NCBI RefSeq assembly: GCF_900142845.1
Contig: NZ_FSRU01000002.1
Span: forward strand, 3,224,001 to 3,288,000
DNA: 64,000 nucleotides
Reading direction: 5' to 3'
Source: Paraburkholderia phenazinium
GTDB taxonomy: Bacteria > Pseudomonadota > Gammaproteobacteria > Burkholderiales > Burkholderiaceae
Position 1 is the stretch's first letter; every line of letters begins with the position of its first letter. Positions 1-64,000 of this stretch are shown here, piece by piece. A model generated the notes under the pieces. The model searched no databases. It saw only the letters and a program-made list of their open reading frames with translations, and was not told the DNA's origin. Both the position numbers and the translations under genes were made by a program.

Positions 1-119
1 CTGCCACGGTCAGGATCAAGCTCGGCCGCCGCGGGCGCGGCCAGGTGCTGGTGGACTTCGGCGACCTCGACGCGCTCGAAGGTATCCTCGCGCGGCTGCG
101 CGGCAACGCCACAGCCTGA
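1..119 (+). CDS. parB: ParB chromosome partitioning protein, C-terminal end (partial)
   Basis: Only the last 38 codons are in the window; the reading frame starts at base 3 and ends in TGA at 117-119. The residues form the basic, Gly/Arg-rich strand followed by a hydrophobic segment and a Leu-rich helix (motifs VRIKLGRRGRGQ and LVDFGDLDALEGIL), as in the C-terminal dimerisation domain of chromosomal ParB proteins. ParB binds parS sites and acts with ParA to segregate the origin region. Its position just before the atp operon fits the gene order usual around the origin of Burkholderiaceae chromosome 1. The identification rests on a short tail plus context. Confidence 0.75.
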   Translation, partial: ATVRIKLGRRGRGQVLVDFGDLDALEGILARLRGNATA

Positions 120-132
120 TCGACGCTTCCCA

Positions 133-1284
133 GTGACGGTTGCCGAGCGCGAGTCCCACACCGCCAAAAGAAGTCCGCTGCGCAAGCTGATCGCCTTTGC
201 GACGAACGAGCCTGTTCTCTCGGTCCTCGTCGTCGCGCTGATCGCGCTGCAGTGTCTGCACCCGCGCCCGTGGCTCACGCTGCCGGGCCTCGTCGACTGG
301 CAGACCGTCCTGACACTGGCAGGACTCCTGATCTTGACGAAGGCCATCGAATTGTCAGGATTCCTGATATGGCTGGCGCACCGCGTGATTCATTCCATCC
401 ACTCGGAACGGGCCCTCGCATTTTTGCTGATCGGCCTGGCGGCGGTGTTGTCGATGCTGCTGACCAACGACGTCGCGCTGTTCGTGGTCGTGCCACTCGC
501 GTTGTCCCTGCACGAACTCACACCGCTGCCGCTCAAGCGCCTTGTGATTTTCATCGCGCTGTCGGTGAACGCCGGCTCGATCCTCACGCCGCTCGGCAAT
601 CCGCAAAACCTGTTTCTCTGGCAGACCAGCGGTGTGTCTTTTGGCGGTTTCGTCTGGGGGCTGGCGCCACTGTGCGCCGCGTTGATGGCGATGCTCTACG
701 TCATGGCGGCGGCCAGCTTCCGCGCGAAGCCGCTCGATCTGTCCAAAGACACGGAGGCGCACCGCGTCGACCGCGTGCTGGTTGGCGTCGCGGTGCTGTT
801 GTTCGTGGCGTTCGTGCTGCTCGCCGATTCGCACCATGCCGGCATCGGACTCGCGGGCGTCATGGCGGGCTTCCTGATCTGGCGCCGCGAGATCGTGTTG
901 AAGATCGACTGGTTGCTGCTGCTGATCTTCGTCTTCATGTTCATCGTGTTGCGCAGCGTCGCGGCCCTGCCGTGGGTGCACGCGACGGTCGGCCAACTGG
1001 GGTTGGCGACCCCGCTGCGCGCTTTTGCCGCAGGGGCGATTCTTTCGCAAGGCATCAGCAATGTTCCGGCTGCAATCATGCTCGCGGAGTTCACCAAAGA
1101 CTGGCGCGCGCTCGCCTATGGTGTGAGCGTGGGGGGCTTCGGCATCGCCATCGGCTCGCTGGCGAATCTGATCGCGGTGCGTCTCTCAAAAGAGCGCGGC
1201 ATGTGGCTGCCGTTTCACCTTTACGCCGTGCCGTTCTGGCTGATCGGCGGGGCCGTTGGCGGCTGGCTGCTGTTGCATATTTGA
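133..1284 (+). CDS. Ion transporter superfamily permease (ArsB/CitM/SLC13-like)
   Basis: A 383-residue integral membrane protein with about ten hydrophobic segments. The pattern LTNDVALFVVVPL (about residue 115), TPLGNPQN (about 155) and ISNVPAAIML (about 310) is typical of the two inverted repeats of the ion transporter superfamily (arsenite/citrate/dicarboxylate/NhaD-like carriers), where the Asn-Pro or Asn-X-Pro turns form the substrate and cation site. The substrate cannot be told from sequence. The start is a GTG only 13 bases after the parB stop with a weak ribosome binding site, so the exact start is uncertain. It may be co-transcribed with parB. Confidence 0.75.
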   Translation: MTVAERESHTAKRSPLRKLIAFATNEPVLSVLVVALIALQCLHPRPWLTLPGLVDWQTVLTLAGLLILTKAIELSGFLIWLAHRVIHSIHSERALAFLLIGLAAVLSMLLTNDVALFVVVPLALSLHELTPLPLKRLVIFIALSVNAGSILTPLGNPQNLFLWQTSGVSFGGFVWGLAPLCAALMAMLYVMAAASFRAKPLDLSKDTEAHRVDRVLVGVAVLLFVAFVLLADSHHAGIGLAGVMAGFLIWRREIVLKIDWLLLLIFVFMFIVLRSVAALPWVHATVGQLGLATPLRAFAAGAILSQGISNVPAAIMLAEFTKDWRALAYGVSVGGFGIAIGSLANLIAVRLSKERGMWLPFHLYAVPFWLIGGAVGGWLLLHI

Positions 1285-1456
1285 TACGGACGCCGCAGCA
1301 TCCGCGTGCTAGTGTTCCGGCCCGGATCGGGTCAATTCAAGAGGCATTTTTCGCGATCCCCCGGCAGCCTTACAGTTGACGTCCATTGGGGTCGGAAAGC
1401 GGCTTTCCCGCATCATGGAGCGCCTTTTCACGCGGGTTATTGAACGGCCTAAAGTC

Positions 1457-1492
1457 TTGAATTGCCTGCAACTATCGCTTACAATCGCCCGG
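1457..1492 (+). promoter_or_regulatory. Sigma70-type promoter of the atp operon
   Basis: TTGAAT at 1457-1462 and TACAAT at 1480-1485 are separated by exactly 17 bases, close to the sigma70 consensus. Initiation near 1492 would give a leader of about 70 bases before the chosen atpI start. The rest of the 1285-1563 gap shows no gene. Confidence 0.65.
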
Positions 1493-1563
1493 ATTTAATT
1501 GCACGGCAACCCCGTAAGCGTCGCGTAAGCTGGCGGACGGAACTAGACTTTCGGAACACAGCG

Positions 1564-2106
1564 ATGGCGGTCAAAACGTCGAATCAGGCGCCGAAGAATG
1601 GGCACGACGAAGACCGCGCAGAACGCCCGTTTTCCGCTGCGTCCGGTCGGCCCGTTACACCGGACCCTGAGTGGGATGCCGAGCAACACGATAACAATAT
1701 CGTTCCGCTCACGCGGGCTGAGGCAGAAAAACTGTTCGGTCCGAATGTGAGTCGTCCATCGCGGGTCACGCCTTTCAAGGTCGTGGCGGCGCAAATGGTT
1801 TTGTCCCTGGGTGCGACGCTGGTGTGGTGGCTGTTCTACAAGCCGCCGGGCGCTGCTGCGCTGTCCGCGTTCCTGGGGGGAGCGATTTGCTGGGTGCCGG
1901 GCGCATTGTTCGCGGCACGCCTAAGAACACTGAGCGGCGCCGAAACAGTCATGAGCTGGATGATCGGCGAAGCGCTCAAGATGGGGACAACGATCGCGAT
2001 GTTTGTAGCCATCGCTTTCTGGTATCACGACGTACGCTGGGTGCCGCTGCTCGTGACCTACCTCGTTGCATTGAAGACGTACTGGATCGCGCTCGCCTGG
2101 CGGTGA
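1564..2106 (+). CDS. atpI: ATP synthase accessory protein AtpI
   Basis: First gene of the ATP synthase operon. AtpI is a small membrane protein that helps assemble the c-ring and is not part of the final enzyme. The 180-residue product has a hydrophilic N-terminal stretch of about 75 residues and then four hydrophobic segments. The ATG at 1564 is preferred over the open frame from 1462, because the upstream part overlaps the -10 region of the promoter. Identification rests on topology, weak family resemblance and position before atpB. Confidence 0.75.
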   Translation: MAVKTSNQAPKNGHDEDRAERPFSAASGRPVTPDPEWDAEQHDNNIVPLTRAEAEKLFGPNVSRPSRVTPFKVVAAQMVLSLGATLVWWLFYKPPGAAALSAFLGGAICWVPGALFAARLRTLSGAETVMSWMIGEALKMGTTIAMFVAIAFWYHDVRWVPLLVTYLVALKTYWIALAWR

Positions 2107-2113
2107 GCGGTGA

Positions 2114-3112
<999 letters not shown>

Positions 3113-3158
3113 CCTGCGCTGTCGAACCACGAATTGCTTTAGCTTTTTAGTTTTTTAA

Positions 3159-3476
<318 letters not shown>

Positions 3477-3614
3477 GGTTCCTCGGAAGTTTGCGCCTGA
3501 GCTATAACTGGTAAAGGCGCAGGGCGGAACGGGCACTTAGGCGCTGATCGAATACAGAATCGATGAGCGCCTTGCCGTTTCACTTTCCGAACTAGCAACG
3601 TTTAAGGAAACACC

Positions 3615-4085
3615 GTGAATCTCAACGCAACCCTGTTTGCGCAAATGGTCGTGTTCCTGATCCTCGCGTGGTTCACGATGAAGTTCGTGTGGCCTCCGTT
3701 GATCAACGCTCTCGACGAGCGCGCGAAGAAGATCGCCGACGGTCTGTCTGCTGCTGAAAAGGGCAAGGCGGAACTGGAAGCCGCGCACAAGCGCGTCGAC
3801 CAGGAACTGGCACAGGCACGCAACGACGGCCAGCAACGCATTGCTGACGCCGAAAAGCGCGCAGTGACCCTCGCTGACGAAATCAAGGCTCAGGCGCAAG
3901 CTGAAGCCGCCCGCATTCTCGCGCAAGCGAAGGCCGACGCCGAGCAACAAGTCGTCAAGGCGCGTGAAGCGCTGCGCGGCGAAGTCGCCGTCCTCGCCGT
4001 CAAGGGCGCCGAACAGATCCTGAAGCGCGAAGTCGACCAGGCAGCTCACGCTGACCTGCTGAATCAACTGAAAGCCGAGCTCTGA
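3615..4085 (+). CDS. atpF: ATP synthase Fo subunit b
   Basis: A 156-residue stator subunit: one N-terminal membrane helix (about residues 7-25) followed by a long charged Ala/Glu/Lys-rich coiled coil that reaches up to the delta subunit. Starts with GTG at 3615, preceded by AAGGAAA at 3604. The length matches the b subunit of proteobacteria. It ends two bases before atpH, so the two are probably translationally linked. Confidence 0.97.
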
Positions 4086-4087
4086 TC

Positions 4088-4627
4088 ATGGCCGAACTTG
4101 CAACCATCGCCCGTCCGTACGCAGAAGCGCTGTTTGGCGTGGCCGAAGCTGGTGACATCGCCGCCTGGTCCACGCTCGTGCAGGAGCTGGCACAGGTTGC
4201 GCGTCTGCCCGAAGTGCTGTCGATCGCTACGAGCCCAAAAGTAAGCCGCGCCCAGGTCAGCGAACTGCTGCTGGCCGCGGTCAAGTCGCCGCTCAAGGAC
4301 AATGCGCAAGCGAAGAATCTGGTGCATATGCTGGTGGACAACCACCGTCTGCCACTGCTGCCGGAAATCGCTACGCAGTTCGAAGAGCTGAAGAACGCCC
4401 GCGAAGGGGCGGCCGATGCGCTGATCGTCAGCGCATTCCCGCTCGAAGGCGAGCAGTTGAACGAACTCGTCGCAAGTCTCGAACACAAGTTCAAGCGCAA
4501 GCTGAAGCCGGTGATCGAGGTCGACTCGTCGCTGATCGGCGGCGTGCGCGTGACGGTCGGCGATGAAGTGCTCGATACCTCGGTCCGCGCGCGGCTTGCC
4601 AGCATGCAGACGGCTCTGACGGCCTGA
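4088..4627 (+). CDS. atpH: ATP synthase F1 subunit delta
   Basis: A 179-residue protein with the delta/OSCP pattern: an N-terminal motif [13 protein letters not shown] and a C-terminal segment [22 protein letters not shown]. It links the peripheral stalk to the top of the F1 head. It follows atpF by two bases and precedes atpA in the standard order. Confidence 0.97.
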
Positions 4628-4685
4628 AGCGCCGAAAGCGCTGAAGCGGCTGGCACGCAACAGAATTGACTATCAGGAGCGAATA

Positions 4686-6227
4686 ATGCAACTCAATCCC
4701 TCTGAGATCAGCGAGCTGATCAAGAGCCGGATCCAGGGCCTTGAAGCGAGCGCAGACGTTCGCAACCAGGGCACCGTGATCTCCGTGACCGACGGTATCG
4801 TGCGTATCCACGGCCTGTCGGAAGTGATGCAGGGCGAAATGCTCGAATTCCCGGGCAACACCTACGGTCTCGCGCTGAACCTCGAGCGCGACTCGGTCGG
4901 CGCCGTGATTCTGGGCGAATACGAACACATTTCGGAAGGCGACATCGTCAAGACGACGGGCCGCATCCTCGAAGTGCCGGTGGGTCCGGAACTGCTCGGC
5001 CGCGTGGTCGACGCACTCGGCAACCCGATCGACGGCAAAGGCCCGATCAACGCGAAGCACACCGACGCAATCGAAAAGATCGCACCGGGCGTGATCTGGC
5101 GTAAGTCGGTGTCGGAGCCGGTCCAGACCGGCCTGAAGTCGATCGACGCGATGGTGCCGGTCGGCCGCGGCCAGCGCGAGCTGATCATTGGCGACCGCCA
5201 GTGCGGCAAGACGGCCGTGGCTGTCGACACGATCATCAACCAGAAGGGCAAGAACCTCTTCTGTATCTACGTCGCGATCGGCCAGAAGGCTTCGTCGATC
5301 ATGAACGTGGTGCGCAAGCTGGAAGAAACCGGCGCGCTGGAATACACGATCGTCGTGGCCGCTTCGGCTTCGGAATCGGCTGCGATGCAATACCTCGCAC
5401 CGTACGCCGGCTGCTCGATGGGCGAATACTTCCGCGACCGTGGCCAAGATGCACTGATCGTTTATGACGACTTGACCAAGCAGGCCTGGGCATACCGTCA
5501 GATCTCGCTGCTGCTGCGCCGCCCGCCGGGCCGTGAAGCTTACCCGGGCGACGTGTTCTATCTGCACTCGCGTCTGCTGGAACGTGCGGCTCGCGTCTCG
5601 GAAGAGTACGTCGAGAAGTTCACGAACGGCGAAGTGAAGGGCAAGAGCGGTTCGCTGACGGCACTGCCGGTCATTGAAACGCAAGCGGGCGACGTGACCG
5701 CATTCGTTCCGACGAACGTGATCTCGATTACCGACGGCCAGATCTTCCTGGAAACCGACCTCTTCAACGCAGGTATCCGCCCGGCAATTAACGCCGGCGT
5801 GTCGGTGTCGCGTGTGGGCGGTGCGGCTCAGACCAAGGTGGTGAAGAAGCTGTCGGGCGGTATCCGTACCGACCTCGCGCAGTACCGTGAACTGGCTGCA
5901 TTCGCCCAGTTCGCCTCGGACCTCGACGAAGCCACCCGCAAGCAGCTCGAACGCGGCCGCCGCGTGACGGAACTGCTGAAGCAGCCGCAGTATCAACCGC
6001 TGCAAGTATGGGAACTGGCCGTTGCGCTGTTCGCTGCGAACAACGGTTACCTCGACGACCTCGAAGTCGCACAAGTGCTGCCGTTCGAAAAGGGCCTGCG
6101 TGACTACCTGAAGTCGAAGCACGCTGACCTGATCAAGCGCATCGAAGATACCAAGGAACTCTCGAAGGACGACGACGGCCTGCTGCATACGGCTATCAAA
6201 GACTTCAAGAAGTCCGGCGCTTATTGA
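4686..6227 (+). CDS. atpA: ATP synthase F1 subunit alpha
   Basis: The non-catalytic nucleotide-binding subunit, 513 residues, full length. The Walker A motif GDRQCGKT is near residue 170, and the [29 protein letters not shown] region has the arginine finger of the alpha signature. CAGGAG lies 5-10 bases before the ATG. The gene is followed by an unusually long spacer (6228-6367) that holds an inverted repeat. Confidence 0.98.
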
Positions 6228-6306
6228 TCCGCGAGTGACCCGCAAGGCATAAACGGACCTTGAAGCGGCGCGGGCCGCATGTGAATGCCCCCGCGCTGCT
6301 TCGATC

Positions 6307-6354
6307 GCTTTGCATGGGACCCGAGTCACCGCTAAAGCGGTCACTCGGGCCGAC
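6307..6354 (+). repeat. Palindromic repeat, copy A, in the atpA-atpG spacer
   Basis: TTTGCATGGGAC is followed by a stem CCCGAGTCACCGCT, loop AA, AGCGGTCACTCGGG: 13 of 14 positions pair. The element ends five bases before the AAAGGAG ribosome binding site of atpG. Two further copies lie at 8820-8866 and 8867-8916, so this is a dispersed, mobile-type palindrome and not a one-off terminator. Confidence 0.85.
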
Positions 6355-6367
6355 AAAGGAGCAAGCA

Positions 6368-7252
6368 ATGGCTGGAATGAAGGAAATTCGCGGCAAGATC
6401 AAGAGCGTGCAAAACACGCGCAAGATCACGAAAGCGATGGAGATGGTGGCCGCATCGAAGATGCGCCGCGCTCAGGAGCGCATGCGCGCTGCTCGCCCGT
6501 ATGCCGACAAGGTCCGCGACATCGCTGCACACATGAGCCGTTCAAACCCTGAGTATCGTCACCCGTTCATGGTGTCGAACGAAGGCGCGAAGACGGCCGG
6601 CATGATCCTCGTCACGACCGACAAGGGTCTGTGCGGCGGCATGAATACGAACGTACTGCGCGCGGCGCTGCAGAAGTTCAAGGAGCTGGAAGGCCAGGGC
6701 AAGACCGTCGAAGCAACGGCGATCGGCACCAAGGGTCTCGGTTTTCTGAACCGCCTGCGCGCGAAGGTTGCGTCGAACGTCGTGCATCTGGGCGACACGC
6801 CGCACCTCGAGAAGTTGATCGGCGCGGTGAAAGTGCAGCTCGACATGTACTCGGAAGGCAAGATTTCCGCGGTGTACCTGGCGTACACGCGCTTCGTCAA
6901 TACGATGAAGCAGGAAGCGGTGATCGAGCAACTGCTGCCGCTGTCGGCAGACCAGTTCGAGCGCAAGGAAGACGAGGGCACGACCCCGAGCACGTCGTGG
7001 GACTACATCTACGAGCCGGATGCCCAGGCGGTGGTGGACGAGTTGCTCGTGCGTTATGTGGAAGCGCTGGTTTATCAGGCCGTCGCGGAAAACATGGCGT
7101 CGGAGCAGTCGGCACGGATGGTCGCGATGAAGGCCGCTTCGGACAACGCGAAGACGGTCATCAACGAACTGCAGCTCGTGTACAACAAGAGCCGCCAGGC
7201 CGCGATCACGAAAGAACTGTCGGAAATCGTCGGTGGCGCTGCGGCGGTCTGA
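6368..7252 (+). CDS. atpG: ATP synthase F1 subunit gamma
   Basis: The central rotor shaft, 294 residues. The N-terminal motif [32 protein letters not shown] and the C-terminal coiled-coil helix ([20 protein letters not shown]) are both present. The open frame runs back to 6260, but the ATG at 6368 is preceded by AAAGGAG and gives the family's usual N-terminus; the upstream extension would translate the palindromic repeat. Confidence 0.97.
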
Positions 7253-7320
7253 CCATCATGGTCAGGCGCGCCTTTGGGCAAGCGCTACGAAACTGCGCCT
7301 TTGCGCGAGTGAAGAATTGA

Positions 7321-8733
<1,413 letters not shown>

Positions 8734-8819
8734 AGGTCGGGTGTAGGCAATCAGGCGCGGCGAGTCGCACCGCTGAATATGTAACACGTGATTTATCGCG
8801 CCTCTCACTACGCTCAACC

Positions 8820-8866
8820 GAGCCTTGCATGGGACGAGAGTAACCGCTAAAGCGCTAACTCTCGTC
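8820..8866 (+). repeat. Palindromic repeat, copy B, in the atpD-atpC spacer
   Basis: Contains TTGCATGGGAC and the stem ACGAGAGTAACCGCT, loop AA, AGCGCTAACTCTCGT, with 13 of 15 positions paired. It is directly followed by copy C. The arm bases differ from copy A, but each arm has changed together with its partner, so the hairpin is kept while the sequence drifts. Confidence 0.8.
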
Positions 8867-8916
8867 GAGCTTTGCATGGGACCCGGGTAAGCGCTAAAGC
8901 GCTAATTCGGGTCGAC
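8867..8916 (+). repeat. Palindromic repeat, copy C, directly before the atpC ribosome binding site
   Basis: Contains TTTGCATGGGAC and the stem ACCCGGGTAAGCGCT, loop AA, AGCGCTAATTCGGGT, mostly paired. The sequence after it (GTCGACACAGGAG) runs straight into the atpC ribosome binding site, matching the position of copy A before atpG. The conserved internal ATG happens to be in frame with atpC but is unlikely to be the start. Confidence 0.8.
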
Positions 8917-8928
8917 ACAGGAGTCGAT

Positions 8929-9354
8929 ATGGCAACCATTAAAGTAGACGTCGTCAGCGCGGAAGAGCAGATATTCTCGGGTCAGGCGAAATTCGTGGCG
9001 CTGCCGGGCGAAGCGGGCGAGCTCGGCATTCTGCCGGGTCACACGCCGCTCATTACGCGGATTCGTCCGGGTGCGGTGCGTATCGAAGCTGAAAACGGCG
9101 AAGAAGAGTTTGTGTTCGTCGCCGGCGGCATTCTCGAAATCCAGCCGGGCGCAGTGACGGTTCTCGCCGACACGGCAATCCGCGGTAAGGATCTCGACGA
9201 AGCCAAGGCCGAAGACGCACGCAAGCGCGCGGAAGAAGCGCTGCAGAACACCGGTTCGAACCTCGAATACGCAACCGCTCAGGCGGAACTCGCGTATGCG
9301 ACGGCTCAGCTCGCGGCGATTCAGCGTCTGCGCAAGCTGCGCGGTCAGAATTAA
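8929..9354 (+). CDS. atpC: ATP synthase F1 subunit epsilon
   Basis: A 141-residue subunit with an N-terminal beta sandwich (motifs [21 protein letters not shown] and [18 protein letters not shown]) and a C-terminal helical hairpin ([16 protein letters not shown]), which in bacteria can block rotation and ATP hydrolysis. The ATG at 8929 follows CAGGAG; the longer frame from 8872 would translate the repeat. Last gene of the operon. Confidence 0.97.
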
Positions 9355-9370
9355 GCAGCAAGCAGCAAAG

Positions 9371-9398
9371 AAAAAGCAGCCTGACCGGCTGCTTTTTT
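9371..9398 (+). terminator. Intrinsic terminator of the atp operon
   Basis: AGCAGCC, a short loop, GGCTGCT and then six T, starting 17 bases after the atpC stop. The A run on the left side may let it work in both directions. Confidence 0.85.
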
Positions 9399-9604
9399 GT
9401 CGACATTGCTTGACGTTTACGGAAAGGGAAACAGAATCATCGCCTTGATGTGGCCGAAGCAGTTGATGCAGCTGACGAGGTTGAAGCAGTCGAAGCAGGA
9501 AAGCACCTGCGGGTAAGACTTGATGCCTTGCCGTTATCCGCCGGGGCACAATCGGTTTCGAAGTCATTCCAACAGAGCACGCATTCGTTTCCGGAGACAC
9601 CGCC

Positions 9605-11335
9605 ATGGCAACGCAAGCGTCAGGTGAAGGCGCCCTCATTGAACCGAAGGACGGTCTGTCCTACGTGCGCGGCTCGACCGCTATCCCGTTGAGCGATGCG
9701 ACCGTCGGACGATTCCTGTGCGATACCGCGCGACGTTTCGCCGACCGGCCCGCCGTGGTGTTCCGCGAGCAAGGGATTCGCTGGACGTGGCAGGTGTTTT
9801 TGCAGGAAGTCGACGTGCTCGCCACCGGTTTGCTGGCACAGGGTATCGGCAAGGGCGATCGTGTCGGCATCTGGTCGCCGAACCGGGTCGAGTGGCTGAT
9901 GACGCAATTCGCCACCGCGCGCATCGGCGCCGTGCTGGTGAACATCAACCCGGCCTATCGGCTGGCCGAACTCGAGTACGCGCTGAACAAGGTGGCTTGC
10001 AAGGCCATCATTGCCGCCGAGCGCTTCAAGTCGTCGATGTACCTGGAGATGCTGCAAGAACTGGCGCCCGAGCTTGCCACAGCAACGCCCGGCGATCTGC
10101 ACGCCGCTCGCCTGGCGGATCTGCGGGTCGTCATTCGCATGGGCGATACCGCGACGCCGGGCATGTTGAGCTTCTCCGATGTGATCGAGCAGGGCCGCAC
10201 GACGCTTGACCCGGCGAAGCTCGAAGCGATCGGCGCCGCCCTGTCGGCCGACGATCCGATCAACATCCAGTTCACGAGCGGCACCACCGGCAATCCGAAG
10301 GGCGCCACGCTCACGCATCGCAACGTCGTCAACAACGCCCGCTATATCGCGATGGCGATGCGTCTCTCGGAACAGGATGGCCTCTGCATCCCCGTGCCGC
10401 TCTATCACTGCTTCGGGATGGTGCTCGCGGTGCTGGCCTGCGTATCGGTCGGTGCGAATATGGTGTTCCCGGGCGAGGCCTTCGACCCCGTTGCTACGCT
10501 GGCCGCGGTCGCCGAGGAAAAATGCACGGCATTGCATGGCGTACCGACCATGTTCATCGCCGAACTGGATCGCCCCGAGTTTGCGCGCTTCGATCTCACA
10601 CGCCTGCGGACCGGCATCATGGCCGGCTCGCCATGCCCGATCGAGACGATGAAAAAGGTCGTATCGAAGATGCACCTGGCCGAAATCACGATTGCCTACG
10701 GCATGACGGAGACAAGCCCGGTGTCGTTCCAAAGCTCGACCACGGATCCTCTGGACAAGCGCACTTCAACGGTGGGGCGCGTCCAGCCGCATCTGGAAGT
10801 CAAGGTGATCGACGCGCTGGGCAATATCGTGCCGGTCGGCGAGACGGGCGAGCTGTGCACGAAGGGTTACTCGGTGATGCGGGGCTATTGGGGCGATGAA
10901 GCGAAAACGCGTGAAAGTATCGTGGATGGCTGGATGCACACCGGCGACCTCGCGACCATCGATGCCGATGGCTACTGCAACATCGTCGGCCGCCTCAAGG
11001 ACATGCTGATTCGCGGCGGCGAGAACATCTATCCCCGCGAGATCGAGGAGTTTCTGTTCCGTCATCCGAAGATCCAGAGCGTGCAGGTGTTCGGCGTGCC
11101 GGACGCGAAATACGGCGAGGAAGTGTGCGCGTGGATCGTGCTGCGCGCCGGCGAACAGGCAAGCGCCGAAGAGGTGCAGGACTTCTGTCGCGGCCAGATC
11201 GCCCACTACAAAATCCCGAAGTACATCCGCTTCGTCGACGAACTGCCCATGACGGTCACCGGCAAGGTGCAGAAGTTCGTGATGCGCGAATGCATGATTC
11301 AGGAATTGAAGGTGAAGGAAGACAAGACGGCCTGA
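9605..11335 (+). CDS. AMP-binding fatty-acyl-CoA synthetase
   Basis: A 576-residue member of the acyl-adenylate-forming family, which joins a carboxylic acid to CoA through an acyl-AMP. The P-loop [18 protein letters not shown] is near residue 222, the adenine-binding [13 protein letters not shown] near 362, the hinge [22 protein letters not shown] near 460, and the C-terminal catalytic lysine in [10 protein letters not shown]. Length and the YHCFGM pocket motif suit a medium- or long-chain fatty acid, as in the FadD/AlkK group, but the substrate is not certain. It stands alone, with a 16-bp perfect hairpin just after it. Confidence 0.85.
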
Positions 11336-11355
11336 TCGAGGTGGCCTGAAACGGC

Positions 11356-11390
11356 TGCGGGCGTCGCGTACCGTGTACGCGACGCCCGCA
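11356..11390 (+). terminator. Long perfect hairpin after the acyl-CoA synthetase
   Basis: TGCGGGCGTCGCGTAC, loop CGT, GTACGCGACGCCCGCA: a 16-bp perfect stem starting 20 bases after the stop codon. There is no T run after it, so it may be a weak or factor-assisted terminator or an mRNA 3' protecting structure. Confidence 0.5.
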
Positions 11391-11486
11391 GGGGTTCGAC
11401 CTTGGAGTAGCGAATCGTCTGCGAAGCCGGGTCTGGAAACAACCCTTGCGAGGCCCGTCTGGGCAGCGCGCAAACGTTTGGCTAAA

Positions 11487-11514
11487 GAAAAAAAAAGCGG
11501 GCCTGGAGCCCGCT
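11487..11514 (-). terminator. Minus-strand intrinsic terminator
   Basis: Read on the minus strand: AGCGGGC, loop TCCAG, GCCCGCT followed by an unbroken T run of nine. This is a strong terminator for a leftward transcript. The nearest known minus-strand gene ends at 12187, so it more likely serves the small frame at 11535-11651 or an unrecognised RNA. Confidence 0.7.
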
Positions 11515-11534
11515 AAAAACCACACGCTACGGGG

Positions 11535-11651
11535 TTAGCGCGAGGAGACCATTGGAGGAACCGACTGGGCAGACGCTTTACGCGTTGACCACGGCGCCAA
11601 CAGGGATGCCCCTTTACAGGGCTTCGGCGTGCTGCCGACCGGCAAGTGCAT
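11535..11651 (-). CDS. Possible 38-residue small protein
   Basis: ATG at 11651 (minus strand), stop TAA at 11535-11537, giving MHLPVGSTPKPCKGASLL followed by a Ser/Pro-rich tail ending in MVSSR. I do not recognise it. Support is indirect: 20 bases after the stop lies a strong minus-strand terminator, and the surrounding 650 bases have no other minus-strand gene. The ribosome binding site is weak (GAGCGGA). Upstream, around 11729-11758, GTAAC occurs twice about two helical turns apart, which may be an operator. It could equally be part of a non-coding RNA. Confidence 0.35.
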   Translation of the reverse strand: MHLPVGSTPKPCKGASLLAPWSTRKASAQSVPPMVSSR

Positions 11652-12186
11652 CGTATCCGCTCACACCACGCACCCAGCCACATCCGTGTTGAAACCGTTG
11701 AAAGGCATTGTGGGCGAATAACTCAGGCAACGCGGTAACAAAGTGTTTCAGGTTGTAACGCCCGCCAGATAAGGCTCTTGGGGATTTTTTGCCATTGAAA
11801 GCTGTTTAAAACGTATTTCTTACCGATACTCCTGGCGATTGTTATACAGGTGCGATTGATGCTATCCGAGATGCATCGTGCACCGCTTCTGATTCAGTTT
11901 TCACTGCATGAAAACATGGTCTGCCCGCGCAATGGTCGTCGGATCGCCGTGTCTATAGGCCGATACGGCTCTAATAAGCTGAGCGATCGTGAGACGAACA
12001 GCCGCACGTCGCTGCAGCGCATCGTTGAGCGCAATCGCGTCGTCAGGGTGGTTGGCCTGTCAGACCAGCCGTCGCGAGCGCGCCGTTCTGTATCGGCTTA
12101 CGTGCAGAGGGTCGGTTACATGATTGTCCCGACCCGCCCGCGTACCGCACCTGCCGTGCAACCCCCGGGCGTGCGGCCCTAAGCGA
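11652..12186. other. Non-coding or unassigned stretch
   Basis: A rightward frame at 11850-12182 (110 codons) is open but starts at GTG without a ribosome binding site, has no hydrophobic core or recognisable motif, and is rich in Arg from the opposite-strand base bias. I see no convincing gene. AT-rich sequence at 11770-11850 could hold promoters for the small leftward transcript. Confidence 0.4.
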
Positions 12187-12996
12187 TTACTTCAACCACT
12201 TGTCCGAGATCGCCTGGTATTCCCCCGTGGCCTGCGCGAGGTGCAACCACTGATCGACATACTGCTGGAACACCACGTCGCCGCGGGGTAGCAGCCATGC
12301 TTTCTCGCCGTATTGGAACGGCTTGTCGGGGTGGACGGAGCACAGCCCCGGGTTGAGCTTCTGCTGCAATAGCGTCTCCGAAGCGTCCGTCACCATCACA
12401 TCCGCCTTGCCGGCCAGGATCTGCTTGAAGATGGTCACGTTGTCCGGATAGACGGTGAGGTTCGCGTGCGGGAAGTACTGCCTCGCGAAGCGCTCGTTCG
12501 TGCCGCCCGGGTTGACGATGACCCGGGTCGCGGGCTGGTCGATCTCGGCAACCGTCTGGTACTTGTTCACGTCATCGCAGCGAGCAATGGGCGTCTTGCC
12601 GTCGACCATGTAAGGCTGGGTAAAAAACGCGTGCTTCTGTCTCTCAAGGCTCGGTGAAACGCCGCCCACACCGATGTCGCACTTCGCCACGAAGTCGTTC
12701 ATCAGGTTCGACCACGAGGTTTTCACGTACTCGACTTTCACGCCGAGCGACCGGGCGAGCGACTCGGTCATATCGATGTCGATGCCCTCGAACTGGCCGT
12801 CGCCCTTGTAGAACGAATACGGCTTGTAGTCGCCGGTCGTGCAGGCGCGCAGCGTGCCGCGCGCCAGAATCTCATCGAGCCGCGACGGGGCCATTGCGGC
12901 GGCGGCGCCGGCAGGGGCCGTTGGCGTTTGCGCGTTGGCCATGCCGGCAGCCGTGCACAACAGCGCCCCGACCAGGATCCATGCAGCTTTGTTCAT
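12187..12996 (-). CDS. pheC: Periplasmic cyclohexadienyl (prephenate/arogenate) dehydratase-like protein
   Basis: A 269-residue secreted protein with a signal peptide cut after about residue 22 (MANA). The fold is that of an amino-acid-type substrate-binding protein, but the motifs TTGDYKPYSFY, PYMVDGKTPIARC, NPGGTNERFARQYF, PDNVTIFKQI and YVDQWLHLAQ match the Pseudomonas PheC enzyme as I remember it. PheC turns prephenate into phenylpyruvate or arogenate into phenylalanine in the periplasm. There are no permease or ATPase genes beside it, which favours the enzyme over a transporter part. An ordinary family 3 binding protein remains the alternative. Confidence 0.75.
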   Translation of the reverse strand: MNKAAWILVGALLCTAAGMANAQTPTAPAGAAAAMAPSRLDEILARGTLRACTTGDYKPYSFYKGDGQFEGIDIDMTESLARSLGVKVEYVKTSWSNLMNDFVAKCDIGVGGVSPSLERQKHAFFTQPYMVDGKTPIARCDDVNKYQTVAEIDQPATRVIVNPGGTNERFARQYFPHANLTVYPDNVTIFKQILAGKADVMVTDASETLLQQKLNPGLCSVHPDKPFQYGEKAWLLPRGDVVFQQYVDQWLHLAQATGEYQAISDKWLK

Positions 12997-13147
12997 CGGC
13001 TCTCCTCGAACACCGTAACTGTTTGGTAAGGCTGCTGATCATAGCCCGGCAACCGGCCGTTGAACATTAGCCGAAAGGCCTAGGCCAAGCGGCCGCCGCG
13101 CAACGCTATCGCCGGGATCAATGAAGATGCAGGATGGGTCCCGCTGC

Positions 13148-13158
13148 GTCCGGTAAAA
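13148..13158 (+). promoter_or_regulatory. Probable -10 element of hemE
   Basis: TAAAAT at 13153-13158 lies in the 190-base gap between the divergent pheC-like gene and hemE, about 30 bases before the hemE start. No convincing -35 hexamer is seen. Confidence 0.4.
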
Positions 13159-13186
13159 TGCCCCTTTGCCTTCAGTCGCAAGCAAC

Positions 13187-14299
13187 GTGGCCCATAACCT
13201 CCTCAACGACACCTTCCTGCGCGCGCTGCTGCGCCAGCCGACCGACTACACGCCGATCTGGCTGATGCGTCAGGCGGGCCGCTACCTGCCCGAATACAAC
13301 GCAACGCGCAGCCGTGCCGGCAGCTTCCTCAGCCTGGCGAAGAGTCCGGCCTATGCGACTGAAGTCACGCTGCAGCCGCTCGAGCGTTACCCGCTCGACG
13401 CGGCCATCCTGTTCTCAGACATTCTCACGGTGCCCGATGCAATGGGCCTTGGGCTGGATTTCGTGGCCGGCGAGGGGCCGCAGTTTGCCCGCCCGGTGCG
13501 CACCGAAGCGGACGTCGCACGCCTCGCTGTGCCCGACATCGACGCCACGCTGCGCTACGTCACCGACGCCGTGCGCGAAATCCGCAAGGCGCTCACCGAC
13601 GCGCAAGGCCGCCAGCGCGTGCCGCTGATCGGCTTCTCGGGCAGTCCGTGGACGCTGGCCTGCTACATGGTCGAAGGCGCCGGTTCGTCCGATTTCCGCA
13701 CGGTGAAGTCCATGCTGTATGCGCGCCCGGATCTGATGCAGTGCATTCTCGAGGTGAACGCGCAAAGCGTGGCGGCCTACCTGAACGCGCAGATCGAAGC
13801 CGGCGCGCAAGCCGTGATGATTTTCGACAGTTGGGGTGGCGCACTGGCCGACGGCATCTTCCAACGCTTTTCGCTGCACTACATCGAGCAGGTGGTGAGC
13901 CAGCTCAAGCGCACTCACGACGGGGAAAAGGTGCCGGTGATCACCTTCACGAAGGGGGGCGGCCCGTGGCTCGAAGACATCGCGGCTAGCGGTGTCGACG
14001 CGGTCGGGCTCGACTGGACGGTCAACCTCGCCAAGGCGCGCGAGCGCGTCGGCGACCGGGTGGCGCTGCAGGGCAACCTCGATCCGTCGGTGCTGTTCGC
14101 GCCGCCCTCGGCGATTCGCATGGAAGCGCGTGCCGTGCTCGACAGTTTCGGCAATCATCCCGGCCACATCTTCAATCTCGGCCATGGCATCTCGCAATTC
14201 ACGCCGCCGGAACATGTCGCCGAACTGGTCGACGAAGTGCATCGGCACAGCCGTGCTATTCGCGCTGCTGGAGCAGGCGGAACCACGCTGGCTACGTGA
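13187..14299 (+). CDS. hemE: Uroporphyrinogen decarboxylase
   Basis: Converts uroporphyrinogen III to coproporphyrinogen III by removing four carboxyl groups in haem synthesis; cytosolic. The signatures [15 protein letters not shown] (about residue 24) and [16 protein letters not shown] (about 147) are present, as is the active-site aspartate region [12 protein letters not shown]. Length is 370 residues from GTG at 13187, which gives the usual N-terminus (V/M)[17 protein letters not shown] at 13166 would add seven residues. Confidence 0.95.
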
Positions 14300-14755
14300 C
14301 GGTTTTGTTGCAGTGCGGCGAGCTGGGCTCTCGGGCTAAGGTAAAAATAGTGTTAACCGGGCCGTCAGATGGCGCTTCCGCCGTTGTCAAGACTTGACTT
14401 ATGCACACTTATCACGCTGCGGCGCGGTAGAGGCTTTCATCGCAGCATTGTCCTTGCAAGTTGTGTGCGCATTTGATCAAGTCCTTGACTGGCAAGGGTT
14501 TCCACGGGGCGGAAGGAATTGTGCGAAAACCCACACAAGGCCGCAGTGGCGCGGTTTTCCGGCCTTCCGGGCGGAGTTCTCAACAAAGTTATCCACAGGA
14601 CGCGCGGGTCAACAGCAATTGTTCAGTCGAATCCAAAACTTAGCGCGGAAAGTGAAGTTTTACTTTAACTTCGCCGCGTACGCCGCCGCTTCACGGCACG
14701 TCACGCCGCTCGCCGCGCCGCGTCTGCCGACCCCGATCGCGATTCCGAATCCAAT
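14300..14755. other. hemE-priA spacer with two DnaA-box-like sites
   Basis: No convincing gene: the open frame at 14394-14759 has no family features. TTATGCACA at 14399-14407 and TTATCCACA at 14589-14597 both match the DnaA box TTATNCACA, 190 bases apart on the same strand. The interval is richer in A and T than its neighbours. Confidence 0.4.
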
Positions 14756-17011
14756 TTGAGCCCCGTCTTCGTCCGCGTCGCGCTGGATCATCCACTGCCG
14801 ACCCTGTTCGACTATCGCTGCGACGCGACCGAGCCGCCGCAGCCGGGTACGCTCGTCAGCGTGCCGTTCGGCAGGCGTCAGGTGGTGGGTCTCGTCTGCG
14901 AAGTGACCGCTCACAGTGACGTCCCCGCGGACAAGCTGCGCGCCGTGGATGCGATCTGCGAGGCCTGTCCACCGCTATCGGACGAATGGCTGGCGCTCGC
15001 CGCCTTTGCCGCGGACTACTACCAGCGGGGTCTCGGCGAAGTCGCCTTGCCGGCTTTGCCGCAAGCGCTGCGCGACCCATCGCGCTGGGCGCGGCTGCTG
15101 GCGCCGCAGGAGCGCTACAGTCTGCTGCCGGCCGGCCGCGCGGCGCTGCCCGACGCCTTGCCGGCACGCGCGAGCGCCTTGCGGCGCCTCGCTCAGGCGC
15201 TGATCGAAGCGGACGCGCTGCTGGCTGCCGACGCGCGCGTGATCCACCCGAAAGCCGTCGCGACACTCGATGCATGGCAGGCCGAAGGCTGGGTAGCGCT
15301 GGAGGTGACCGAAGCGGCCGCATTGGGCGCGGCACCGTCAGTGTGCGACGGCGCGCAAGCCGTCTCGCCCACCCTGCCGACTCTCACCGACGAACAGGCC
15401 GCCGCCGTCGAGGCGATCCGCGACGCCGACGGCTTCGCTCCCTTCCTGCTGCACGGCGTGACCGGCAGCGGCAAGACCGAGGTCTATTTGCGCGCGCTCG
15501 CCGCCATTCTCGCGGCGCGGCCCGATGCTCAGGCGCTCGTCCTCGTCCCCGAAATCAATCTCACGCCGCAATTCGAGGCTGCGTTTCGCGCACGTTTCGC
15601 GGCGCTCAACGGCACTTCGATCGTCACCTTGCACAGCGGTCTCGCGGAGGGCGAACGGGCGCGCAACTGGTTTGCAGCGCACAGCGGCCGTGCGCGGATC
15701 GTGCTCGGCACGCGGCTCGCGATACTCGCGTCGCTGCCGAAGCTGGCCATCATCGTGGTCGACGAGGAGCACGATCCCGCTTACAAGCAGCAGGAAGGGT
15801 TGCGCTACTCGGCGCGCGATCTGGCCATCTGGCGCGCCAAGCAACTGGGCTTGCCGGTGGTGCTCGGCTCGGCGACGCCGTCGCTCGAAAGCTGGTGGCA
15901 GGCCGACCAGGGGCGCTACACGCGCTTGACGCTGTCGCGCCGCGCGGTCGCCGAAGCGGTGTTGCCCACGGTCAAGCTGATCGATCTCGAAGAAGAGCGA
16001 CGGCGTGGACGGGCTTCGGTGGAAGGCCTGTCGGGGCCGTTGATTGCCGCCTTGAAAACGCGCCTGGAAAAGGGCGAGCAGAGCCTCGTGTTTCTGAACC
16101 GCCGCGGCTACGCGCCGCAACTGGCCTGCGACGCCTGCGGCTGGGTGGCCGGTTGCCCGCGCTGCAGCGCCTACGTCGTGCTGCACAAGCCCGAGCGCGC
16201 GCTGCGTTGCCATCATTGCGGCTGGGAGGCGCGCATCCCGCGCTCGTGCCCGGATTGCGGCAACGTCGACATCGCGCCGCTCGGGCGCGGCACGCAGCGT
16301 GTCGAGGAAACGCTGGCAACCGCCGTGCCGGGTGCGCGTGTGCTGCGCATCGACGCCGACAGCACGCGCCGCAAAGGCAGCGCGCAGGCGCTGTTCTCCG
16401 ATGTGCACGCGGGCGACGTCGACATCCTGGTGGGCACGCAGATGATCGCCAAGGGCCACGATTTTCAGCGCGTTTCGCTGGTGGGCGTGCTCAATGCGGA
16501 TACCGCGCTGTTCTCGCACGACTTCCGCGCGAGCGAGCGCCTGTTCGCCCAGCTGATGCAGGTGAGCGGCCGTGCCGGACGCGCCGGACTGCCCGGCGAA
16601 GTGCTGGTGCAGACGCGTTATCCGCGGCATGCGCTGTATCACGCGCTGGCGCGGCACGACTACGTGGGTTTCGCCAACTCGACGCTCGCCGAGCGCCGCG
16701 ACGCCCATCTGCCGCCGTTCGTCTATCAGGCCTTGCTGCGCGCCGAAGGGCGCACGCTCGAGGCGGCGCTCGCTTTCCTGCAGCAGGCCGCCGCGGCGCT
16801 GGCGGAGATGCCGTCCGCCGGGCGGGTCACCGTCTACGACGCCGTGCCGCTCACCATCGTCAAGGTGATGCATGTGCATCGCGCGCAACTGCTGATCGAG
16901 AGTGCGTCGCGTGGCGCGCTGCAAGCCACGCTGCGGGCGTGGCAGCCGATCTTGCGCACCTTGAAGGGCGTGTTGCGCTGGAATCTCGAAGTCGACCCGC
17001 TCGACATCTGA
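14756..17011 (+). CDS. priA: Primosomal protein N' (replication restart helicase PriA)
   Basis: A 751-residue superfamily 2 helicase that reloads the replisome at stalled forks. The N-terminal DNA-binding domain begins SPVFVRVALDHPLPTLFDY. Walker A GVTGSGKTEVY is near residue 235 and the DEEH box (VVDEEHDPAYKQQ) near 337. A zinc-binding insert from about residue 457 has paired cysteines (CDACGWVAGCPRC, RCHHCGW, SCPDCGN). TTG at 14756 is the likely start because it gives the family N-terminus and no ATG lies upstream in frame. Confidence 0.96.
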   Translation: MSPVFVRVALDHPLPTLFDYRCDATEPPQPGTLVSVPFGRRQVVGLVCEVTAHSDVPADKLRAVDAICEACPPLSDEWLALAAFAADYYQRGLGEVALPALPQALRDPSRWARLLAPQERYSLLPAGRAALPDALPARASALRRLAQALIEADALLAADARVIHPKAVATLDAWQAEGWVALEVTEAAALGAAPSVCDGAQAVSPTLPTLTDEQAAAVEAIRDADGFAPFLLHGVTGSGKTEVYLRALAAILAARPDAQALVLVPEINLTPQFEAAFRARFAALNGTSIVTLHSGLAEGERARNWFAAHSGRARIVLGTRLAILASLPKLAIIVVDEEHDPAYKQQEGLRYSARDLAIWRAKQLGLPVVLGSATPSLESWWQADQGRYTRLTLSRRAVAEAVLPTVKLIDLEEERRRGRASVEGLSGPLIAALKTRLEKGEQSLVFLNRRGYAPQLACDACGWVAGCPRCSAYVVLHKPERALRCHHCGWEARIPRSCPDCGNVDIAPLGRGTQRVEETLATAVPGARVLRIDADSTRRKGSAQALFSDVHAGDVDILVGTQMIAKGHDFQRVSLVGVLNADTALFSHDFRASERLFAQLMQVSGRAGRAGLPGEVLVQTRYPRHALYHALARHDYVGFANSTLAERRDAHLPPFVYQALLRAEGRTLEAALAFLQQAAAALAEMPSAGRVTVYDAVPLTIVKVMHVHRAQLLIESASRGALQATLRAWQPILRTLKGVLRWNLEVDPLDI

Positions 17012-17212
17012 AGTCCCACCGCGGCCTGACTCTGGGCCCAGCCGCGCCCGCCGTCCCGGCCAGCGTGCAAATCCCTTTCAGTCATATTCATAGAGCGAAA
17101 GGTCGTTTCAGTTCTGAAAGCCGGTCGTCTATATTTCGCCGAATCGGCGCAGTTTTAACAACAATCCCAACTTCTCCCGCGCCGACGCACCTCAACTCTC
17201 GGGGCTTTTGCG

Positions 17213-18652
17213 ATGAGCGATACCAATCACAGCCTGCCGGCGGGCGCAGCACCGGCCAAATCCGATCCTAAGCATGACACGGCCAGCCAACGTGGCGGCG
17301 GCCTGTTCGCCACCGAAGACTGGTGGGCCGTCTGGATCGGCCTGCTGGTGATCGTCGTCGCGTGGGCGTTGTTCGCCTCGGGCAGCAGCATCAAATGGCT
17401 CGCCGTTGCGCCGGCGAAATGGTCGGACCCGGGCGCAGTCGTCCAGGATCTGGTCAAGCATCTGTCGAACTATGCCGCGTTGTTCGTCGTGTTCGCGGTG
17501 CTGTTCGGCGTGAGCCTCGCCGCCTTGAAGCAGCGGCTCGCACATTTTCTGCCGTCGTTCCTGATCCTGTTCGTCGCGTCGATCCTGATTTTTGCGCTCG
17601 GCGCCTGGGTCAACGCCTCGAAGTACAACCTCGAGCCGCCGCTGGTTGCACTCGCGCTCGGCCTGGTGATCTCGAACGTGTTCCGTCTGCCTGAGTGGTT
17701 CTCCGCCGGGTTGCGCGTCGAGTTTTATATCAAGGTGGGTATCGTGCTGCTCGGCGCGACGCTGCCGTTCACCCTGCTGGTCTGGGCCGGTCCGGTTGCG
17801 GTCGGGCAGGCGAGCATCGTCTCGCTGGTGACGTTCTTCGTGATCTTCTTTGCCGGCAAGGCGTTTGGCCTCGACCGCCGGTTTGCCGCAGTGCTCGGCG
17901 TGGGCGGCGCGGTGTGCGGCGTCTCGGCGGCGATTGCGATTGCAGGCGCCGTGCGCGCTAAACGAGAGCAGGCTTCGGTGGCGATCACGCTGGTGATCCT
18001 GTGGGCCATTGTGATGATTTTCGTGTTGCCGTTCGCGTCGCGCTCGCTCGGGTTGTCGACGGCGGTGGCCGGCGCCTGGATCGGCACCTCGGAGTTCGCG
18101 GATGCCGCCGGTATCGCCGCCGCCCAGGCCTACGGCGACTTCGCCAAGCACGCAGGCGGTGCGATCGCCGGTGCGCCCGAAGCCTCGCTGCAGGCGTTCA
18201 CGCTGATGAAAGTGGTGGGCCGCGATATCTGGATCGGCATCTGGGCCTTCGTGCTGGCGATCGTCGCAAGCACCCGCTGGGAGACCGAGGACAGCGGCGT
18301 CAAAGCCAAGACCAACGCAGGCGAGATCTGGGCGCGCTTTCCGAAATTCGTGATCGGCTTCGTGATCGCGTCGGCGCTCGTGACGTGGATCGCGAGCCAC
18401 TATTCGCTGGCGGATTACCGCAAGGTGGTGACACCGGAGTTCGTCGCGCCGATTACCGCGCTGCGCACCTGGGCGTTCATTTTCTGCTTTCTGAGCATTG
18501 GTTTGACGACGCGGTTGCGCCTGCTGAGCGCCACCGGACTGAAGCCGTTCCTCGCGTTCACGGCCGGCGTGGTCGTCAATATCGCCATCGGCTACGCGCT
18601 GTCCGCGCACGTGTTCGCATCGTATTGGAATAGCTTGGGACAGGGATCGTGA
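17213..18652 (+). CDS. YeiH/UPF0324-family membrane protein (putative sulfate exporter family)
   Basis: A 479-residue polytopic membrane protein with eleven or so hydrophobic segments. The stretch FYIKVGIVLLGATLPF, the Gly-rich GVGGAVCGVSAAIAIAGAV and TSEFADAAGIAAAQAYG are typical of the UPF0324 (YeiH) family. Members are often annotated as putative sulfate exporters, but the substrate is not firmly established. The next gene overlaps its stop codon by four bases. Confidence 0.8.
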   Translation: MSDTNHSLPAGAAPAKSDPKHDTASQRGGGLFATEDWWAVWIGLLVIVVAWALFASGSSIKWLAVAPAKWSDPGAVVQDLVKHLSNYAALFVVFAVLFGVSLAALKQRLAHFLPSFLILFVASILIFALGAWVNASKYNLEPPLVALALGLVISNVFRLPEWFSAGLRVEFYIKVGIVLLGATLPFTLLVWAGPVAVGQASIVSLVTFFVIFFAGKAFGLDRRFAAVLGVGGAVCGVSAAIAIAGAVRAKREQASVAITLVILWAIVMIFVLPFASRSLGLSTAVAGAWIGTSEFADAAGIAAAQAYGDFAKHAGGAIAGAPEASLQAFTLMKVVGRDIWIGIWAFVLAIVASTRWETEDSGVKAKTNAGEIWARFPKFVIGFVIASALVTWIASHYSLADYRKVVTPEFVAPITALRTWAFIFCFLSIGLTTRLRLLSATGLKPFLAFTAGVVVNIAIGYALSAHVFASYWNSLGQGS

Positions 18653-18888
18653 CTGCCCCGGCGGAACGCGCGGACGCGGCGAAGCAGGCACTGCGCGCGT
18701 GCCGGCCAAGCTGCGCCGGTTGCCGGTACCGCGCTGACGATCGACACACGCTGGAGCAGAGCATCCCGGGCCTCGTGGTGTTCAGTTCAGGGTTTGGCGC
18801 GAGCGTGGCGGCAAGCCGGCTCTGCCGCCTGCACGACCAGCTCGTCTCGCCGGACGACGCCTGCAGCCAGTTCGTGGCGCGGGCCTGA
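18649..18888 (+). CDS. Small Cys-containing protein coupled to the YeiH-type transporter
   Basis: A 79-residue product starting with GTG inside the transporter's stop codon (GTGA overlap), which implies translational coupling. Its middle has Cys-Arg-Pro-Ser-Cys-Ala-Gly-Cys-Arg-Tyr followed by LEQSIPGLVVFSSGFGASVA and a conserved-looking C-terminal half with two more cysteines. Three closely spaced cysteines suggest metal binding or redox chemistry. I do not recognise a named family. A perfect GC-rich hairpin (GCGCGGGC, loop CTGA, GCCCGCGC) sits on its stop codon at 18877-18896. Confidence 0.6.
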   Translation: MTAPAERADAAKQALRACRPSCAGCRYRADDRHTLEQSIPGLVVFSSGFGASVAASRLCRLHDQLVSPDDACSQFVARA

Positions 18889-18896
18889 GCCCGCGC

Positions 18897-19046
18897 TTAC
18901 TCCCGGACCGCGCCGCGTGCGCCGTTCGGCGAACGTCGCTCGTCCGCCGTTTCTCTTGCGACCGAACACGTCGCACCGCGAATGAAGAGGACTGCGCACA
19001 TCGCGCACATCGTCCAGATTCCTGCCACTACCAGCCACTTTTCCAT
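18897..19046 (-). CDS. Small single-pass membrane protein, 49 residues
   Basis: On the minus strand from ATG at 19046: MEKWLVVAGIWTMCAMCAVLFIRG, then a polar, charged tail. One hydrophobic segment spans residues 4-23, which is long enough to cross the membrane. It lies divergent from putA and convergent to the gene ending at 18888. Function unknown. The hydrophobic/polar layout is better than chance for this reading frame, although the ribosome binding site is weak. Confidence 0.55.
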   Translation of the reverse strand: MEKWLVVAGIWTMCAMCAVLFIRGATCSVARETADERRSPNGARGAVRE

Positions 19047-19168
19047 TTCCGCTACCCCGTAAGCCCCGTACTGTGCGCTAACGCGCATTCTTAACCTGTA
19101 TAACGGCGCGATTCCGATTTCGATAAGGGTCGCCAGAAAAGAAATTCGTAGGGGAAAGTACTGATGCC

Positions 19169-19268
19169 ACCGGGGTTTGCCCCGATGCGCCGCTACCCGC
19201 CGCAAACCCCGGTCATACAAGGCTTGAACAATGGTGCAACCATGCCTTTTGGATGGTTGCACCTTTTT
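19169..19268 (+). terminator. Intrinsic terminator with preceding hairpin in the putA leader
   Basis: CCGGGGTTTG (19169 on) can pair with CAAACCCCGG (ending 19212). It is followed by GGTGCAACCAT (19233-19243), a 9-base loop, ATGGTTGCACC (19253-19263) and TTTTTATT. The second hairpin is a textbook terminator 75 bases before the putA start. Either a small RNA ends here or putA expression is controlled by attenuation. Confidence 0.7.
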
Positions 19269-19343
19269 ATTGGGAGGCGTACGATTCGGCCAACTTTTTA
19301 GTCTTTGGCCGGCGCGGGTTGGCTGGCATATGAAGAAGGAAAC

Positions 19344-22300
19344 ATGGCTAGCACCACCCTCGGCGTCAAGGTTGACGACCTCCTGCGTTCCCGGCTGAAA
19401 GATGCCGCCACCCGTCTCGAACGCACTCCGCACTGGCTGATCAAGCAGGCGATCTTCGCGTATCTCGAACGAATCGAGCACGGTCAATTGCCGGCGGAGC
19501 TGTCCGGCGTGCATGGTTCGGCGGATATGGCCGACGGTGCAACCGTCGAGTCCGAAGAGGACGGTGCGTCGCACCCGTTCCTCGATTTTGCGCAGAACGT
19601 GCAACCGCAATCGGTGCTGCGCGCGGCGATCACTGCGGCATACCGCCGTCCCGAGCCGGAATGCGTGCCGTTCCTGCTCGGCCAGGCGCGTCTGCCGGCC
19701 AACCTCGCCAATGACGTGGACGCGATGGCGAGCAAGCTGGTCGAAACGCTGCGCGGCAAGAGCAAGGGTGGCGGCGTCGAAGGGTTGATCCACGAATTTT
19801 CGCTGTCGAGCCAGGAAGGCGTGGCGCTGATGTGTCTCGCCGAAGCGCTGCTGCGGATTCCCGATCGCGCCACCCGCGACGCGCTGATCCGCGACAAGAT
19901 CAGCAAGGGCGACTGGAAATCGCACGTCGGCCAGGCGCCGTCGCTGTTCGTCAATGCCGCCACATGGGGGCTGATGATCACCGGCAAGCTGGTGACGACC
20001 AATAGCGAAACGAGTCTGTCGTCGGCGTTGACGCGCCTGATCGGCAAGGGCGGCGAGCCGCTGATCCGCAAGGGCGTCGATATGGCGATGCGCCTGATGG
20101 GCGAACAGTTCGTCACCGGCGAGAACATCTCCGAGGCGCTCGCCAACAGCCGCAAGTTCGAGGCGCGCGGCTTCCGCTACTCCTACGACATGCTCGGCGA
20201 AGCGGCCACCACCGAAGCGGATGCGCAGCGCTACTACGCGTCGTACGAGCAGGCGATCCACGCCATCGGCAAGGCCGCCGGCGGCCGCGGCATCTATGAA
20301 GGCCCAGGCATTTCGATCAAGCTCTCGGCGCTGCATGCACGCTATTCGCGCTCGCAGCAGGAACGCACGATGAGCGAGTTGCTGCCGCGCGTGCGTTCGC
20401 TTGCGATCCTTGCGCGCCGCTACGACATCGGCTTGAACATCGACGCCGAAGAGGCGGACCGCCTCGAAATCTCGCTGGATCTGCTCGAAGCGCTGTGCTT
20501 CGATCAGGATCTGGCGGGCTGGAACGGCATCGGCTTCGTGGTGCAGGCGTATCAGAAGCGCTGCCCGTTCGTGATCGACTACATCGTCGATCTGGCGCGC
20601 CGCAGCCGTCACCGCATCATGGTGCGCCTCGTGAAGGGCGCCTACTGGGACACCGAGATCAAGCGCGCCCAGGTGGACGGCCTCGAAGGCTATCCGGTCT
20701 ACACGCGCAAGATCTACACGGACGTTTCGTACCTCGCCTGCGCGAAGAAGCTGCTCGGCGCGCCGGACGCGGTGTATCCGCAGTTCGCGACGCACAACGC
20801 GCATACGCTCTCGGCGATCTATCACCTCGCGGGTCAGAACTACTATCCCGGCCAGTACGAGTTCCAGTGTCTGCACGGCATGGGTGAACCGCTGTATGAA
20901 GAAGTCACCGGCCCGCTGTCTGCTGGAAAGCTGAACCGTCCGTGCCGCGTGTATGCGCCGGTCGGCACGCATGAGACGCTGCTGGCGTATCTGGTGCGGC
21001 GTCTGCTGGAAAACGGTGCGAATACGTCGTTCGTGAACCGCATCGCGGATGAAAACGTCGCGATCAAGGATCTGGTCGCCGACCCGGTCGAAGAAGCGTC
21101 GAAGATCGTGCCGCTCGGCGCGCCGCACGCGAAGATTCCGCTGCCGCGCAATCTGTACGGCGCGGAGCGCGTCAATTCGATGGGCCTCGATCTGTCGAAC
21201 GAACATCGGCTGGCGTCGCTGTCGTCGGCCTTGCTGGCGAGCGCGCATCATCCGTGGCGCGCCGCGCCGATGCTCGAAGACAACGAAATCGCCGTGGGCA
21301 CCTCGCGCGATGTGCGCAATCCGGCCGACCATCGCGACCTCGTCGGCACCGTCGTCGAAGCCACTTCGGAACACGTGAGCGCCGCGCTTTCGCACGCCGT
21401 AGCCGCTGCGCCGATCTGGCAAGCGACGCCGGTCGAAGCGCGCGCCGATTGCCTCGCCCGCGCCGCCGATCTGCTCGAAGCGCAGATGCATACGCTGATG
21501 GGCCTCGTGGTGCGCGAAGCGGGCAAGTCGCTACCGAACGCGGTGGCGGAAATCCGCGAAGCGATCGACTTTCTGCGCTACTACTCGGCGCAGATCCGCA
21601 CCGAGTTCTCGAACGACACACATCGTCCGCTCGGTCCGGTGGTCTGTATCAGCCCGTGGAATTTCCCGCTGGCCATCTTCATGGGCCAGGTGGCGGCAGC
21701 GCTCGCGGCCGGCAACACGGTGCTGGCGAAGCCGGCGGAACAGACGCCGCTGATCGCCGCGCAAGCGGTGCGCATCCTGCGCGAAGCCGGCGTGCCGGCC
21801 GGCGCGGTGCAACTGCTGCCGGGCGACGGCGAAACCGTCGGTGCGGCGCTGGTGGCCGATGCCCGCACGCGGGCGGTGATGTTCACCGGCTCGACCGAAG
21901 TCGCGCGCCTCATCAACAAGACGCTCTCGAATCGTCTGGACGCCGACGGCAGGCCGATTCCGCTGATCGCCGAAACCGGCGGCCAGAACGCGATGATCGT
22001 CGATTCGTCGGCGCTCGCCGAGCAGGTGGTGGCGGACGTGCTGAACTCGGCGTTCGACTCGGCCGGTCAACGCTGTTCCGCGCTGCGCGTGCTGTGTCTG
22101 CAGGACGACGTCGCCGACCGCACGCTGGAAATGCTGACCGGCGCGATGCGCGAACTGGCGGTGGGCAACCCGGATCGCCTGTCGATCGACGTGGGCCCGG
22201 TGATCGACGTCGAAGCGAAGCGCGGTATCGACGCGCACATCGCGGCGATGCGCGAGAAGGGCCGCAAGGTCGAGCAACTGCCGATGCCGGAAGGGGGCGC

Positions 22301-23294
22301 CCAGGGCACCTTCGTGCCGCCGACGCTGATCGAGCTCGACAGCATCGACGAACTGAAGCGCGAAGTGTTCGGTCCGGTGCTGCACGTGGTGCGCTATCGC
22401 CGCAGCGCGCTCGACAAGCTGCTGGAACAGATCCGCGCGACGGGTTATGGCCTGACGCTCGGCATCCACACGCGGATCGACGAGACCATCGCGCATGTGA
22501 TCAGCCGCGCGCACGTGGGCAATATCTATGTGAACCGCAATGTGGTGGGCGCGGTGGTGGGGGTGCAACCGTTCGGCGGCGAAGGCCTGTCCGGCACGGG
22601 TCCGAAGGCAGGCGGCGCGCTGTATCTGCAGCGGCTTCTCGCCACGCGTCCGGCGGGTCTGCCGAAAACGCTGGCGCAGTTGCTGGTGACGGATGCACCA
22701 CAAGCGGGCCTAAACGGTGATAATCGCAGCGACAATCCGGCCTCGGCGCTGACGGTCTTGCGCGACTGGCTGATCGGCGAGCGTGAGGCGGCACTCGCGG
22801 CGCGTTGCGACGGCTACCTGTCGCAAGGCCTGGCGGGTGCGACGGCGGTGTTGCCCGGACCGACCGGCGAGCGCAACACCTACACGCTGGGCGCGCGCGG
22901 CACGGTGCTGTGCGTGGCGTCGACGGCGAGCGGTGCGCGCGTGCAGTTCGCCGCGGCGCTGGCTACCGGCAATCGCGCGTTGTTCGAAGGCGCGGCCGGC
23001 GAGCAACTGGTGTCGGCGCTGCCGGCAGCGCTCAAGACGTACGCGAGCGTGAAGAAGGGCGGCGACATGCCGTTCGACGCCGTGCTGTTCGAAGGCGATA
23101 GCGACGAGCTGCTGGCGCTGGTGAAGGAAGTGGCCAAGCGTGCGGGTCCCATCGTCTCGGTGCAGGGAGTGGCGGCGCGGGCGCTGGAAAGCGGCGACGA
23201 GGATTACGCGCTCGAACGTCTCCTGACGGAACGTTCGGTCAGCGTGAATACGGCAGCAGCGGGCGGCAATGCGAATTTGATGACGATCGGTTGA
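19344..23294 (+). CDS. putA: Trifunctional proline utilisation protein PutA
   Basis: A 1316-residue flavoenzyme that oxidises proline to glutamate: proline dehydrogenase (about residues 230-560, motifs GISIKLSALHARYSR and RLVKGAYWDTEIK) and P5C dehydrogenase (about 640-1110, with the nucleophile C911 in SAGQRCSALRVL), plus a C-terminal domain. The first 45 residues are a ribbon-helix-helix DNA-binding domain (TTLGVKVDDLLRSRLKDAA), so the protein probably also represses its own gene when not membrane-bound. ATG at 19344 is preceded by AAGGAA; the frame upstream to 19305 is not needed. Confidence 0.96.
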   Translation: MASTTLGVKVDDLLRSRLKDAATRLERTPHWLIKQAIFAYLERIEHGQLPAELSGVHGSADMADGATVESEEDGASHPFLDFAQNVQPQSVLRAAITAAYRRPEPECVPFLLGQARLPANLANDVDAMASKLVETLRGKSKGGGVEGLIHEFSLSSQEGVALMCLAEALLRIPDRATRDALIRDKISKGDWKSHVGQAPSLFVNAATWGLMITGKLVTTNSETSLSSALTRLIGKGGEPLIRKGVDMAMRLMGEQFVTGENISEALANSRKFEARGFRYSYDMLGEAATTEADAQRYYASYEQAIHAIGKAAGGRGIYEGPGISIKLSALHARYSRSQQERTMSELLPRVRSLAILARRYDIGLNIDAEEADRLEISLDLLEALCFDQDLAGWNGIGFVVQAYQKRCPFVIDYIVDLARRSRHRIMVRLVKGAYWDTEIKRAQVDGLEGYPVYTRKIYTDVSYLACAKKLLGAPDAVYPQFATHNAHTLSAIYHLAGQNYYPGQYEFQCLHGMGEPLYEEVTGPLSAGKLNRPCRVYAPVGTHETLLAYLVRRLLENGANTSFVNRIADENVAIKDLVADPVEEASKIVPLGAPHAKIPLPRNLYGAERVNSMGLDLSNEHRLASLSSALLASAHHPWRAAPMLEDNEIAVGTSRDVRNPADHRDLVGTVVEATSEHVSAALSHAVAAAPIWQATPVEARADCLARAADLLEAQMHTLMGLVVREAGKSLPNAVAEIREAIDFLRYYSAQIRTEFSNDTHRPLGPVVCISPWNFPLAIFMGQVAAALAAGNTVLAKPAEQTPLIAAQAVRILREAGVPAGAVQLLPGDGETVGAALVADARTRAVMFTGSTEVARLINKTLSNRLDADGRPIPLIAETGGQNAMIVDSSALAEQVVADVLNSAFDSAGQRCSALRVLCLQDDVADRTLEMLTGAMRELAVGNPDRLSIDVGPVIDVEAKRGIDAHIAAMREKGRKVEQLPMPEGGAQGTFVPPTLIELDSIDELKREVFGPVLHVVRYRRSALDKLLEQIRATGYGLTLGIHTRIDETIAHVISRAHVGNIYVNRNVVGAVVGVQPFGGEGLSGTGPKAGGALYLQRLLATRPAGLPKTLAQLLVTDAPQAGLNGDNRSDNPASALTVLRDWLIGEREAALAARCDGYLSQGLAGATAVLPGPTGERNTYTLGARGTVLCVASTASGARVQFAAALATGNRALFEGAAGEQLVSALPAALKTYASVKKGGDMPFDAVLFEGDSDELLALVKEVAKRAGPIVSVQGVAARALESGDEDYALERLLTERSVSVNTAAAGGNANLMTIG

Positions 23295-23382
23295 GCGAAC
23301 CTTTAACGGTCGATTCAATAAAACGGAAGCGGTACGGCGACCCCGAAACCGCTCCACTCACACCTGGTACCAAGGAGAAGCT

Positions 23383-24531
23383 ATGCAACACAAGATGAAA
23401 CAGCTGGCTGGCGCGACGCTCGTCGCAGCCATGTCACTGGCGGGGGCGGCACACGCACAGCAGGTCGAAGACGTGAAGGTGGGTTTTGCTGGTCCGATGA
23501 CGGGCGCACAGGCTCACTACGGCAAGGACTTCCAGAACGGCATCACGCTGGCTGTGGAAGAAATGAACGCCACGAAGCCGGTGATCGGCGGCAAGCCGGT
23601 GCGCTTCGTGCTGGACTCGGCGGACGACCAGGCTGACCCGCGCACCGGTACGACCGTTGCGCAGAAGCTGGTGGACGACGGCATCAAGGGCATGCTCGGC
23701 CACTTCAACTCGGGCACGACGATCCCGGCTTCGCGCATCTACGCGAACGCGGGCATCCCCGAAATCGCCATGGCGACGGCGCCTGAATACACGCAACAAG
23801 GCTTCAAGACCACGTTCCGGATGATGACGTCCGATACGCAGCAAGGTTCGGTCGCGGGCACGTTCGCGGTGAAGAGCCTGGGTATGAAGAAGATCGCGAT
23901 TGTCGATGACCGTACGGCTTATGGCCAGGGTCTGGCTGATCAGTTTGAGAAGGCTGCCAAGGCTTCCGGCGCTACGATCGTCGATCGTGAATTCACTAAC
24001 GATAAGGCTGTCGACTTTAAGTCGATTCTCACCAAGCTGAAGTCGGTGAATCCGGATCTGATCTATTACGGTGGTGCCGATTCGCAAGCCGCGCCGATGG
24101 TCAAGCAGATGAAGACGCTCGGCATCAAGGCTCCGCTGATGGGCGGCGAGATGGTGCATACGCCTACCTTCCTTTCGCTGGCGGGTGATGCGGCTAATGG
24201 GACGGTGGCTTCGCTTGCTGGCCTGCCGCTGGATCAGATGCCCGGTGGCGCTGACTACGTCGCCAAGTACAAGAAGCGCTTCAACGAAGATGTGCAGACG
24301 TACTCGCCTTATGCCTATGACGGCGCTATGGCTATGTTCGATGCTATGAAGAAAGCTAACTCCACCGATCCGGCCAAGTATCTGCCGCTGCTCGCCAAGA
24401 CCGATATGCCCGCTGTTACTACCACTCATCTGGAGTATGACGGCAAGGGTGATCTTAAGAATGGTGGGATCACGCTTTATAAGGTTGTCGATGGGAAGTG
24501 GACTACTTTGCAGAGTGTTGGTGGGAAGTAA
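23383..24531 (+). CDS. Branched-chain amino acid ABC transporter substrate-binding protein (LivK-like)
   Basis: A 382-residue periplasmic binding protein with a signal peptide cut after AHA (about residue 25) and the family I pattern VKVGFAGPMTGAQAHYGKDFQNGITLAVEEMN. It would capture Leu/Ile/Val or related amino acids. No permease or ATPase genes are next to it, so it may serve a transporter encoded elsewhere; the putA neighbour hints at amino acid catabolism. Codon use changes along the gene: the first half ends codons mostly in C or G, the last third uses many T-ending codons. Confidence 0.85.
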   Translation: MQHKMKQLAGATLVAAMSLAGAAHAQQVEDVKVGFAGPMTGAQAHYGKDFQNGITLAVEEMNATKPVIGGKPVRFVLDSADDQADPRTGTTVAQKLVDDGIKGMLGHFNSGTTIPASRIYANAGIPEIAMATAPEYTQQGFKTTFRMMTSDTQQGSVAGTFAVKSLGMKKIAIVDDRTAYGQGLADQFEKAAKASGATIVDREFTNDKAVDFKSILTKLKSVNPDLIYYGGADSQAAPMVKQMKTLGIKAPLMGGEMVHTPTFLSLAGDAANGTVASLAGLPLDQMPGGADYVAKYKKRFNEDVQTYSPYAYDGAMAMFDAMKKANSTDPAKYLPLLAKTDMPAVTTTHLEYDGKGDLKNGGITLYKVVDGKWTTLQSVGGK

Positions 24532-24603
24532 GTTGTTTTTTGCCTGACGGCGCCTGGTGGTGGCTCTTTTTGTCGCTCTTTGAGCCGTTGGCTGTTGGTT
24601 GAT

Positions 24604-24647
24604 AACGCTCCGCGGGTTTTTTGGCTCGTGGGGCGTTTTCTTTTTTT
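24604..24647 (+). terminator. Intrinsic terminator after the LivK-like gene
   Basis: AACGCTCC and GGGGCGTT form a stem with a long loop, followed by TTCTTTTTTT. It starts about 70 bases after the stop codon. Confidence 0.65.
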
Positions 24648-24771
24648 CTGTTTTGGCTTTTCCTTGATTTCTTAGTGGTCTATTGGCGTCGCCCCTGTGC
24701 GGGGCGGCACTGTAGTGGTCCAATGACTCTGGACACCTCTAAAGGGGATAATTCTCCAACCGAGGTGAGAA

Positions 24772-25074
24772 ATGAGCAGACGGAACATAACTGACGAATT
24801 CAAGGCAGAAGCGGTGCAGCTGGTGGTTGCGCAGGGCTACTCGTTCGCGAAGGCCAGCGAAGCGCTAGGTGTTGGCGATACGGCGTTGCGGCGGTGGGTG
24901 GCGCAGTGGCGCGCCGAGCAGGTCCAGCCGCCGCGCACGCAGGTGCAGGTCAAAGCTGACCAGCGGCGTATCCGGGAGCTTGAGGCGCGGGTGGTCGAGC
25001 TTGAACGTGAGCGCGACATACTAAAAAAGTCCACGGCCTTCTTCGTCAAGGAACTGGATCGCTCCTCGAAGTGA
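24772..25074 (+). CDS. IS3-family transposase OrfA
   Basis: A 100-residue protein with an N-terminal helix-turn-helix (TDEFKAEAVQLV, GVGDTALRRWVAQW) and a C-terminal leucine zipper (RIRELEARVVELERERDILKK). It binds the terminal repeats. The run AAAAAAG at 25023-25029, near the zipper end, is a likely site for -1 frameshifting to make an OrfAB fusion transposase. Confidence 0.92.
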   Translation: MSRRNITDEFKAEAVQLVVAQGYSFAKASEALGVGDTALRRWVAQWRAEQVQPPRTQVQVKADQRRIRELEARVVELERERDILKKSTAFFVKELDRSSK

Positions 25075-25907
25075 TCCGTTCGCTGAAGAAGGCCTGGCCG
25101 GTGAGTCTGATGTGCAGGTTGCTGAAGGTGCCGCGAAGCAGCTACTACGCGTTCGCGGGACGGGTTTGCAAGCCGGCAGCTTCACCCGCGCTACTCAGAA
25201 CTGTGCGCCAGATCCACAGCGAGAGCCGCAGCAGTTACGGCAGTCGCAGGATGGCGCGGGCGCTGCAGCAGCAAGGTCACGCGATCGGACGCTACCGGGC
25301 CCGTTCGCTGATGCGCGAGGCGCAACTGGCGGTGGCGCGACGGCGAACGCACCGCTATCGCAAGGCCGAAGGTGAAGCACTGGTGGCGCCCAACCTGCTG
25401 GAGCGCAAGTTCGAGCCGGGTGCGATCAACCGGGTATGGGCCGGTGACATTACGTATGTGAGAACGCGGCAGGGCTGGTCCTATCTGGCGATCGTGATGG
25501 ATCTGCATTCGCGTCGCATCGTGGGCTGGGCGTTTGCCTTGCAGGCGGATACCGAGCTGGTGATCCAGGCGCTACAGCAGGCCCGCAGCAGCCGGCGCCC
25601 AGCCCCCGGACTGATGTTCCACTCCGACCAGGGCTGCCAGTACACCAGCGAACGCTTCGTGAGTGATCTGAAGGCAAACGGGATGGTGCAGAGCATGAGC
25701 CGAAAGGGAAACTGCTGGGACAACGCGGTGGTCGAGCGCTTCTTCAGAAGCCTGAAGAGTGAATGGATCGGAGAACAGGAGTACTGCAGTCACGAACAGG
25801 CCCAGCGCGATATCGCGGGTTACGTGGCTGACTTTTACAACTACCGGCGCATCCATTCGGCGGCCAATGATTCGCCACCGGCGCGTTATGAGGCTTCTAT
25901 TTACTGA
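25071..25907 (+). CDS. IS3-family transposase OrfB (DDE integrase)
   Basis: A 278-residue rve-type catalytic domain. The DDE triad is intact: D126 in WAGDITYV, D186 in FHSDQGCQY and E222 in NAVVERFFRSLK, with 35 residues between the second Asp and the Glu. The frame overlaps orfA by four bases (GTGA) in the -1 frame and is probably expressed as a fusion by slippage on A6G. No internal stops, so the element may be active. Confidence 0.93.
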   Translation: MIRSLKKAWPVSLMCRLLKVPRSSYYAFAGRVCKPAASPALLRTVRQIHSESRSSYGSRRMARALQQQGHAIGRYRARSLMREAQLAVARRRTHRYRKAEGEALVAPNLLERKFEPGAINRVWAGDITYVRTRQGWSYLAIVMDLHSRRIVGWAFALQADTELVIQALQQARSSRRPAPGLMFHSDQGCQYTSERFVSDLKANGMVQSMSRKGNCWDNAVVERFFRSLKSEWIGEQEYCSHEQAQRDIAGYVADFYNYRRIHSAANDSPPARYEASIY

Positions 25908-25968
25908 AAACCCCTTTGTGGGTGTCCAAAGGGGCTTGACCACTACACACTTACTTTCTTTGCCGCCG

Positions 25969-27245
25969 TGTACAGACTGGAGACATGGTTGACACATGTA
26001 CGAGGACATCGTTGACACATCATGGTCAGCGTTTTGCTCCTCCGAGGTCAAGTTTTGCAACGCGATGATGGGCAAACCAGAACTCGATAACGCCGTCTTC
26101 GTCGGGTTTCGGACGTGCGGCGACCGGCAGGCCTTTAAGCGCGATTGACAGGCGCACAGCCTCCCCGCGGAAGCGGACCAGACCGTTTGAGTTGACCCGC
26201 AGGACCTCGTCGTGTGGACCGTATTGCGGCTCCGGCAAATGATCAGGCATCGTCCGTGGGCTGGGCCGGTAACGCGTGAGCGGTGTCGCCAGGTCAAGGG
26301 CTTCATGCGGGCGCTCGGTGTTGTACACACTGCGCCAGCGCTCCAGTTCCTGCTGCACGTGTGCGTGGGTGGTGAACGTGTAGCGCTGCAGCACCTCGGC
26401 CTTCAGCGAGCGGTGAAACCGTTCGTCCTTGCCGTTGGTCTGCGGATGATAGGGACGGCTGTAACTCACCCGTATGCCCAGCCTGATCATCCATACAGCG
26501 AGCTCGGTCACCTGTCCCGGCGCGCTGGGAGAGCCCCACGGCGCACCGTTGTCGACATTGATGCGTGCGGGTAGTCCATAGCACCGGAATGCCCTGTCCA
26601 GTTCGGCCTGCACGACCTGCGTGGTGGTGCGTGCGCAGGCGGCCAGCACGATGTTAAAGCGCGAATGATCGTCCAGCACCGTGAGCGGATAGCAGCGGCC
26701 TCCTTCGAGCGTCGGGAAATCGCCCTTGAAGTCCATCTGCCAGAGTGCATTCGGATGCTCGTGCTCGAAGCGCTGCCAGGGCTCGCGCTGCGCGGATTCG
26801 CGCGGATCGATCAAACCATGACGCCGGAGGATTTCCGTTACCGTGGCGGGCGCTGGAACGTCGGCAAAGCCCATGTCCTGCAGCCGTCGGGCGATCTTGC
26901 GCCCACCCCAGCCGTGCGCCTGACGCAAGGCGATCACGGCCTGGGCGACCTGATCCGATGAGCGGGCGGGGCTGCAATGCGGGCGACGGGAACGGTCGGC
27001 CAGACCGTCCTCGCCTTGCGTCTTGTGGCGTTCAAGCCATTTGTAGCCGGTCTGGCGGCTGATGTTGAAGCGCCGGCACAACTCGCTGAAAGGCACTGTC
27101 TGCACAGCGGCCAGACAAACGAATTCCTGTCTGAGACTCATGGTGTCTTTTACGTTCCAGGGCATGGATGGGTCCGGGCGTTCGATTGCCCGAAAGTGTC
27201 AACCATGTCCCCGTACACCTGTCAGCTATGTCTCCAGTCTGTACA
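25969..27245 (-). mobile_element. IS481-family insertion sequence, complete (1277 bp)
   Basis: The terminal inverted repeats are about 50 bases long with few mismatches. Both start TGTACAGACTGGAGACAT and continue with TGTACG.GGACAT.GTTGACAC. The flanking CCGCCG on both sides fits a 6-bp duplication. One transposase gene, intact, on the minus strand. Confidence 0.9.
26026..27165 (-). CDS. IS481-family transposase
   Basis: A 379-residue DDE transposase. An N-terminal helix-turn-helix (FSELCRRFNISRQTGYKWLERH, then a second HTH with GGRKIARRLQDMG) precedes the rve catalytic core with D in WQMDFKGDF, D in INVDNGAPWG and E in NGKDERFHRSLKAEV. The frame is uninterrupted. ATG at 27165 or an in-frame ATG eight codons later (MSLRQEFV) could be the start. 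Confidence 0.92.
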   Translation of the reverse strand: MPWNVKDTMSLRQEFVCLAAVQTVPFSELCRRFNISRQTGYKWLERHKTQGEDGLADRSRRPHCSPARSSDQVAQAVIALRQAHGWGGRKIARRLQDMGFADVPAPATVTEILRRHGLIDPRESAQREPWQRFEHEHPNALWQMDFKGDFPTLEGGRCYPLTVLDDHSRFNIVLAACARTTTQVVQAELDRAFRCYGLPARINVDNGAPWGSPSAPGQVTELAVWMIRLGIRVSYSRPYHPQTNGKDERFHRSLKAEVLQRYTFTTHAHVQQELERWRSVYNTERPHEALDLATPLTRYRPSPRTMPDHLPEPQYGPHDEVLRVNSNGLVRFRGEAVRLSIALKGLPVAARPKPDEDGVIEFWFAHHRVAKLDLGGAKR

Positions 27246-27264
27246 CCGCCGCAAAGAAAGTAAG

Positions 27265-27480
27265 CAAAGAAAGCGGGCTCACACCGCTAGCCCGTAGTGA
27301 GCCATCTTTGTTCGTTATCCTTAGTGGTACGAGACGAGATGCGTTCTCGCATCTCGTGCGTTCGTGACTCAGCGCTCATTCGTTCCAACGTCGCGCTTCG
27401 CGCTTCGTCGGGCGGCATAACCCTTTTTTCCGCCGCTGCACTTCGTGCGCGGCTGCCCCCCATTAGCCATTCGGATGACT
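27265..27480. repeat. Continuation of a dispersed non-coding repeat
   Basis: Non-coding sequence after the split palindrome, with a perfect hairpin ACGAGATGCG, loop TTCT, CGCATCTCGT at 27334-27357 and several GCGCTTCGCGC-like runs. The open frame that crosses it is not protein-like until about 27480. It seems to have replaced the promoter and 5' end of the following gene. Confidence 0.5.
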
Positions 27481-27713
27481 CGTCGGTCCGTCAAAAGTCC
27501 TCAACCGATGTCAAAAACCTGCTGGCCTCGGGGAACGTGACGCCGGAGTTCGTCGAACGCGTCATCGTCAAAAGCGATGGGACCGAGCACGTATCGTCGC
27601 CGCATCACAGGTTTGCGGAGATCGACGTTCACGTGGTCGCGTCAAGTGGCTGGTACGTGAAGTTCTACTTCATCGGTAATCCAGACACCATGTTTGTTAG
27701 CGTTCGTCAGTGA
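27481..27713 (+). pseudogene. Possible toxin gene, 5' end lost (partner of the YgiT-finger protein)
   Basis: From about 27481 the frame reads as a compact alpha/beta protein of 76 residues: SSTDVKNLLASGNV, then IVKSDGTEHV, and a terminal strand pair WYVKFYFIG and DTMFVSVRQ. There is no ATG, GTG or TTG at the beginning of this part; upstream the frame runs into the non-coding repeat. Its stop overlaps the next gene's start (GTGA). Size, the closing beta hairpin and a downstream YgiT-type zinc-finger protein suggest an MqsR-like or related ribonuclease toxin, but I cannot place it in a family with certainty. Confidence 0.45.
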
Positions 27714-28342
27714 GCAAAACCGTGAACACAAAACTGTATGAAGAAGGTGAGAAGAGCAAGGCAATCTGCTCCAGTTGCCAGCAGATCGTCACCTCCACCT
27801 TCGCCCGGCGCGATGTGCCGTTTAGCGACGGCAACGGCGAAGTGAAGAACATCCTCGTCTCTGTCTGCGACCTCTGCGATCAAGTCGTCGCCATCCCCGG
27901 GCAGTCCACGCCGGCAATTCGCGAAGCACGGCAGAAGGTTGTGAAGCCCATCGAGGCACAACTGCCCGCCATCTATCTGGATATGCTCGACCTCGCCGCG
28001 TTCACCGTCGACAGCACAAACTCAACCGAATTTCGCAAGGTTCTGATGGTCTTCTATCTGCATCGCTTCGCCTCCGGCGAGTACCCCAGGGAGCGCTTGC
28101 TGAAGGCACACCGTACGGCCGTCGAGCGCTTCAAGGAGGAGCGCGGTGCCGCGCGCAGGCGCCTCTCCATGAAGGTGTCGCTGCGTATCGCCGACGACAT
28201 CAAGACGCTCGTCGACAATACGTCCATGAGTCAGACGGAAGTGATCAAGTCCGTGATCTATCAGATTCAGACAGACGTCGTCGAGGCCCGCAAGCCAGCT
28301 TTGCTGAAGGAACTCAGCGCCTTGTCCGCGATTTCCGCCTAG
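27710..28342 (+). CDS. Putative antitoxin: YgiT-type zinc finger plus ribbon-helix-helix
   Basis: A 210-residue protein starting with GTG inside the preceding stop. Residues 18-70 look like the YgiT/MqsA zinc finger: C20-x2-C23 and C53-x2-C56 around a strand pair with a VPF turn. The middle is helical. Residues 154-186 (MKVSLRIADDIKTLVDNTSM and the following helix) read as a ribbon-helix-helix DNA-binding motif, where MqsA would instead have an HTH-Xre domain. Role as antitoxin and autorepressor is inferred from domain types and overlap with the upstream frame. The domain pairing is not one I know as a named family. Confidence 0.6.
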   Translation: MSKTVNTKLYEEGEKSKAICSSCQQIVTSTFARRDVPFSDGNGEVKNILVSVCDLCDQVVAIPGQSTPAIREARQKVVKPIEAQLPAIYLDMLDLAAFTVDSTNSTEFRKVLMVFYLHRFASGEYPRERLLKAHRTAVERFKEERGAARRRLSMKVSLRIADDIKTLVDNTSMSQTEVIKSVIYQIQTDVVEARKPALLKELSALSAISA

Positions 28343-28407
28343 CAGCAGTTCGTCGTCAGCGCGTTGGGCGGTCCCGGCCAGCAAGACCACCCCGTCGTCG
28401 CCGGCTT

Positions 28408-30150
28408 CTATTCACCCCGCAGCTTGCGGCCCTGCTCCCGAATCTGCTCCAAGGTCGCACCAGGCGTACTCGCTTCCTGCGGCATGCGAATTTCGATCAC
28501 CGCTGCGCGCTTCGCCGCGAGCGATCGCTCGAGCGCCGGCAGGAAATCCTCCGTGCGCTCCACCGTCTCGCCATGCGCGCCAAACGACCGCGCGAACGCC
28601 GCGAAATCCGGATTGGTCAGGCCCGTGCCATGCACACGGTTCGGATAGTGCCGCTCCTGGTGCATGCGGATCGTGCCGAAGTGGCTGTTGTTCACCACGA
28701 TGAATAGCACATGCAGGTCGTACTGCATCGCCGTCGCCAGCTCCTGAGCAGACATCATGAAGCAGCCGTCGCCGGCCAGCGCCACCACCGCACGCTGTGG
28801 GTAAAGCGACTTCGCCGCAATCGCCGCCGGCACACCGTATCCCATCGCGCCGCTGGTCGGCGCAAGTTGCGAGCGGAAATGCCGATACGAGAAATGCCGG
28901 TGCAGCCACGTCGCGTAATTGCCCGCGCCGTTGGTCAGGATCGCGTCGTCGGGCAAGTGCGCGCGTAGTTGCTGGATCACTTCGCCCATCTGCACGTCGC
29001 CGGGAATCGGCCGCGGCGTGCGCCAGTCGAGATAGGCGCGGTGCGCCGCCTCCGCGCTTCCCGCCCATGCCGGTTTTCCAGTGGGAGGCTGCAACGCGGC
29101 CAGAAGCGAGGCGAGTTCGGGCATCCCCGAGACGATCGGCAGATCCGCCGAATACACGCGGCCCAATTCCTCCGCGCCTTGATGCACGTGGACCAAGGTC
29201 TGCTTCGTCTTCGGAATGTCGAGCAGCGTGTAGCCGCCGGTCGTCGCTTCGCCGAGACGCGGGCCCAATGCAAGCAGCAAGTCCGCATCGCGGATACGTT
29301 TCGCCAGCGCGGGGTTAATGCCGAGCCCGACATCGCCTGCGTAATTCGGGTGTTCGTTATCGAGCGTGTCCTGGAAGCGGAACGCGAGGCCAATCGGCAA
29401 CTGCCAGTTCTCGATGAAGCGCTGCAGATCCGCGCAGGCTTCGGGTGTCCAGCCGCTGCCGCCGGCAATCACCATCGGCCGCTGGGCGCCTTCCAGCAGT
29501 TGCCGTAGTTGCGTCATCTGCGTGGCCGAGGGCGAGGCGGCCACACGGTGATACGCCGGCGCGCCCGGTACCACAGGGCACACGTCGCTCAGCACGTCTT
29601 CCGGCAACGACAACACAACCGGGCCCGGTCGTCCTGAGGTCGCGGTGTGGAACGCGTGGCTAAGATATTCGGGAATCCGCTTCGGATCGTCGATCTGCGC
29701 GACCCACTTGGCCATCTGGCCGAACATGCGTCGATAGTCGATTTCCTGGAAGGCCTCGCGGTCCAGATGCTCGCGTGCGCATTGGCCGATCAGCAGGATC
29801 ATCGGCGTCGAGTCCTGGAATGCGGTGTGTACGCCAATCGAGGCATGCGTCGCGCCAGGTCCACGCGTGACGAGTGCCACGCCCGGGCGGCCGGTCAGCT
29901 TGCCGATCGCTTCGGCCATGTTGGCCGCGGCCGCTTCGTGCCGGCAGACGACGGTCTGGATACGCTCGGTCTCGTCGTGCAGCGAGTCGAGTACGGCAAG
30001 GAAACTCTCGCCGGGGACGCAGAAAACACGTTCGACACCATGGGTCAGCAGGGCATCGACTACAAGGCGCGCACCAGTGGTGGTGGCGGAATCATTCGGC
30101 AGCGGCATTGCGATGAAGCCTCCAGTCGGGTCGGTCGGCTGGTCGGCCAT
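28408..30150 (-). CDS. Thiamine-pyrophosphate enzyme, acetolactate synthase-like
   Basis: A 580-residue TPP-dependent enzyme. The N-terminal pyrimidine-binding domain holds the catalytic glutamate in CRHEAAAANMAEA and the RGPGATHA turn, a central domain follows, and the C-terminal TPP motif runs from GDGCF to VNN (about residues 465-495). The overall order matches acetolactate synthase large subunit and relatives such as glyoxylate carboligase or oxalyl-CoA decarboxylase. No small regulatory subunit gene is adjacent, so a catabolic role is as likely as branched-chain amino acid synthesis. An alternative start is ATG at 30108. Confidence 0.8.
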   Translation of the reverse strand: MADQPTDPTGGFIAMPLPNDSATTTGARLVVDALLTHGVERVFCVPGESFLAVLDSLHDETERIQTVVCRHEAAAANMAEAIGKLTGRPGVALVTRGPGATHASIGVHTAFQDSTPMILLIGQCAREHLDREAFQEIDYRRMFGQMAKWVAQIDDPKRIPEYLSHAFHTATSGRPGPVVLSLPEDVLSDVCPVVPGAPAYHRVAASPSATQMTQLRQLLEGAQRPMVIAGGSGWTPEACADLQRFIENWQLPIGLAFRFQDTLDNEHPNYAGDVGLGINPALAKRIRDADLLLALGPRLGEATTGGYTLLDIPKTKQTLVHVHQGAEELGRVYSADLPIVSGMPELASLLAALQPPTGKPAWAGSAEAAHRAYLDWRTPRPIPGDVQMGEVIQQLRAHLPDDAILTNGAGNYATWLHRHFSYRHFRSQLAPTSGAMGYGVPAAIAAKSLYPQRAVVALAGDGCFMMSAQELATAMQYDLHVLFIVVNNSHFGTIRMHQERHYPNRVHGTGLTNPDFAAFARSFGAHGETVERTEDFLPALERSLAAKRAAVIEIRMPQEASTPGATLEQIREQGRKLRGE

Positions 30151-30282
30151 GGGGTGGCCGACGGGCTTCGACAGCTTACGCCGAGTGGGCGACTGGTGTC
30201 ACGAGGACGGGCGATGCCGCAGCGCATCAACGGCGAGGCGCGGGAGGGCGTTGTTAGCCGCCCGCCCTCGCGCCACGCGACC

Positions 30283-31671
30283 TCAGCACTCGACGATATT
30301 CACCGCCAGGCCGCCGCGCGAAGTTTCCTTGTACTTGGTCTTCATATCGGCGCCCGTCTCGCGCATCGTCTTGATGACCGAGTCCAGAGAAACATAGTGA
30401 CTGCCGTCGCCACGCAGCGCCATCCGCGCCGCATTGACCGCCTTCACCGAGGCCATCGCATTACGTTCGATGCACGGAATCTGCACCATGCCGCCCACCG
30501 GATCGCAGGTCAGCCCCAGGTTGTGTTCCATGCCGATTTCCGCGGCGTTCTCCACCTGCTCCGGTGTGCCGCCCATCACGGCAGCGAGCGCGCCCGCGGC
30601 CATCGAACAGGCCACGCCCACCTCGCCCTGGCAGCCCACTTCCGCGCCCGAAATCGAGGCATTCAGCTTGTACAGAATGCCGATGGCCGCCGCTGTCATC
30701 AGAAAATCGATCACGCCTTGCTGGTTCGAACCCGGCATGAAACGCGTGTAGTAATGCAGCACCGCAGGGATGATGCCGGCCGCGCCGTTGGTCGGCGCGG
30801 TGACCACCCGTCCACCGGCCGCATTCTCTTCATTGACGGCGATTGCGTAGAGATTGATCCAGTCCACCATCGACAGCGGATCGCGCAACGCCAGCTCCGG
30901 ATTGCCGGACAAGGAGCGATACAACTGCGGTGCGCGCCGCTTCACCTGGAACGGCCCGGGCAGCGTGCCGTCCGCATCCGGATTGCCGATGCCGCAACCG
31001 CGCGCGACGCACGACTGCATCACGTCCCAGATTTTCAGGAGGCCGCTGCGCGTTTCCTCTTCGGTATGCCACACGCGCTCGTTTTCCCACATCAGTTGCG
31101 CGATGCTCTTGCCGGTCGCCTTGCACAGCGCAAGCAACTCGTTGCCGCTGCGAAACGGATGCGGCAACTGATCGACGGCGCTCAGCACCTTGGTATTCGG
31201 CGCGCCCGCTGTGACGACAAACCCGCCGCCTACCGACAGATACGTCGCCGCACGCAGCGTCTCACCCTGCGCGTCGAACGCGTGCAGCTTCAGTCCGTTC
31301 GGATGCTCGGCAAGCGCCTGACGATAAAACGAAATGTGATCCTTCTGCACGAACGGCACCGGGTGCGTGCCGAGCAGCGCCAGCGAGCGCGAGGTGCGCA
31401 CCGTTTCCAGACGTTGCGCGATCGTCTCGGGATCGACGGTATCCGGCGCATCGCCCATCAGGCCGAGCATCACACCGCGATCCGTTCCGTGGCCCTTGCC
31501 GGTTGCGCCGAGCGAGCCGTACAGATCGACCTTCACGGAAGACGTGGCCGCCAGCAGTCCGTCGCGTTCGAGCCCCTGGACAAACATCAGCGCCGCGCGC
31601 ATCGGCCCGACCGTATGCGAACTGGACGGACCAATGCCGATTTTGAAGAGGTCGAACACACTGACTGCCAT
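30283..31671 (-). CDS. sdaA: L-serine ammonia-lyase (L-serine dehydratase)
   Basis: A 462-residue single-chain iron-sulfur enzyme that turns L-serine into pyruvate and ammonia. The N-terminus [24 protein letters not shown] and the cysteines in CVARGCGIG and [17 protein letters not shown], which hold the 4Fe-4S cluster, are intact. It is downstream of the glycine cleavage genes on the same strand; glycine cleavage plus serine hydroxymethyltransferase make serine, so the enzyme fits glycine/serine catabolism. Confidence 0.95.
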
Positions 31672-31701
31672 TACTGCTCCTGCAAAAAGAAAATATCGGG
31701 T

Positions 31702-32841
31702 TTACCGCGCCGGCAGCGGCAGGCACACGGCCAGCCATGCGGGCGGGTTGGGCGCCAGATGCAGCGCGACTGGCGCATAGCGGCCATCCAGCCGCGCAGC
31801 CAGGTTAAACAGTTCCGTCGCGTTCTTCGGATCCCACTGACCCGAATAGCCCGGCAAGCCGGCTTCGCGACGTTTTGCATCGAACGGAACGTCCGAATGC
31901 ACAAATTCGTCATGCGTCTTCGTGCCCAATGCGTAGGGCGTCAACCAGTTCAGCGCGGCGCCCAGCGTCGCACCGTTGGTGGCCTTCTCCGGCAACCAGT
32001 TGCGGTTGTGACGGCGAGCGGCCAGCGCCGCGGTCACGAGCGGCTGCAAGTCGTAGGTCACGTAATGCAGCGCATCGCGTTCCTTGAAATCGATCGTCGA
32101 ACCATCTGGTTCGATGTTGTCGCCAATGTGCTCCACAAACAGACGCTGCGCCGCGTTGATCATCTTGCGGTTGTCGAGCGTGAAGGCAGCCATCGCAATC
32201 AGCTTGATGCGGTGACTCTGCCAGTTGTTGCGAAACGTGCCGGTCAAGGGGCGCGGCTGCGCGTCGATCTGCTCGATGTAACCGTTGCCAAGTTTCGTCA
32301 GAAACGCCATTGCCGCGTTGCGGGTCTTCACCGGCAAGGCGCTCGCCGTCATGTCGTAGGCGAGGATCAAACCTTCGAAGCGGGTTTCGTCGATCGGGTT
32401 GAAGCTCGGCTCGTAGATGGTGACCCATGCGTACAGCAGACGGTCGACCAGCTTCAGATAGCGATCGTCACTGGTGGCGCGCCAGGCGAGCGCGGCGTCG
32501 CGCAGCAGGTCGAGATCCTTTTCCGCTTCGACGCTCTGGTCGTAGATGCCCTCGTGCGGCAGCGTGCCTTCGGTATGCAACTTCGACACCGCGTGGGCCG
32601 GGTCGTTCAGATGCGCTTCCACATTGCTGACGAGCGCCTTGACGCCAGGATCGGCATTGGTGCGCTCGCTCGTTTGCAGCGCAGGCGCCGCACAGAAATT
32701 CATCGCGGCGCGGGCCTGCCGCGCCGGCAGCATGATGGCGCTGCATACCAGCAGCAGCGCCAGCGGGGTTCCCGCTGCCTGCCATGACGGCATGCGCCCT
32801 GAATGGCTCCGGCTTTGCATCATTAGCACCTTTCGCACCAT
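31702..32841 (-). CDS. Alginate-lyase-family secreted protein
   Basis: A 379-residue protein with an N-terminal signal (hydrophobic run LALLLVCSAIMLPARQARA, mature chain near residue 48). The all-helical body with FRNNWQSHRIKLIAMAAFTLDN and DFKERDALHYVTYDLQPL resembles the alpha/alpha-toroid of alginate lyase (PF05426) proteins; NNW.SH holds the family's Asn and His. ATG at 32841 has GAAGGAG upstream; the longer frame to 33027 would overlap gcvP. Polysaccharide substrate unknown. It separates gcvP from sdaA. Confidence 0.7.
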   Translation of the reverse strand: MVRKVLMMQSRSHSGRMPSWQAAGTPLALLLVCSAIMLPARQARAAMNFCAAPALQTSERTNADPGVKALVSNVEAHLNDPAHAVSKLHTEGTLPHEGIYDQSVEAEKDLDLLRDAALAWRATSDDRYLKLVDRLLYAWVTIYEPSFNPIDETRFEGLILAYDMTASALPVKTRNAAMAFLTKLGNGYIEQIDAQPRPLTGTFRNNWQSHRIKLIAMAAFTLDNRKMINAAQRLFVEHIGDNIEPDGSTIDFKERDALHYVTYDLQPLVTAALAARRHNRNWLPEKATNGATLGAALNWLTPYALGTKTHDEFVHSDVPFDAKRREAGLPGYSGQWDPKNATELFNLAARLDGRYAPVALHLAPNPPAWLAVCLPLPAR

Positions 32842-32959
32842 GCGAAACTCCTTCGTTGGGCTGATTCGGTGTGTGATGTTAGCCGTTCCCGGGCACGAAC
32901 GACAGGACCGCACACTGCCCTCAGGCGGTGCGCGGTTCAGGACAGCGGCTGAAGCGGCG

Positions 32960-35890
32960 TTACGCGTAATCCGCGATCGGCACGCAGGAGCAGAACAGAT
33001 TGCGGTCGCCATACACGTTGTCCGCACGGCCGACCGGCGGCCAGTACTTCTTCGCGATCAGCGACGGCAGCGGATACGCCGCGGTTTCACGCGGGTAAGC
33101 ATGCTTCCAGTCGTCGGCAATCACCACGGCTGCGGTGTGCGGCGCGTGCTTGAGCGGATTGTCTTCGCGGTCCAGACGGCCTTCCTCGACGGCGCGGATC
33201 TCCTCGCGGATCGCCGTCATCGCTTCAATGAAGCGGTCAAGTTCTTCCTTCGATTCCGATTCGGTCGGCTCGACCATCAGCGTGCCCGGCACCGGGAAGC
33301 TCATGGTCGGCGCGTGGAAGCCGTAGTCGGCGAGACGCTTGGCGACGTCGTCGACGGTGATGCCGCTGGTTTCCTTGATCGGACGCAGATCGAGAATGCA
33401 CTCGTGCGCGACCAGTCCGCCCGGGCCCGAATACAGCACCGGATAGTGCGGCGCGAGCTTGTTGGCGACGTAGTTGGCGTTGAGGATCGCGGTTTCGGTC
33501 GCAGCGGTGAGATTCTTCGCGCCCATCATCGCGATGTACATCCACGAGATCGGCAGGATCGAAGCGGAGCCGTACGGCGCGGCGGACACTGCGCCAATGC
33601 CGTCAGCGGTGCGCTCGTAGCCCGACGACACCTGGTTCGGCAGGAACTTCGCGAGGTGCGCGCCCACCGCCACCGGACCGACGCCGGGGCCGCCACCGCC
33701 GTGCGGAATGCAGAACGTCTTGTGCAGGTTCAGGTGCGAGACGTCGCCGCCGAACTGGCCCGGCGCCGTGAGGCCGACCATCGCGTTCATGTTGGCGCCG
33801 TCCACGTAGACCTGGCCGCCGTGCGCATGCACGATCTCGCAGATTTCGCGCACGTTCGCTTCGAACACGCCGTGCGTGGACGGGTACGTGATCATGATGG
33901 CTGCGAGCTTGTCCGCGTGTTGCGCGGCCTTCGCCTTCAGGTCGTCAATATCGACGTTGCCTTGCGCGTCGCACGCCACCACCACGACCTGCATGCCGGC
34001 CATCTGCGCCGACGCCGGGTTCGTGCCGTGTGCCGAAGCGGGAATCAGGCAGACGTTACGATGCCCTTCGCCGCGCGAGGCGTGGTACGCGTGGATGATC
34101 AACAGACCGGCGTATTCACCTTGCGAGCCCGCGTTCGGTTGCAGCGAAACCGCCGCGTAACCGGTTGCCGCCACCAGCATCTGCTCGAGCTGATCGATCA
34201 TTTCGCGGTAACCGACCGTTTGCTCGGCCGGCGCGAACGGGTGAATCTGACCGAACTCCGGCCACGTGACCGGCAGCATTTCCGAGGTCGCGTTCAGCTT
34301 CATCGTGCAGGAGCCGAGCGGGATCATCGAGCGGTCGAGCGCCAGATCCTTGTCCGACAGGCTGCGCAGATAGCGCAGCATTTCCGTTTCGGAATGGTGA
34401 CGGTTGAAGACGTGGTGCGTGAGGTACGCGCTGGTGCGTTCGAGCGCGGGCGGCACGGTGCTCTCTGCGGGCAGTTCTGCGTCGAGCGCATCGATTTGCG
34501 GCACGTCGTTCACGAACGCCGCTTGGGCGAACACCGCCAGCAGATCGGCCAGATCGCTGCGCTTGGTGGTTTCGTCGATCGAAATGCCGACGCGCGTATC
34601 GCTCACGCGGCGCAGGTTGATGCGCTTGGCGGTCGCGGCGTCATGCAGTGCCTGGGTGCGGGCGCCGGTTTCGAACGTGAGCGTGTCGAAGAAGGTTTCG
34701 TTGACGAGCGTGTAGCCGAGCTTCTTCGCGCCGGCGGCGAGCAACGAGGCGATGCGGTTGACGCGTTGCGCGATCGTCTTCAGGCCTTGCGGGCCGTGAT
34801 AGACCGCGTACATGCTGGCCATGATCGCGAGCAGCGCCTGCGCGGTGCAGACGTTCGAAGTCGCCTTTTCGCGGCGGATATGCTGTTCGCGCGTTTGCAG
34901 CGCAAGACGCAGGGCGGGCTTGCCTTGTGCGTCGACCGTGACGCCGACCAGACGCCCCGGCATTTGCCGCTTGAATTCGTCGCGCACGGCCAGATACGCC
35001 GCGTGCGGGCCGCCGAAGCCAACCGGCACGCCGAAACGCTGGGTGTTGCCGACGGCCACGTCCGCGCCCCATTCGCCCGGCGGCGTGAGCACGGTGAGCG
35101 CGAGCAGATCGGCGGCGACCACCACATGGCCGCCCGCTGCGTGGATCGCTTCAGCGAGTGCGCGGTAGTCGCGCACGTCGCCGTTCACGCCCGGGTATTG
35201 CAGCAGCACGCCGAACGCATTGGCGTTGGCGGCGTCCGCCGCCGGGCCGACCTTCACTTCGATGCCGACCGGCGTGGCGCGCGTCTTCACCACTTCGATG
35301 GTTTGCGGCAGCACGTCGTCGGCGACGTAGAAGACGTTCGACTTCGGCTTGCCCACGCGTTGCAGCAGCGTCATCGCTTCGGCGGCGGCGGTGGCCTCGT
35401 CGAGCAGCGACGCGTTGGAGATGGCGAGGCCGGTCAGGTCGATGATCATCTGCTGGAAGTTCAGCAGCGCTTCGAGACGGCCTTGCGAGATTTCCGGCTG
35501 ATACGGCGTGTAAGCCGTGTACCACGCCGGATTTTCGAGCACGTTGCGCAGGATCACCGTGGGGGTGTGCGCGTTGTAATAGCCCTGCCCGATATACGAG
35601 CGGAACACCTGGTTCTTGTCCGCCAGTTCGCGCAGCGCGGCGAGCGCTTCGGCTTCGCTCTTCGGCTGCGTGAAGGGGCCGAGCGGCAGCGTTTCGCTGC
35701 GGCGGATCGTCTGCGGAATCACGGCGTCGATCAGCGCGGCGCGCGACGCGAAGCCGAGGGCTTCGAGCATCGCTTGCTGGTCGGCCGAGTCCGGGCCGAT
35801 GTGCCGTTCAGCGAAGGCATCATGCACTTCGAGCGCGGCGAGCGAGAGAGGAGTGCGGTTCATCAGACGATCCGGGTGTTCGAGCTTCAT
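32960..35890 (-). CDS. gcvP: Glycine dehydrogenase (decarboxylating), P-protein
   Basis: The 976-residue PLP enzyme of the glycine cleavage system, with both halves fused. The PLP lysine is K724 in [20 protein letters not shown]-terminal motif [21 protein letters not shown] and the substrate-site [13 protein letters not shown] are present. It decarboxylates glycine and passes the methylamine to GcvH. It follows gcvH by 77 bases; the three genes form one operon under the glycine riboswitch. Confidence 0.98.
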
Positions 35891-35967
35891 GGGGTGTTCC
35901 TGGCGGTGCGGCCGTCCGCGTTCGTCGGACGCCGCACCTGACGGTTGATACGAGTGTTGAATGCCTC

Positions 35968-36348
35968 TTAGGCGCCGATGGACTTCGTATAAGCGGCGGC
36001 GTCGATCAGGCGGTCATGCGTGGCGTCGGCGGCCGGCTTGATCTTGAACAGCCAGCTTTCATACGGCGCGCTGTTGACGGAGTCCGGCGTGTCGGCCACG
36101 GCCGTGTTGGCTTCGATGATTTCGCCCGAGACCGGCGCGTAGATATCGGAAGCGGCTTTCACGGATTCGATGACCGCGACGGTGTCGCCGGCGGTCACGG
36201 TCTTGCCCAGTTCCTGGACTTCGAAGAAGACGATGTCGCCGAGCGCTTCTTGCGCGTGGTCGGTGATGCCGACCGTCAGCGTGCCGTCTGCTTCGGTGCG
36301 GACCCATTCGTGCGATTCGGTGTATTTCAGATCGGCCGGGATGCTCAT
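35968..36348 (-). CDS. gcvH: Glycine cleavage system H protein
   Basis: A 126-residue lipoyl carrier. The lipoylated lysine is K64 in [18 protein letters not shown]. It carries the aminomethyl group from P- to T-protein and reduced lipoate to the dihydrolipoamide dehydrogenase. TAGGAGCATCCG lies before the ATG. Placed between gcvT and gcvP. Confidence 0.98.
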
Positions 36349-36412
36349 CGGATGCTCCTATGCGGTGTGTTCGGGAATAGCTTAAAAGAGGGGGCGTACG
36401 CGACGGAGCCGC

Positions 36413-37531
36413 TTAAACCGCAAGCACCTTGCCGTTGCGCACGAACGGCAGTTTTACCACGCTTGCGGGAAGGGCTTTGTCACGGATTTGCACGTGGACG
36501 ATATCGCCGGGTTTCACGTCCTTCGGCACGCGGGCGAAGGCGATGGATTCCTGCATGGTCGGCGAGAACGTGCCGCTGGTGATTTCACCGTCGCCGTGCG
36601 GCGTGACGACCTTCTGATGGGCGCGCAGCACGCCGCCCGCCTTGCCGTTTTCCTTCTGCAGGATCAGGCCGACGAAAGCGGCTTGCGAACCGTCGGCTTC
36701 GAGCTTCGACTTGCCGACGAAGTCGCGCGGCGAGGTCAGGTCCACTGTCCAGGCGAGACCGGCGTCCAGCGGCGAGACGTTGTCGTCCATGTCCTGGCCG
36801 TAGAGGTTCATGCCGGCTTCGAGACGCAGTGTGTCGCGCGCGCCGAGACCGGCCGGGCGCACGCCCTGGCGTTGCAGCGCGTCCCAGAACTCGCAGACGG
36901 AGGCGGCCGGCAGCACGATTTCGAAACCGTCTTCGCCGGTGTAGCCGGTGCGGGCAATCATCAACTCGCCGAACGGCGTGTTGTCGACAATGGCCGCGTT
37001 GAAGGGCTTGAGCAGTTCAGTGGAGGTGCGGCTGGACGGTGCGACTTGCCAGACTCTTTCGCGGGCGTTCGGTCCCTGCACGGCGACGATCGCCAGATCG
37101 CGGCGCGGCGTGATGGTGAGGCCGTAGTGGCCATCGGCGTTCAGCTTGCCGAACCAGGCGACGTCCTTCTCGGCCGTGCCGGCGTTGACGACCAGGCGGA
37201 AGTGATCTTCGCTGAAGAAATAGACGATCAGGTCGTCGATCACGCCGCCATTCGGGTTCAGCAGGCAGGAGTAGAGTGCGCGGCCCGGGGTTTGCAGCTT
37301 GCCGACGTTGTTGGCAAGGGCGTGTTCGAAGAAGGTGCGCACGCGCTCGCCCTGGAAATCGACGACGCACATGTGCGACACGTCGAACATGCCGGCGTCG
37401 GTGCGCACGGCGCGGTGTTCGTCGATCTGCGAGCCGTAGTTGACGGGCATGTCCCAGCCGCCGAAATCGACCATGCGGGCATTCAGCGCGCGATGGGTGG
37501 CGTTAAGCGGGGTGTGTTTGAGTTCGGTCAT
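36413..37531 (-). CDS. gcvT: Glycine cleavage system aminomethyltransferase (T protein)
   Basis: A 372-residue tetrahydrofolate-dependent enzyme releasing ammonia and 5,10-methylene-THF. Motifs: [41 protein letters not shown] and [17 protein letters not shown] at 37531 gives the family N-terminus ([15 protein letters not shown]); the frame extends to 37729 only because it runs into the riboswitch. First gene of gcvTHP. Confidence 0.97.
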
Positions 37532-37619
37532 CAGGGCCTCAGGCAATCTCGACGGATACAAAAAGGCCATGCGGCTTGATCCCTCGCGGCCAAAATGCCT
37601 GCGAGCGATGCCATGCATG

Positions 37620-37926
37620 ACCCCTCTGTCCTCGATACCTGAGAGATTGCGCTGCCGTGCGGGTTTGCAAGCCTTTGCAAGCCGTGACGGCGAAACGCGC
37701 GCCCCTTCGGTGGGCAGCCTGCCTGGCATCGACGATGTCCTATGCCGCTGGCTACTGCCGCTCTCCAGAGTGCGAAAAACCGGTGCCTGATGGAAGCCCG
37801 GACGATGCCGGTATCAGACGGGTTCTTCGACGCGGTCGGTCCTTTTGCCTGAGAGTTTGCGGGTGTGCCCCTTCGGCGGCGCGGCCTGCGAAAAACAATG
37901 CGGCCAGCGCGCTCTCCCGACGCGTG
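37620..37926 (-). promoter_or_regulatory. Tandem glycine riboswitch upstream of gcvT
   Basis: On the minus strand, aptamer 1 (about 37926-37838) runs from GGGAGAGCGC through GCCGAAGGGGCA to AAACTCTCAGGCAAAAGGACC. Aptamer 2 (about 37776-37622) has CTGGAGAGC, CACCGAAGGGGC and ATCTCTCAGGTATCGAGGAC. GGAGAG, CCGAAGGGGC and CTCTCAGG are the conserved core of the glycine aptamer, seen twice in the usual tandem order. About 90 bases remain to the gcvT start for the expression platform. In gcv operons this type is generally an ON switch. Confidence 0.93.
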
Positions 37927-38010
37927 CGGCGAATGTACGCGAGGCCCGGAGGCTTGTCAAATGGAGGCTTGAGAGGACGGCGCGGTGGTGCGATGCACAC
38001 GGCGCACGCC

Positions 38011-38040
38011 AAAAAAAAGCGCGGGGAATGATCCCCGCGC
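38011..38040 (-). terminator. Minus-strand terminator of the lipoprotein gene
   Basis: Read leftward: GCGCGGGGA, loop TCAT, TCCCCGCGC then eight T. It lies 30 bases after the stop of the lipoprotein gene and 85 bases before the riboswitch. Confidence 0.85.
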
Positions 38041-38070
38041 CTGTGCTTTCACAGCAGATTGCCGAGAGGC

Positions 38071-38418
38071 TTACTCGCCGATTGCGTGCGCTGCGCCGTC
38101 GAGTTCCTGGTTCAGCACGCGCTGTTCGTCGCCGGACAGGCCGCCGCCATGCTGCGCCGCCATGTCATGCGCTTCCTGACGGATCACGTCGAGGCGGTGA
38201 TGCAATGCGCCGCCTTGCGGGGGCGGGTAGTAGCCTTGATTGACATGATTGTCGATGCGGTGGCTCAGGTTGTCGGCACGACCGTAAACCTGATTCAGGC
38301 GTTGAATGGCGATTTCATGCTGGTCGGGGTGCGGTGCCGGGGGCGGCGGCGCGACCACGCAGGCGGCCAGCGAAGAAACCAGCGCCACACCTGCCAGCGC
38401 ACGGATGAAACGTTGCAT
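38071..38418 (-). CDS. Small lipoprotein, unknown function
   Basis: A 115-residue protein with a lipobox SLAAC; the lipidated residue is C20. A short Pro-rich linker (APPPPPAPHPDQHE) is followed by a helical, His- and Asn-rich domain (RLNQVYGRADNLSHRIDNHVNQGYYPPPQGG). Probably anchored in the outer membrane facing the periplasm. AGGAGAGTAGGT precedes the ATG. Function not known. Confidence 0.8.
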   Translation of the reverse strand: MQRFIRALAGVALVSSLAACVVAPPPPAPHPDQHEIAIQRLNQVYGRADNLSHRIDNHVNQGYYPPPQGGALHHRLDVIRQEAHDMAAQHGGGLSGDEQRVLNQELDGAAHAIGE

Positions 38419-38614
38419 ACCTACTCTCCTAAGTCGTCGTCTTTTCGTGATCGATGCTCAGATCGATATCGTGTAGCAACGGCTAGCCGCTGCTACACGC
38501 TGACCTGAACTCAGCAATATATTGTAACGGAGCGTTCCTTTCGGAACTGTTGGCAGCGGTTACCGTCATGTAAGCCGCAACTTGCGATGACTTGCCACGA
38601 CCTGCGCCGCGTTC

Positions 38615-39667
38615 TCAGCGAATCCGCTCGAATGGCAGGCGCTGGCCTTCCTCTTCGCTACGCGCGGCCAGTTCGATGATCGTCATGACGTCGACGGCGT
38701 CTTGCGGCCTGACCGGGAAGCGTTCGCCGTCGAGGATCGTGGCGGCCAGCGCCTGATAAAAACCGACGTAGTCGCCATCACGGGTGGGCAAAGTACGCTC
38801 CACTTCCTGATTGTTCGCGTCCAGCACGCGCAGCAACCCCGCCGCATTGCCGCCGCCGAAACCGGCGTCGCCAGGCCGCAGCCCCGCTTTCAACTGATCT
38901 TCCTGAGTGTCGAGTTCGCGTTTGACGTAGCTGCCGCGCGTGCCGTCGATGGCGAAACGCGGCGGCGCGAGAGCGTTGAGGGCGCTCGCGTGCAGCACGA
39001 CTTCGAGGCCGGGGTAACCGAGTTGCAGATGCACGTAGTCGGGCGCGCCGCCGCCGTCACGATACGTCTTGACGGTGGCCGACACGGTCGCCGGCGCGCC
39101 GAACAGCGCAAGCGCCTGGTCGATCAGATGCGGCCCGAGATCGAACAGCAGACCGCCGCCGCGCGACGCCTCTTCGCGCCAGCGCGGCCGCACATCCGGA
39201 CGAAAGCGGTCGAAGTGCGATTCGTAGTGCGTGACGCGGCCCAACTCGCCGCTCGCGAGCAGATCGCGAACGGTGAGGAAATCGCCGTCCCAGCGGCGAT
39301 TGTGAAACGGCGCGAAGGTGAGGCCGCGCGCCAGCGCCAGATTGGCGAGCGTCATGGCCTCCGTGGCCGTCAGCGTGACCGGCTTGTCGACCACCACGTT
39401 TTTGCCGGCTTCGAGCGTGCGTTTGGCGAGGTCGAAGTGGGTATCGTTCGGCGTTGCGATCACGATGCACTGGAGGTCGTCGAGCGCGAGCAGTGCGTCG
39501 AGATCGGGCACGACGGTGGCGCGCGGATAGTCGGCGCGGGCCGGCTCGGGCTTGCTGGTGGCGATCGCCGCGACGGTGGCCCGGCCGCAGTGCTCGATCA
39601 CCGGCGCGTGGAAGGTTGCGCCAGCAAAACCGTAACCCATCAATCCTGTTTTCAGCGGTGCAGACAT
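38615..39667 (-). CDS. Gfo/Idh/MocA-family oxidoreductase
   Basis: A 350-residue NAD(P)-dependent dehydrogenase. The N-terminal Rossmann fold starts LKTGLMGYGFAGATFHAPV, with ATPNDTHFDLAKRTLEAGKNVVVDKPVTL holding the catalytic lysine (EKP/DKP motif). The C-terminal domain has GGGLLFDLGPHLIDQALALFG. Close in style to E. coli YdgJ-type enzymes; the sugar or inositol substrate is unknown. ATG at 39667 is preceded by GCAGGAAA; the longer frame to 39895 reads through low-complexity DNA. Confidence 0.88.
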   Translation of the reverse strand: MSAPLKTGLMGYGFAGATFHAPVIEHCGRATVAAIATSKPEPARADYPRATVVPDLDALLALDDLQCIVIATPNDTHFDLAKRTLEAGKNVVVDKPVTLTATEAMTLANLALARGLTFAPFHNRRWDGDFLTVRDLLASGELGRVTHYESHFDRFRPDVRPRWREEASRGGGLLFDLGPHLIDQALALFGAPATVSATVKTYRDGGGAPDYVHLQLGYPGLEVVLHASALNALAPPRFAIDGTRGSYVKRELDTQEDQLKAGLRPGDAGFGGGNAAGLLRVLDANNQEVERTLPTRDGDYVGFYQALAATILDGERFPVRPQDAVDVMTIIELAARSEEEGQRLPFERIR

Positions 39668-39770
39668 GTGAGTTTCCTGCAAAAAAAGCGCGCCGCTTTG
39701 CCACCGCGGCGGCGGCGCGCGGCCTGTAATTGTGGCATGTCCCGCGTGCGGCCTGTTTCGGCGGCTCAGT

Positions 39771-39846
39771 TGGCAACCTGGTTGGCAACTGGGTTGGCTA
39801 TTTCGCCGGCAACCGGGTTGGCAACCAAGTCGGCAACTGAGCGGAC
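39771..39846. repeat. Degenerate tandem repeat upstream of rep
   Basis: GGTTGGCAAC or close variants occur five to six times at spacings of about 11-22 bases (GGCAACCTGGTTGGCAACTGGGTTGGC and so on). Sits in the oxidoreductase-rep spacer, close to the rep promoter region. Confidence 0.55.
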
Positions 39847-39973
39847 GGCACGCGGGGCGCGGCTCGCGGAGTGCGTGCGGGCTTCGTGTTAACATCGCTC
39901 CTCTCGCGCGAATCGGCTCAGCCGACCTGCCGCCGCAGTTCCCCCCTCAACCGTAAGACCCCATCCACACACG

Positions 39974-42058
39974 ATGTCCGCAGGCCTGAATCCCGCCCAA
40001 AACGAAGCGGTGCGCTATCTCGACGGTCCCTGTCTCGTGCTTGCCGGCGCAGGCAGTGGCAAGACGCGCGTGATCACGCAGAAGATTGCGCACCTGATCG
40101 AAGTCAAAGGCTTCGAGCCGCGCCACATCGCCGCCGTGACCTTCACGAACAAGGCGGCGGCGGAAATGCGCGAGCGCGTCGGCAAGCTGCTCGAGGGCAA
40201 GACGCTGACGACGCCCGGCAAGGAAGGTCGCAAGGTGCCCGTCAATCAGTTGACGGTGTGTACCTTCCACTCGCTTGGCGTGCAGATCCTGCGTCAGGAG
40301 GCGGAACACGTCGGGCTGAAGCCGCAGTTCTCGATCATGGATTCGGACGACTGCTTCGGCATGATCCAGGAACAGGTCGGCTCGACGGACAAGGGGTTCA
40401 TCCGCAAGATCCAGTCGATCATCTCGCTGTGGAAAAACGGCATGATCATGCCCGACGAGGCGATGGCGATTGCCGCGAACGAGGACGAACATCAGGCCGC
40501 GATCGTCTACCGCAATTACGTGGCGACGCTGCACGCGTACCAGGCCGTGGATTTCGACGATCTTATCCGCGTGCCCGCCGAGCTCTTTGCGAAGAACGAG
40601 CAGGTGCGCGAGCGCTGGCAGAACAAGCTGCGCTATCTGCTGATCGATGAGTACCAGGACACGAATGCCTGCCAGTACGAACTCGTGAAGCTGCTGGCCG
40701 GGCCGCGCGCGGCCTTCACGGCGGTGGGCGACGACGATCAGGCCATCTACGGCTGGCGCGGCGCGACGCTCGAGAACCTGGGGCAGCTCAGCAAGGATTT
40801 CCCGAAGCTGCATCTGATCAAGCTCGAGCAGAACTACCGTTCGACGGTGCGCATCCTGACCGCCGCGAACAACGTGATCGCGAATAACCCGAAGCTGTTC
40901 GAAAAGAAGCTGTGGTCCGAACACGGCATGGGCGACACCATCACCGTGACCGGCTGCAACGACGAAGAGCACGAAGCCGAATCCGTGGTGTTCCGTCTGT
41001 CCGCGCACAAGTTCGAGCGGCGCGCGCAGTTCCGCGATTACGCCATCCTCTACCGCGGCAATTTTCAGGCGCGCATCTTCGAACAGGTGCTGCGGCGCGA
41101 GCGGATTCCGTACGTGCTGTCGGGCGGGCAGTCGTTTTTCGACAAGGCCGAGATCAAGGATATCTGCGCGTATCTGCGCCTGATCGCCAACGCCGACGAC
41201 GATCCCGCGTTCATCCGCGCGATCACCACACCGCGGCGTGGCGTGGGCAACACGACGCTCGAAGCGCTTGGGTCGTTCGCGGGCCAGGCGAAGGTGTCGC
41301 TGTTCGAGGCGGTGTATATGGGCGGCATCGAGGCGCGGCTGTCGGTGCGCCAGGTGGAACCGCTGCGCACCTTCTGCGATTTCATGCAGCGCCTGACCGA
41401 CCGCGCGGACAAGGATCCGGCCTCCGAGGTGCTCAACGACCTGATGGACGCGATCCACTACGAGGCGTACCTGTACGACGCATTCGACGAGCGCCAGGCG
41501 CAGTCGAAATGGCAGAACGTGCTGGAGTTTATCGAGTGGTTGAAGCGCAAGGGCACCAAGCCGGAGCCTGCGGCGGGGTCCGAGGCCACCGGCTACGACA
41601 ACGCCGACGGTCTCGCGGATACCGGCAAGAACCTGCTCGGCCTGATCCAGACGGTCGCGCTGATGTCGATGCTCGAAGGTAAAGAGGAAGATCCGGACGC
41701 GGTGCGGCTTTCGACGGTGCATGCGTCGAAGGGGCTCGAGTATCCGCACGTGTTTCTGGTGGGCGTCGAGGAAGGCATCATGCCGCACCGCGGCGGCTCG
41801 GACGACGCGCCGATCGACGAAGGACGCATTGAAGAAGAACGCCGGCTGATGTACGTGGCGATTACGCGTGCGCAGCGCAGTCTGCATCTGAACTGGTGCA
41901 AGAAGAGAAAGCGCGCGCGGGAGACGGTGGTGTGCGAGCCGTCGCGTTTCATTCCCGAAATGGGCCTCGACGAAGCGCCGCCGCCGACAGCGGATGAGGC
42001 GCCGATGTCGCCGAAGGACCGGCTCGCGAGTTTGAAGGCGCTGTTGCAGAAGCCTTGA
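39974..42058 (+). CDS. rep: ATP-dependent DNA helicase Rep
   Basis: A 694-residue superfamily 1A helicase that helps forks pass protein blocks. Walker A LVLAGAGSGKTRV is at residues 22-34, motif Ia AVTFTNKAAAEM follows, Walker B LLIDEYQDTN is near residue 220, motif III AVGDDDQAIYGWRGA near 250 and motif VI YVAITRAQRSLHLNW near 635. The N-terminus and ordering are closer to Rep than to UvrD or PcrA, and the length fits Rep. Confidence 0.93.
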   Translation: MSAGLNPAQNEAVRYLDGPCLVLAGAGSGKTRVITQKIAHLIEVKGFEPRHIAAVTFTNKAAAEMRERVGKLLEGKTLTTPGKEGRKVPVNQLTVCTFHSLGVQILRQEAEHVGLKPQFSIMDSDDCFGMIQEQVGSTDKGFIRKIQSIISLWKNGMIMPDEAMAIAANEDEHQAAIVYRNYVATLHAYQAVDFDDLIRVPAELFAKNEQVRERWQNKLRYLLIDEYQDTNACQYELVKLLAGPRAAFTAVGDDDQAIYGWRGATLENLGQLSKDFPKLHLIKLEQNYRSTVRILTAANNVIANNPKLFEKKLWSEHGMGDTITVTGCNDEEHEAESVVFRLSAHKFERRAQFRDYAILYRGNFQARIFEQVLRRERIPYVLSGGQSFFDKAEIKDICAYLRLIANADDDPAFIRAITTPRRGVGNTTLEALGSFAGQAKVSLFEAVYMGGIEARLSVRQVEPLRTFCDFMQRLTDRADKDPASEVLNDLMDAIHYEAYLYDAFDERQAQSKWQNVLEFIEWLKRKGTKPEPAAGSEATGYDNADGLADTGKNLLGLIQTVALMSMLEGKEEDPDAVRLSTVHASKGLEYPHVFLVGVEEGIMPHRGGSDDAPIDEGRIEEERRLMYVAITRAQRSLHLNWCKKRKRARETVVCEPSRFIPEMGLDEAPPPTADEAPMSPKDRLASLKALLQKP

Positions 42059-42173
42059 TTCGGGGGCCGCGGTGGGTCTTGTTGGCAAGACCCCGGGCGC
42101 GGCAGGTGCATCGGCGCTTTGCGGGCGGTGTCGCGCTACAGTGGCGCGGCCTGCTCAACGGAGACCCGCCCGC

Positions 42174-42776
42174 ATGACCACCCCGCCGCTCGCGCGCTGC
42201 CGTAGCGCGCTCGAAACCTATCTCGACGCAAAGGACAACACGCGTGCCGAGCGCATCGCCGAAGTCTTCGCGCCCGATGCGGTACTCACCTTTTCCCTCG
42301 CCACCTCGAATATTGCGTTCCCGGCCCGCACGGTCGGGACGGCGGCGATCGCCAGGACGCTGGTCAGCGATTTCGGCGCGCAGTACGTGCAGTGCCGGAC
42401 CTACTACGTGTGCGATGCGCTGACGGTGAGCGGCCACGAGATCGAAGCGTTGCCGTGGCTCGTGCTGATGCGCGAGCCGGCCGCGGACGCGCTGCGCGTC
42501 GGGCACGGCGTGTACCGATGGACGTTTGGTTTCGACGCAGCGACAGATGAATGGCGCGTGACGCACTTCCATATCCACATTGCACGGATGGACGTGGTGC
42601 CCGATCCGGATGGCGCCTTGCTCGCGGCGTTGCAGGACGGCTTGAGCTATCCGTGGCTGACGCCCGCCGCACTGCGCGAGCGCTTCGAGACGCTGGCACG
42701 GTCGACGCCTGCCCTGGCGTTCATTCATGCGTTTGCTGCGCCGGCTACTAGTCCGTCGCCCGATGTCAGCATGTAA
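42174..42776 (+). CDS. NTF2/SnoaL-like domain protein
   Basis: A 200-residue protein with the cone-shaped NTF2-like pattern: helix CRSALETYLDAKDNTRAERIAEVFAPDAVLTFS, a central TAAIARTLVSDFG, then strands ending in WRVTHFHIHIARMD. Families of this fold are enzymes (isomerases, dehydratases) or binding proteins; activity cannot be read from sequence. ATG at 42174 follows ACGGAGAC; the frame from 42072 is longer but lacks a site. Confidence 0.65.
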   Translation: MTTPPLARCRSALETYLDAKDNTRAERIAEVFAPDAVLTFSLATSNIAFPARTVGTAAIARTLVSDFGAQYVQCRTYYVCDALTVSGHEIEALPWLVLMREPAADALRVGHGVYRWTFGFDAATDEWRVTHFHIHIARMDVVPDPDGALLAALQDGLSYPWLTPAALRERFETLARSTPALAFIHAFAAPATSPSPDVSM

Positions 42777-42815
42777 AAAATCCCTGCCCGTATTGCTACG
42801 GGGCAGGGATTTTTG
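42775..42815. terminator. Bidirectional terminator between convergent genes
   Basis: AAAAAATCCCTGCCC and GGGCAGGGATTTTT pair around an 11-base loop. A run on one side, T run on the other: it serves the NTF2-like gene rightward and the cytochrome gene leftward. Confidence 0.9.
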
Positions 42816-42853
42816 CTTTCCTGCTGCGACGACGCGCGAAACTCGCGCGCCGC

Positions 42854-43759
42854 TTATTTGGCCGCGCTGACCATGTAATCGACGGCGGCCTTCACGTCCG
42901 CATCCGACGCGTTCGATCCGCCCTTGGGCGGCATCGCACCCTTGCCGTGCAGGGCGTAGTTGTAGACCGTGTCCATCGGATCCTTGAGGCGCGGCGCCCA
43001 GGCGGTCTTGTCACCGAACTTCGGCGCATTGAGGACGCCGGCGGCGTGGCACGCCTGGCAAACCTGCTCGTAGAGCGCCTTGCCGGCCTGCGCGTTGTCG
43101 GCACTCTGCGTGGCGCCCGCGGGCGCGGCCGCCGGTGCGCTGGCAATGGCGGCGAGCGCGGCCGCCGCCTGGGACGCCGCCGCGCCTGCATCCGCCGTGG
43201 CGCCGGACGCGGGAGCTGCCGCTGCTGCGCCTGAAGCGGCTTGCGCCGCGGTCGGCACCGGCGGTTCGGCAAGGTTGCCACCCGAGTTGTTCGCCATATA
43301 GACGACGGCGCGGGCGATTTCGTAGTCGCTATAGTCGTCCGGGCTGGTGCCGCCGCGTGCGGGCATGGCGCCCTTGCCGGTCAAGGCGGTGTGCCAGAGC
43401 GTGTCGAAGCCCTGCGCGATGCGCGGCGCCCAGTCGGCGGAGTTGGTGAATTTCGGTGCGCCTGCCGCCCCGGTGGCGTGACAGGCCGAGCAGACCGCCT
43501 TGTAGACTTCCTCACCGGTCTTGTAGACGCGCGGCGCGTTGGCGTCGCGAATGTCGACCTGGGCGAGCGGCGCGATGCGCGCGCTGACCTCGGCGTCGGA
43601 GAGGCTGTCGGTACCGGCGCCCGTGCGGGTCCAGTTGTTCGCGTAGACCGCGAGCAGGATGATGACTACAACCGGGATAGCAAAACTGGCGATGATCGCC
43701 GCAATGAGCTGTCCAGGAGTTTTGATCGGGGCTTCGTGATTATTTGGTGCTTCGCTCAT
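42854..43759 (-). CDS. Membrane-anchored diheme cytochrome c (c5-type)
   Basis: A 301-residue protein: N-terminal membrane anchor (about residues 18-40), first haem site C90-SA-C93-H94, a long Ala/Pro linker (about 163-215), and a second haem site C234-QA-C237-H238. Each domain has a candidate axial methionine in GKGAMP. It probably passes electrons in the periplasm to or from respiratory complexes. Duplicate cytochrome c5 domains and order are clear; partner enzymes are not encoded nearby. Confidence 0.9.
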   Translation of the reverse strand: MSEAPNNHEAPIKTPGQLIAAIIASFAIPVVVIILLAVYANNWTRTGAGTDSLSDAEVSARIAPLAQVDIRDANAPRVYKTGEEVYKAVCSACHATGAAGAPKFTNSADWAPRIAQGFDTLWHTALTGKGAMPARGGTSPDDYSDYEIARAVVYMANNSGGNLAEPPVPTAAQAASGAAAAAPASGATADAGAAASQAAAALAAIASAPAAAPAGATQSADNAQAGKALYEQVCQACHAAGVLNAPKFGDKTAWAPRLKDPMDTVYNYALHGKGAMPPKGGSNASDADVKAAVDYMVSAAK

Positions 43760-44041
43760 GCTTGTCTCGTCTCCCGTGGGTATTGTGAGCGGTACAGCGT
43801 GACGGCAACGACCTTATTCTTTATTTAGCCACGGACGATTATAGACGCAGAGTTTCGGCGGCGGCGAGCGGCGGCTGGGGGTCTTCAGCGGGCGTTTACC
43901 CGAATTGGGGCTGGCGCCCCCAGGCCGGGTGCGGGCGCTGGCGGGGCCTCTCCAGGGCGGTCGGTGGACGGGTCGACGGAAACCGGGTATCCTCTCGGTC
44001 TCGCTTTAGCGCCACTTCCCCAGTGCCGCTCTCGTGGTGAA

Positions 44042-44117
44042 GCGCCCGTAGCTCAATGGATAGAGTACTGCCCTCCGAAGGCAGGGGTTGCTGGTTCGAT
44101 CCCAGCCGGGCGCACCA
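44042..44117 (+). tRNA. tRNA-Arg (anticodon CCG)
   Basis: Acceptor arms GCGCCCG and CGGGCGC pair fully; the anticodon stem CTGCC/GGCAG holds the loop CTCCGAA, anticodon CCG. The T arm GCTGGTTCGATCCCAGC is standard and CCA is encoded at 44115-44117. An integrase pseudogene begins 75 bases further, so the 3' end of this gene is the probable attachment site of the island. Confidence 0.96.
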
Positions 44118-44191
44118 ATAGCGATAAGGCTTTCAGCGATTTCTCTGCTTCGTCGTTTCCTCCCAGTACAGTGAAAATACAGTTGGTACAG

Positions 44192-45268
44192 TCAGCCGGC
44201 GGCCGTCTGCAGATCGACGACCTGGGTGTGCGGCTGAACCCAGCGCGCCAGATGATCGGCCGACAGGTGCGCGTAGCGTTGCACCATCTCCAGCGTTTCC
44301 CATCCTCCCAGCTCCTTCAAGACCTGTAACGGCGTGCCGCGCTGCACATGCCAGCTTGCCCACGTGTGGCGCAGATCGTGCCAGCGAAAATCGCGGATGC
44401 CGGCGCGTTTGCATGCTTCCCTCCACACCGTGTTCACCGTCTGCTAGACCGGCCTGCCGTGATACACGAACACGCTCTCTAGGTATTCCGGCCGCTTTTT
44501 CTTCGCCACCTGCCGCCGCAGCACCGCAACAGCCGTGTCCGACAGCGGCACCGTGATCGCCTTGCGGGCTTTCGCCTGGTCCGGATGAATCCAGGCGACC
44601 TTTCGCACCAGATCGACCTGTGACCATTGCAGCCCGGTCACGTTGGAGCGGCGCAGTCCGGTTTCGAGGCTGAACTGCGCCATGTCGGCCAGGTGCACAG
44701 GCAGCTCCGCCAGCAGGCGCCCAGCTTCCGCTAACGTCAACCAACGTATCCGGCGGGAGACAACTTTCGTCTTTTTCGTCCTGGGCACCCGGTCGATCCA
44801 CTCCCATTCAGCCGCGGCGTTCAGCACGGTCTTGAGCACGCCGACAACCCGATTCACCGTTCACGCACTGACGTTGCGCCCGAGTTTCTTAGGCCCTTTG
44901 CGCGTCTGCACGACCCGCGGCTCCATCCGCTTCGCGTGCGCAATGGCATCAATCCGGTTGCGGTCGATATCGGCCAACTGCACGCCCGACAGGTGCTGAT
45001 CGAGCCACCGGAGGTGTGTCTTGCTGGTTTCGAGACTCGCGATGCCCTCGCGTTCGCTGACGTAGCGGACCACTGCATCATTCCAGGTATAGCGCGGCTT
45101 GTGACCGAGCCTGGCCTGATTCCACGGATCCACCTTCAGGCGGTCGTAGAACTCCTGAGCCTGCTCCCTGTTGCTGGTGCCAGTGCTGCCTTGTATCACT
45201 GGACCGCCATCCAGCGGGGAAAGCCGGTAATACCAGTTTGGACTTCTACTCCGTTTGTAGAGCGACAT
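44192..45268 (-). pseudogene. Tyrosine-recombinase integrase with two in-frame stop codons
   Basis: A single frame of 358 codons on the minus strand reads as a phage/island integrase, interrupted by TGA at 44861-44863 and TAG at 44444-44446. Both are one C-to-T change from a sense codon (CGA to TGA, CAG to TAG). The core-binding domain (RYTWNDAVVRYVSER) and catalytic parts remain: Arg in [21 protein letters not shown] and Tyr in MVQRYAHLS. The protein could not be made in one piece unless suppressed, so the island is probably fixed. It lies next to tRNA-Arg in the usual order. Confidence 0.92.
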
Positions 45269-45885
45269 GTTTTGACTTCCTCAACGTGCTCGCCCTGTAC
45301 AACTCGCGGAATCCATTCTCCGATGAGATAACGCTGCGGGGCAACTACCGAAAACATCCAGCGCTACTGGCTGTGCTCAATACAGGAATATGTGACTGAG
45401 ATTTTCTGGAATTGCGTCGGTCGGGAGGATTGGCAGTTGGAAAATCCCTGTGCCCCAGATACTTCTTTATTCGAAATGCATATTTGCAAGTGATGAGTTC
45501 GTATTGCGTGCAAGTTCAGAAAGTATTTGAGGATGCCCGGAGTGCATAACTCGTGACAGGTCTTACCTGCTGAATAGCGTTGCTGCGCAGTGTTCCTGCC
45601 TGAGCAAGTCACGTATGGCCAAAAGATACTTTCAAAGTATTTCTAAAGTTTTCCTGCGGCTTGCCGAAACAAGAAAGTAGGGACCGCATGTTTAAGGTTC
45701 CACGCGTGGCAGATAAATCACCAGCAAGCACGATCGCACGTCAGATACTGCTGCGGATTCGCATACCTGACAACATGGCCAATTATGAACGTTTGTAAAG
45801 TTGACACTCCTTGATCTTTGATGTTCGGCGTGTCCTTTAAAGTGTTGGCAAAGCAGTTCAATTAAAACGAATAACCTGACAACAA
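45269..45885. other. AT-rich leader region of the CDI locus, no gene seen
   Basis: 617 bases, clearly lower in GC than both sides. No frame has a ribosome binding site plus protein-like content. TTGACA at 45801-45806 is a perfect -35 hexamer 80 bases before the exoprotein start, but no good -10 follows at 17 bases. Confidence 0.4.
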
Positions 45886-48800
45886 ATGGGCCAATCGGGG
45901 CAACAAATCTCCCTGCGTCTGGGGCAACGGGACGCAGCACGTGAGGCGGCGCGCTTTGCAGTTAGCGTGTTGAGCGTTGATGCACGCCGGCCGTGGTGGA
46001 TGCGTGCGACCGCGTCGGTCATGGCGGTCGTGATGTATCTGAGTCCGCTTCTGGTCCTGTTCGACGAGATCGCGCAGGCTGCGCCGATTGTGGACCCCCG
46101 TGCACCGATTCAGTTCCAGCCGACGATTACCCAGACGAGCACGGGCGTACCCGCCGTCAATATTGCCGCGCCCAATGCCAATGGCATCAGCATCAATAGC
46201 TATCAGACGTTCGATATCGACGGCACCGGACTGGTTCTGAACAACAGCCTCGTATCGGGCACACCTCTCCTCGGCGGCACACTGGCGCCCAATCCGAACC
46301 TCGCGGGGCGCACGGCGAGCGTGATCGTCAATCAGGTCACTTCCACGGGTCCGGCTTCGACACTGGTCGGGCCACTCGAGGTATTCGGCAGTCCCGCTTC
46401 GATCATTATCAGTAATCCGAATGGAATTTCAGTAAATGGACTTTCACTGACCAACTCTTCGAGCTTGGTGCTGACCACCGGGACTCCGCAGTTTCTCACG
46501 GCCGTAGGCGGTACCTCGACGAGTTTCACGAACGCCGGCGCACTTGCGTATAACGTTACGTCGGGAAACATCACGATCAACGGACCCGCAGGCACAAACG
46601 GCCCGGGTTCGGGGATCGAGGGCACGGTCGGCAATATCGATGTGATTGCGCAGACGATCAACCTTAACGCGCCGCTACTCGCGAGCCAGCGCATCAATCT
46701 GATTGCCGGCAACCAACTGGTGACGCCTGCCACCACCGACTCGTCGGGGACGAATTACGGCACCACAGCGAACGGTGTCACGAACACGGCGGCGTCGATC
46801 GGCAACAACGCGGTGGCGATCGATGCGAATCAGTACGGATCCGTCACAAGCGGGCAGATCTATATCGTGTCGACGGCCGCCGGCATGGGCGTGAACACCT
46901 CAGGCGCACTCTCTGCGACCGCGGGCAATCTCACGGTGACATCCAATGGCGACATTGCCGTCGCCTCGACCTACGCGCAGCAGAGCGCGACGCTCTCGGG
47001 CGCAGGCACGATAAGCATGGCTGGCGGGAGCCTGGCGAATCAGTACACCGTCAACGCGGCAGGCGACATCGCGGCTGCCACTGCGTCCGTACAGTCAGTG
47101 CAGGACCTGAACATGACGGCGGGCGGCAGTTTCAGCCTCGGCGCGGCGCAGTCCAACGGCAGCGTCAATCTGAAGTCTGGCGGCGATATGTCCGTGGGTT
47201 CGGTGGCGACCGGCAATAACCTGTCGTTGATCACCAGCGGCACCACCGGCAACGGCGACCTCACTGTGGGCGGCGCAGCTGCCGCACCGGGGACGATCAC
47301 GATTACCTCCGCCCGCGACGCGACGGTGAATGGGTCGGTGACCGGTGGCAGCACAGTGCAGCTTGTAGCGCAGCGTAGCGCAACCGTGAACGGACGGGTC
47401 GCGGCGACCGGCGATCTTTCGCTGGTCGGACAGACGGGCAACGTGACCACGACCGGAGGGGTAGAGGCGAGCGGCAATCTGAACGCGAACGCCGGACAGA
47501 CGATGACGCTTGGCGGCAACGTCAGCGCGACCGGTAACACGCTGTTGAATGCAGGTGCCGATCTGAACGTAGCGGGCGACGTGACGGGTAACGGCACGGG
47601 CGTGCTGAGCGCAGGGGGCAATCTCACCGCGAGCGGCACGGCAAGTTTCGGTCAGGACACCACGCTCAGCGCAGGGCAGAGCGTGAGCTTGCCCGGTGCC
47701 GTCAAGACGGGCGGTAACCTGGCGGTGACCGCAGGTACCAGCCTGACGGTCGGCTCCGCGAGCGCTGCGGGCAACGCGACGCTCACCGCGACGGCCGGTG
47801 CGGCCACGGTGAATGGCGCTCTCGCCAGCGGTGGCAATACGACGCTCACGGCCGGCACCGATGTGATCGTTTCAGGCACGCTTGCCGGGAACGGGACTGG
47901 CACGCTAAGCGCGGGGCGCAATCTGTCGGGTGGCGGTTCGGCACAGTTCGGATCCGATGCGACGCTGACGGCCGGGCAAAGTATCAACCTGTCCGGCTCA
48001 TTGCAAACGGGCGGCAATCTCAATGCCACGGCCGGCACGAGCCTCGCAGTCGGTGCCGCAACTTCGGTGGGCAACGCAACGCTCAAGGCCAACGGCGGTG
48101 ACGCAACGATCAACGGTGCGGTGCTGAGCGGTGGCACCCTATCGGGCCTGGCCACGGGCAACCTGACCGTGACGGGGAGCGTGACCAGCCTGGGCGCGAC
48201 GACACTGACGGCGCAGACGGGGAACCTGCTGGCCCAGGGCGGGCTGAATTCAACCGGTGACGCGACCCTGTCAGCCGGGCAGACACTCGCGGTCACAGGC
48301 GCGACCCAGGTGGGCGGCGACGCGACGCTAACGGGTACCAACATCACGACCGGCGGCACCACGACGGTCTCGGGCAACCTCACTGCGAGCGCCCAGAACA
48401 GCGTCGATCTGTCCGCCGGTCAATTGAACGTCGTCGGCAATGCCACCGTGTCCGGCGCGAATGTGACGACTGGCGGCGCACTGATCGGCGGCAACCTGAC
48501 GGCGACTGCATCGAACAAGGCAACGACGGCGGGCAGCCAGACCCTGGTGCAGGGTTCGGCGACGATCTCGGGGCAGAACGCCGTCACGAACACGGGCAAC
48601 GTGCTGGCGGGGGGCGCGCTATCGGTCACCGGCGCGAATGTCACGAACGGTACGAACGCGAGCCTGATCTCAACCGCCGCGACCACCGTCAACGCGACGA
48701 ACCTGAGCAACCAGGGGTCGATTGCCGGTCTGACGACGGGCGTCAGCGCCACCGGCTCGCTCACGAACAACAACGGCGCCATCATCGGCACCAACCTGCT

Positions 48801-51800
48801 GAACATCACGACGGGTAATCTGGCAGGCAATCAGAACGGCATCCTGTTCGCGGGCAACACGAGCTCGACGACACCCGGTGCGCCGGGCAACGCGACCGTG
48901 ACGGTGATGGGCGGTAACGGCACGTTCAACAACACTGGTGGCCAGATACTTGCCCAGAACAATCTGACCTTGAATCTGCAGAACCAGGTATTCGATCCGT
49001 CGGCTGCAGCCAGCGGCACGCTCAACCTCGGCAACGTGCTGACGATCAATACGCTGCAACTGAACAATGCCGGTACGTGGGCGATGCCCGGCAATAGCGT
49101 GGCGATCAACGCGACGCAAGGCATCAGCAACAGCGGAACGATCAGCAAGGCCGGCGACATCACATTGTCGACAAACGGCACGCTGAACAATAGCGGCACG
49201 ATCTCGGCGGGCAGCGACGTCAATCTCTCCGGTACGGTTGTCAACGAAGCGGGCGGGACGATTCACGCGAACGAGGACGTGAATCTGACCGGTGTCACGA
49301 CCAACGCCGGCACGATCGCCGCGGTACGGGACGTCAATCTGAACGGGAGCAGCTTCGACAATAGTGGCGCGACGACAAAGGCCGGGCGGGACCTGAACGC
49401 GAATCTCTCAGGAAACCTGACCAATGTGGGCGGCATGATCTCCGCACAGAACAACATCACGATCAATGCCGCGAACGTGGATAACAGCCGGGCCGGTGCG
49501 AATGCCACGACGACCACGGTTACGACGACCACGGTCAACGCCGCCGGTCTTGGCGCAGCACTGTTGTCCTCACCGATAGGATCGCTGACTCTGAGCGATC
49601 CCATCACGACGCCCGATGGAACGACGACTGACTATACCGCGACCATTACGGGTCGGGTAGGCGATCTGCAGCCATCGACCGCGACGACTTCGACCGCGCC
49701 CGATCTGGGCGGCGGTACGTTCAATGGCATCGCGCTTCCGACGGTTGACCAGACAACTACGACCACACAACCATCGGGCGTGGGCGGCGTAATCGCCGCG
49801 GGACAGAATCTGTCGATCACCACGGGTGCCCTCAACAACCATGGGAGCACGATCTCGGCGGGCAACAACGTGTCGTTGACCGTCTCATCGCTCGACAATG
49901 GGGGCGATACCGGCGTCACCACAATTAGCGACAGCATCGACGCGGCCTCGTATGCGAGCTTCCTCACCCAGCTGAAGGCCGCCTATGGGGCGGGCTCACT
50001 GGTCGCGATGCCGGGACTGACCGATGCCGGACTTAACAACCCGGGCGGCAACCCGGTGAGCGTCTCGGCCAACATCATCACGAGTACCGCTCCACCCGCC
50101 GCGCAGATCTCCACATTGACGACCTATACCAGCGAAAGCGCGGGGCAGATCGTCGCGGGCAACAACCTGTCGTTGACCGGTACCGGTGGGAGCCTGACGA
50201 ACGCTGGCAATCTGTACGCCGGGCAGGACCTCGTCATCACAGCAAACAGCTTTACGAATCAGGGCTATCACGCTTCCAGCCTGACCTCGAGCACCGGTTG
50301 TGTCGCAGGCGTCGCGGCAGTGGATTGCGGTTACTTCGGGACGACGCTGGGGTCTGCCAACGAGATGGTGATGTACGAGCGCCCGGGGCAGAATTTTACC
50401 GACGCATTGACCAACGCTGCGGCCGCACAGGAGCTTCTGCACTTTTACGCGATCTTTGGGCCCAACAACGATTCAGCCAGCATCTACGGCGACCAGACCA
50501 GTACCCAGACTTACAGCTACACGCAGACCAGCAACACGGTATTCGCAGGGCGCGATCTGATCATCGCTGCACCGACCGTCACCAACGTCGATGGCAATCT
50601 GACCGCTGGGCGCGACGTGGTGATCGGCGGAGCCGGGACGACCCGCAACAATACGGATCCGGACAATCCGCAGACGAACCTCACGCAAGCTTCAAACGTC
50701 ACGAACACATCGGGCAACATCCAGGCGGGCCGCAACCTTGCGATCAGCACGGCAGCGCTGACCAACAGCCTGTCAGCCCCGGTTCAGATCTACCAGAACT
50801 ACGGCACAACGGCCATGTATGGCTGTAGCGGTGCCTCGTACCACTATTGCGATGCCTTCGTCGATCAGCAGTCGGGCAATGCGTCGACGATTTCGGCGAA
50901 CCAGAACGTCGCGATCACTGCCGGTACCGTGGTCAATACCGGCAGTCTGATCACCGCCGGAACCCAGGTGACGATCGCGGCTACGTCAACGGTGACCAAT
51001 CAGAACCAGACGCTGAATGCGTACTGGCATGACGCTTTCTATGGCGGCGTGATCGGCGGTTCGGTGCCGCCGGACAATTTTGGCTGTGGGACCTCGTCCA
51101 ATTGCGCGACGCTATTCGGCAGCGCGTACAACACGAGCGACGGAGTCCAGCCACCCACGCCGTACAGGAGCCTGCCTGGGACGATTCAGGCGCCGTCGCT
51201 GGCCGTGACCGCCGGCGGACAGGTGCAGAACTCCGGCAACGTCATGGGCCAGCAGGTTTCGGTCACCGGCGCCTCGATCGTCAACGGTCTGACGTCGCCG
51301 GGCACTTATACGCCGCAGTCAACGGGCTCGCAGCAGGTGATCTCGCTCGGGCCGGTCGGTACACCGGTCGTGGTGGCGAATGCCGTGAATCAGGCTGGTC
51401 TCATCGGGCAGGTCAGCGGTGGTCTGTCGGGCGCCTCGGGTATCGCGGGGGGCATCACAGTAGCGGCGAGCGGTTCGCTTGCCGCGGCAGGGAGTACGTC
51501 GGCAGGCCAGAGCCCGACATCGCTGAGCGTGCCGGCCATCACGGTCGCATCGATTTCCGTGCCCGCTTCGCCGGGTGTCGCGGTGTCGTCCAGCACGACG
51601 GCGCAGGCTGGAGCGAATGTCACTTACCTGATCAACAACCCGGCCTCCGCGGTGATAGGTGGCGTCGGGCCGGCCCAGTTGCTGGACAATTTGCCGGCGA
51701 ACCTGCAACCGGCTACCACGCAGTTCTACTACGACCCGTTCACCGAGAACCAGTTGCTGCAGCAGGCGGCCCTGACGCAGACCGGCCAGGCGAGCTTTAT

Positions 51801-54063
51801 TAGCGGCCTCAGCTACGACAGCAAGACGCAGGCCTCTGTGACGGATCAGGAGAAAGAGGATCTGTATGGCAATGCGATCCAGTATGCGAAGACGAATGGA
51901 ATTGCGTTGGGGACGGCGCTCAGCCAGTCGCAGATCGCTTCGCTGGACGCGCCGATGTTGTGGTACGTCGAAGAGACGGTGCCTGAGCCAGGTTGCACGG
52001 CAACGGGTAACGCAACCTGCCCGACGGTGACGGCGCTGATGCCGCAGGTTTATCTGCCGCAGAACTACGCGGCGGTTCAGTACGACGGGACGATCAGCGG
52101 TCAGAACGTGACGCTGACCGCGTCGAACGGCGGCACGATCACGAACACGGGTTCGATCAGTGCGACCGGTACGTTGACGGTCAATGCGGGGACGCTGACG
52201 AACGAGCAGCGTTCGACCGACATCGGTACGCAGTACACGTATCTGCCCGATATCTACGGGTTGCTGACCACGACCGGGACGGTGGTGCAGGACGGCGGAT
52301 TCATGTCGGCGGGCAACTACCAGATGAACGTCGACGCTGTGAACCAGATCGGTGGGGCGCTGCAGAAGCTCAACGCCGACGGGACTGTCGATACCACGGG
52401 AACCGAACAGCAGCTGGCTGCGCTCAAGGCGCAACTGGGTGACAGTTTTACCCAGAGCACGGTTCAGAATAATCTGCAGACGACGTTCAAATCGACGGCC
52501 GATAGCGAGGGGCTGTTCCAGGAAATCGGGATGCTGGCCGTCATGGTCGTCGCATCGGTCATGACGGCGGGCGCGGCATCTGCCGTGATCGGCGCCGCCG
52601 CACCCGCAGGCAGTACGTTTGCAGCCGCTACGGCGAGCACGACCGTCGGCGGTGTCGTAGTGCCGGGCGTTGCGGCCGGGTTGGGGAATATCGCGTTGTC
52701 AGCCGGTATTGCGGCAATGGCCAGCAGTGCGCTCGGTCAGGCGGCGGGCAACGGTCCGTTCAGCGTTGGTTCGATGTTCGAATCCGGCGGCGTCGCGATG
52801 CTGACCGCGGGACTGACCAACGGCATCACGTACAACAGCAACACCGGAGCACTGGGCTTCAGTCTGGGTGGCGCCAGTTCGCTGCCGGGCGGGGTGAGCA
52901 CGCTGGGGCAACTGGCGGGTGTCACGCCGGGGCTGGGGACGGGGATTCCGCAGTCGACTGCAACGCTGGCGGGAAATGTGGCCGAGCAGGGCGTGGCGAT
53001 TGCGGGTGAAGCGACCCTTCAGGCGGGTGTGCAGAGCGCGCTGGAGGGCGGGAGTTTCCTGAACAACCTGAAAAACGCTGCGGTCTCGGATGTGGCGGCG
53101 GCTGGGGCGTTCGATATCGGTAGCAGTACCGATCCGTTGACGTTTGAAAATGTAGCTGAGCACGCCATTCTCGGGTGTGCGGCGAGCGCGGCGGAAGGGA
53201 GTGGATGCGCCGGAGGTGCCATTGGCGGAGCCGTGTCGGCGGGATTGAACCCGATCATCAACAGCAGCGGTAACCTCTCGCCTGCTGCCTTGGCTGCGGT
53301 CGAAACGCTCGTCAGTGGCAGTGTCGCGGGCGCGCTTGGGCTCAATGTTCAGGGGGCGGTGACGGCGGCGCAGAACGAGACGCTGAACAATTTCTGCGAG
53401 CACAACTCCTGCGGGAAGTGGCTTACGGCGGTTGCGAACAACGTCAGCAATGCACTCAATGCAGGAGCCGACGTTCCGGCGATGGAGTCGGCGGCAGGTA
53501 CCGACGTGCTCGCGGGTATCGGGAATACGGCGCTGAACGCGGCGACCTTCTCGCTGCCGGGGATGCCGGATTACGTGCCATATTTCCAATACAGCAATCC
53601 GGCGCTTGGTGCGCTGGGTGAGCTTTACGGCACGTTCGGGCTTGGCACTCTTGCTTCTTCGGCGTTCGCCGAATCAGTTGCCACAGACACCGCGGTGTCG
53701 GGCACAAGAGGCTTGGGGCAATATGGTGGGATTTTTTCTTCTTCGACGAACGCCGCAGGCGGGCAGGTATGGACGTCTGTTGGCGACATTTCGCAGAATG
53801 ATTTTGCTAGTCTCGTAAATAGTGGCCTGTACACTGGAGAAGTCAATATTATTACTGGTGTTCATGGAATGGCGGATGGGACTACGATCGTTGATTCAAG
53901 TTTGTATCAGGCTGACATGAACGCATTTGGTCATATGTCGGGGGTCAACGTTTATAATTTCCCAGATTTGACCCCGGCGCAAATCAACTCCATTCTTAAT
54001 AGCCGGGGGACGACAATTGGTGGATTCTGTAATAGTGGAGCATGCTTGGCTCCCTATAAGTGA
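45886..54063 (+). CDS. CdiA/BcpA-type contact-dependent inhibition exoprotein (TpsA family)
   Basis: A 2725-residue filamentous haemagglutinin-like protein. An extended signal region (about residues 35-66, ending EIAQA) precedes the TPS secretion domain with NPNGIS near residue 180. Residues 330-1400 are beta-helix repeats rich in Gly/Asn/Thr, including a 100-residue repeat with exact 300-bp period at 47521-48120. A region YYDPFTENQLLQQ (about 1948) matches the mid-protein of CdiA proteins; a hydrophobic DUF637-like pretoxin domain covers about 2205-2400; Cys-bearing NFCEHNSCGKW lies near 2507. The tip after the ATDTA motif (residue 2599 on) is the variable toxin. Exported by TpsB, stuck on the cell surface and delivered to neighbours. 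Confidence 0.93.
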   Translation: MGQSGQQISLRLGQRDAAREAARFAVSVLSVDARRPWWMRATASVMAVVMYLSPLLVLFDEIAQAAPIVDPRAPIQFQPTITQTSTGVPAVNIAAPNANGISINSYQTFDIDGTGLVLNNSLVSGTPLLGGTLAPNPNLAGRTASVIVNQVTSTGPASTLVGPLEVFGSPASIIISNPNGISVNGLSLTNSSSLVLTTGTPQFLTAVGGTSTSFTNAGALAYNVTSGNITINGPAGTNGPGSGIEGTVGNIDVIAQTINLNAPLLASQRINLIAGNQLVTPATTDSSGTNYGTTANGVTNTAASIGNNAVAIDANQYGSVTSGQIYIVSTAAGMGVNTSGALSATAGNLTVTSNGDIAVASTYAQQSATLSGAGTISMAGGSLANQYTVNAAGDIAAATASVQSVQDLNMTAGGSFSLGAAQSNGSVNLKSGGDMSVGSVATGNNLSLITSGTTGNGDLTVGGAAAAPGTITITSARDATVNGSVTGGSTVQLVAQRSATVNGRVAATGDLSLVGQTGNVTTTGGVEASGNLNANAGQTMTLGGNVSATGNTLLNAGADLNVAGDVTGNGTGVLSAGGNLTASGTASFGQDTTLSAGQSVSLPGAVKTGGNLAVTAGTSLTVGSASAAGNATLTATAGAATVNGALASGGNTTLTAGTDVIVSGTLAGNGTGTLSAGRNLSGGGSAQFGSDATLTAGQSINLSGSLQTGGNLNATAGTSLAVGAATSVGNATLKANGGDATINGAVLSGGTLSGLATGNLTVTGSVTSLGATTLTAQTGNLLAQGGLNSTGDATLSAGQTLAVTGATQVGGDATLTGTNITTGGTTTVSGNLTASAQNSVDLSAGQLNVVGNATVSGANVTTGGALIGGNLTATASNKATTAGSQTLVQGSATISGQNAVTNTGNVLAGGALSVTGANVTNGTNASLISTAATTVNATNLSNQGSIAGLTTGVSATGSLTNNNGAIIGTNLLNITTGNLAGNQNGILFAGNTSSTTPGAPGNATVTVMGGNGTFNNTGGQILAQNNLTLNLQNQVFDPSAAASGTLNLGNVLTINTLQLNNAGTWAMPGNSVAINATQGISNSGTISKAGDITLSTNGTLNNSGTISAGSDVNLSGTVVNEAGGTIHANEDVNLTGVTTNAGTIAAVRDVNLNGSSFDNSGATTKAGRDLNANLSGNLTNVGGMISAQNNITINAANVDNSRAGANATTTTVTTTTVNAAGLGAALLSSPIGSLTLSDPITTPDGTTTDYTATITGRVGDLQPSTATTSTAPDLGGGTFNGIALPTVDQTTTTTQPSGVGGVIAAGQNLSITTGALNNHGSTISAGNNVSLTVSSLDNGGDTGVTTISDSIDAASYASFLTQLKAAYGAGSLVAMPGLTDAGLNNPGGNPVSVSANIITSTAPPAAQISTLTTYTSESAGQIVAGNNLSLTGTGGSLTNAGNLYAGQDLVITANSFTNQGYHASSLTSSTGCVAGVAAVDCGYFGTTLGSANEMVMYERPGQNFTDALTNAAAAQELLHFYAIFGPNNDSASIYGDQTSTQTYSYTQTSNTVFAGRDLIIAAPTVTNVDGNLTAGRDVVIGGAGTTRNNTDPDNPQTNLTQASNVTNTSGNIQAGRNLAISTAALTNSLSAPVQIYQNYGTTAMYGCSGASYHYCDAFVDQQSGNASTISANQNVAITAGTVVNTGSLITAGTQVTIAATSTVTNQNQTLNAYWHDAFYGGVIGGSVPPDNFGCGTSSNCATLFGSAYNTSDGVQPPTPYRSLPGTIQAPSLAVTAGGQVQNSGNVMGQQVSVTGASIVNGLTSPGTYTPQSTGSQQVISLGPVGTPVVVANAVNQAGLIGQVSGGLSGASGIAGGITVAASGSLAAAGSTSAGQSPTSLSVPAITVASISVPASPGVAVSSSTTAQAGANVTYLINNPASAVIGGVGPAQLLDNLPANLQPATTQFYYDPFTENQLLQQAALTQTGQASFISGLSYDSKTQASVTDQEKEDLYGNAIQYAKTNGIALGTALSQSQIASLDAPMLWYVEETVPEPGCTATGNATCPTVTALMPQVYLPQNYAAVQYDGTISGQNVTLTASNGGTITNTGSISATGTLTVNAGTLTNEQRSTDIGTQYTYLPDIYGLLTTTGTVVQDGGFMSAGNYQMNVDAVNQIGGALQKLNADGTVDTTGTEQQLAALKAQLGDSFTQSTVQNNLQTTFKSTADSEGLFQEIGMLAVMVVASVMTAGAASAVIGAAAPAGSTFAAATASTTVGGVVVPGVAAGLGNIALSAGIAAMASSALGQAAGNGPFSVGSMFESGGVAMLTAGLTNGITYNSNTGALGFSLGGASSLPGGVSTLGQLAGVTPGLGTGIPQSTATLAGNVAEQGVAIAGEATLQAGVQSALEGGSFLNNLKNAAVSDVAAAGAFDIGSSTDPLTFENVAEHAILGCAASAAEGSGCAGGAIGGAVSAGLNPIINSSGNLSPAALAAVETLVSGSVAGALGLNVQGAVTAAQNETLNNFCEHNSCGKWLTAVANNVSNALNAGADVPAMESAAGTDVLAGIGNTALNAATFSLPGMPDYVPYFQYSNPALGALGELYGTFGLGTLASSAFAESVATDTAVSGTRGLGQYGGIFSSSTNAAGGQVWTSVGDISQNDFASLVNSGLYTGEVNIITGVHGMADGTTIVDSSLYQADMNAFGHMSGVNVYNFPDLTPAQINSILNSRGTTIGGFCNSGACLAPYK
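47521..48120 (+). repeat. Two 300-bp tandem coding repeats in the exoprotein
   Basis: Blocks 47521-47820 and 47821-48120 encode matching 100-residue units: NGTGVLSAGGNLT / NGTGTLSAGRNLS and AGQSVSLPGAVKTGGNL / AGQSINLSGSLQTGGNL occur exactly 300 bases apart. A degraded third unit follows. They add turns to the beta-helix and are a likely site of length variation. Confidence 0.8.
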
Positions 54064-54086
54064 GATGCTGATACTGAGTGTGAATT

Positions 54087-54263
54087 ATGAAAACCTACCA
54101 TGCAATAGTTTGGGTTGATGGTCCGGAGCAGCCCGGTAAGCGCGTCGTTTTGATTGCGGAAAACTTGGATGAGGCAAGAGAGAAGTTGGAGGCTGAATAT
54201 GGAAAGAATTGCGAATACACGCTGAAAAACGAGGAGGATGCAGCAAAGCGGCGGTTATTTTAG
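54087..54263 (+). CDS. Candidate immunity protein of the CdiA tip (58 residues)
   Basis: A frame of 58 codons starting 24 bases after the exoprotein stop. It reads MKTYHAIVWVDGPEQPG, then VVLIAENLDEAREKLEAEYG and a charged tail ending KRRLF. The layout is strand, strand, amphipathic helix, with many acidic residues. In Burkholderia-type CDI loci the gene directly after the exoprotein encodes the immunity protein that binds the toxin tip. Position and size are the evidence; I do not recognise the family. The ribosome binding site is weak (GAGTGTGAATT). GC is lower than in the exoprotein body, as for imported toxin/immunity cassettes. Confidence 0.6.
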   Translation: MKTYHAIVWVDGPEQPGKRVVLIAENLDEAREKLEAEYGKNCEYTLKNEEDAAKRRLF

Positions 54264-54295
54264 GTGACACAATTCGAGCAATTTTAAGATGACGT

Positions 54296-54820
54296 GCCAC
54301 AGATAGCGCTGCAACGCTCCGTGTCTCCAATGGTGTGACGCTTAATCCTGCATTGCCTACCCCACTGGCAGGTCTGGATTATGAGCCGACAATTTTGAAT
54401 TCGACCAATCCCAATATTGCTAACTCTCAGCTCAACGGATACGTTGCAGAACTGAACTTGGCTAATCAGGTCGCAGAGCTGCCTGGGCAGACTGTAGTGG
54501 CATACGGTGACGCGGTGGGTACGCACGGTGCCGACGTGGTGTCGGTCGACGCGAGTGGTAATGTTACGCTTTGGGATAGCAAGTTCCGCAGCAGCAGTCA
54601 GTCGATACAGTCGTCCCCAACGTTTACACCGGGCTCGGATGCGGTGAATAATGCTGTTAATCAGGCGGTAAGCGCAATAGAAAATTCGAATTTGCCGCAG
54701 TCGACTATTAATAACGCACTTCAGAATTTGCAGGATGGGAACTTTACTGCCAATACGGTCGGATCAGGCAGTGTAAAAAATTCGGTTCAGGTGAAATTCT
54801 GTGGCGGAAAGCCGTGCTGA
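54296..54820 (+). pseudogene. Orphan CdiA toxin tip 1, possible PD-(D/E)XK nuclease fold
   Basis: A displaced toxin tip without secretion domain. The frame opens after a stop at 54290-54292 with RATDSAATLRVSNG, the same junction as in the main exoprotein, and runs to 54820. The core GADVVSVDASGNVTLWDSKF has the Asp...(Asp/Glu)-x-Lys spacing of PD-(D/E)XK nucleases, found in several CDI toxins. The C-terminus has two cysteines (KFCGGKPC). There is no good start codon at its head (GTG at 54335 is possible), so it is probably silent until recombined onto the exoprotein. The sequence itself is undamaged. Confidence 0.65.
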
Positions 54821-54827
54821 GGAAGAG

Positions 54828-55613
54828 ATGAGATTTGATCCGGAAAAAACGAGAGAGGCTAAGCTGCGTCGGGATGGTGCGTTACTCCAGTTTTTATTGG
54901 ATACCAAGTATGATCCGAATCGACCCATGGGGAACGTGGCTCAAAGCCAAATAGGAGACGTCATCAGCGCTTGGTTGGTCGGCCTTCATAAGGAAGTTTC
55001 GCTTGTGATTCATAGGTCAAATGAGTGGCTGGATCGGGCTATTGAGGAAGATGAGGGGTTTGGTGTTGATAAAAATCTTCATCGTAGAACTTTGCATTGG
55101 GCTAGGGCTATTGGTGAATGGCTTGAGACGGGGTGGAACGCGGAAGGCTGTTGGGACAATGCTCGTGTATTTGAAGAGGCGGCTTGGCGCTATGAAAAAC
55201 GCCCTTGGTCAGCAAACGAAATCGTTAAGTCAGGCTTGGGCGATTACATGGCGTTTGCTTATCTCGGTGGAGAGCATAACGGTGGCTTCGATGCGGGAAT
55301 TGACACATACGAACGCTGGGTCGGTGAGACAAAACCGTCGCTAAGAAAAACTCTGACGCCATATGAGTATGGTTACCTACTTTGCTTGCACCGAGAACGC
55401 CAACAGTTCGACGCAGCTGAGTTGTTTACTGCGGGACGAAGAATGCTACAGGCCAACCTAGAAGAAACGTGGTTGGGAGGGGGGCAGTACATAAGAGCGG
55501 CCACTTGGTTGAAGATTGTGTACTGTGATCATGACCCAAGTTTGACGCCGCTGCAGGTAGTACTCAGTGCCTATGACAATATGCCCAAGGTGGCTCGCCC
55601 CGAATTTTTGTGA
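54828..55613 (+). CDS. Orphan immunity protein 1
   Basis: A 261-residue, mainly helical protein encoded 7 bases after orphan tip 1. ATG at 54828 has GAGGAAG just upstream; a GTG at 54801 would overlap the toxin. Conserved-looking blocks include HWARAIGEWLETG, CWDNARVFEEAAWRYE, DYMAFAYLGGEHNGG and ANLEETWLGGGQYIRAATWLK. I believe similar proteins sit behind polymorphic toxins, but I cannot give the family name. Proposed to neutralise the nuclease-like tip before it, protecting against siblings that still deliver it. Confidence 0.65.
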   Translation: MRFDPEKTREAKLRRDGALLQFLLDTKYDPNRPMGNVAQSQIGDVISAWLVGLHKEVSLVIHRSNEWLDRAIEEDEGFGVDKNLHRRTLHWARAIGEWLETGWNAEGCWDNARVFEEAAWRYEKRPWSANEIVKSGLGDYMAFAYLGGEHNGGFDAGIDTYERWVGETKPSLRKTLTPYEYGYLLCLHRERQQFDAAELFTAGRRMLQANLEETWLGGGQYIRAATWLKIVYCDHDPSLTPLQVVLSAYDNMPKVARPEFL

Positions 55614-55624
55614 ATGGATAACAA

Positions 55625-56039
55625 GCCACAGACAGCGCAGGCGCGTTTGCTGCGGATGCGGGAAGTGTCAAGAATGTTAACCCCACGGGGTCGTTGCAGA
55701 ACTGTACGAACTGCGTAGCGGTTGTCGACAACTTACTTACTACCGGGAATCCAGCTAGTGCATTGCCCAGAGCAACGCCCGTGCCCTTTAGTCAACTCGG
55801 TCAGATGTATGGGACTACATTTAGTGGCTGGACGACGCAAGAGAATATCGAGTCCGCGCTGCTCGCTGGTGGAAATGGTCACACGAGCTGTTGTGTACGG
55901 AACGGACGGGGTTACTGGGCACGTATGGAATGCTGTCGTGCAAAATGGCAGTGTGAACTACATCGATGGTCAAATTGGCGGTAGTGGCGCTGCTAACTTC
56001 CAGAACTTCTCGCACTTTCAATTTGGGATACTGCCATGA
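55625..56039 (+). pseudogene. Orphan CdiA toxin tip 2, papain-like, with a frameshift
   Basis: Begins right after a stop (TAA 55619-55621) with QATDSAGAFAADAG, the junction motif again. The first frame holds LQNCTNCVAVVDNLLTTG, the second RAVVYGTDGVTGHVWNAV and NYIDGQIGG. Cys, His (GHVWN) and Asp (DGQ) in this order match papain-fold polymorphic toxins (Tox-PL type). The two frames join near 55880; removing one C from GGTCACACG restores GNGTRAVVYG, so a 1-bp insertion has broken it. No start codon at the head. Confidence 0.75.
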
Positions 56040-56302
56040 CGCTGGATCTTGTCACTGCAAAGAGGATGGCGCTTGAGTATCTCGCGGAACAACAGACCAA
56101 ACCTGGAGGAGTGCCCTATTCCATTGTTGATTCTCGAATCGTGGAAGATGACGAGGGATGGTACTTCCCTTACCAGTCGGTTGAGTTCTTGACGACCGGA
56201 GATATGAACGCTTCTCTCGTGGGAAACTGGCCGATATTTGTTCGTCGAGACGGTCTCCATGTTGGCCCGTGCCGACCTGAAAAATGGCTGCGTCGCAATT
56301 GA
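56036..56302 (+). CDS. Orphan immunity protein 2 (Imm35/YrhB-like)
   Basis: An 88-residue protein whose ATG overlaps the stop of orphan tip 2 (ATGA). The pattern GWYFPYQSVEFLTTGD, then LVGNWPIFVRRDGLHV and a final RPEKWL is that of YrhB/Imm35 domain immunity proteins as I know them. The frame is intact although the toxin before it is broken, as expected if immunity is still useful or is lost later. Confidence 0.75.
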   Translation: MTLDLVTAKRMALEYLAEQQTKPGGVPYSIVDSRIVEDDEGWYFPYQSVEFLTTGDMNASLVGNWPIFVRRDGLHVGPCRPEKWLRRN

Positions 56303-56492
56303 CGTTATGAAGGTCGGTTCAACGTGCGGGCAGGATAGGCAAGCGCCGGTTTTTACCCGGCCACGGCGGTATCGATGAGCAGTGAACCAGACCCGGCTTC
56401 GGGCGGGTTCGTGCTTTATGGTCTCTGCGAGCATCGCGGCACCGTCGTCCGGTTTGAGCAATTCGCGGCGGTTGTGTGCGTACACCGGTTGG

Positions 56493-56708
56493 CTAGAAAA
56501 GCCGCTTTGCGACTTCGCGGCGGAAGTCTTCGTTGCGGTGCATTTCCTTCGAAGTCCGCATCGCGCTCTGGATCCACTCGGAGGCACAATCCCGCTTTGT
56601 GTCCTGCTGCGTGTCGGGCGGCAGTGCCGTGGAAATACCGGAATTGCCGCGCGGTGCCGGGCCGTCACCGGCCGGGTTAATTGCCGATTGGTCGTTGTGG
56701 TTCAACAT
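56493..56708 (-). CDS. Possible small hydrophilic protein, 71 residues
   Basis: On the minus strand from ATG at 56708, preceded by an excellent GGGGAGG. The product MLNHNDQSAINPAGDG has a helical C-terminal part (CASEWIQSAMRTSKEMHRNEDFRREVAKRLF). It is between orphan module 2 and the second TpsA and points the other way from the locus. Function unknown. The divergent frame at 56737 starts only 28 bases away. Confidence 0.45.
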   Translation of the reverse strand: MLNHNDQSAINPAGDGPAPRGNSGISTALPPDTQQDTKRDCASEWIQSAMRTSKEMHRNEDFRREVAKRLF

Positions 56709-56736
56709 CAAAACCTCCCCTGTTAGGAGCACACAC

Positions 56737-56862
56737 ATGACGCACGCGCACGTGCAACGTCAAGCGGTTTGTAACCTGATGATTCGTTGGAGCAAAGACG
56801 GATCAATATTCGTGGCACCGCCCCCTGAAGGCCCATACACTCCCGGAATTGTAATGTGGTGA
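56737..56862 (+). CDS. Possible small protein, 41 residues
   Basis: ATG at 56737 with TTAGGAG eight bases upstream; the product MTHAHVQRQAVCNLMIRW continues KDGSIFVAPPPEGPYTPG. Good ribosome binding site, no family recognised. A further short frame with GAGGAG and ATG at 56930 stops after four codons (MKSR). These may be remnants or leader peptides ahead of the second TpsA. Confidence 0.35.
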   Translation: MTHAHVQRQAVCNLMIRWSKDGSIFVAPPPEGPYTPGIVMW

Positions 56863-57029
56863 TGGCTTTGGGGCTGTACGAAATTCACGTACATGATGCC
56901 GGAGCAGCTGGATAACGAGGAGTGTCGAATGAAGAGCCGCTAGATCGAATTCGCTGCTCAGCGTAAGGGAAGTACAACCAATTGTTATTCGGCATCAAGA
57001 ACCACAAGAAACAAGAATCGGGGAAGCAT

Positions 57030-59108
57030 TTGAACACCACAAAACAAGCGACGATGCGCCTGCCGCATACGTCCCGCGCCATACTGTCTGTCGCCGTTCA
57101 CGCATCGTTCGCACTCTCGGGCGCCCACGTCCTGGCCGCGGGCATTGTTCCTGACGGCGGCACGGCGACAGGCGTCAGCGCATCGTCGTCCGGCCGCCAG
57201 ACGGTGACCCTCGCGCCCACGGTCGGCGGCGTCTCGAACAACACGTACTCCTCGTTCAACGTGACTTCGGCGGGCGCCGACCTGAACAACGTCGGCGTGA
57301 ACGCACGCACCATCGTCAACCAGGTGACGAGCACCAATCCATCGCTGATCCAGGGGCCGATCAACGTCCTCGGTCCGCGCGCGAACGTGATCCTTGCCGA
57401 CCCGAACGGCGTCACAATTGATGGTGGCAGCTTCTTCAACACCGGACACGTCGTCGTATCGACCGGCCAGGTAAGCTTCCAGGATTCGACGCAGGGAACC
57501 AGCGTAACGCAACGCAACGTTGTGCTAACGACCAACGGTGGAGCCATCACGATTGGCCCAGGCGGTCTCTCCGGAACCCTCGTCAACCTCGACCTGATCG
57601 CGAAGCAGCTCTCGGTGAACGGGCCGGTCACAAACAGCTTCACCAGTTCGGTTGGCGGCGTGCGTGCCATTGTGGGCGATAGTACGGACACCTACGACAC
57701 AAGCTACTCCCCCGGTGACAATAGTCACGACTGGCTCGTCAGTTCCACCTCTCCCGGTGCGACCAGTTCGGCGCTGGCGGTGGACATCACGGCACTCGGC
57801 GGCATAACCGGCGGGCGGGTGCAACTGGTGATCACGGACAAGGGCGCGGGGGTTCGCAATCTCGGCGCGATTTACGCCAGCGCGGGCGATGTGGTGGTCT
57901 CGACCCAGGGCGACATCAGTGTGGCCGATGGCTCGATCAAGGCCGAGAACGATATCCAGATCACGACGCCTGGGGCATTCTCGATGCAAGGCTCGCAGGT
58001 ATCCGCCACCCACAGCGTCACGGTCAATGCAAACGGCATCAGCCTGAGCGACGATGCGACCGGGCCGTCGATCCTGAGCGCGCTGACCGGTGCCGTCAGC
58101 CTGACCAGCACCGGCGATATTTCCAGCACAGGCAGCCTGATTCAGGCCGGTGCAATTGCGGCCAACGGGACGGCAAGCGGCGGTGACGTGACGCTGAGCG
58201 CGAGCGGCAGCATTACGAACCGCTCGACCGCCGCGAACCTTGGCATCATCTTCTCGGCTAATGGAGTGGCGTCATTGACGGCCAAGGGCGATATCACCAA
58301 CGATAACGCGCGGATCCTGTCGAACGGCAACACGAGCCTCACTGCTCAGGGTGACGTGTTCAACGTGATCGACCACACCAGCGGTATCGACGGCGGCCAG
58401 CCCGTTGCCTACTCGGACAAGGGTGGCAGCTTCCTGTTTTTCACGCACAGCACGAACGGTTTCTACGTGGACTATGGGACCGTCGCTCAACCGGACCAGC
58501 TCGCCTACATCGCATCGACGGGCGGTTCGGTGACTATCGCCAGCCGCAACTTCACCAACTCCGGCGGCATCATCCAGTCGAACGACGGCAACGTCTCGAT
58601 TACCGCGCAACAGGCATTCACCAACGAGGCAGTCTTCGCGGGTCAGGCGAGTTATTCGCAGGGTTGCTGGATTTTCTGTCATGCGAGCGCATCGAGTACG
58701 GTGATGCCGTACGGCGGCACGATCCAGTCCGGCAAGGACATCACCATCACGGCGGGGACGAGCGCCAGCAATATCGGCGGCAATGTCTTTGCCGCTGGCG
58801 ATCTCAAAGTCTCGGCGCCGACGAGCTACGCAGAAGGTGTCACCGGATATTCGGCGATCAACCAGGAGCGTGGGTTCAAGGCATTCTTCGGCAGCACATG
58901 GGCGCAGATCATTGCCACGGACGTCGGCGGCGGCTTCACGGCCGATGGTTCGGTGACACTGGTGGGGCAGGCGTTCATCGATGGCGGCTACATCACCGGA
59001 GCGACGGGTGTTTCGGCAACGAATGGGATCACGACGCTTCGCGCCCCCACCACCACGCCGGTGCAGATTGGCCAGCATCTGGGCCTGACGACCTGGTGGT
59101 GGCGCTGA
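57030..59108 (+). CDS. Second, short TpsA exoprotein (692 residues)
   Basis: A secreted protein with a normal signal peptide (RAILSVAVHASFALSGAHVLAAG) followed by a TPS domain: TIVNQVTSTNPSLIQGPINVLGPRANVILADPNGVTIDGGSFFNT is the family core. The rest is beta-helix repeats with no toxin tip or DUF637 region; it ends in LGLTTWWWR. TTG at 57030 is preferred, since GGGGAAG lies seven bases before it; ATG at 57054 is the alternative. Its stop overlaps the tpsB start (TGATG), so the two are translationally coupled. Role might be adhesin, or a decayed second CdiA. Confidence 0.85.
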   Translation: MNTTKQATMRLPHTSRAILSVAVHASFALSGAHVLAAGIVPDGGTATGVSASSSGRQTVTLAPTVGGVSNNTYSSFNVTSAGADLNNVGVNARTIVNQVTSTNPSLIQGPINVLGPRANVILADPNGVTIDGGSFFNTGHVVVSTGQVSFQDSTQGTSVTQRNVVLTTNGGAITIGPGGLSGTLVNLDLIAKQLSVNGPVTNSFTSSVGGVRAIVGDSTDTYDTSYSPGDNSHDWLVSSTSPGATSSALAVDITALGGITGGRVQLVITDKGAGVRNLGAIYASAGDVVVSTQGDISVADGSIKAENDIQITTPGAFSMQGSQVSATHSVTVNANGISLSDDATGPSILSALTGAVSLTSTGDISSTGSLIQAGAIAANGTASGGDVTLSASGSITNRSTAANLGIIFSANGVASLTAKGDITNDNARILSNGNTSLTAQGDVFNVIDHTSGIDGGQPVAYSDKGGSFLFFTHSTNGFYVDYGTVAQPDQLAYIASTGGSVTIASRNFTNSGGIIQSNDGNVSITAQQAFTNEAVFAGQASYSQGCWIFCHASASSTVMPYGGTIQSGKDITITAGTSASNIGGNVFAAGDLKVSAPTSYAEGVTGYSAINQERGFKAFFGSTWAQIIATDVGGGFTADGSVTLVGQAFIDGGYITGATGVSATNGITTLRAPTTTPVQIGQHLGLTTWWWR

Positions 59109-60928
59109 TGCGGGACGCTGTGAAAGTGACGCGTGCAAAACGCGCTGCCCTGTTGCGTGCTGTCGCGATCGGTTGCATGCAGGGTATGACAGTTCACGCC
59201 CAGACGCCGCCCGGCGCTCCGCCCCCACCACCCTCGCCACCGCCCGTGCGTCCGATCCAGGACCCCGCGCAACTGATCATCGATCAGCAGCGCGCGCAGG
59301 CCACACAGCGTCAGCTTGCGCAGCCACCGGCATCGATATCGTTGCCGGCAGCGGCGCCGCAGACGTCGCTCGACATTCCGCCAGACACGCCGGTCGACCA
59401 GATTGTCGAAGCGGGGCCGACTTTTCCGGTCAGTCGAATCGACGTGGAAGGCAACACCGTGCTGCCGCAAAAACGCATTGACGCGATCATCGCGCCGTTC
59501 GTCGGTCACGCGCTCGGCTCGCATCGCCTCAATGTGCTGCTTAAAAGGCTGACCGACGCGTTTGTGAAGTCGGGCTACATCACGACACGCGCTTTTCTGG
59601 GCCCGCAGAATCTCGAATCGGGCACCCTGAAGATCCGGGTACAGGTTGGCCGCATTGCGGGCTACACGCTTAATGGCAAGCCGCTTGGCCCGCGTTTGAA
59701 GACGAATGAAAAGTCGGCAGGCGGCGGGCTCTTCACAGACGCGGGTTCGGAATGGGCGTTTCCCGCCGCGCCTGGCGACGTGCTGAATATTGCGGATATC
59801 GATCAGGGGGTATCCCAGATCAACCGTCTGCGACGTAACCAGGCGGAAATCCAGATTCTTCCGGGCCAGAGTCCGGGTGACTCGATTGTTGCGATCAACA
59901 ACCGGCCGGGTGACCGCCTGTATTACACGTTTGGCGTCGACAATTACGGCAGTGAATCGACCGGCCTCACGCGGTATCGCGCGGGCGTCGAAGCCGATAA
60001 CCTCATCGGCCTGCAGGAATCCGTCAACCTGAATTTCGTCGACAGTGCGGACAGCAATGCGTTCGTCGGCTCTTTCGCCATACCGTACGGTCGCCATACG
60101 TTCAGCTATACGCTCTCGGAGTCGGACTACCAGCAGGTGATCGGCACCTCGGCGCTCGAGTATGGCAATACGCTCAGCCACATTCTGGGCTGGAACTATG
60201 CACTGGACCGTACCCAGGCGGGAACGGCCGGTCTTGACGCGACGTTGTCGTGGCGCCGGACTGATCGCGAGGTGAACGATATCGATCTTGACCCGCAACA
60301 TATCGCGGTGTTGCGATTTGGCGGCAACTGGCTGCGCAAGTTCGTGCTGAACGACGCGCCGGGCAACATCACGCTCGATGCGGGTCTGTCCGAGGGGCTT
60401 CCGTGGCTGGAGGCAGACCACGACGCGCATGGCATCGACCGTACCGATGCGCACAGCCAGTTCACCAAGCTCGATGCGACCGCCACCTTCACCGTGCCGC
60501 TGCCGAAACTGGGGCCGGTTTCGTCGGCTTACCGCGGCGCGCTTGGCGGTCAATACGTGAACGTCGCACTGTACGGCTCCGAGCAGCTCTATCTTGGTGG
60601 CATGGACACGATACGCGGCTTCCGGTCCGGTGAAATCGCGGGAGACCGCGGCTTCTATTCGCGCAACGAGATCGCCTGGGTGAACATGCCGGCCTGGCAC
60701 GACGGCAGACTCGAGCCGTATGTATTCCTCGACGCAGGCAAGGCGAGCCTGATTGCTGTGCCCGGTTTTCCGACGCTGGCTGCAACCGGTGCCGGTCTGC
60801 GGGCGCAGTGGCAGTGGCGCCAGCAGATGCTCTCGGGCGAACTGACCGTCGGTCGTGCACTGGCCCAACCGGCGAGCCTCGGACCGAAGACGACGCTGGT
60901 ACTTGCAACATTCAACTGGAACTTTTAG
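59108..60928 (+). CDS. Two-partner secretion transporter TpsB (FhaC/ShlB/CdiB type)
   Basis: A 606-residue outer-membrane Omp85-superfamily protein. Signal peptide to about residue 31 (MTVHA), a Pro-rich linker (33-48), two POTRA-like domains (starting FPVSRIDVEGNTVLPQKRIDAI and VGRIAGYTLNGK) and a C-terminal 16-strand barrel ending in ATFNWNF with terminal Phe. The lid-loop motif is IRGF in GGMDTIRGFRSGEIAGD, equal to the family's VRGY. It recognises the TPS domain of its partner in the periplasm. The only TpsB in the locus, so it may serve both exoproteins. Confidence 0.93.
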   Translation: MRDAVKVTRAKRAALLRAVAIGCMQGMTVHAQTPPGAPPPPPSPPPVRPIQDPAQLIIDQQRAQATQRQLAQPPASISLPAAAPQTSLDIPPDTPVDQIVEAGPTFPVSRIDVEGNTVLPQKRIDAIIAPFVGHALGSHRLNVLLKRLTDAFVKSGYITTRAFLGPQNLESGTLKIRVQVGRIAGYTLNGKPLGPRLKTNEKSAGGGLFTDAGSEWAFPAAPGDVLNIADIDQGVSQINRLRRNQAEIQILPGQSPGDSIVAINNRPGDRLYYTFGVDNYGSESTGLTRYRAGVEADNLIGLQESVNLNFVDSADSNAFVGSFAIPYGRHTFSYTLSESDYQQVIGTSALEYGNTLSHILGWNYALDRTQAGTAGLDATLSWRRTDREVNDIDLDPQHIAVLRFGGNWLRKFVLNDAPGNITLDAGLSEGLPWLEADHDAHGIDRTDAHSQFTKLDATATFTVPLPKLGPVSSAYRGALGGQYVNVALYGSEQLYLGGMDTIRGFRSGEIAGDRGFYSRNEIAWVNMPAWHDGRLEPYVFLDAGKASLIAVPGFPTLAATGAGLRAQWQWRQQMLSGELTVGRALAQPASLGPKTTLVLATFNWNF

Positions 60929-60930
60929 GC

Positions 60931-61815
60931 ATGAAACTGATGAACTGCTCCTTGCGCACGATTGCGCTTACGACCCTGGCCTGGAATCTTGGTACGCCCG
61001 CGATGGCTCAGACCGATGCGGCTGCCCAACCAATGGCGGCACAGGTCGCGCTTCCCGCTGGAACAATTGCGGTCGTCAACGGGGTAAGTATCCCGGCCAC
61101 GCAAATCGATGAAGCCTTGCAGGCATCACATCAGCCGGATACGCCACAGGTGCGCCAGGCGCTCAGGGCGCAACTGATTGCGCGCGAACTGTTCCGGCAG
61201 CGCGCGGAGAAACAGGGCTACGATACGAAACCCGAGGTGCTGCAGGCGATGAGCGCTGCGAAAGTGAATGCAGAAACGCAACTCTTCCTGAAGGACAGCA
61301 TTAAACCTGAGGCGGTGACGGATGCACAGGTGAAGGCGCGTTATGACGAGATTGTCGCCGCGCTCGGCAAGGAGGAGTACAAGCCGCGCATCATCTCGGT
61401 GGCGGACGAGGCGACGGCGAACGCAGTGCTTGCGCAACTGAAGGTCGGTGTCGCGTTCGATGCGCTCGCCCGCCAGTACAGCGTGGCGCCAAGCAAGGCG
61501 GCCGGCGGTGAGATGTCGTGGTTAAGCTTCAGGACACCGGTCGAGGAGGGCAAGACGCAGGGCTTGCCATTCCCGGTTGCGCAGGCCATCACGCAATTGC
61601 CGGTCGGCGCAGTGACGCCTGCGGCGATCACGGTTGCGCAGGGGAACGGTGCGCTGTACGTGATTGTGAAGCTCGACGCGAAGCGGCCGACTCAAGTGCC
61701 ACCGTTCGATCAGGCGAAGGACACGATCCGTCAGCAGTTGCAGGCGTTGGCGGTGCAGAAGGCGAGCGCACAGTTTGTTGCCGGTCAGCTAAGGGACGCA
61801 ACGATCCAGCAATAG
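60931..61815 (+). CDS. Periplasmic parvulin-type peptidyl-prolyl isomerase
   Basis: A 294-residue secreted PpiC/SurA-like chaperone, starting two bases after tpsB. Signal peptide cut after AMA (about residue 26). The N-terminal helical part (VVNGVSIPATQIDEAL, LRAQLIARELFRQRAEKQG) resembles SurA/PrsA; the parvulin domain (about 160-265) has LKVGVAFDALARQYSVAPSKAAGGEMSWLSF. It probably helps the exoproteins stay unfolded or helps TpsB fold. Same operon as the secretion genes. Confidence 0.9.
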   Translation: MKLMNCSLRTIALTTLAWNLGTPAMAQTDAAAQPMAAQVALPAGTIAVVNGVSIPATQIDEALQASHQPDTPQVRQALRAQLIARELFRQRAEKQGYDTKPEVLQAMSAAKVNAETQLFLKDSIKPEAVTDAQVKARYDEIVAALGKEEYKPRIISVADEATANAVLAQLKVGVAFDALARQYSVAPSKAAGGEMSWLSFRTPVEEGKTQGLPFPVAQAITQLPVGAVTPAAITVAQGNGALYVIVKLDAKRPTQVPPFDQAKDTIRQQLQALAVQKASAQFVAGQLRDATIQQ

Positions 61816-61939
61816 GCCCCGGCCCGTCCACGACGCGTGGCGAACACGCAAATCTGTTCGTGGACGACAAATCAGGAATCGCCGTGAAATCACCATGAAG
61901 CGATGTGGGTCCAATGCGGAGTTAGGATCGATTGATGAG

Positions 61940-62405
61940 ATTCGGCGATCGGAGTGCTCGATTGGCAGGTCGCTCGTCCTAGGTCTCTCCAGTCGCTCGA
62001 TGGCTTCTCGATGATGTGGAGCGGCGCCGTCCGCAGTTGCCTGTCGTGCCACGTGCTGAGCGCCCGGCATAGCTCTAGTGGGCGGCCGTGGAGATACCAT
62101 TGATCCGTTTCCTGCCCCCGAAAAAAGGCTTCGTTGATACTCTGCTCCGCAGCGACGAGCGCTTCAGGTCAGATCTCATTCGATCGGGCGTCGTCAATAA
62201 CGCTCGTCAACATGACCATTTGCAGGAGAATGGGCAAACGGGACGCTGAACCCTGATGGGCTTCCAGGGCGGAGAGCACGAGGTGATTCTGTAGCGAGAG
62301 GCGATCAGAATCCTGGCGAGGCATGGGCAAAAGCATTGGTTTGCTCATGCACTGGCGCGCAGCGGTTCGAGCTTGCTGATTTGATTGCGAGGTACGAGGA
62401 GGCAT
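61940..62405 (-). pseudogene. Decayed small regulator-like gene (stop plus frameshift)
   Basis: On the minus strand: LSLQNHLVLSALEAHQGSA...LLQMVMLTSVIDDARSNEI, then TGA (62169-62171), then in the same frame PEALVAAEQSINEAFFRGQ and STWHDRQLRTAPLHIIEK; after a shift the next frame goes on AIERLERPRTSDLP. Joined, the pieces give one plausible helical protein of about 150 residues, of a type common on Burkholderia replicons and sometimes annotated as Fis-family regulator (from memory). Two breaks mean it is dead. Confidence 0.55.
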
Positions 62406-62587
62406 ACGGCAGGTATCTTGAAACGTGCCGATTCGGCCAGTTTACCGCACGCAGGCTTGGCGCCGGCGTGCGACCCTTATGCCCCTTGCTTGATGTCCCG
62501 TGTTGGTTGGTACGCGCGAAAGCCGGGTATCGACGTATGGATCGACGCAAACCCCAAATGTCTGCACTGTGCCTACATGAACTCCAG
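62406..62587. other. Unassigned stretch at the island end
   Basis: Open frames exist on both strands (for example rightward 62336-62629, beginning ...FELADLIARYEEAYGRY) but none has a ribosome binding site and whole-domain character. Looks like remnant DNA. Confidence 0.35.
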
Positions 62588-62627
62588 AAAGCACTTAGCC
62601 CGGTCACTACGACCGGGCTAAGTGCTT
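62588..62627. terminator. Perfect 17-bp hairpin
   Basis: AAGCACTTAGCCCGGTC and GACCGGGCTAAGTGCTT pair fully around a 5-base loop. Leftward it would follow the tRNA-like remnant as a terminator; T content after the stem is low on both sides. Confidence 0.6.
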
Positions 62628-62632
62628 GAGAC

Positions 62633-62690
62633 TGTGGGTGTCCCTGTCTGATTCGAACAGGGCACCTCATGATTACAAGGCTCGATCAGT
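62633..62690 (-). other. tRNA-like remnant (3' half, Thr-TGT-like)
   Basis: On the minus strand: GAGCCTTGTAATCATGAGGT resembles the anticodon arm of a tRNA-Thr (TGT), and CCCTGTTCGAATCAGACAGGG resembles a T arm with an enlarged loop. The 5' half and a pairing acceptor stem are missing. Could be an old attachment-site copy left by an integrated element. Confidence 0.35.
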
Positions 62691-62750
62691 GTGCAGTCTC
62701 TTATCGCGGCGTTTTTTCTGCCTTTGTGCAGATTCGCTTGATGAGACTGA

Positions 62751-63452
62751 TCATCGCTTTGGACAGATTTGCCACTCCCCATGCGTAGACTGCAAAGCCC
62801 AGCCGAATGCAAGGAGCATCGCATACTGGATCAACCTGGCCGTAATCTCGAACCCGGGGTAGCCTGGAATGGAAGGAAACCGCCCGCCGAGCGCTGTGCT
62901 TGGTTGCGTGACGTCTCCAATACCCGAAGGCAGTCCGATCAATTGAACGGCGAGGAAGTAGATGGGCAGTGAAAGCGCAGTTCCGGCGCAGAAGGCGCGG
63001 AACGAAAGTCGCCGGTTTGATCCCGCTAGTGCCACGCAGGCCGCGGTGATGGCCGGGACAGCTATCACGAGAAAGAGCGAGCCGATCAGGTATTTTTGAG
63101 CTTCGACATCGCCGATATCGGTGAAGAAGAGCATCTTTGCGTTCTCAAGCCGGTCAAGGCTGGTCAATTGGGTTACGAACGCAAGGCTGGTGAAGAGGAG
63201 CGCATAAACGCTAACTCCAGCAACCAGGAGTGCAGTGGCGGCGTCAGACTGCCTTCGCTGTGACAATACTGCAGCATCACCCGTTGTCGGAAGGTTCGTG
63301 GGTGCAGCGTGACGAAAGGATCCGGTTTCTACCCACGTTGTCAGAACCTGACCGAACGGGGCAGCGACAACGTTGGTAGAAAATGCTACCAGCAGGACGA
63401 CCCTGACGTTAGTCGCCTCCGCACCGAGGTAAATGAAGATCGCAACGATCAC
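62751..63452 (-). CDS. Hypothetical membrane protein
   Basis: A 233-residue protein with five to six hydrophobic segments (MIVAIFIYLGAEA, VVLLVAFSTNVVAAPFG, ALLVAGVSVYALLFTSLAFV, YLIGSLFLVIAVPAITAACVALAG, AFCAGTALSLPIYFLAVQLIG). GTG at 63452 is a possible start, but the frame is open further up to about 63520 and a hydrophobic first segment may start earlier. Family not recognised. It is divergent from the pentapeptide-repeat gene at 63524. Confidence 0.55.
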   Translation of the reverse strand: MIVAIFIYLGAEATNVRVVLLVAFSTNVVAAPFGQVLTTWVETGSFRHAAPTNLPTTGDAAVLSQRRQSDAATALLVAGVSVYALLFTSLAFVTQLTSLDRLENAKMLFFTDIGDVEAQKYLIGSLFLVIAVPAITAACVALAGSNRRLSFRAFCAGTALSLPIYFLAVQLIGLPSGIGDVTQPSTALGGRFPSIPGYPGFEITARLIQYAMLLAFGWALQSTHGEWQICPKR

Positions 63453-63523
63453 GGCAATGACCCAGACTCTTTTGACGGCGCGTAAACTGCCAAGGTAATC
63501 ACATATTTGCCCAGAGACATTGC

Positions 63524-64000
63524 ATGCTGACGAACGACGCCGATCTGCGGGAATTGCGTGATCGATGGAACATCGGGAAGTACAAGGACCTGCTCGACGC
63601 GCTCAAGGGTGCGTTACCAGAGGACGAATGGGTGCCTTTGAGCGACTCCTTGCTACACCCGCTGGATGGGTCACCGGCTATCGACCTTCGCGGGCTGTCG
63701 TTGCCGGGCGGTAAGCTCGAAAACCTGGACCTAAGCTACAGCCATCTCGACTTTGCCGTGTTCGATGCGACAGAGTTCGATGAAGTCGGTTTTCAACATG
63801 CGATCCTGGACGGCGCCTCGTTCAAGGAATGCACGTTCCATCTGGCGCAGATGCTTCCGGTCTACGGTAGCGGCGCTGATTTTCGCCATGCGAGACTCCG
63901 GCAATCGTTCATCGAGTATGCGCGGTTGAGCAATAGCGATCTTTCCGGTGTGACGATGTCCGACGCAAGTGTGAATTCTTCTGAGCTCACTGCATGCAAT
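63524..64000 (+). CDS. Pentapeptide-repeat protein, N-terminal part (runs off the window)
   Basis: ATG at 63524; the frame stays open for 159 codons to the window edge. After a helical N-terminus (DADLRELRDRWNIGKYKDLLDAL), the sequence shows the A(D/N)LXX ladder: LRGLSLPGGKLENLDLSYSHLDFAVFDATEF, ILDGASFKECTF, ADFRHARL, LSNSDLSGVTMSDASV. This builds a right-handed quadrilateral beta-helix. Function ranges from protein binding to DNA mimicry; not predictable here. The ribosome binding site is weak. Confidence 0.75.
   Translation, partial: MLTNDADLRELRDRWNIGKYKDLLDALKGALPEDEWVPLSDSLLHPLDGSPAIDLRGLSLPGGKLENLDLSYSHLDFAVFDATEFDEVGFQHAILDGASFKECTFHLAQMLPVYGSGADFRHARLRQSFIEYARLSNSDLSGVTMSDASVNSSELTACN

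Follow-up and report, generated by a model that had tools for sequence, protein, structure and literature searches.

A CdiA-type protein of Paraburkholderia phenazinium carries a divergent Tox-HDC-like tip followed by a conserved 58-residue candidate immunity protein

We analysed a 64,000-nucleotide stretch of the Paraburkholderia phenazinium genome (the window) and found that the C-terminal tip of a CdiA-type protein is assigned by profile search, with a marginal score, to Tox-HDC (PF15656), a rarely studied enzyme-like toxin domain. The gene directly behind it encodes a 58-residue product which, judged by its relatives, belongs to an unnamed protein family. This gene is probably the antidote to the tip, because members of its family adjoin this toxin in widely differing bacteria. 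We therefore favour, with good though not full confidence, a contact-dependent inhibition locus in which the tip would be a Tox-HDC cysteine-dependent toxin and the 58-residue product its immunity protein, the pair being mobile between CdiA and Rhs carriers. The features are collected in Table 1.

Table 1. Features of the locus, with positions in the window
Feature	Position	Strand	Evidence
CdiA/BcpA-type TpsA protein, 2725 aa	45886..54063	+	PF05860 TPS secretion domain, E 3.5e-33; filamentous haemagglutinin-type repeats
CdiA-CT from NETLNN junction	53374..54063	+	Resemblance to NxxLYN motif of Burkholderia BcpA (PMC3415462, available part)
Tox-HDC toxin domain (marginal score), 119 aa	53704..54063	+	PF15656 match; model pLDDT 90.3
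Predicted catalytic His, H54 of tip, TGVHG motif	53863..53865	+	Invariant in 13/13 tips; just past strand 47-51 of model
Predicted catalytic D/N, N85 of tip	53956..53958	+	N in 8/13, D in 5/13 tips; end of strand 81-85 of model
Predicted catalytic Cys, C109 of tip, GGFC motif	54028..54030	+	Invariant in 13/13 tips; after strand 103-106 of model
Candidate immunity gene, 58 aa	54087..54263	+	Homologues directly behind tip in 6/8 readable related loci, remnant in a seventh
Possible displaced older CdiA-CT fragment	54293..54820	+	Open frame overlapping start of 270-aa ORF; suggested by position
270-aa ORF, possible partner of displaced fragment	54801..55613	+	
Broken papain-fold toxin 1 (Gln_amidase/Tox-PL1) remnant, two frames	55694..56039	+	PF15644
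Imm35 immunity protein	56036..56302	+	PF15567, 41.2 bits (cut-off 27.5)
TpsB/CdiB-like outer-membrane transporter	59057..60928	+	PF03865, PF08479, PF17287 above cut-off

Results

The 2725-residue open reading frame and the tip residues listed by a first-pass annotation, which had been made from the sequence without searches, were both found in place. In Burkholderia BcpA, the motif NxxLYN divides the core from the variable C-terminus, according to the available part of PMC3415462. The corresponding NETLNN, in which N replaces the Y, lies at residue 2497 (nt 53374). Alignment with the related protein P0001 places the start of the homologous tip at residue 2607 (nt 53704): the region before the tip is unlike that of P0001, and the alignment is near-continuous from RGLGQYGG onward. 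The first-pass annotation had counted about 120 residues after its junction. Since the NxxLYN-like motif occurs earlier, what had been noted is more likely the point where an entry domain meets the toxin domain. As in contact-dependent inhibition systems, a TpsA protein with a TPS domain (PF05860) carries a variable C-terminus after an NxxLYN-type junction, and a CdiB-like transporter (PF03865, with POTRA domains) is encoded nearby, here with a second TPS protein in between.

The complete order is cdiA, cdiI, pieces of other tips, the second TPS protein and the cdiB-like gene. Among the pieces, the frame that may represent a displaced tip gave only Pfam rows below cut-off and no solved relative, and the 270-residue reading frame matched nothing in NCBIfam, Pfam or PADLOC. 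The PF15644 similarity is split over two frames, one scoring 20.2 bits (E 1.3e-3) and the other 26.8 bits (E 1.2e-5) against a cut-off of 24.1, and is followed by Imm35, a family reported solely together with Tox-PL1 in the available part of PMC3482391.

According to the first-pass annotation, the tip belonged to no named toxin class. This has to be revised, since the profile search points to Tox-HDC, a class named by Zhang et al. 2012 (PMC3482391), if only marginally in score. The 124-residue C-terminal piece scored 21.6 bits against a curated cut-off of 21, a margin of 0.6 bits, and the 119-residue tip 21.8 bits. PF15656 was matched by all eight members of the tip set (A1) at E<=0.1; the tips of L004, L005 from Asticcacaulis, L006 from Agitococcus lubricus and L009 remained below the cut-off or gave no score. 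The profile was not called when the whole 2725-residue protein was searched, nor did it give a match when the genome was scanned in six frames. The low score probably marks a divergent branch of Tox-HDC. The same tip is found on both a TPS protein and RHS proteins.

Tox-HDC was described with an SGxH motif, a conserved D or N and an absolutely conserved C, and was predicted by its authors to be a thiol peptidase or transglutaminase (PMC3482391, available part). The histidine of the motif [ST]GxH is present in 13 of 13 tips, and in the tip of the window T replaces S. In the confident structural model (pLDDT 90.3), H54, N85 and C109 are located at or just past the ends of three successive strands (47-51, 81-85 and 103-106). 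Histidine and cysteine occupy predicted active-site positions, in line with the enzyme-like character that had been proposed for the tip.

The 58-codon frame downstream of the tip is present at positions 54087-54263, as annotated, with a spacing of 23 bases rather than the 24 given before. By length alone this frame is unremarkable: when the single bases of the downstream stretch were shuffled 2000 times, 12% of the shuffles gave a reading frame that began within 60 nt and ran for 58 codons or more. We nevertheless regard it as real because it is conserved behind the tip in distant bacteria. The product had been called acidic, which is true only mildly, since its translation contains 12 acidic and 10 basic residues. 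The expectation that routine annotation would likely miss the gene was not borne out in the genomes of its relatives: these are recorded as 'hypothetical protein', and the gene was therefore not missed there. At E<=0.01, 349 database proteins match the small-protein profile. None of the curated profiles reached its cut-off on the small protein; the scores were 14.7 bits for PF16857 (T7 Gp2; cut-off 27) and 13.5 bits for PF14207 (DpnD/PcfM; cut-off 25). Each of these two profiles matches six of the nine members of the partner set A2 at E<=1, with best E values of 0.002 and 0.015, respectively. The low-confidence model (pLDDT 69.8) is beta-beta-alpha-beta, and its best Foldseek match is T7 Gp2 (probability 0.99, 30% identity, E 0.28). 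There is also a weak likeness to PaaB.

Downstream DNA could be read for eight related tips, six of them complete and two partial (L010, L011). Loss of the 58-codon frame from strains keeping the tip had been named beforehand as an outcome that would speak against the pair. The frame is mostly kept: an intact homologue lies directly downstream in six of the eight loci, a remnant corresponding to the C-terminal part of the partner in one (L010), and a DUF7919 frame takes its place in one (L009, Bradyrhizobium), where the small gene is absent behind the tip and a homologue is absent from the genome as well. The intact loci span two phyla. Tip and partner lie on the same strand; four loci have 27, 3, 12 and 14 bases between them, and in the other two, taking the first ATG as the start, stop and start codons overlap as TGATG. 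In the database, one of the latter two partners (P0016) has its start five codons further on. In the database protein P0040, a tip piece (MYNGEVNIITDVHG) is fused to the partner, and in L038 a remnant of the partner lies beside one resembling RHS repeats (21.3 bits against a cut-off of 22). Relatives of the partner without a tip in the stretch examined occur in L015, L026 and L037. Across seven pairs, the divergence of tip and partner was uncorrelated (r = -0.06; 2874 of 5040 permutations as high).

As had been noted from the sequence, tip and small gene are poorer in GC (0.469 and 0.475) than the preceding protein core (0.636). The difference extends to GC3 (0.45 and 0.54 versus 0.78), and a separate origin of the tip is probable.

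Discussion

The best reading of these data is a bacterium-directed branch of Tox-HDC, borne on CdiA or Rhs carriers and equipped with its own immunity family. The tip would be exported on CdiA and then released into neighbouring bacteria, where it would act as a cysteine-dependent enzyme of the thiol peptidase, transglutaminase or deamidase type through the predicted H54/N85/C109 triad on a Rossmann-like sheet. Producer cells and their siblings would be protected by the 58-residue product, which would bind the toxin and block it. Tip and partner would be transferred jointly among CdiA and Rhs carriers, and the small gene could also be retained by itself, as an orphan immunity gene. Toxicity, reaction, bacterial target and neutralisation by binding are what we infer for this pair.

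The authors of Tox-HDC state that immunity genes are typically lacking and that eukaryotic targets are hence probable (PMC3482391, available part). Accordingly, the tip could be an ordinary eukaryote-aimed effector and the small gene its chaperone, adaptor or secretion helper, a view also favoured by L003 of the same bacterial family, a lone Tox-HDC protein (36.5 bits) without the partner, and by the uncorrelated divergence of toxin and partner. But the carrier is CdiA-like with other toxin/immunity pieces behind it, the small gene is common to two unrelated carriers (TPS and RHS), and tip-less orphans suit immunity better than a chaperone, so we consider this unlikely. Even less probable is a role for the small protein as a general anti-toxin or a mobile, cassette-borne accessory that came to lie beside the tip by shared mobility and is not its specific antidote. 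Such a role would fit the orphan relative in an integron-like array, the orphans in two more genomes (L026, L037) and the weak likeness to T7 Gp2, DpnD/PcfM and PaaB, which are small proteins of varied use; it is at odds with the same-strand adjacency, by 3-27 bases or stop-start overlap, in six of eight readable loci from two phyla.

There is a limited chance that the tip is a toxin with a chemistry that is not peptidase-like, its enzyme fold being phosphatase-like or a nucleotide-binding Rossmann fold. The likenesses to such folds are all below significance. The phosphatase loop motif CX5R contains an arginine, whereas the loop of the tip, C-N-S-G-A-C-L, has none. Least credible to us is that the Gp2 likeness is functional, with the tip branch attacking RNA polymerase, the small protein conferring target-side protection on the transcription or core machinery, and the antidote spreading alone in integron cassettes as cross-protection. 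T7 Gp2 (PF16857) and DpnD/PcfM (PF14207) share their small size with the protein studied here, and Gp2 also a similar predicted fold, but the protein remains far under both cut-offs and, unlike them, sits behind a toxin.

With Tox-HDC as described in the available part of PMC3482391, the tip shares an alpha/beta sandwich whose three successive strands carry H, D/N and C at their ends (here in a predicted model), the C-terminal site in polymorphic toxins and the RHS carriers. It differs in the T for S of the SGxH motif, in the conserved partner gene directly downstream and in the CdiA-type (T5SS) carrier; the table entry there gives T2SS and no immunity family, with a distribution over beta- and gammaproteobacteria and tailed phages. 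A partner conserved in distant bacteria would split Tox-HDC into a bacterium-directed and a host-directed branch and would be the first candidate antidote for this class. Such an antidote would make the reaction testable by allowing safe expression and toxin trapping. The proposed way of working, a protease acting between bacteria together with an immunity protein, resembles that of cysteine protease toxin/immunity pairs (PMC12136450, available part; PDB 9l5u); 9l5u is named papain-like, whereas the tip model is Rossmann-like, and the two are likened by description.

The locus also shares with Burkholderia BcpAIOB and cdiAIB, as far as given in the available part of PMC3415462, the gene order A-I-...-B, an NxxLYN-like motif (NETLNN) and a polymorphic tip with a small partner. 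Unlike in those systems, other tip pieces and a second TPS protein stand here between cdiI and the cdiB-like gene.

The CdiA tip and its assignment to Tox-HDC

We probably find the start of the variable C-terminal region of the CdiA-like protein at NETLNN, since this sequence is close to the NxxLYN motif, which divides core from tip in Burkholderia-type systems according to the relevant section of PMC3415462. The tip is a separate domain, because the database protein P0001 differs from the window's protein upstream of it and is 80% identical within it (pairwise comparison). GC content drops from 0.636 (core) to 0.469 (tip) and 0.475 (58-codon gene); the 58-codon gene starts 23 bases behind the stop codon of the CdiA-like gene.

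Features of the CdiA-like locus (nucleotide positions in the window)
Feature	Position	Strand	Remark
CdiA-like protein, 2725 aa	45886-54063	+	TPS secretion domain; haemagglutinin-type repeats
Probable start of variable C-terminal region	53374 (residue 2497)	+	NETLNN
Tip, 119 residues	53704-54063	+	comparison with P0001
175-codon open frame overlapping 270-aa ORF	54293-55613		
Papain-fold toxin 1 remnant in two frames, then intact Imm35 gene	55694-56302		
Second, shorter TPS-domain protein, 708 aa	56982-59108		between tip pieces and CdiB-like gene

A protein search returned seven proteins with the tip, one on a TPS protein and six on RHS-repeat proteins, all seven of which bear a precomputed match to PF15656 (Tox-HDC). 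All eight members of our tip alignment matched this family at E ≤ 0.1, and the window's C-terminal piece alone scored 21.6 bits (curated cut-off 21). By profile score, the assignment of the window's tip is borderline, because the Pfam search did not call PF15656 in the whole 2725-aa protein, no match came up when the window's genome was searched in six frames, and tips elsewhere fell above as well as below the cut-off (L004, 13.3 bits; L005, 20.4; L006, 19.6; L007, 23.3; L008, 25.1); the L009 tip received no PF15656 score. Stronger support comes from the triad residues H, D/N and C, which PMC3482391 places at the ends of three successive strands: all 13 aligned tips have the H and the C, and between them N (eight tips) or D (five). 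In the predicted tip model (mean pLDDT 90.3, pTM 0.85), the three positions lie at or just past strands 47-51, 81-85 and 103-106. Fold searches for the tip returned no significant neighbours.

The small gene downstream of the tip

When the genome collection was scanned with a pattern from the tip alignment, an approach that detects fairly close relatives only, ten loci emerged. L013 (31% identity, with a frame running on into an unrelated protein) and L012 (the tip's N-terminal part only, close to a contig end) were left out of the count. The remaining eight contain the complete domain (six, L004 to L009) or its C-terminal part (L010, L011). An intact small-gene homologue lies directly downstream on the same strand in six of these eight loci, including five of the six complete tips. 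The gap is 27 bases in a Kiritimatiellae MAG (L004), 3 in Asticcacaulis (L005), 12 in Sphingomonas (L007) and 14 in a Crenotrichaceae MAG (L008); Agitococcus (L006) and, behind a partial tip, a betaproteobacterial MAG (L011) show a TGATG overlap if the first ATG is taken as start (the Agitococcus database entry P0016 starts later). An actinomycetote MAG (L010) has a small-gene remnant, C-terminal part only, behind its partial tip. The genome search found no homologue in the Bradyrhizobium genome of L009, where an overlapping DUF7919-domain frame stands in its place (L009 4314-4889, Bradyrhizobium sp. STM 3843); it may be an alternative partner of the tip.

The tip parts at the start of L011 and the end of L012 belong to two contigs of one MAG. 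An in-frame stop bounds each, and close to the break there is a short inverted match; they may represent a single gene split by insertion.

Tip and 58-aa protein are most likely toxin and cognate immunity. The analysis shows the gene pair, the triad and the carriers. We infer toxicity, reaction, target and neutralisation of the tip: CdiA (or Rhs) would carry it into a neighbouring cell, where it would act as a Cys-dependent enzyme, and the 58-aa protein would inhibit it in kin. The surroundings fit this reading, because pieces of other toxin modules, found behind the pair together with a CdiB-like transporter, are expected where new tips push out old ones; the papain-fold toxin 1 remnant and the Imm35 gene are among these pieces. 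The 175-codon frame may be a displaced CdiA tip and possibly forms a second unnamed toxin/immunity pair with the 270-aa ORF, for which Pfam, NCBIfam and PADLOC gave no family match. Counting against the pairing, tip and partner identities were uncorrelated across seven pairs, including the partial L011 tip (r = -0.06; 2874 of 5040 permutations as high).

Tox-HDC toxins are said typically to lack immunity genes in the section of PMC3482391 describing them. Our literature search met the term Tox-HDC in that paper only and PF15656 nowhere. Neither this search nor the family libraries used gave a name for the partner family.

Distribution of the small-protein family

Nine aligned small proteins share 11 invariant residues, and their profile matched 349 database proteins (E ≤ 0.01; 120 listed, 31 of these inspected). 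Among the matches listed, P0040 fuses the partner to a piece of the tip and P0011 contains two copies of the small protein. A further result against the pairing is that the tip is rare, occurring in two of 398 genomes of the window's bacterial family, one of which has a distant, lone Tox-HDC without partner (36.5 bits).

This domain, scoring above the window's tip, belongs to a 290-aa protein from another genus of the family (L003, 1000-1869); the small partner is absent from the surrounding stretch.

Orphan relatives, with no tip in the surrounding stretch, occur in another genome of the window's genus (L026/L027) and, more divergent, at L037. At L038, a small-gene remnant adjoins an RHS-repeat-like remnant (21.3 bits, cut-off 22). 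At least one relative, the orphan L015/L028 of genome G641, is probably an integron cassette, because it lies inside a strand-biased repeat array with a putative integrase gene nearby and a GCCTAAC repeat start, which fits the integron attC core. Local analysis found repeats of ~112-150 bases on both sides of it, mostly spaced 0.5-0.7 kb. With one mismatch allowed, a 20-base piece of the repeat has 166 copies on one strand of the genome and three on the other. These copies begin ~1 kb from a gene above the integron integrase cut-off and, among the matches listed, reach to ~16 kb before the orphan. L028 (G641:C1:3179000-3189000) is a section of this integron-like array containing the orphan.
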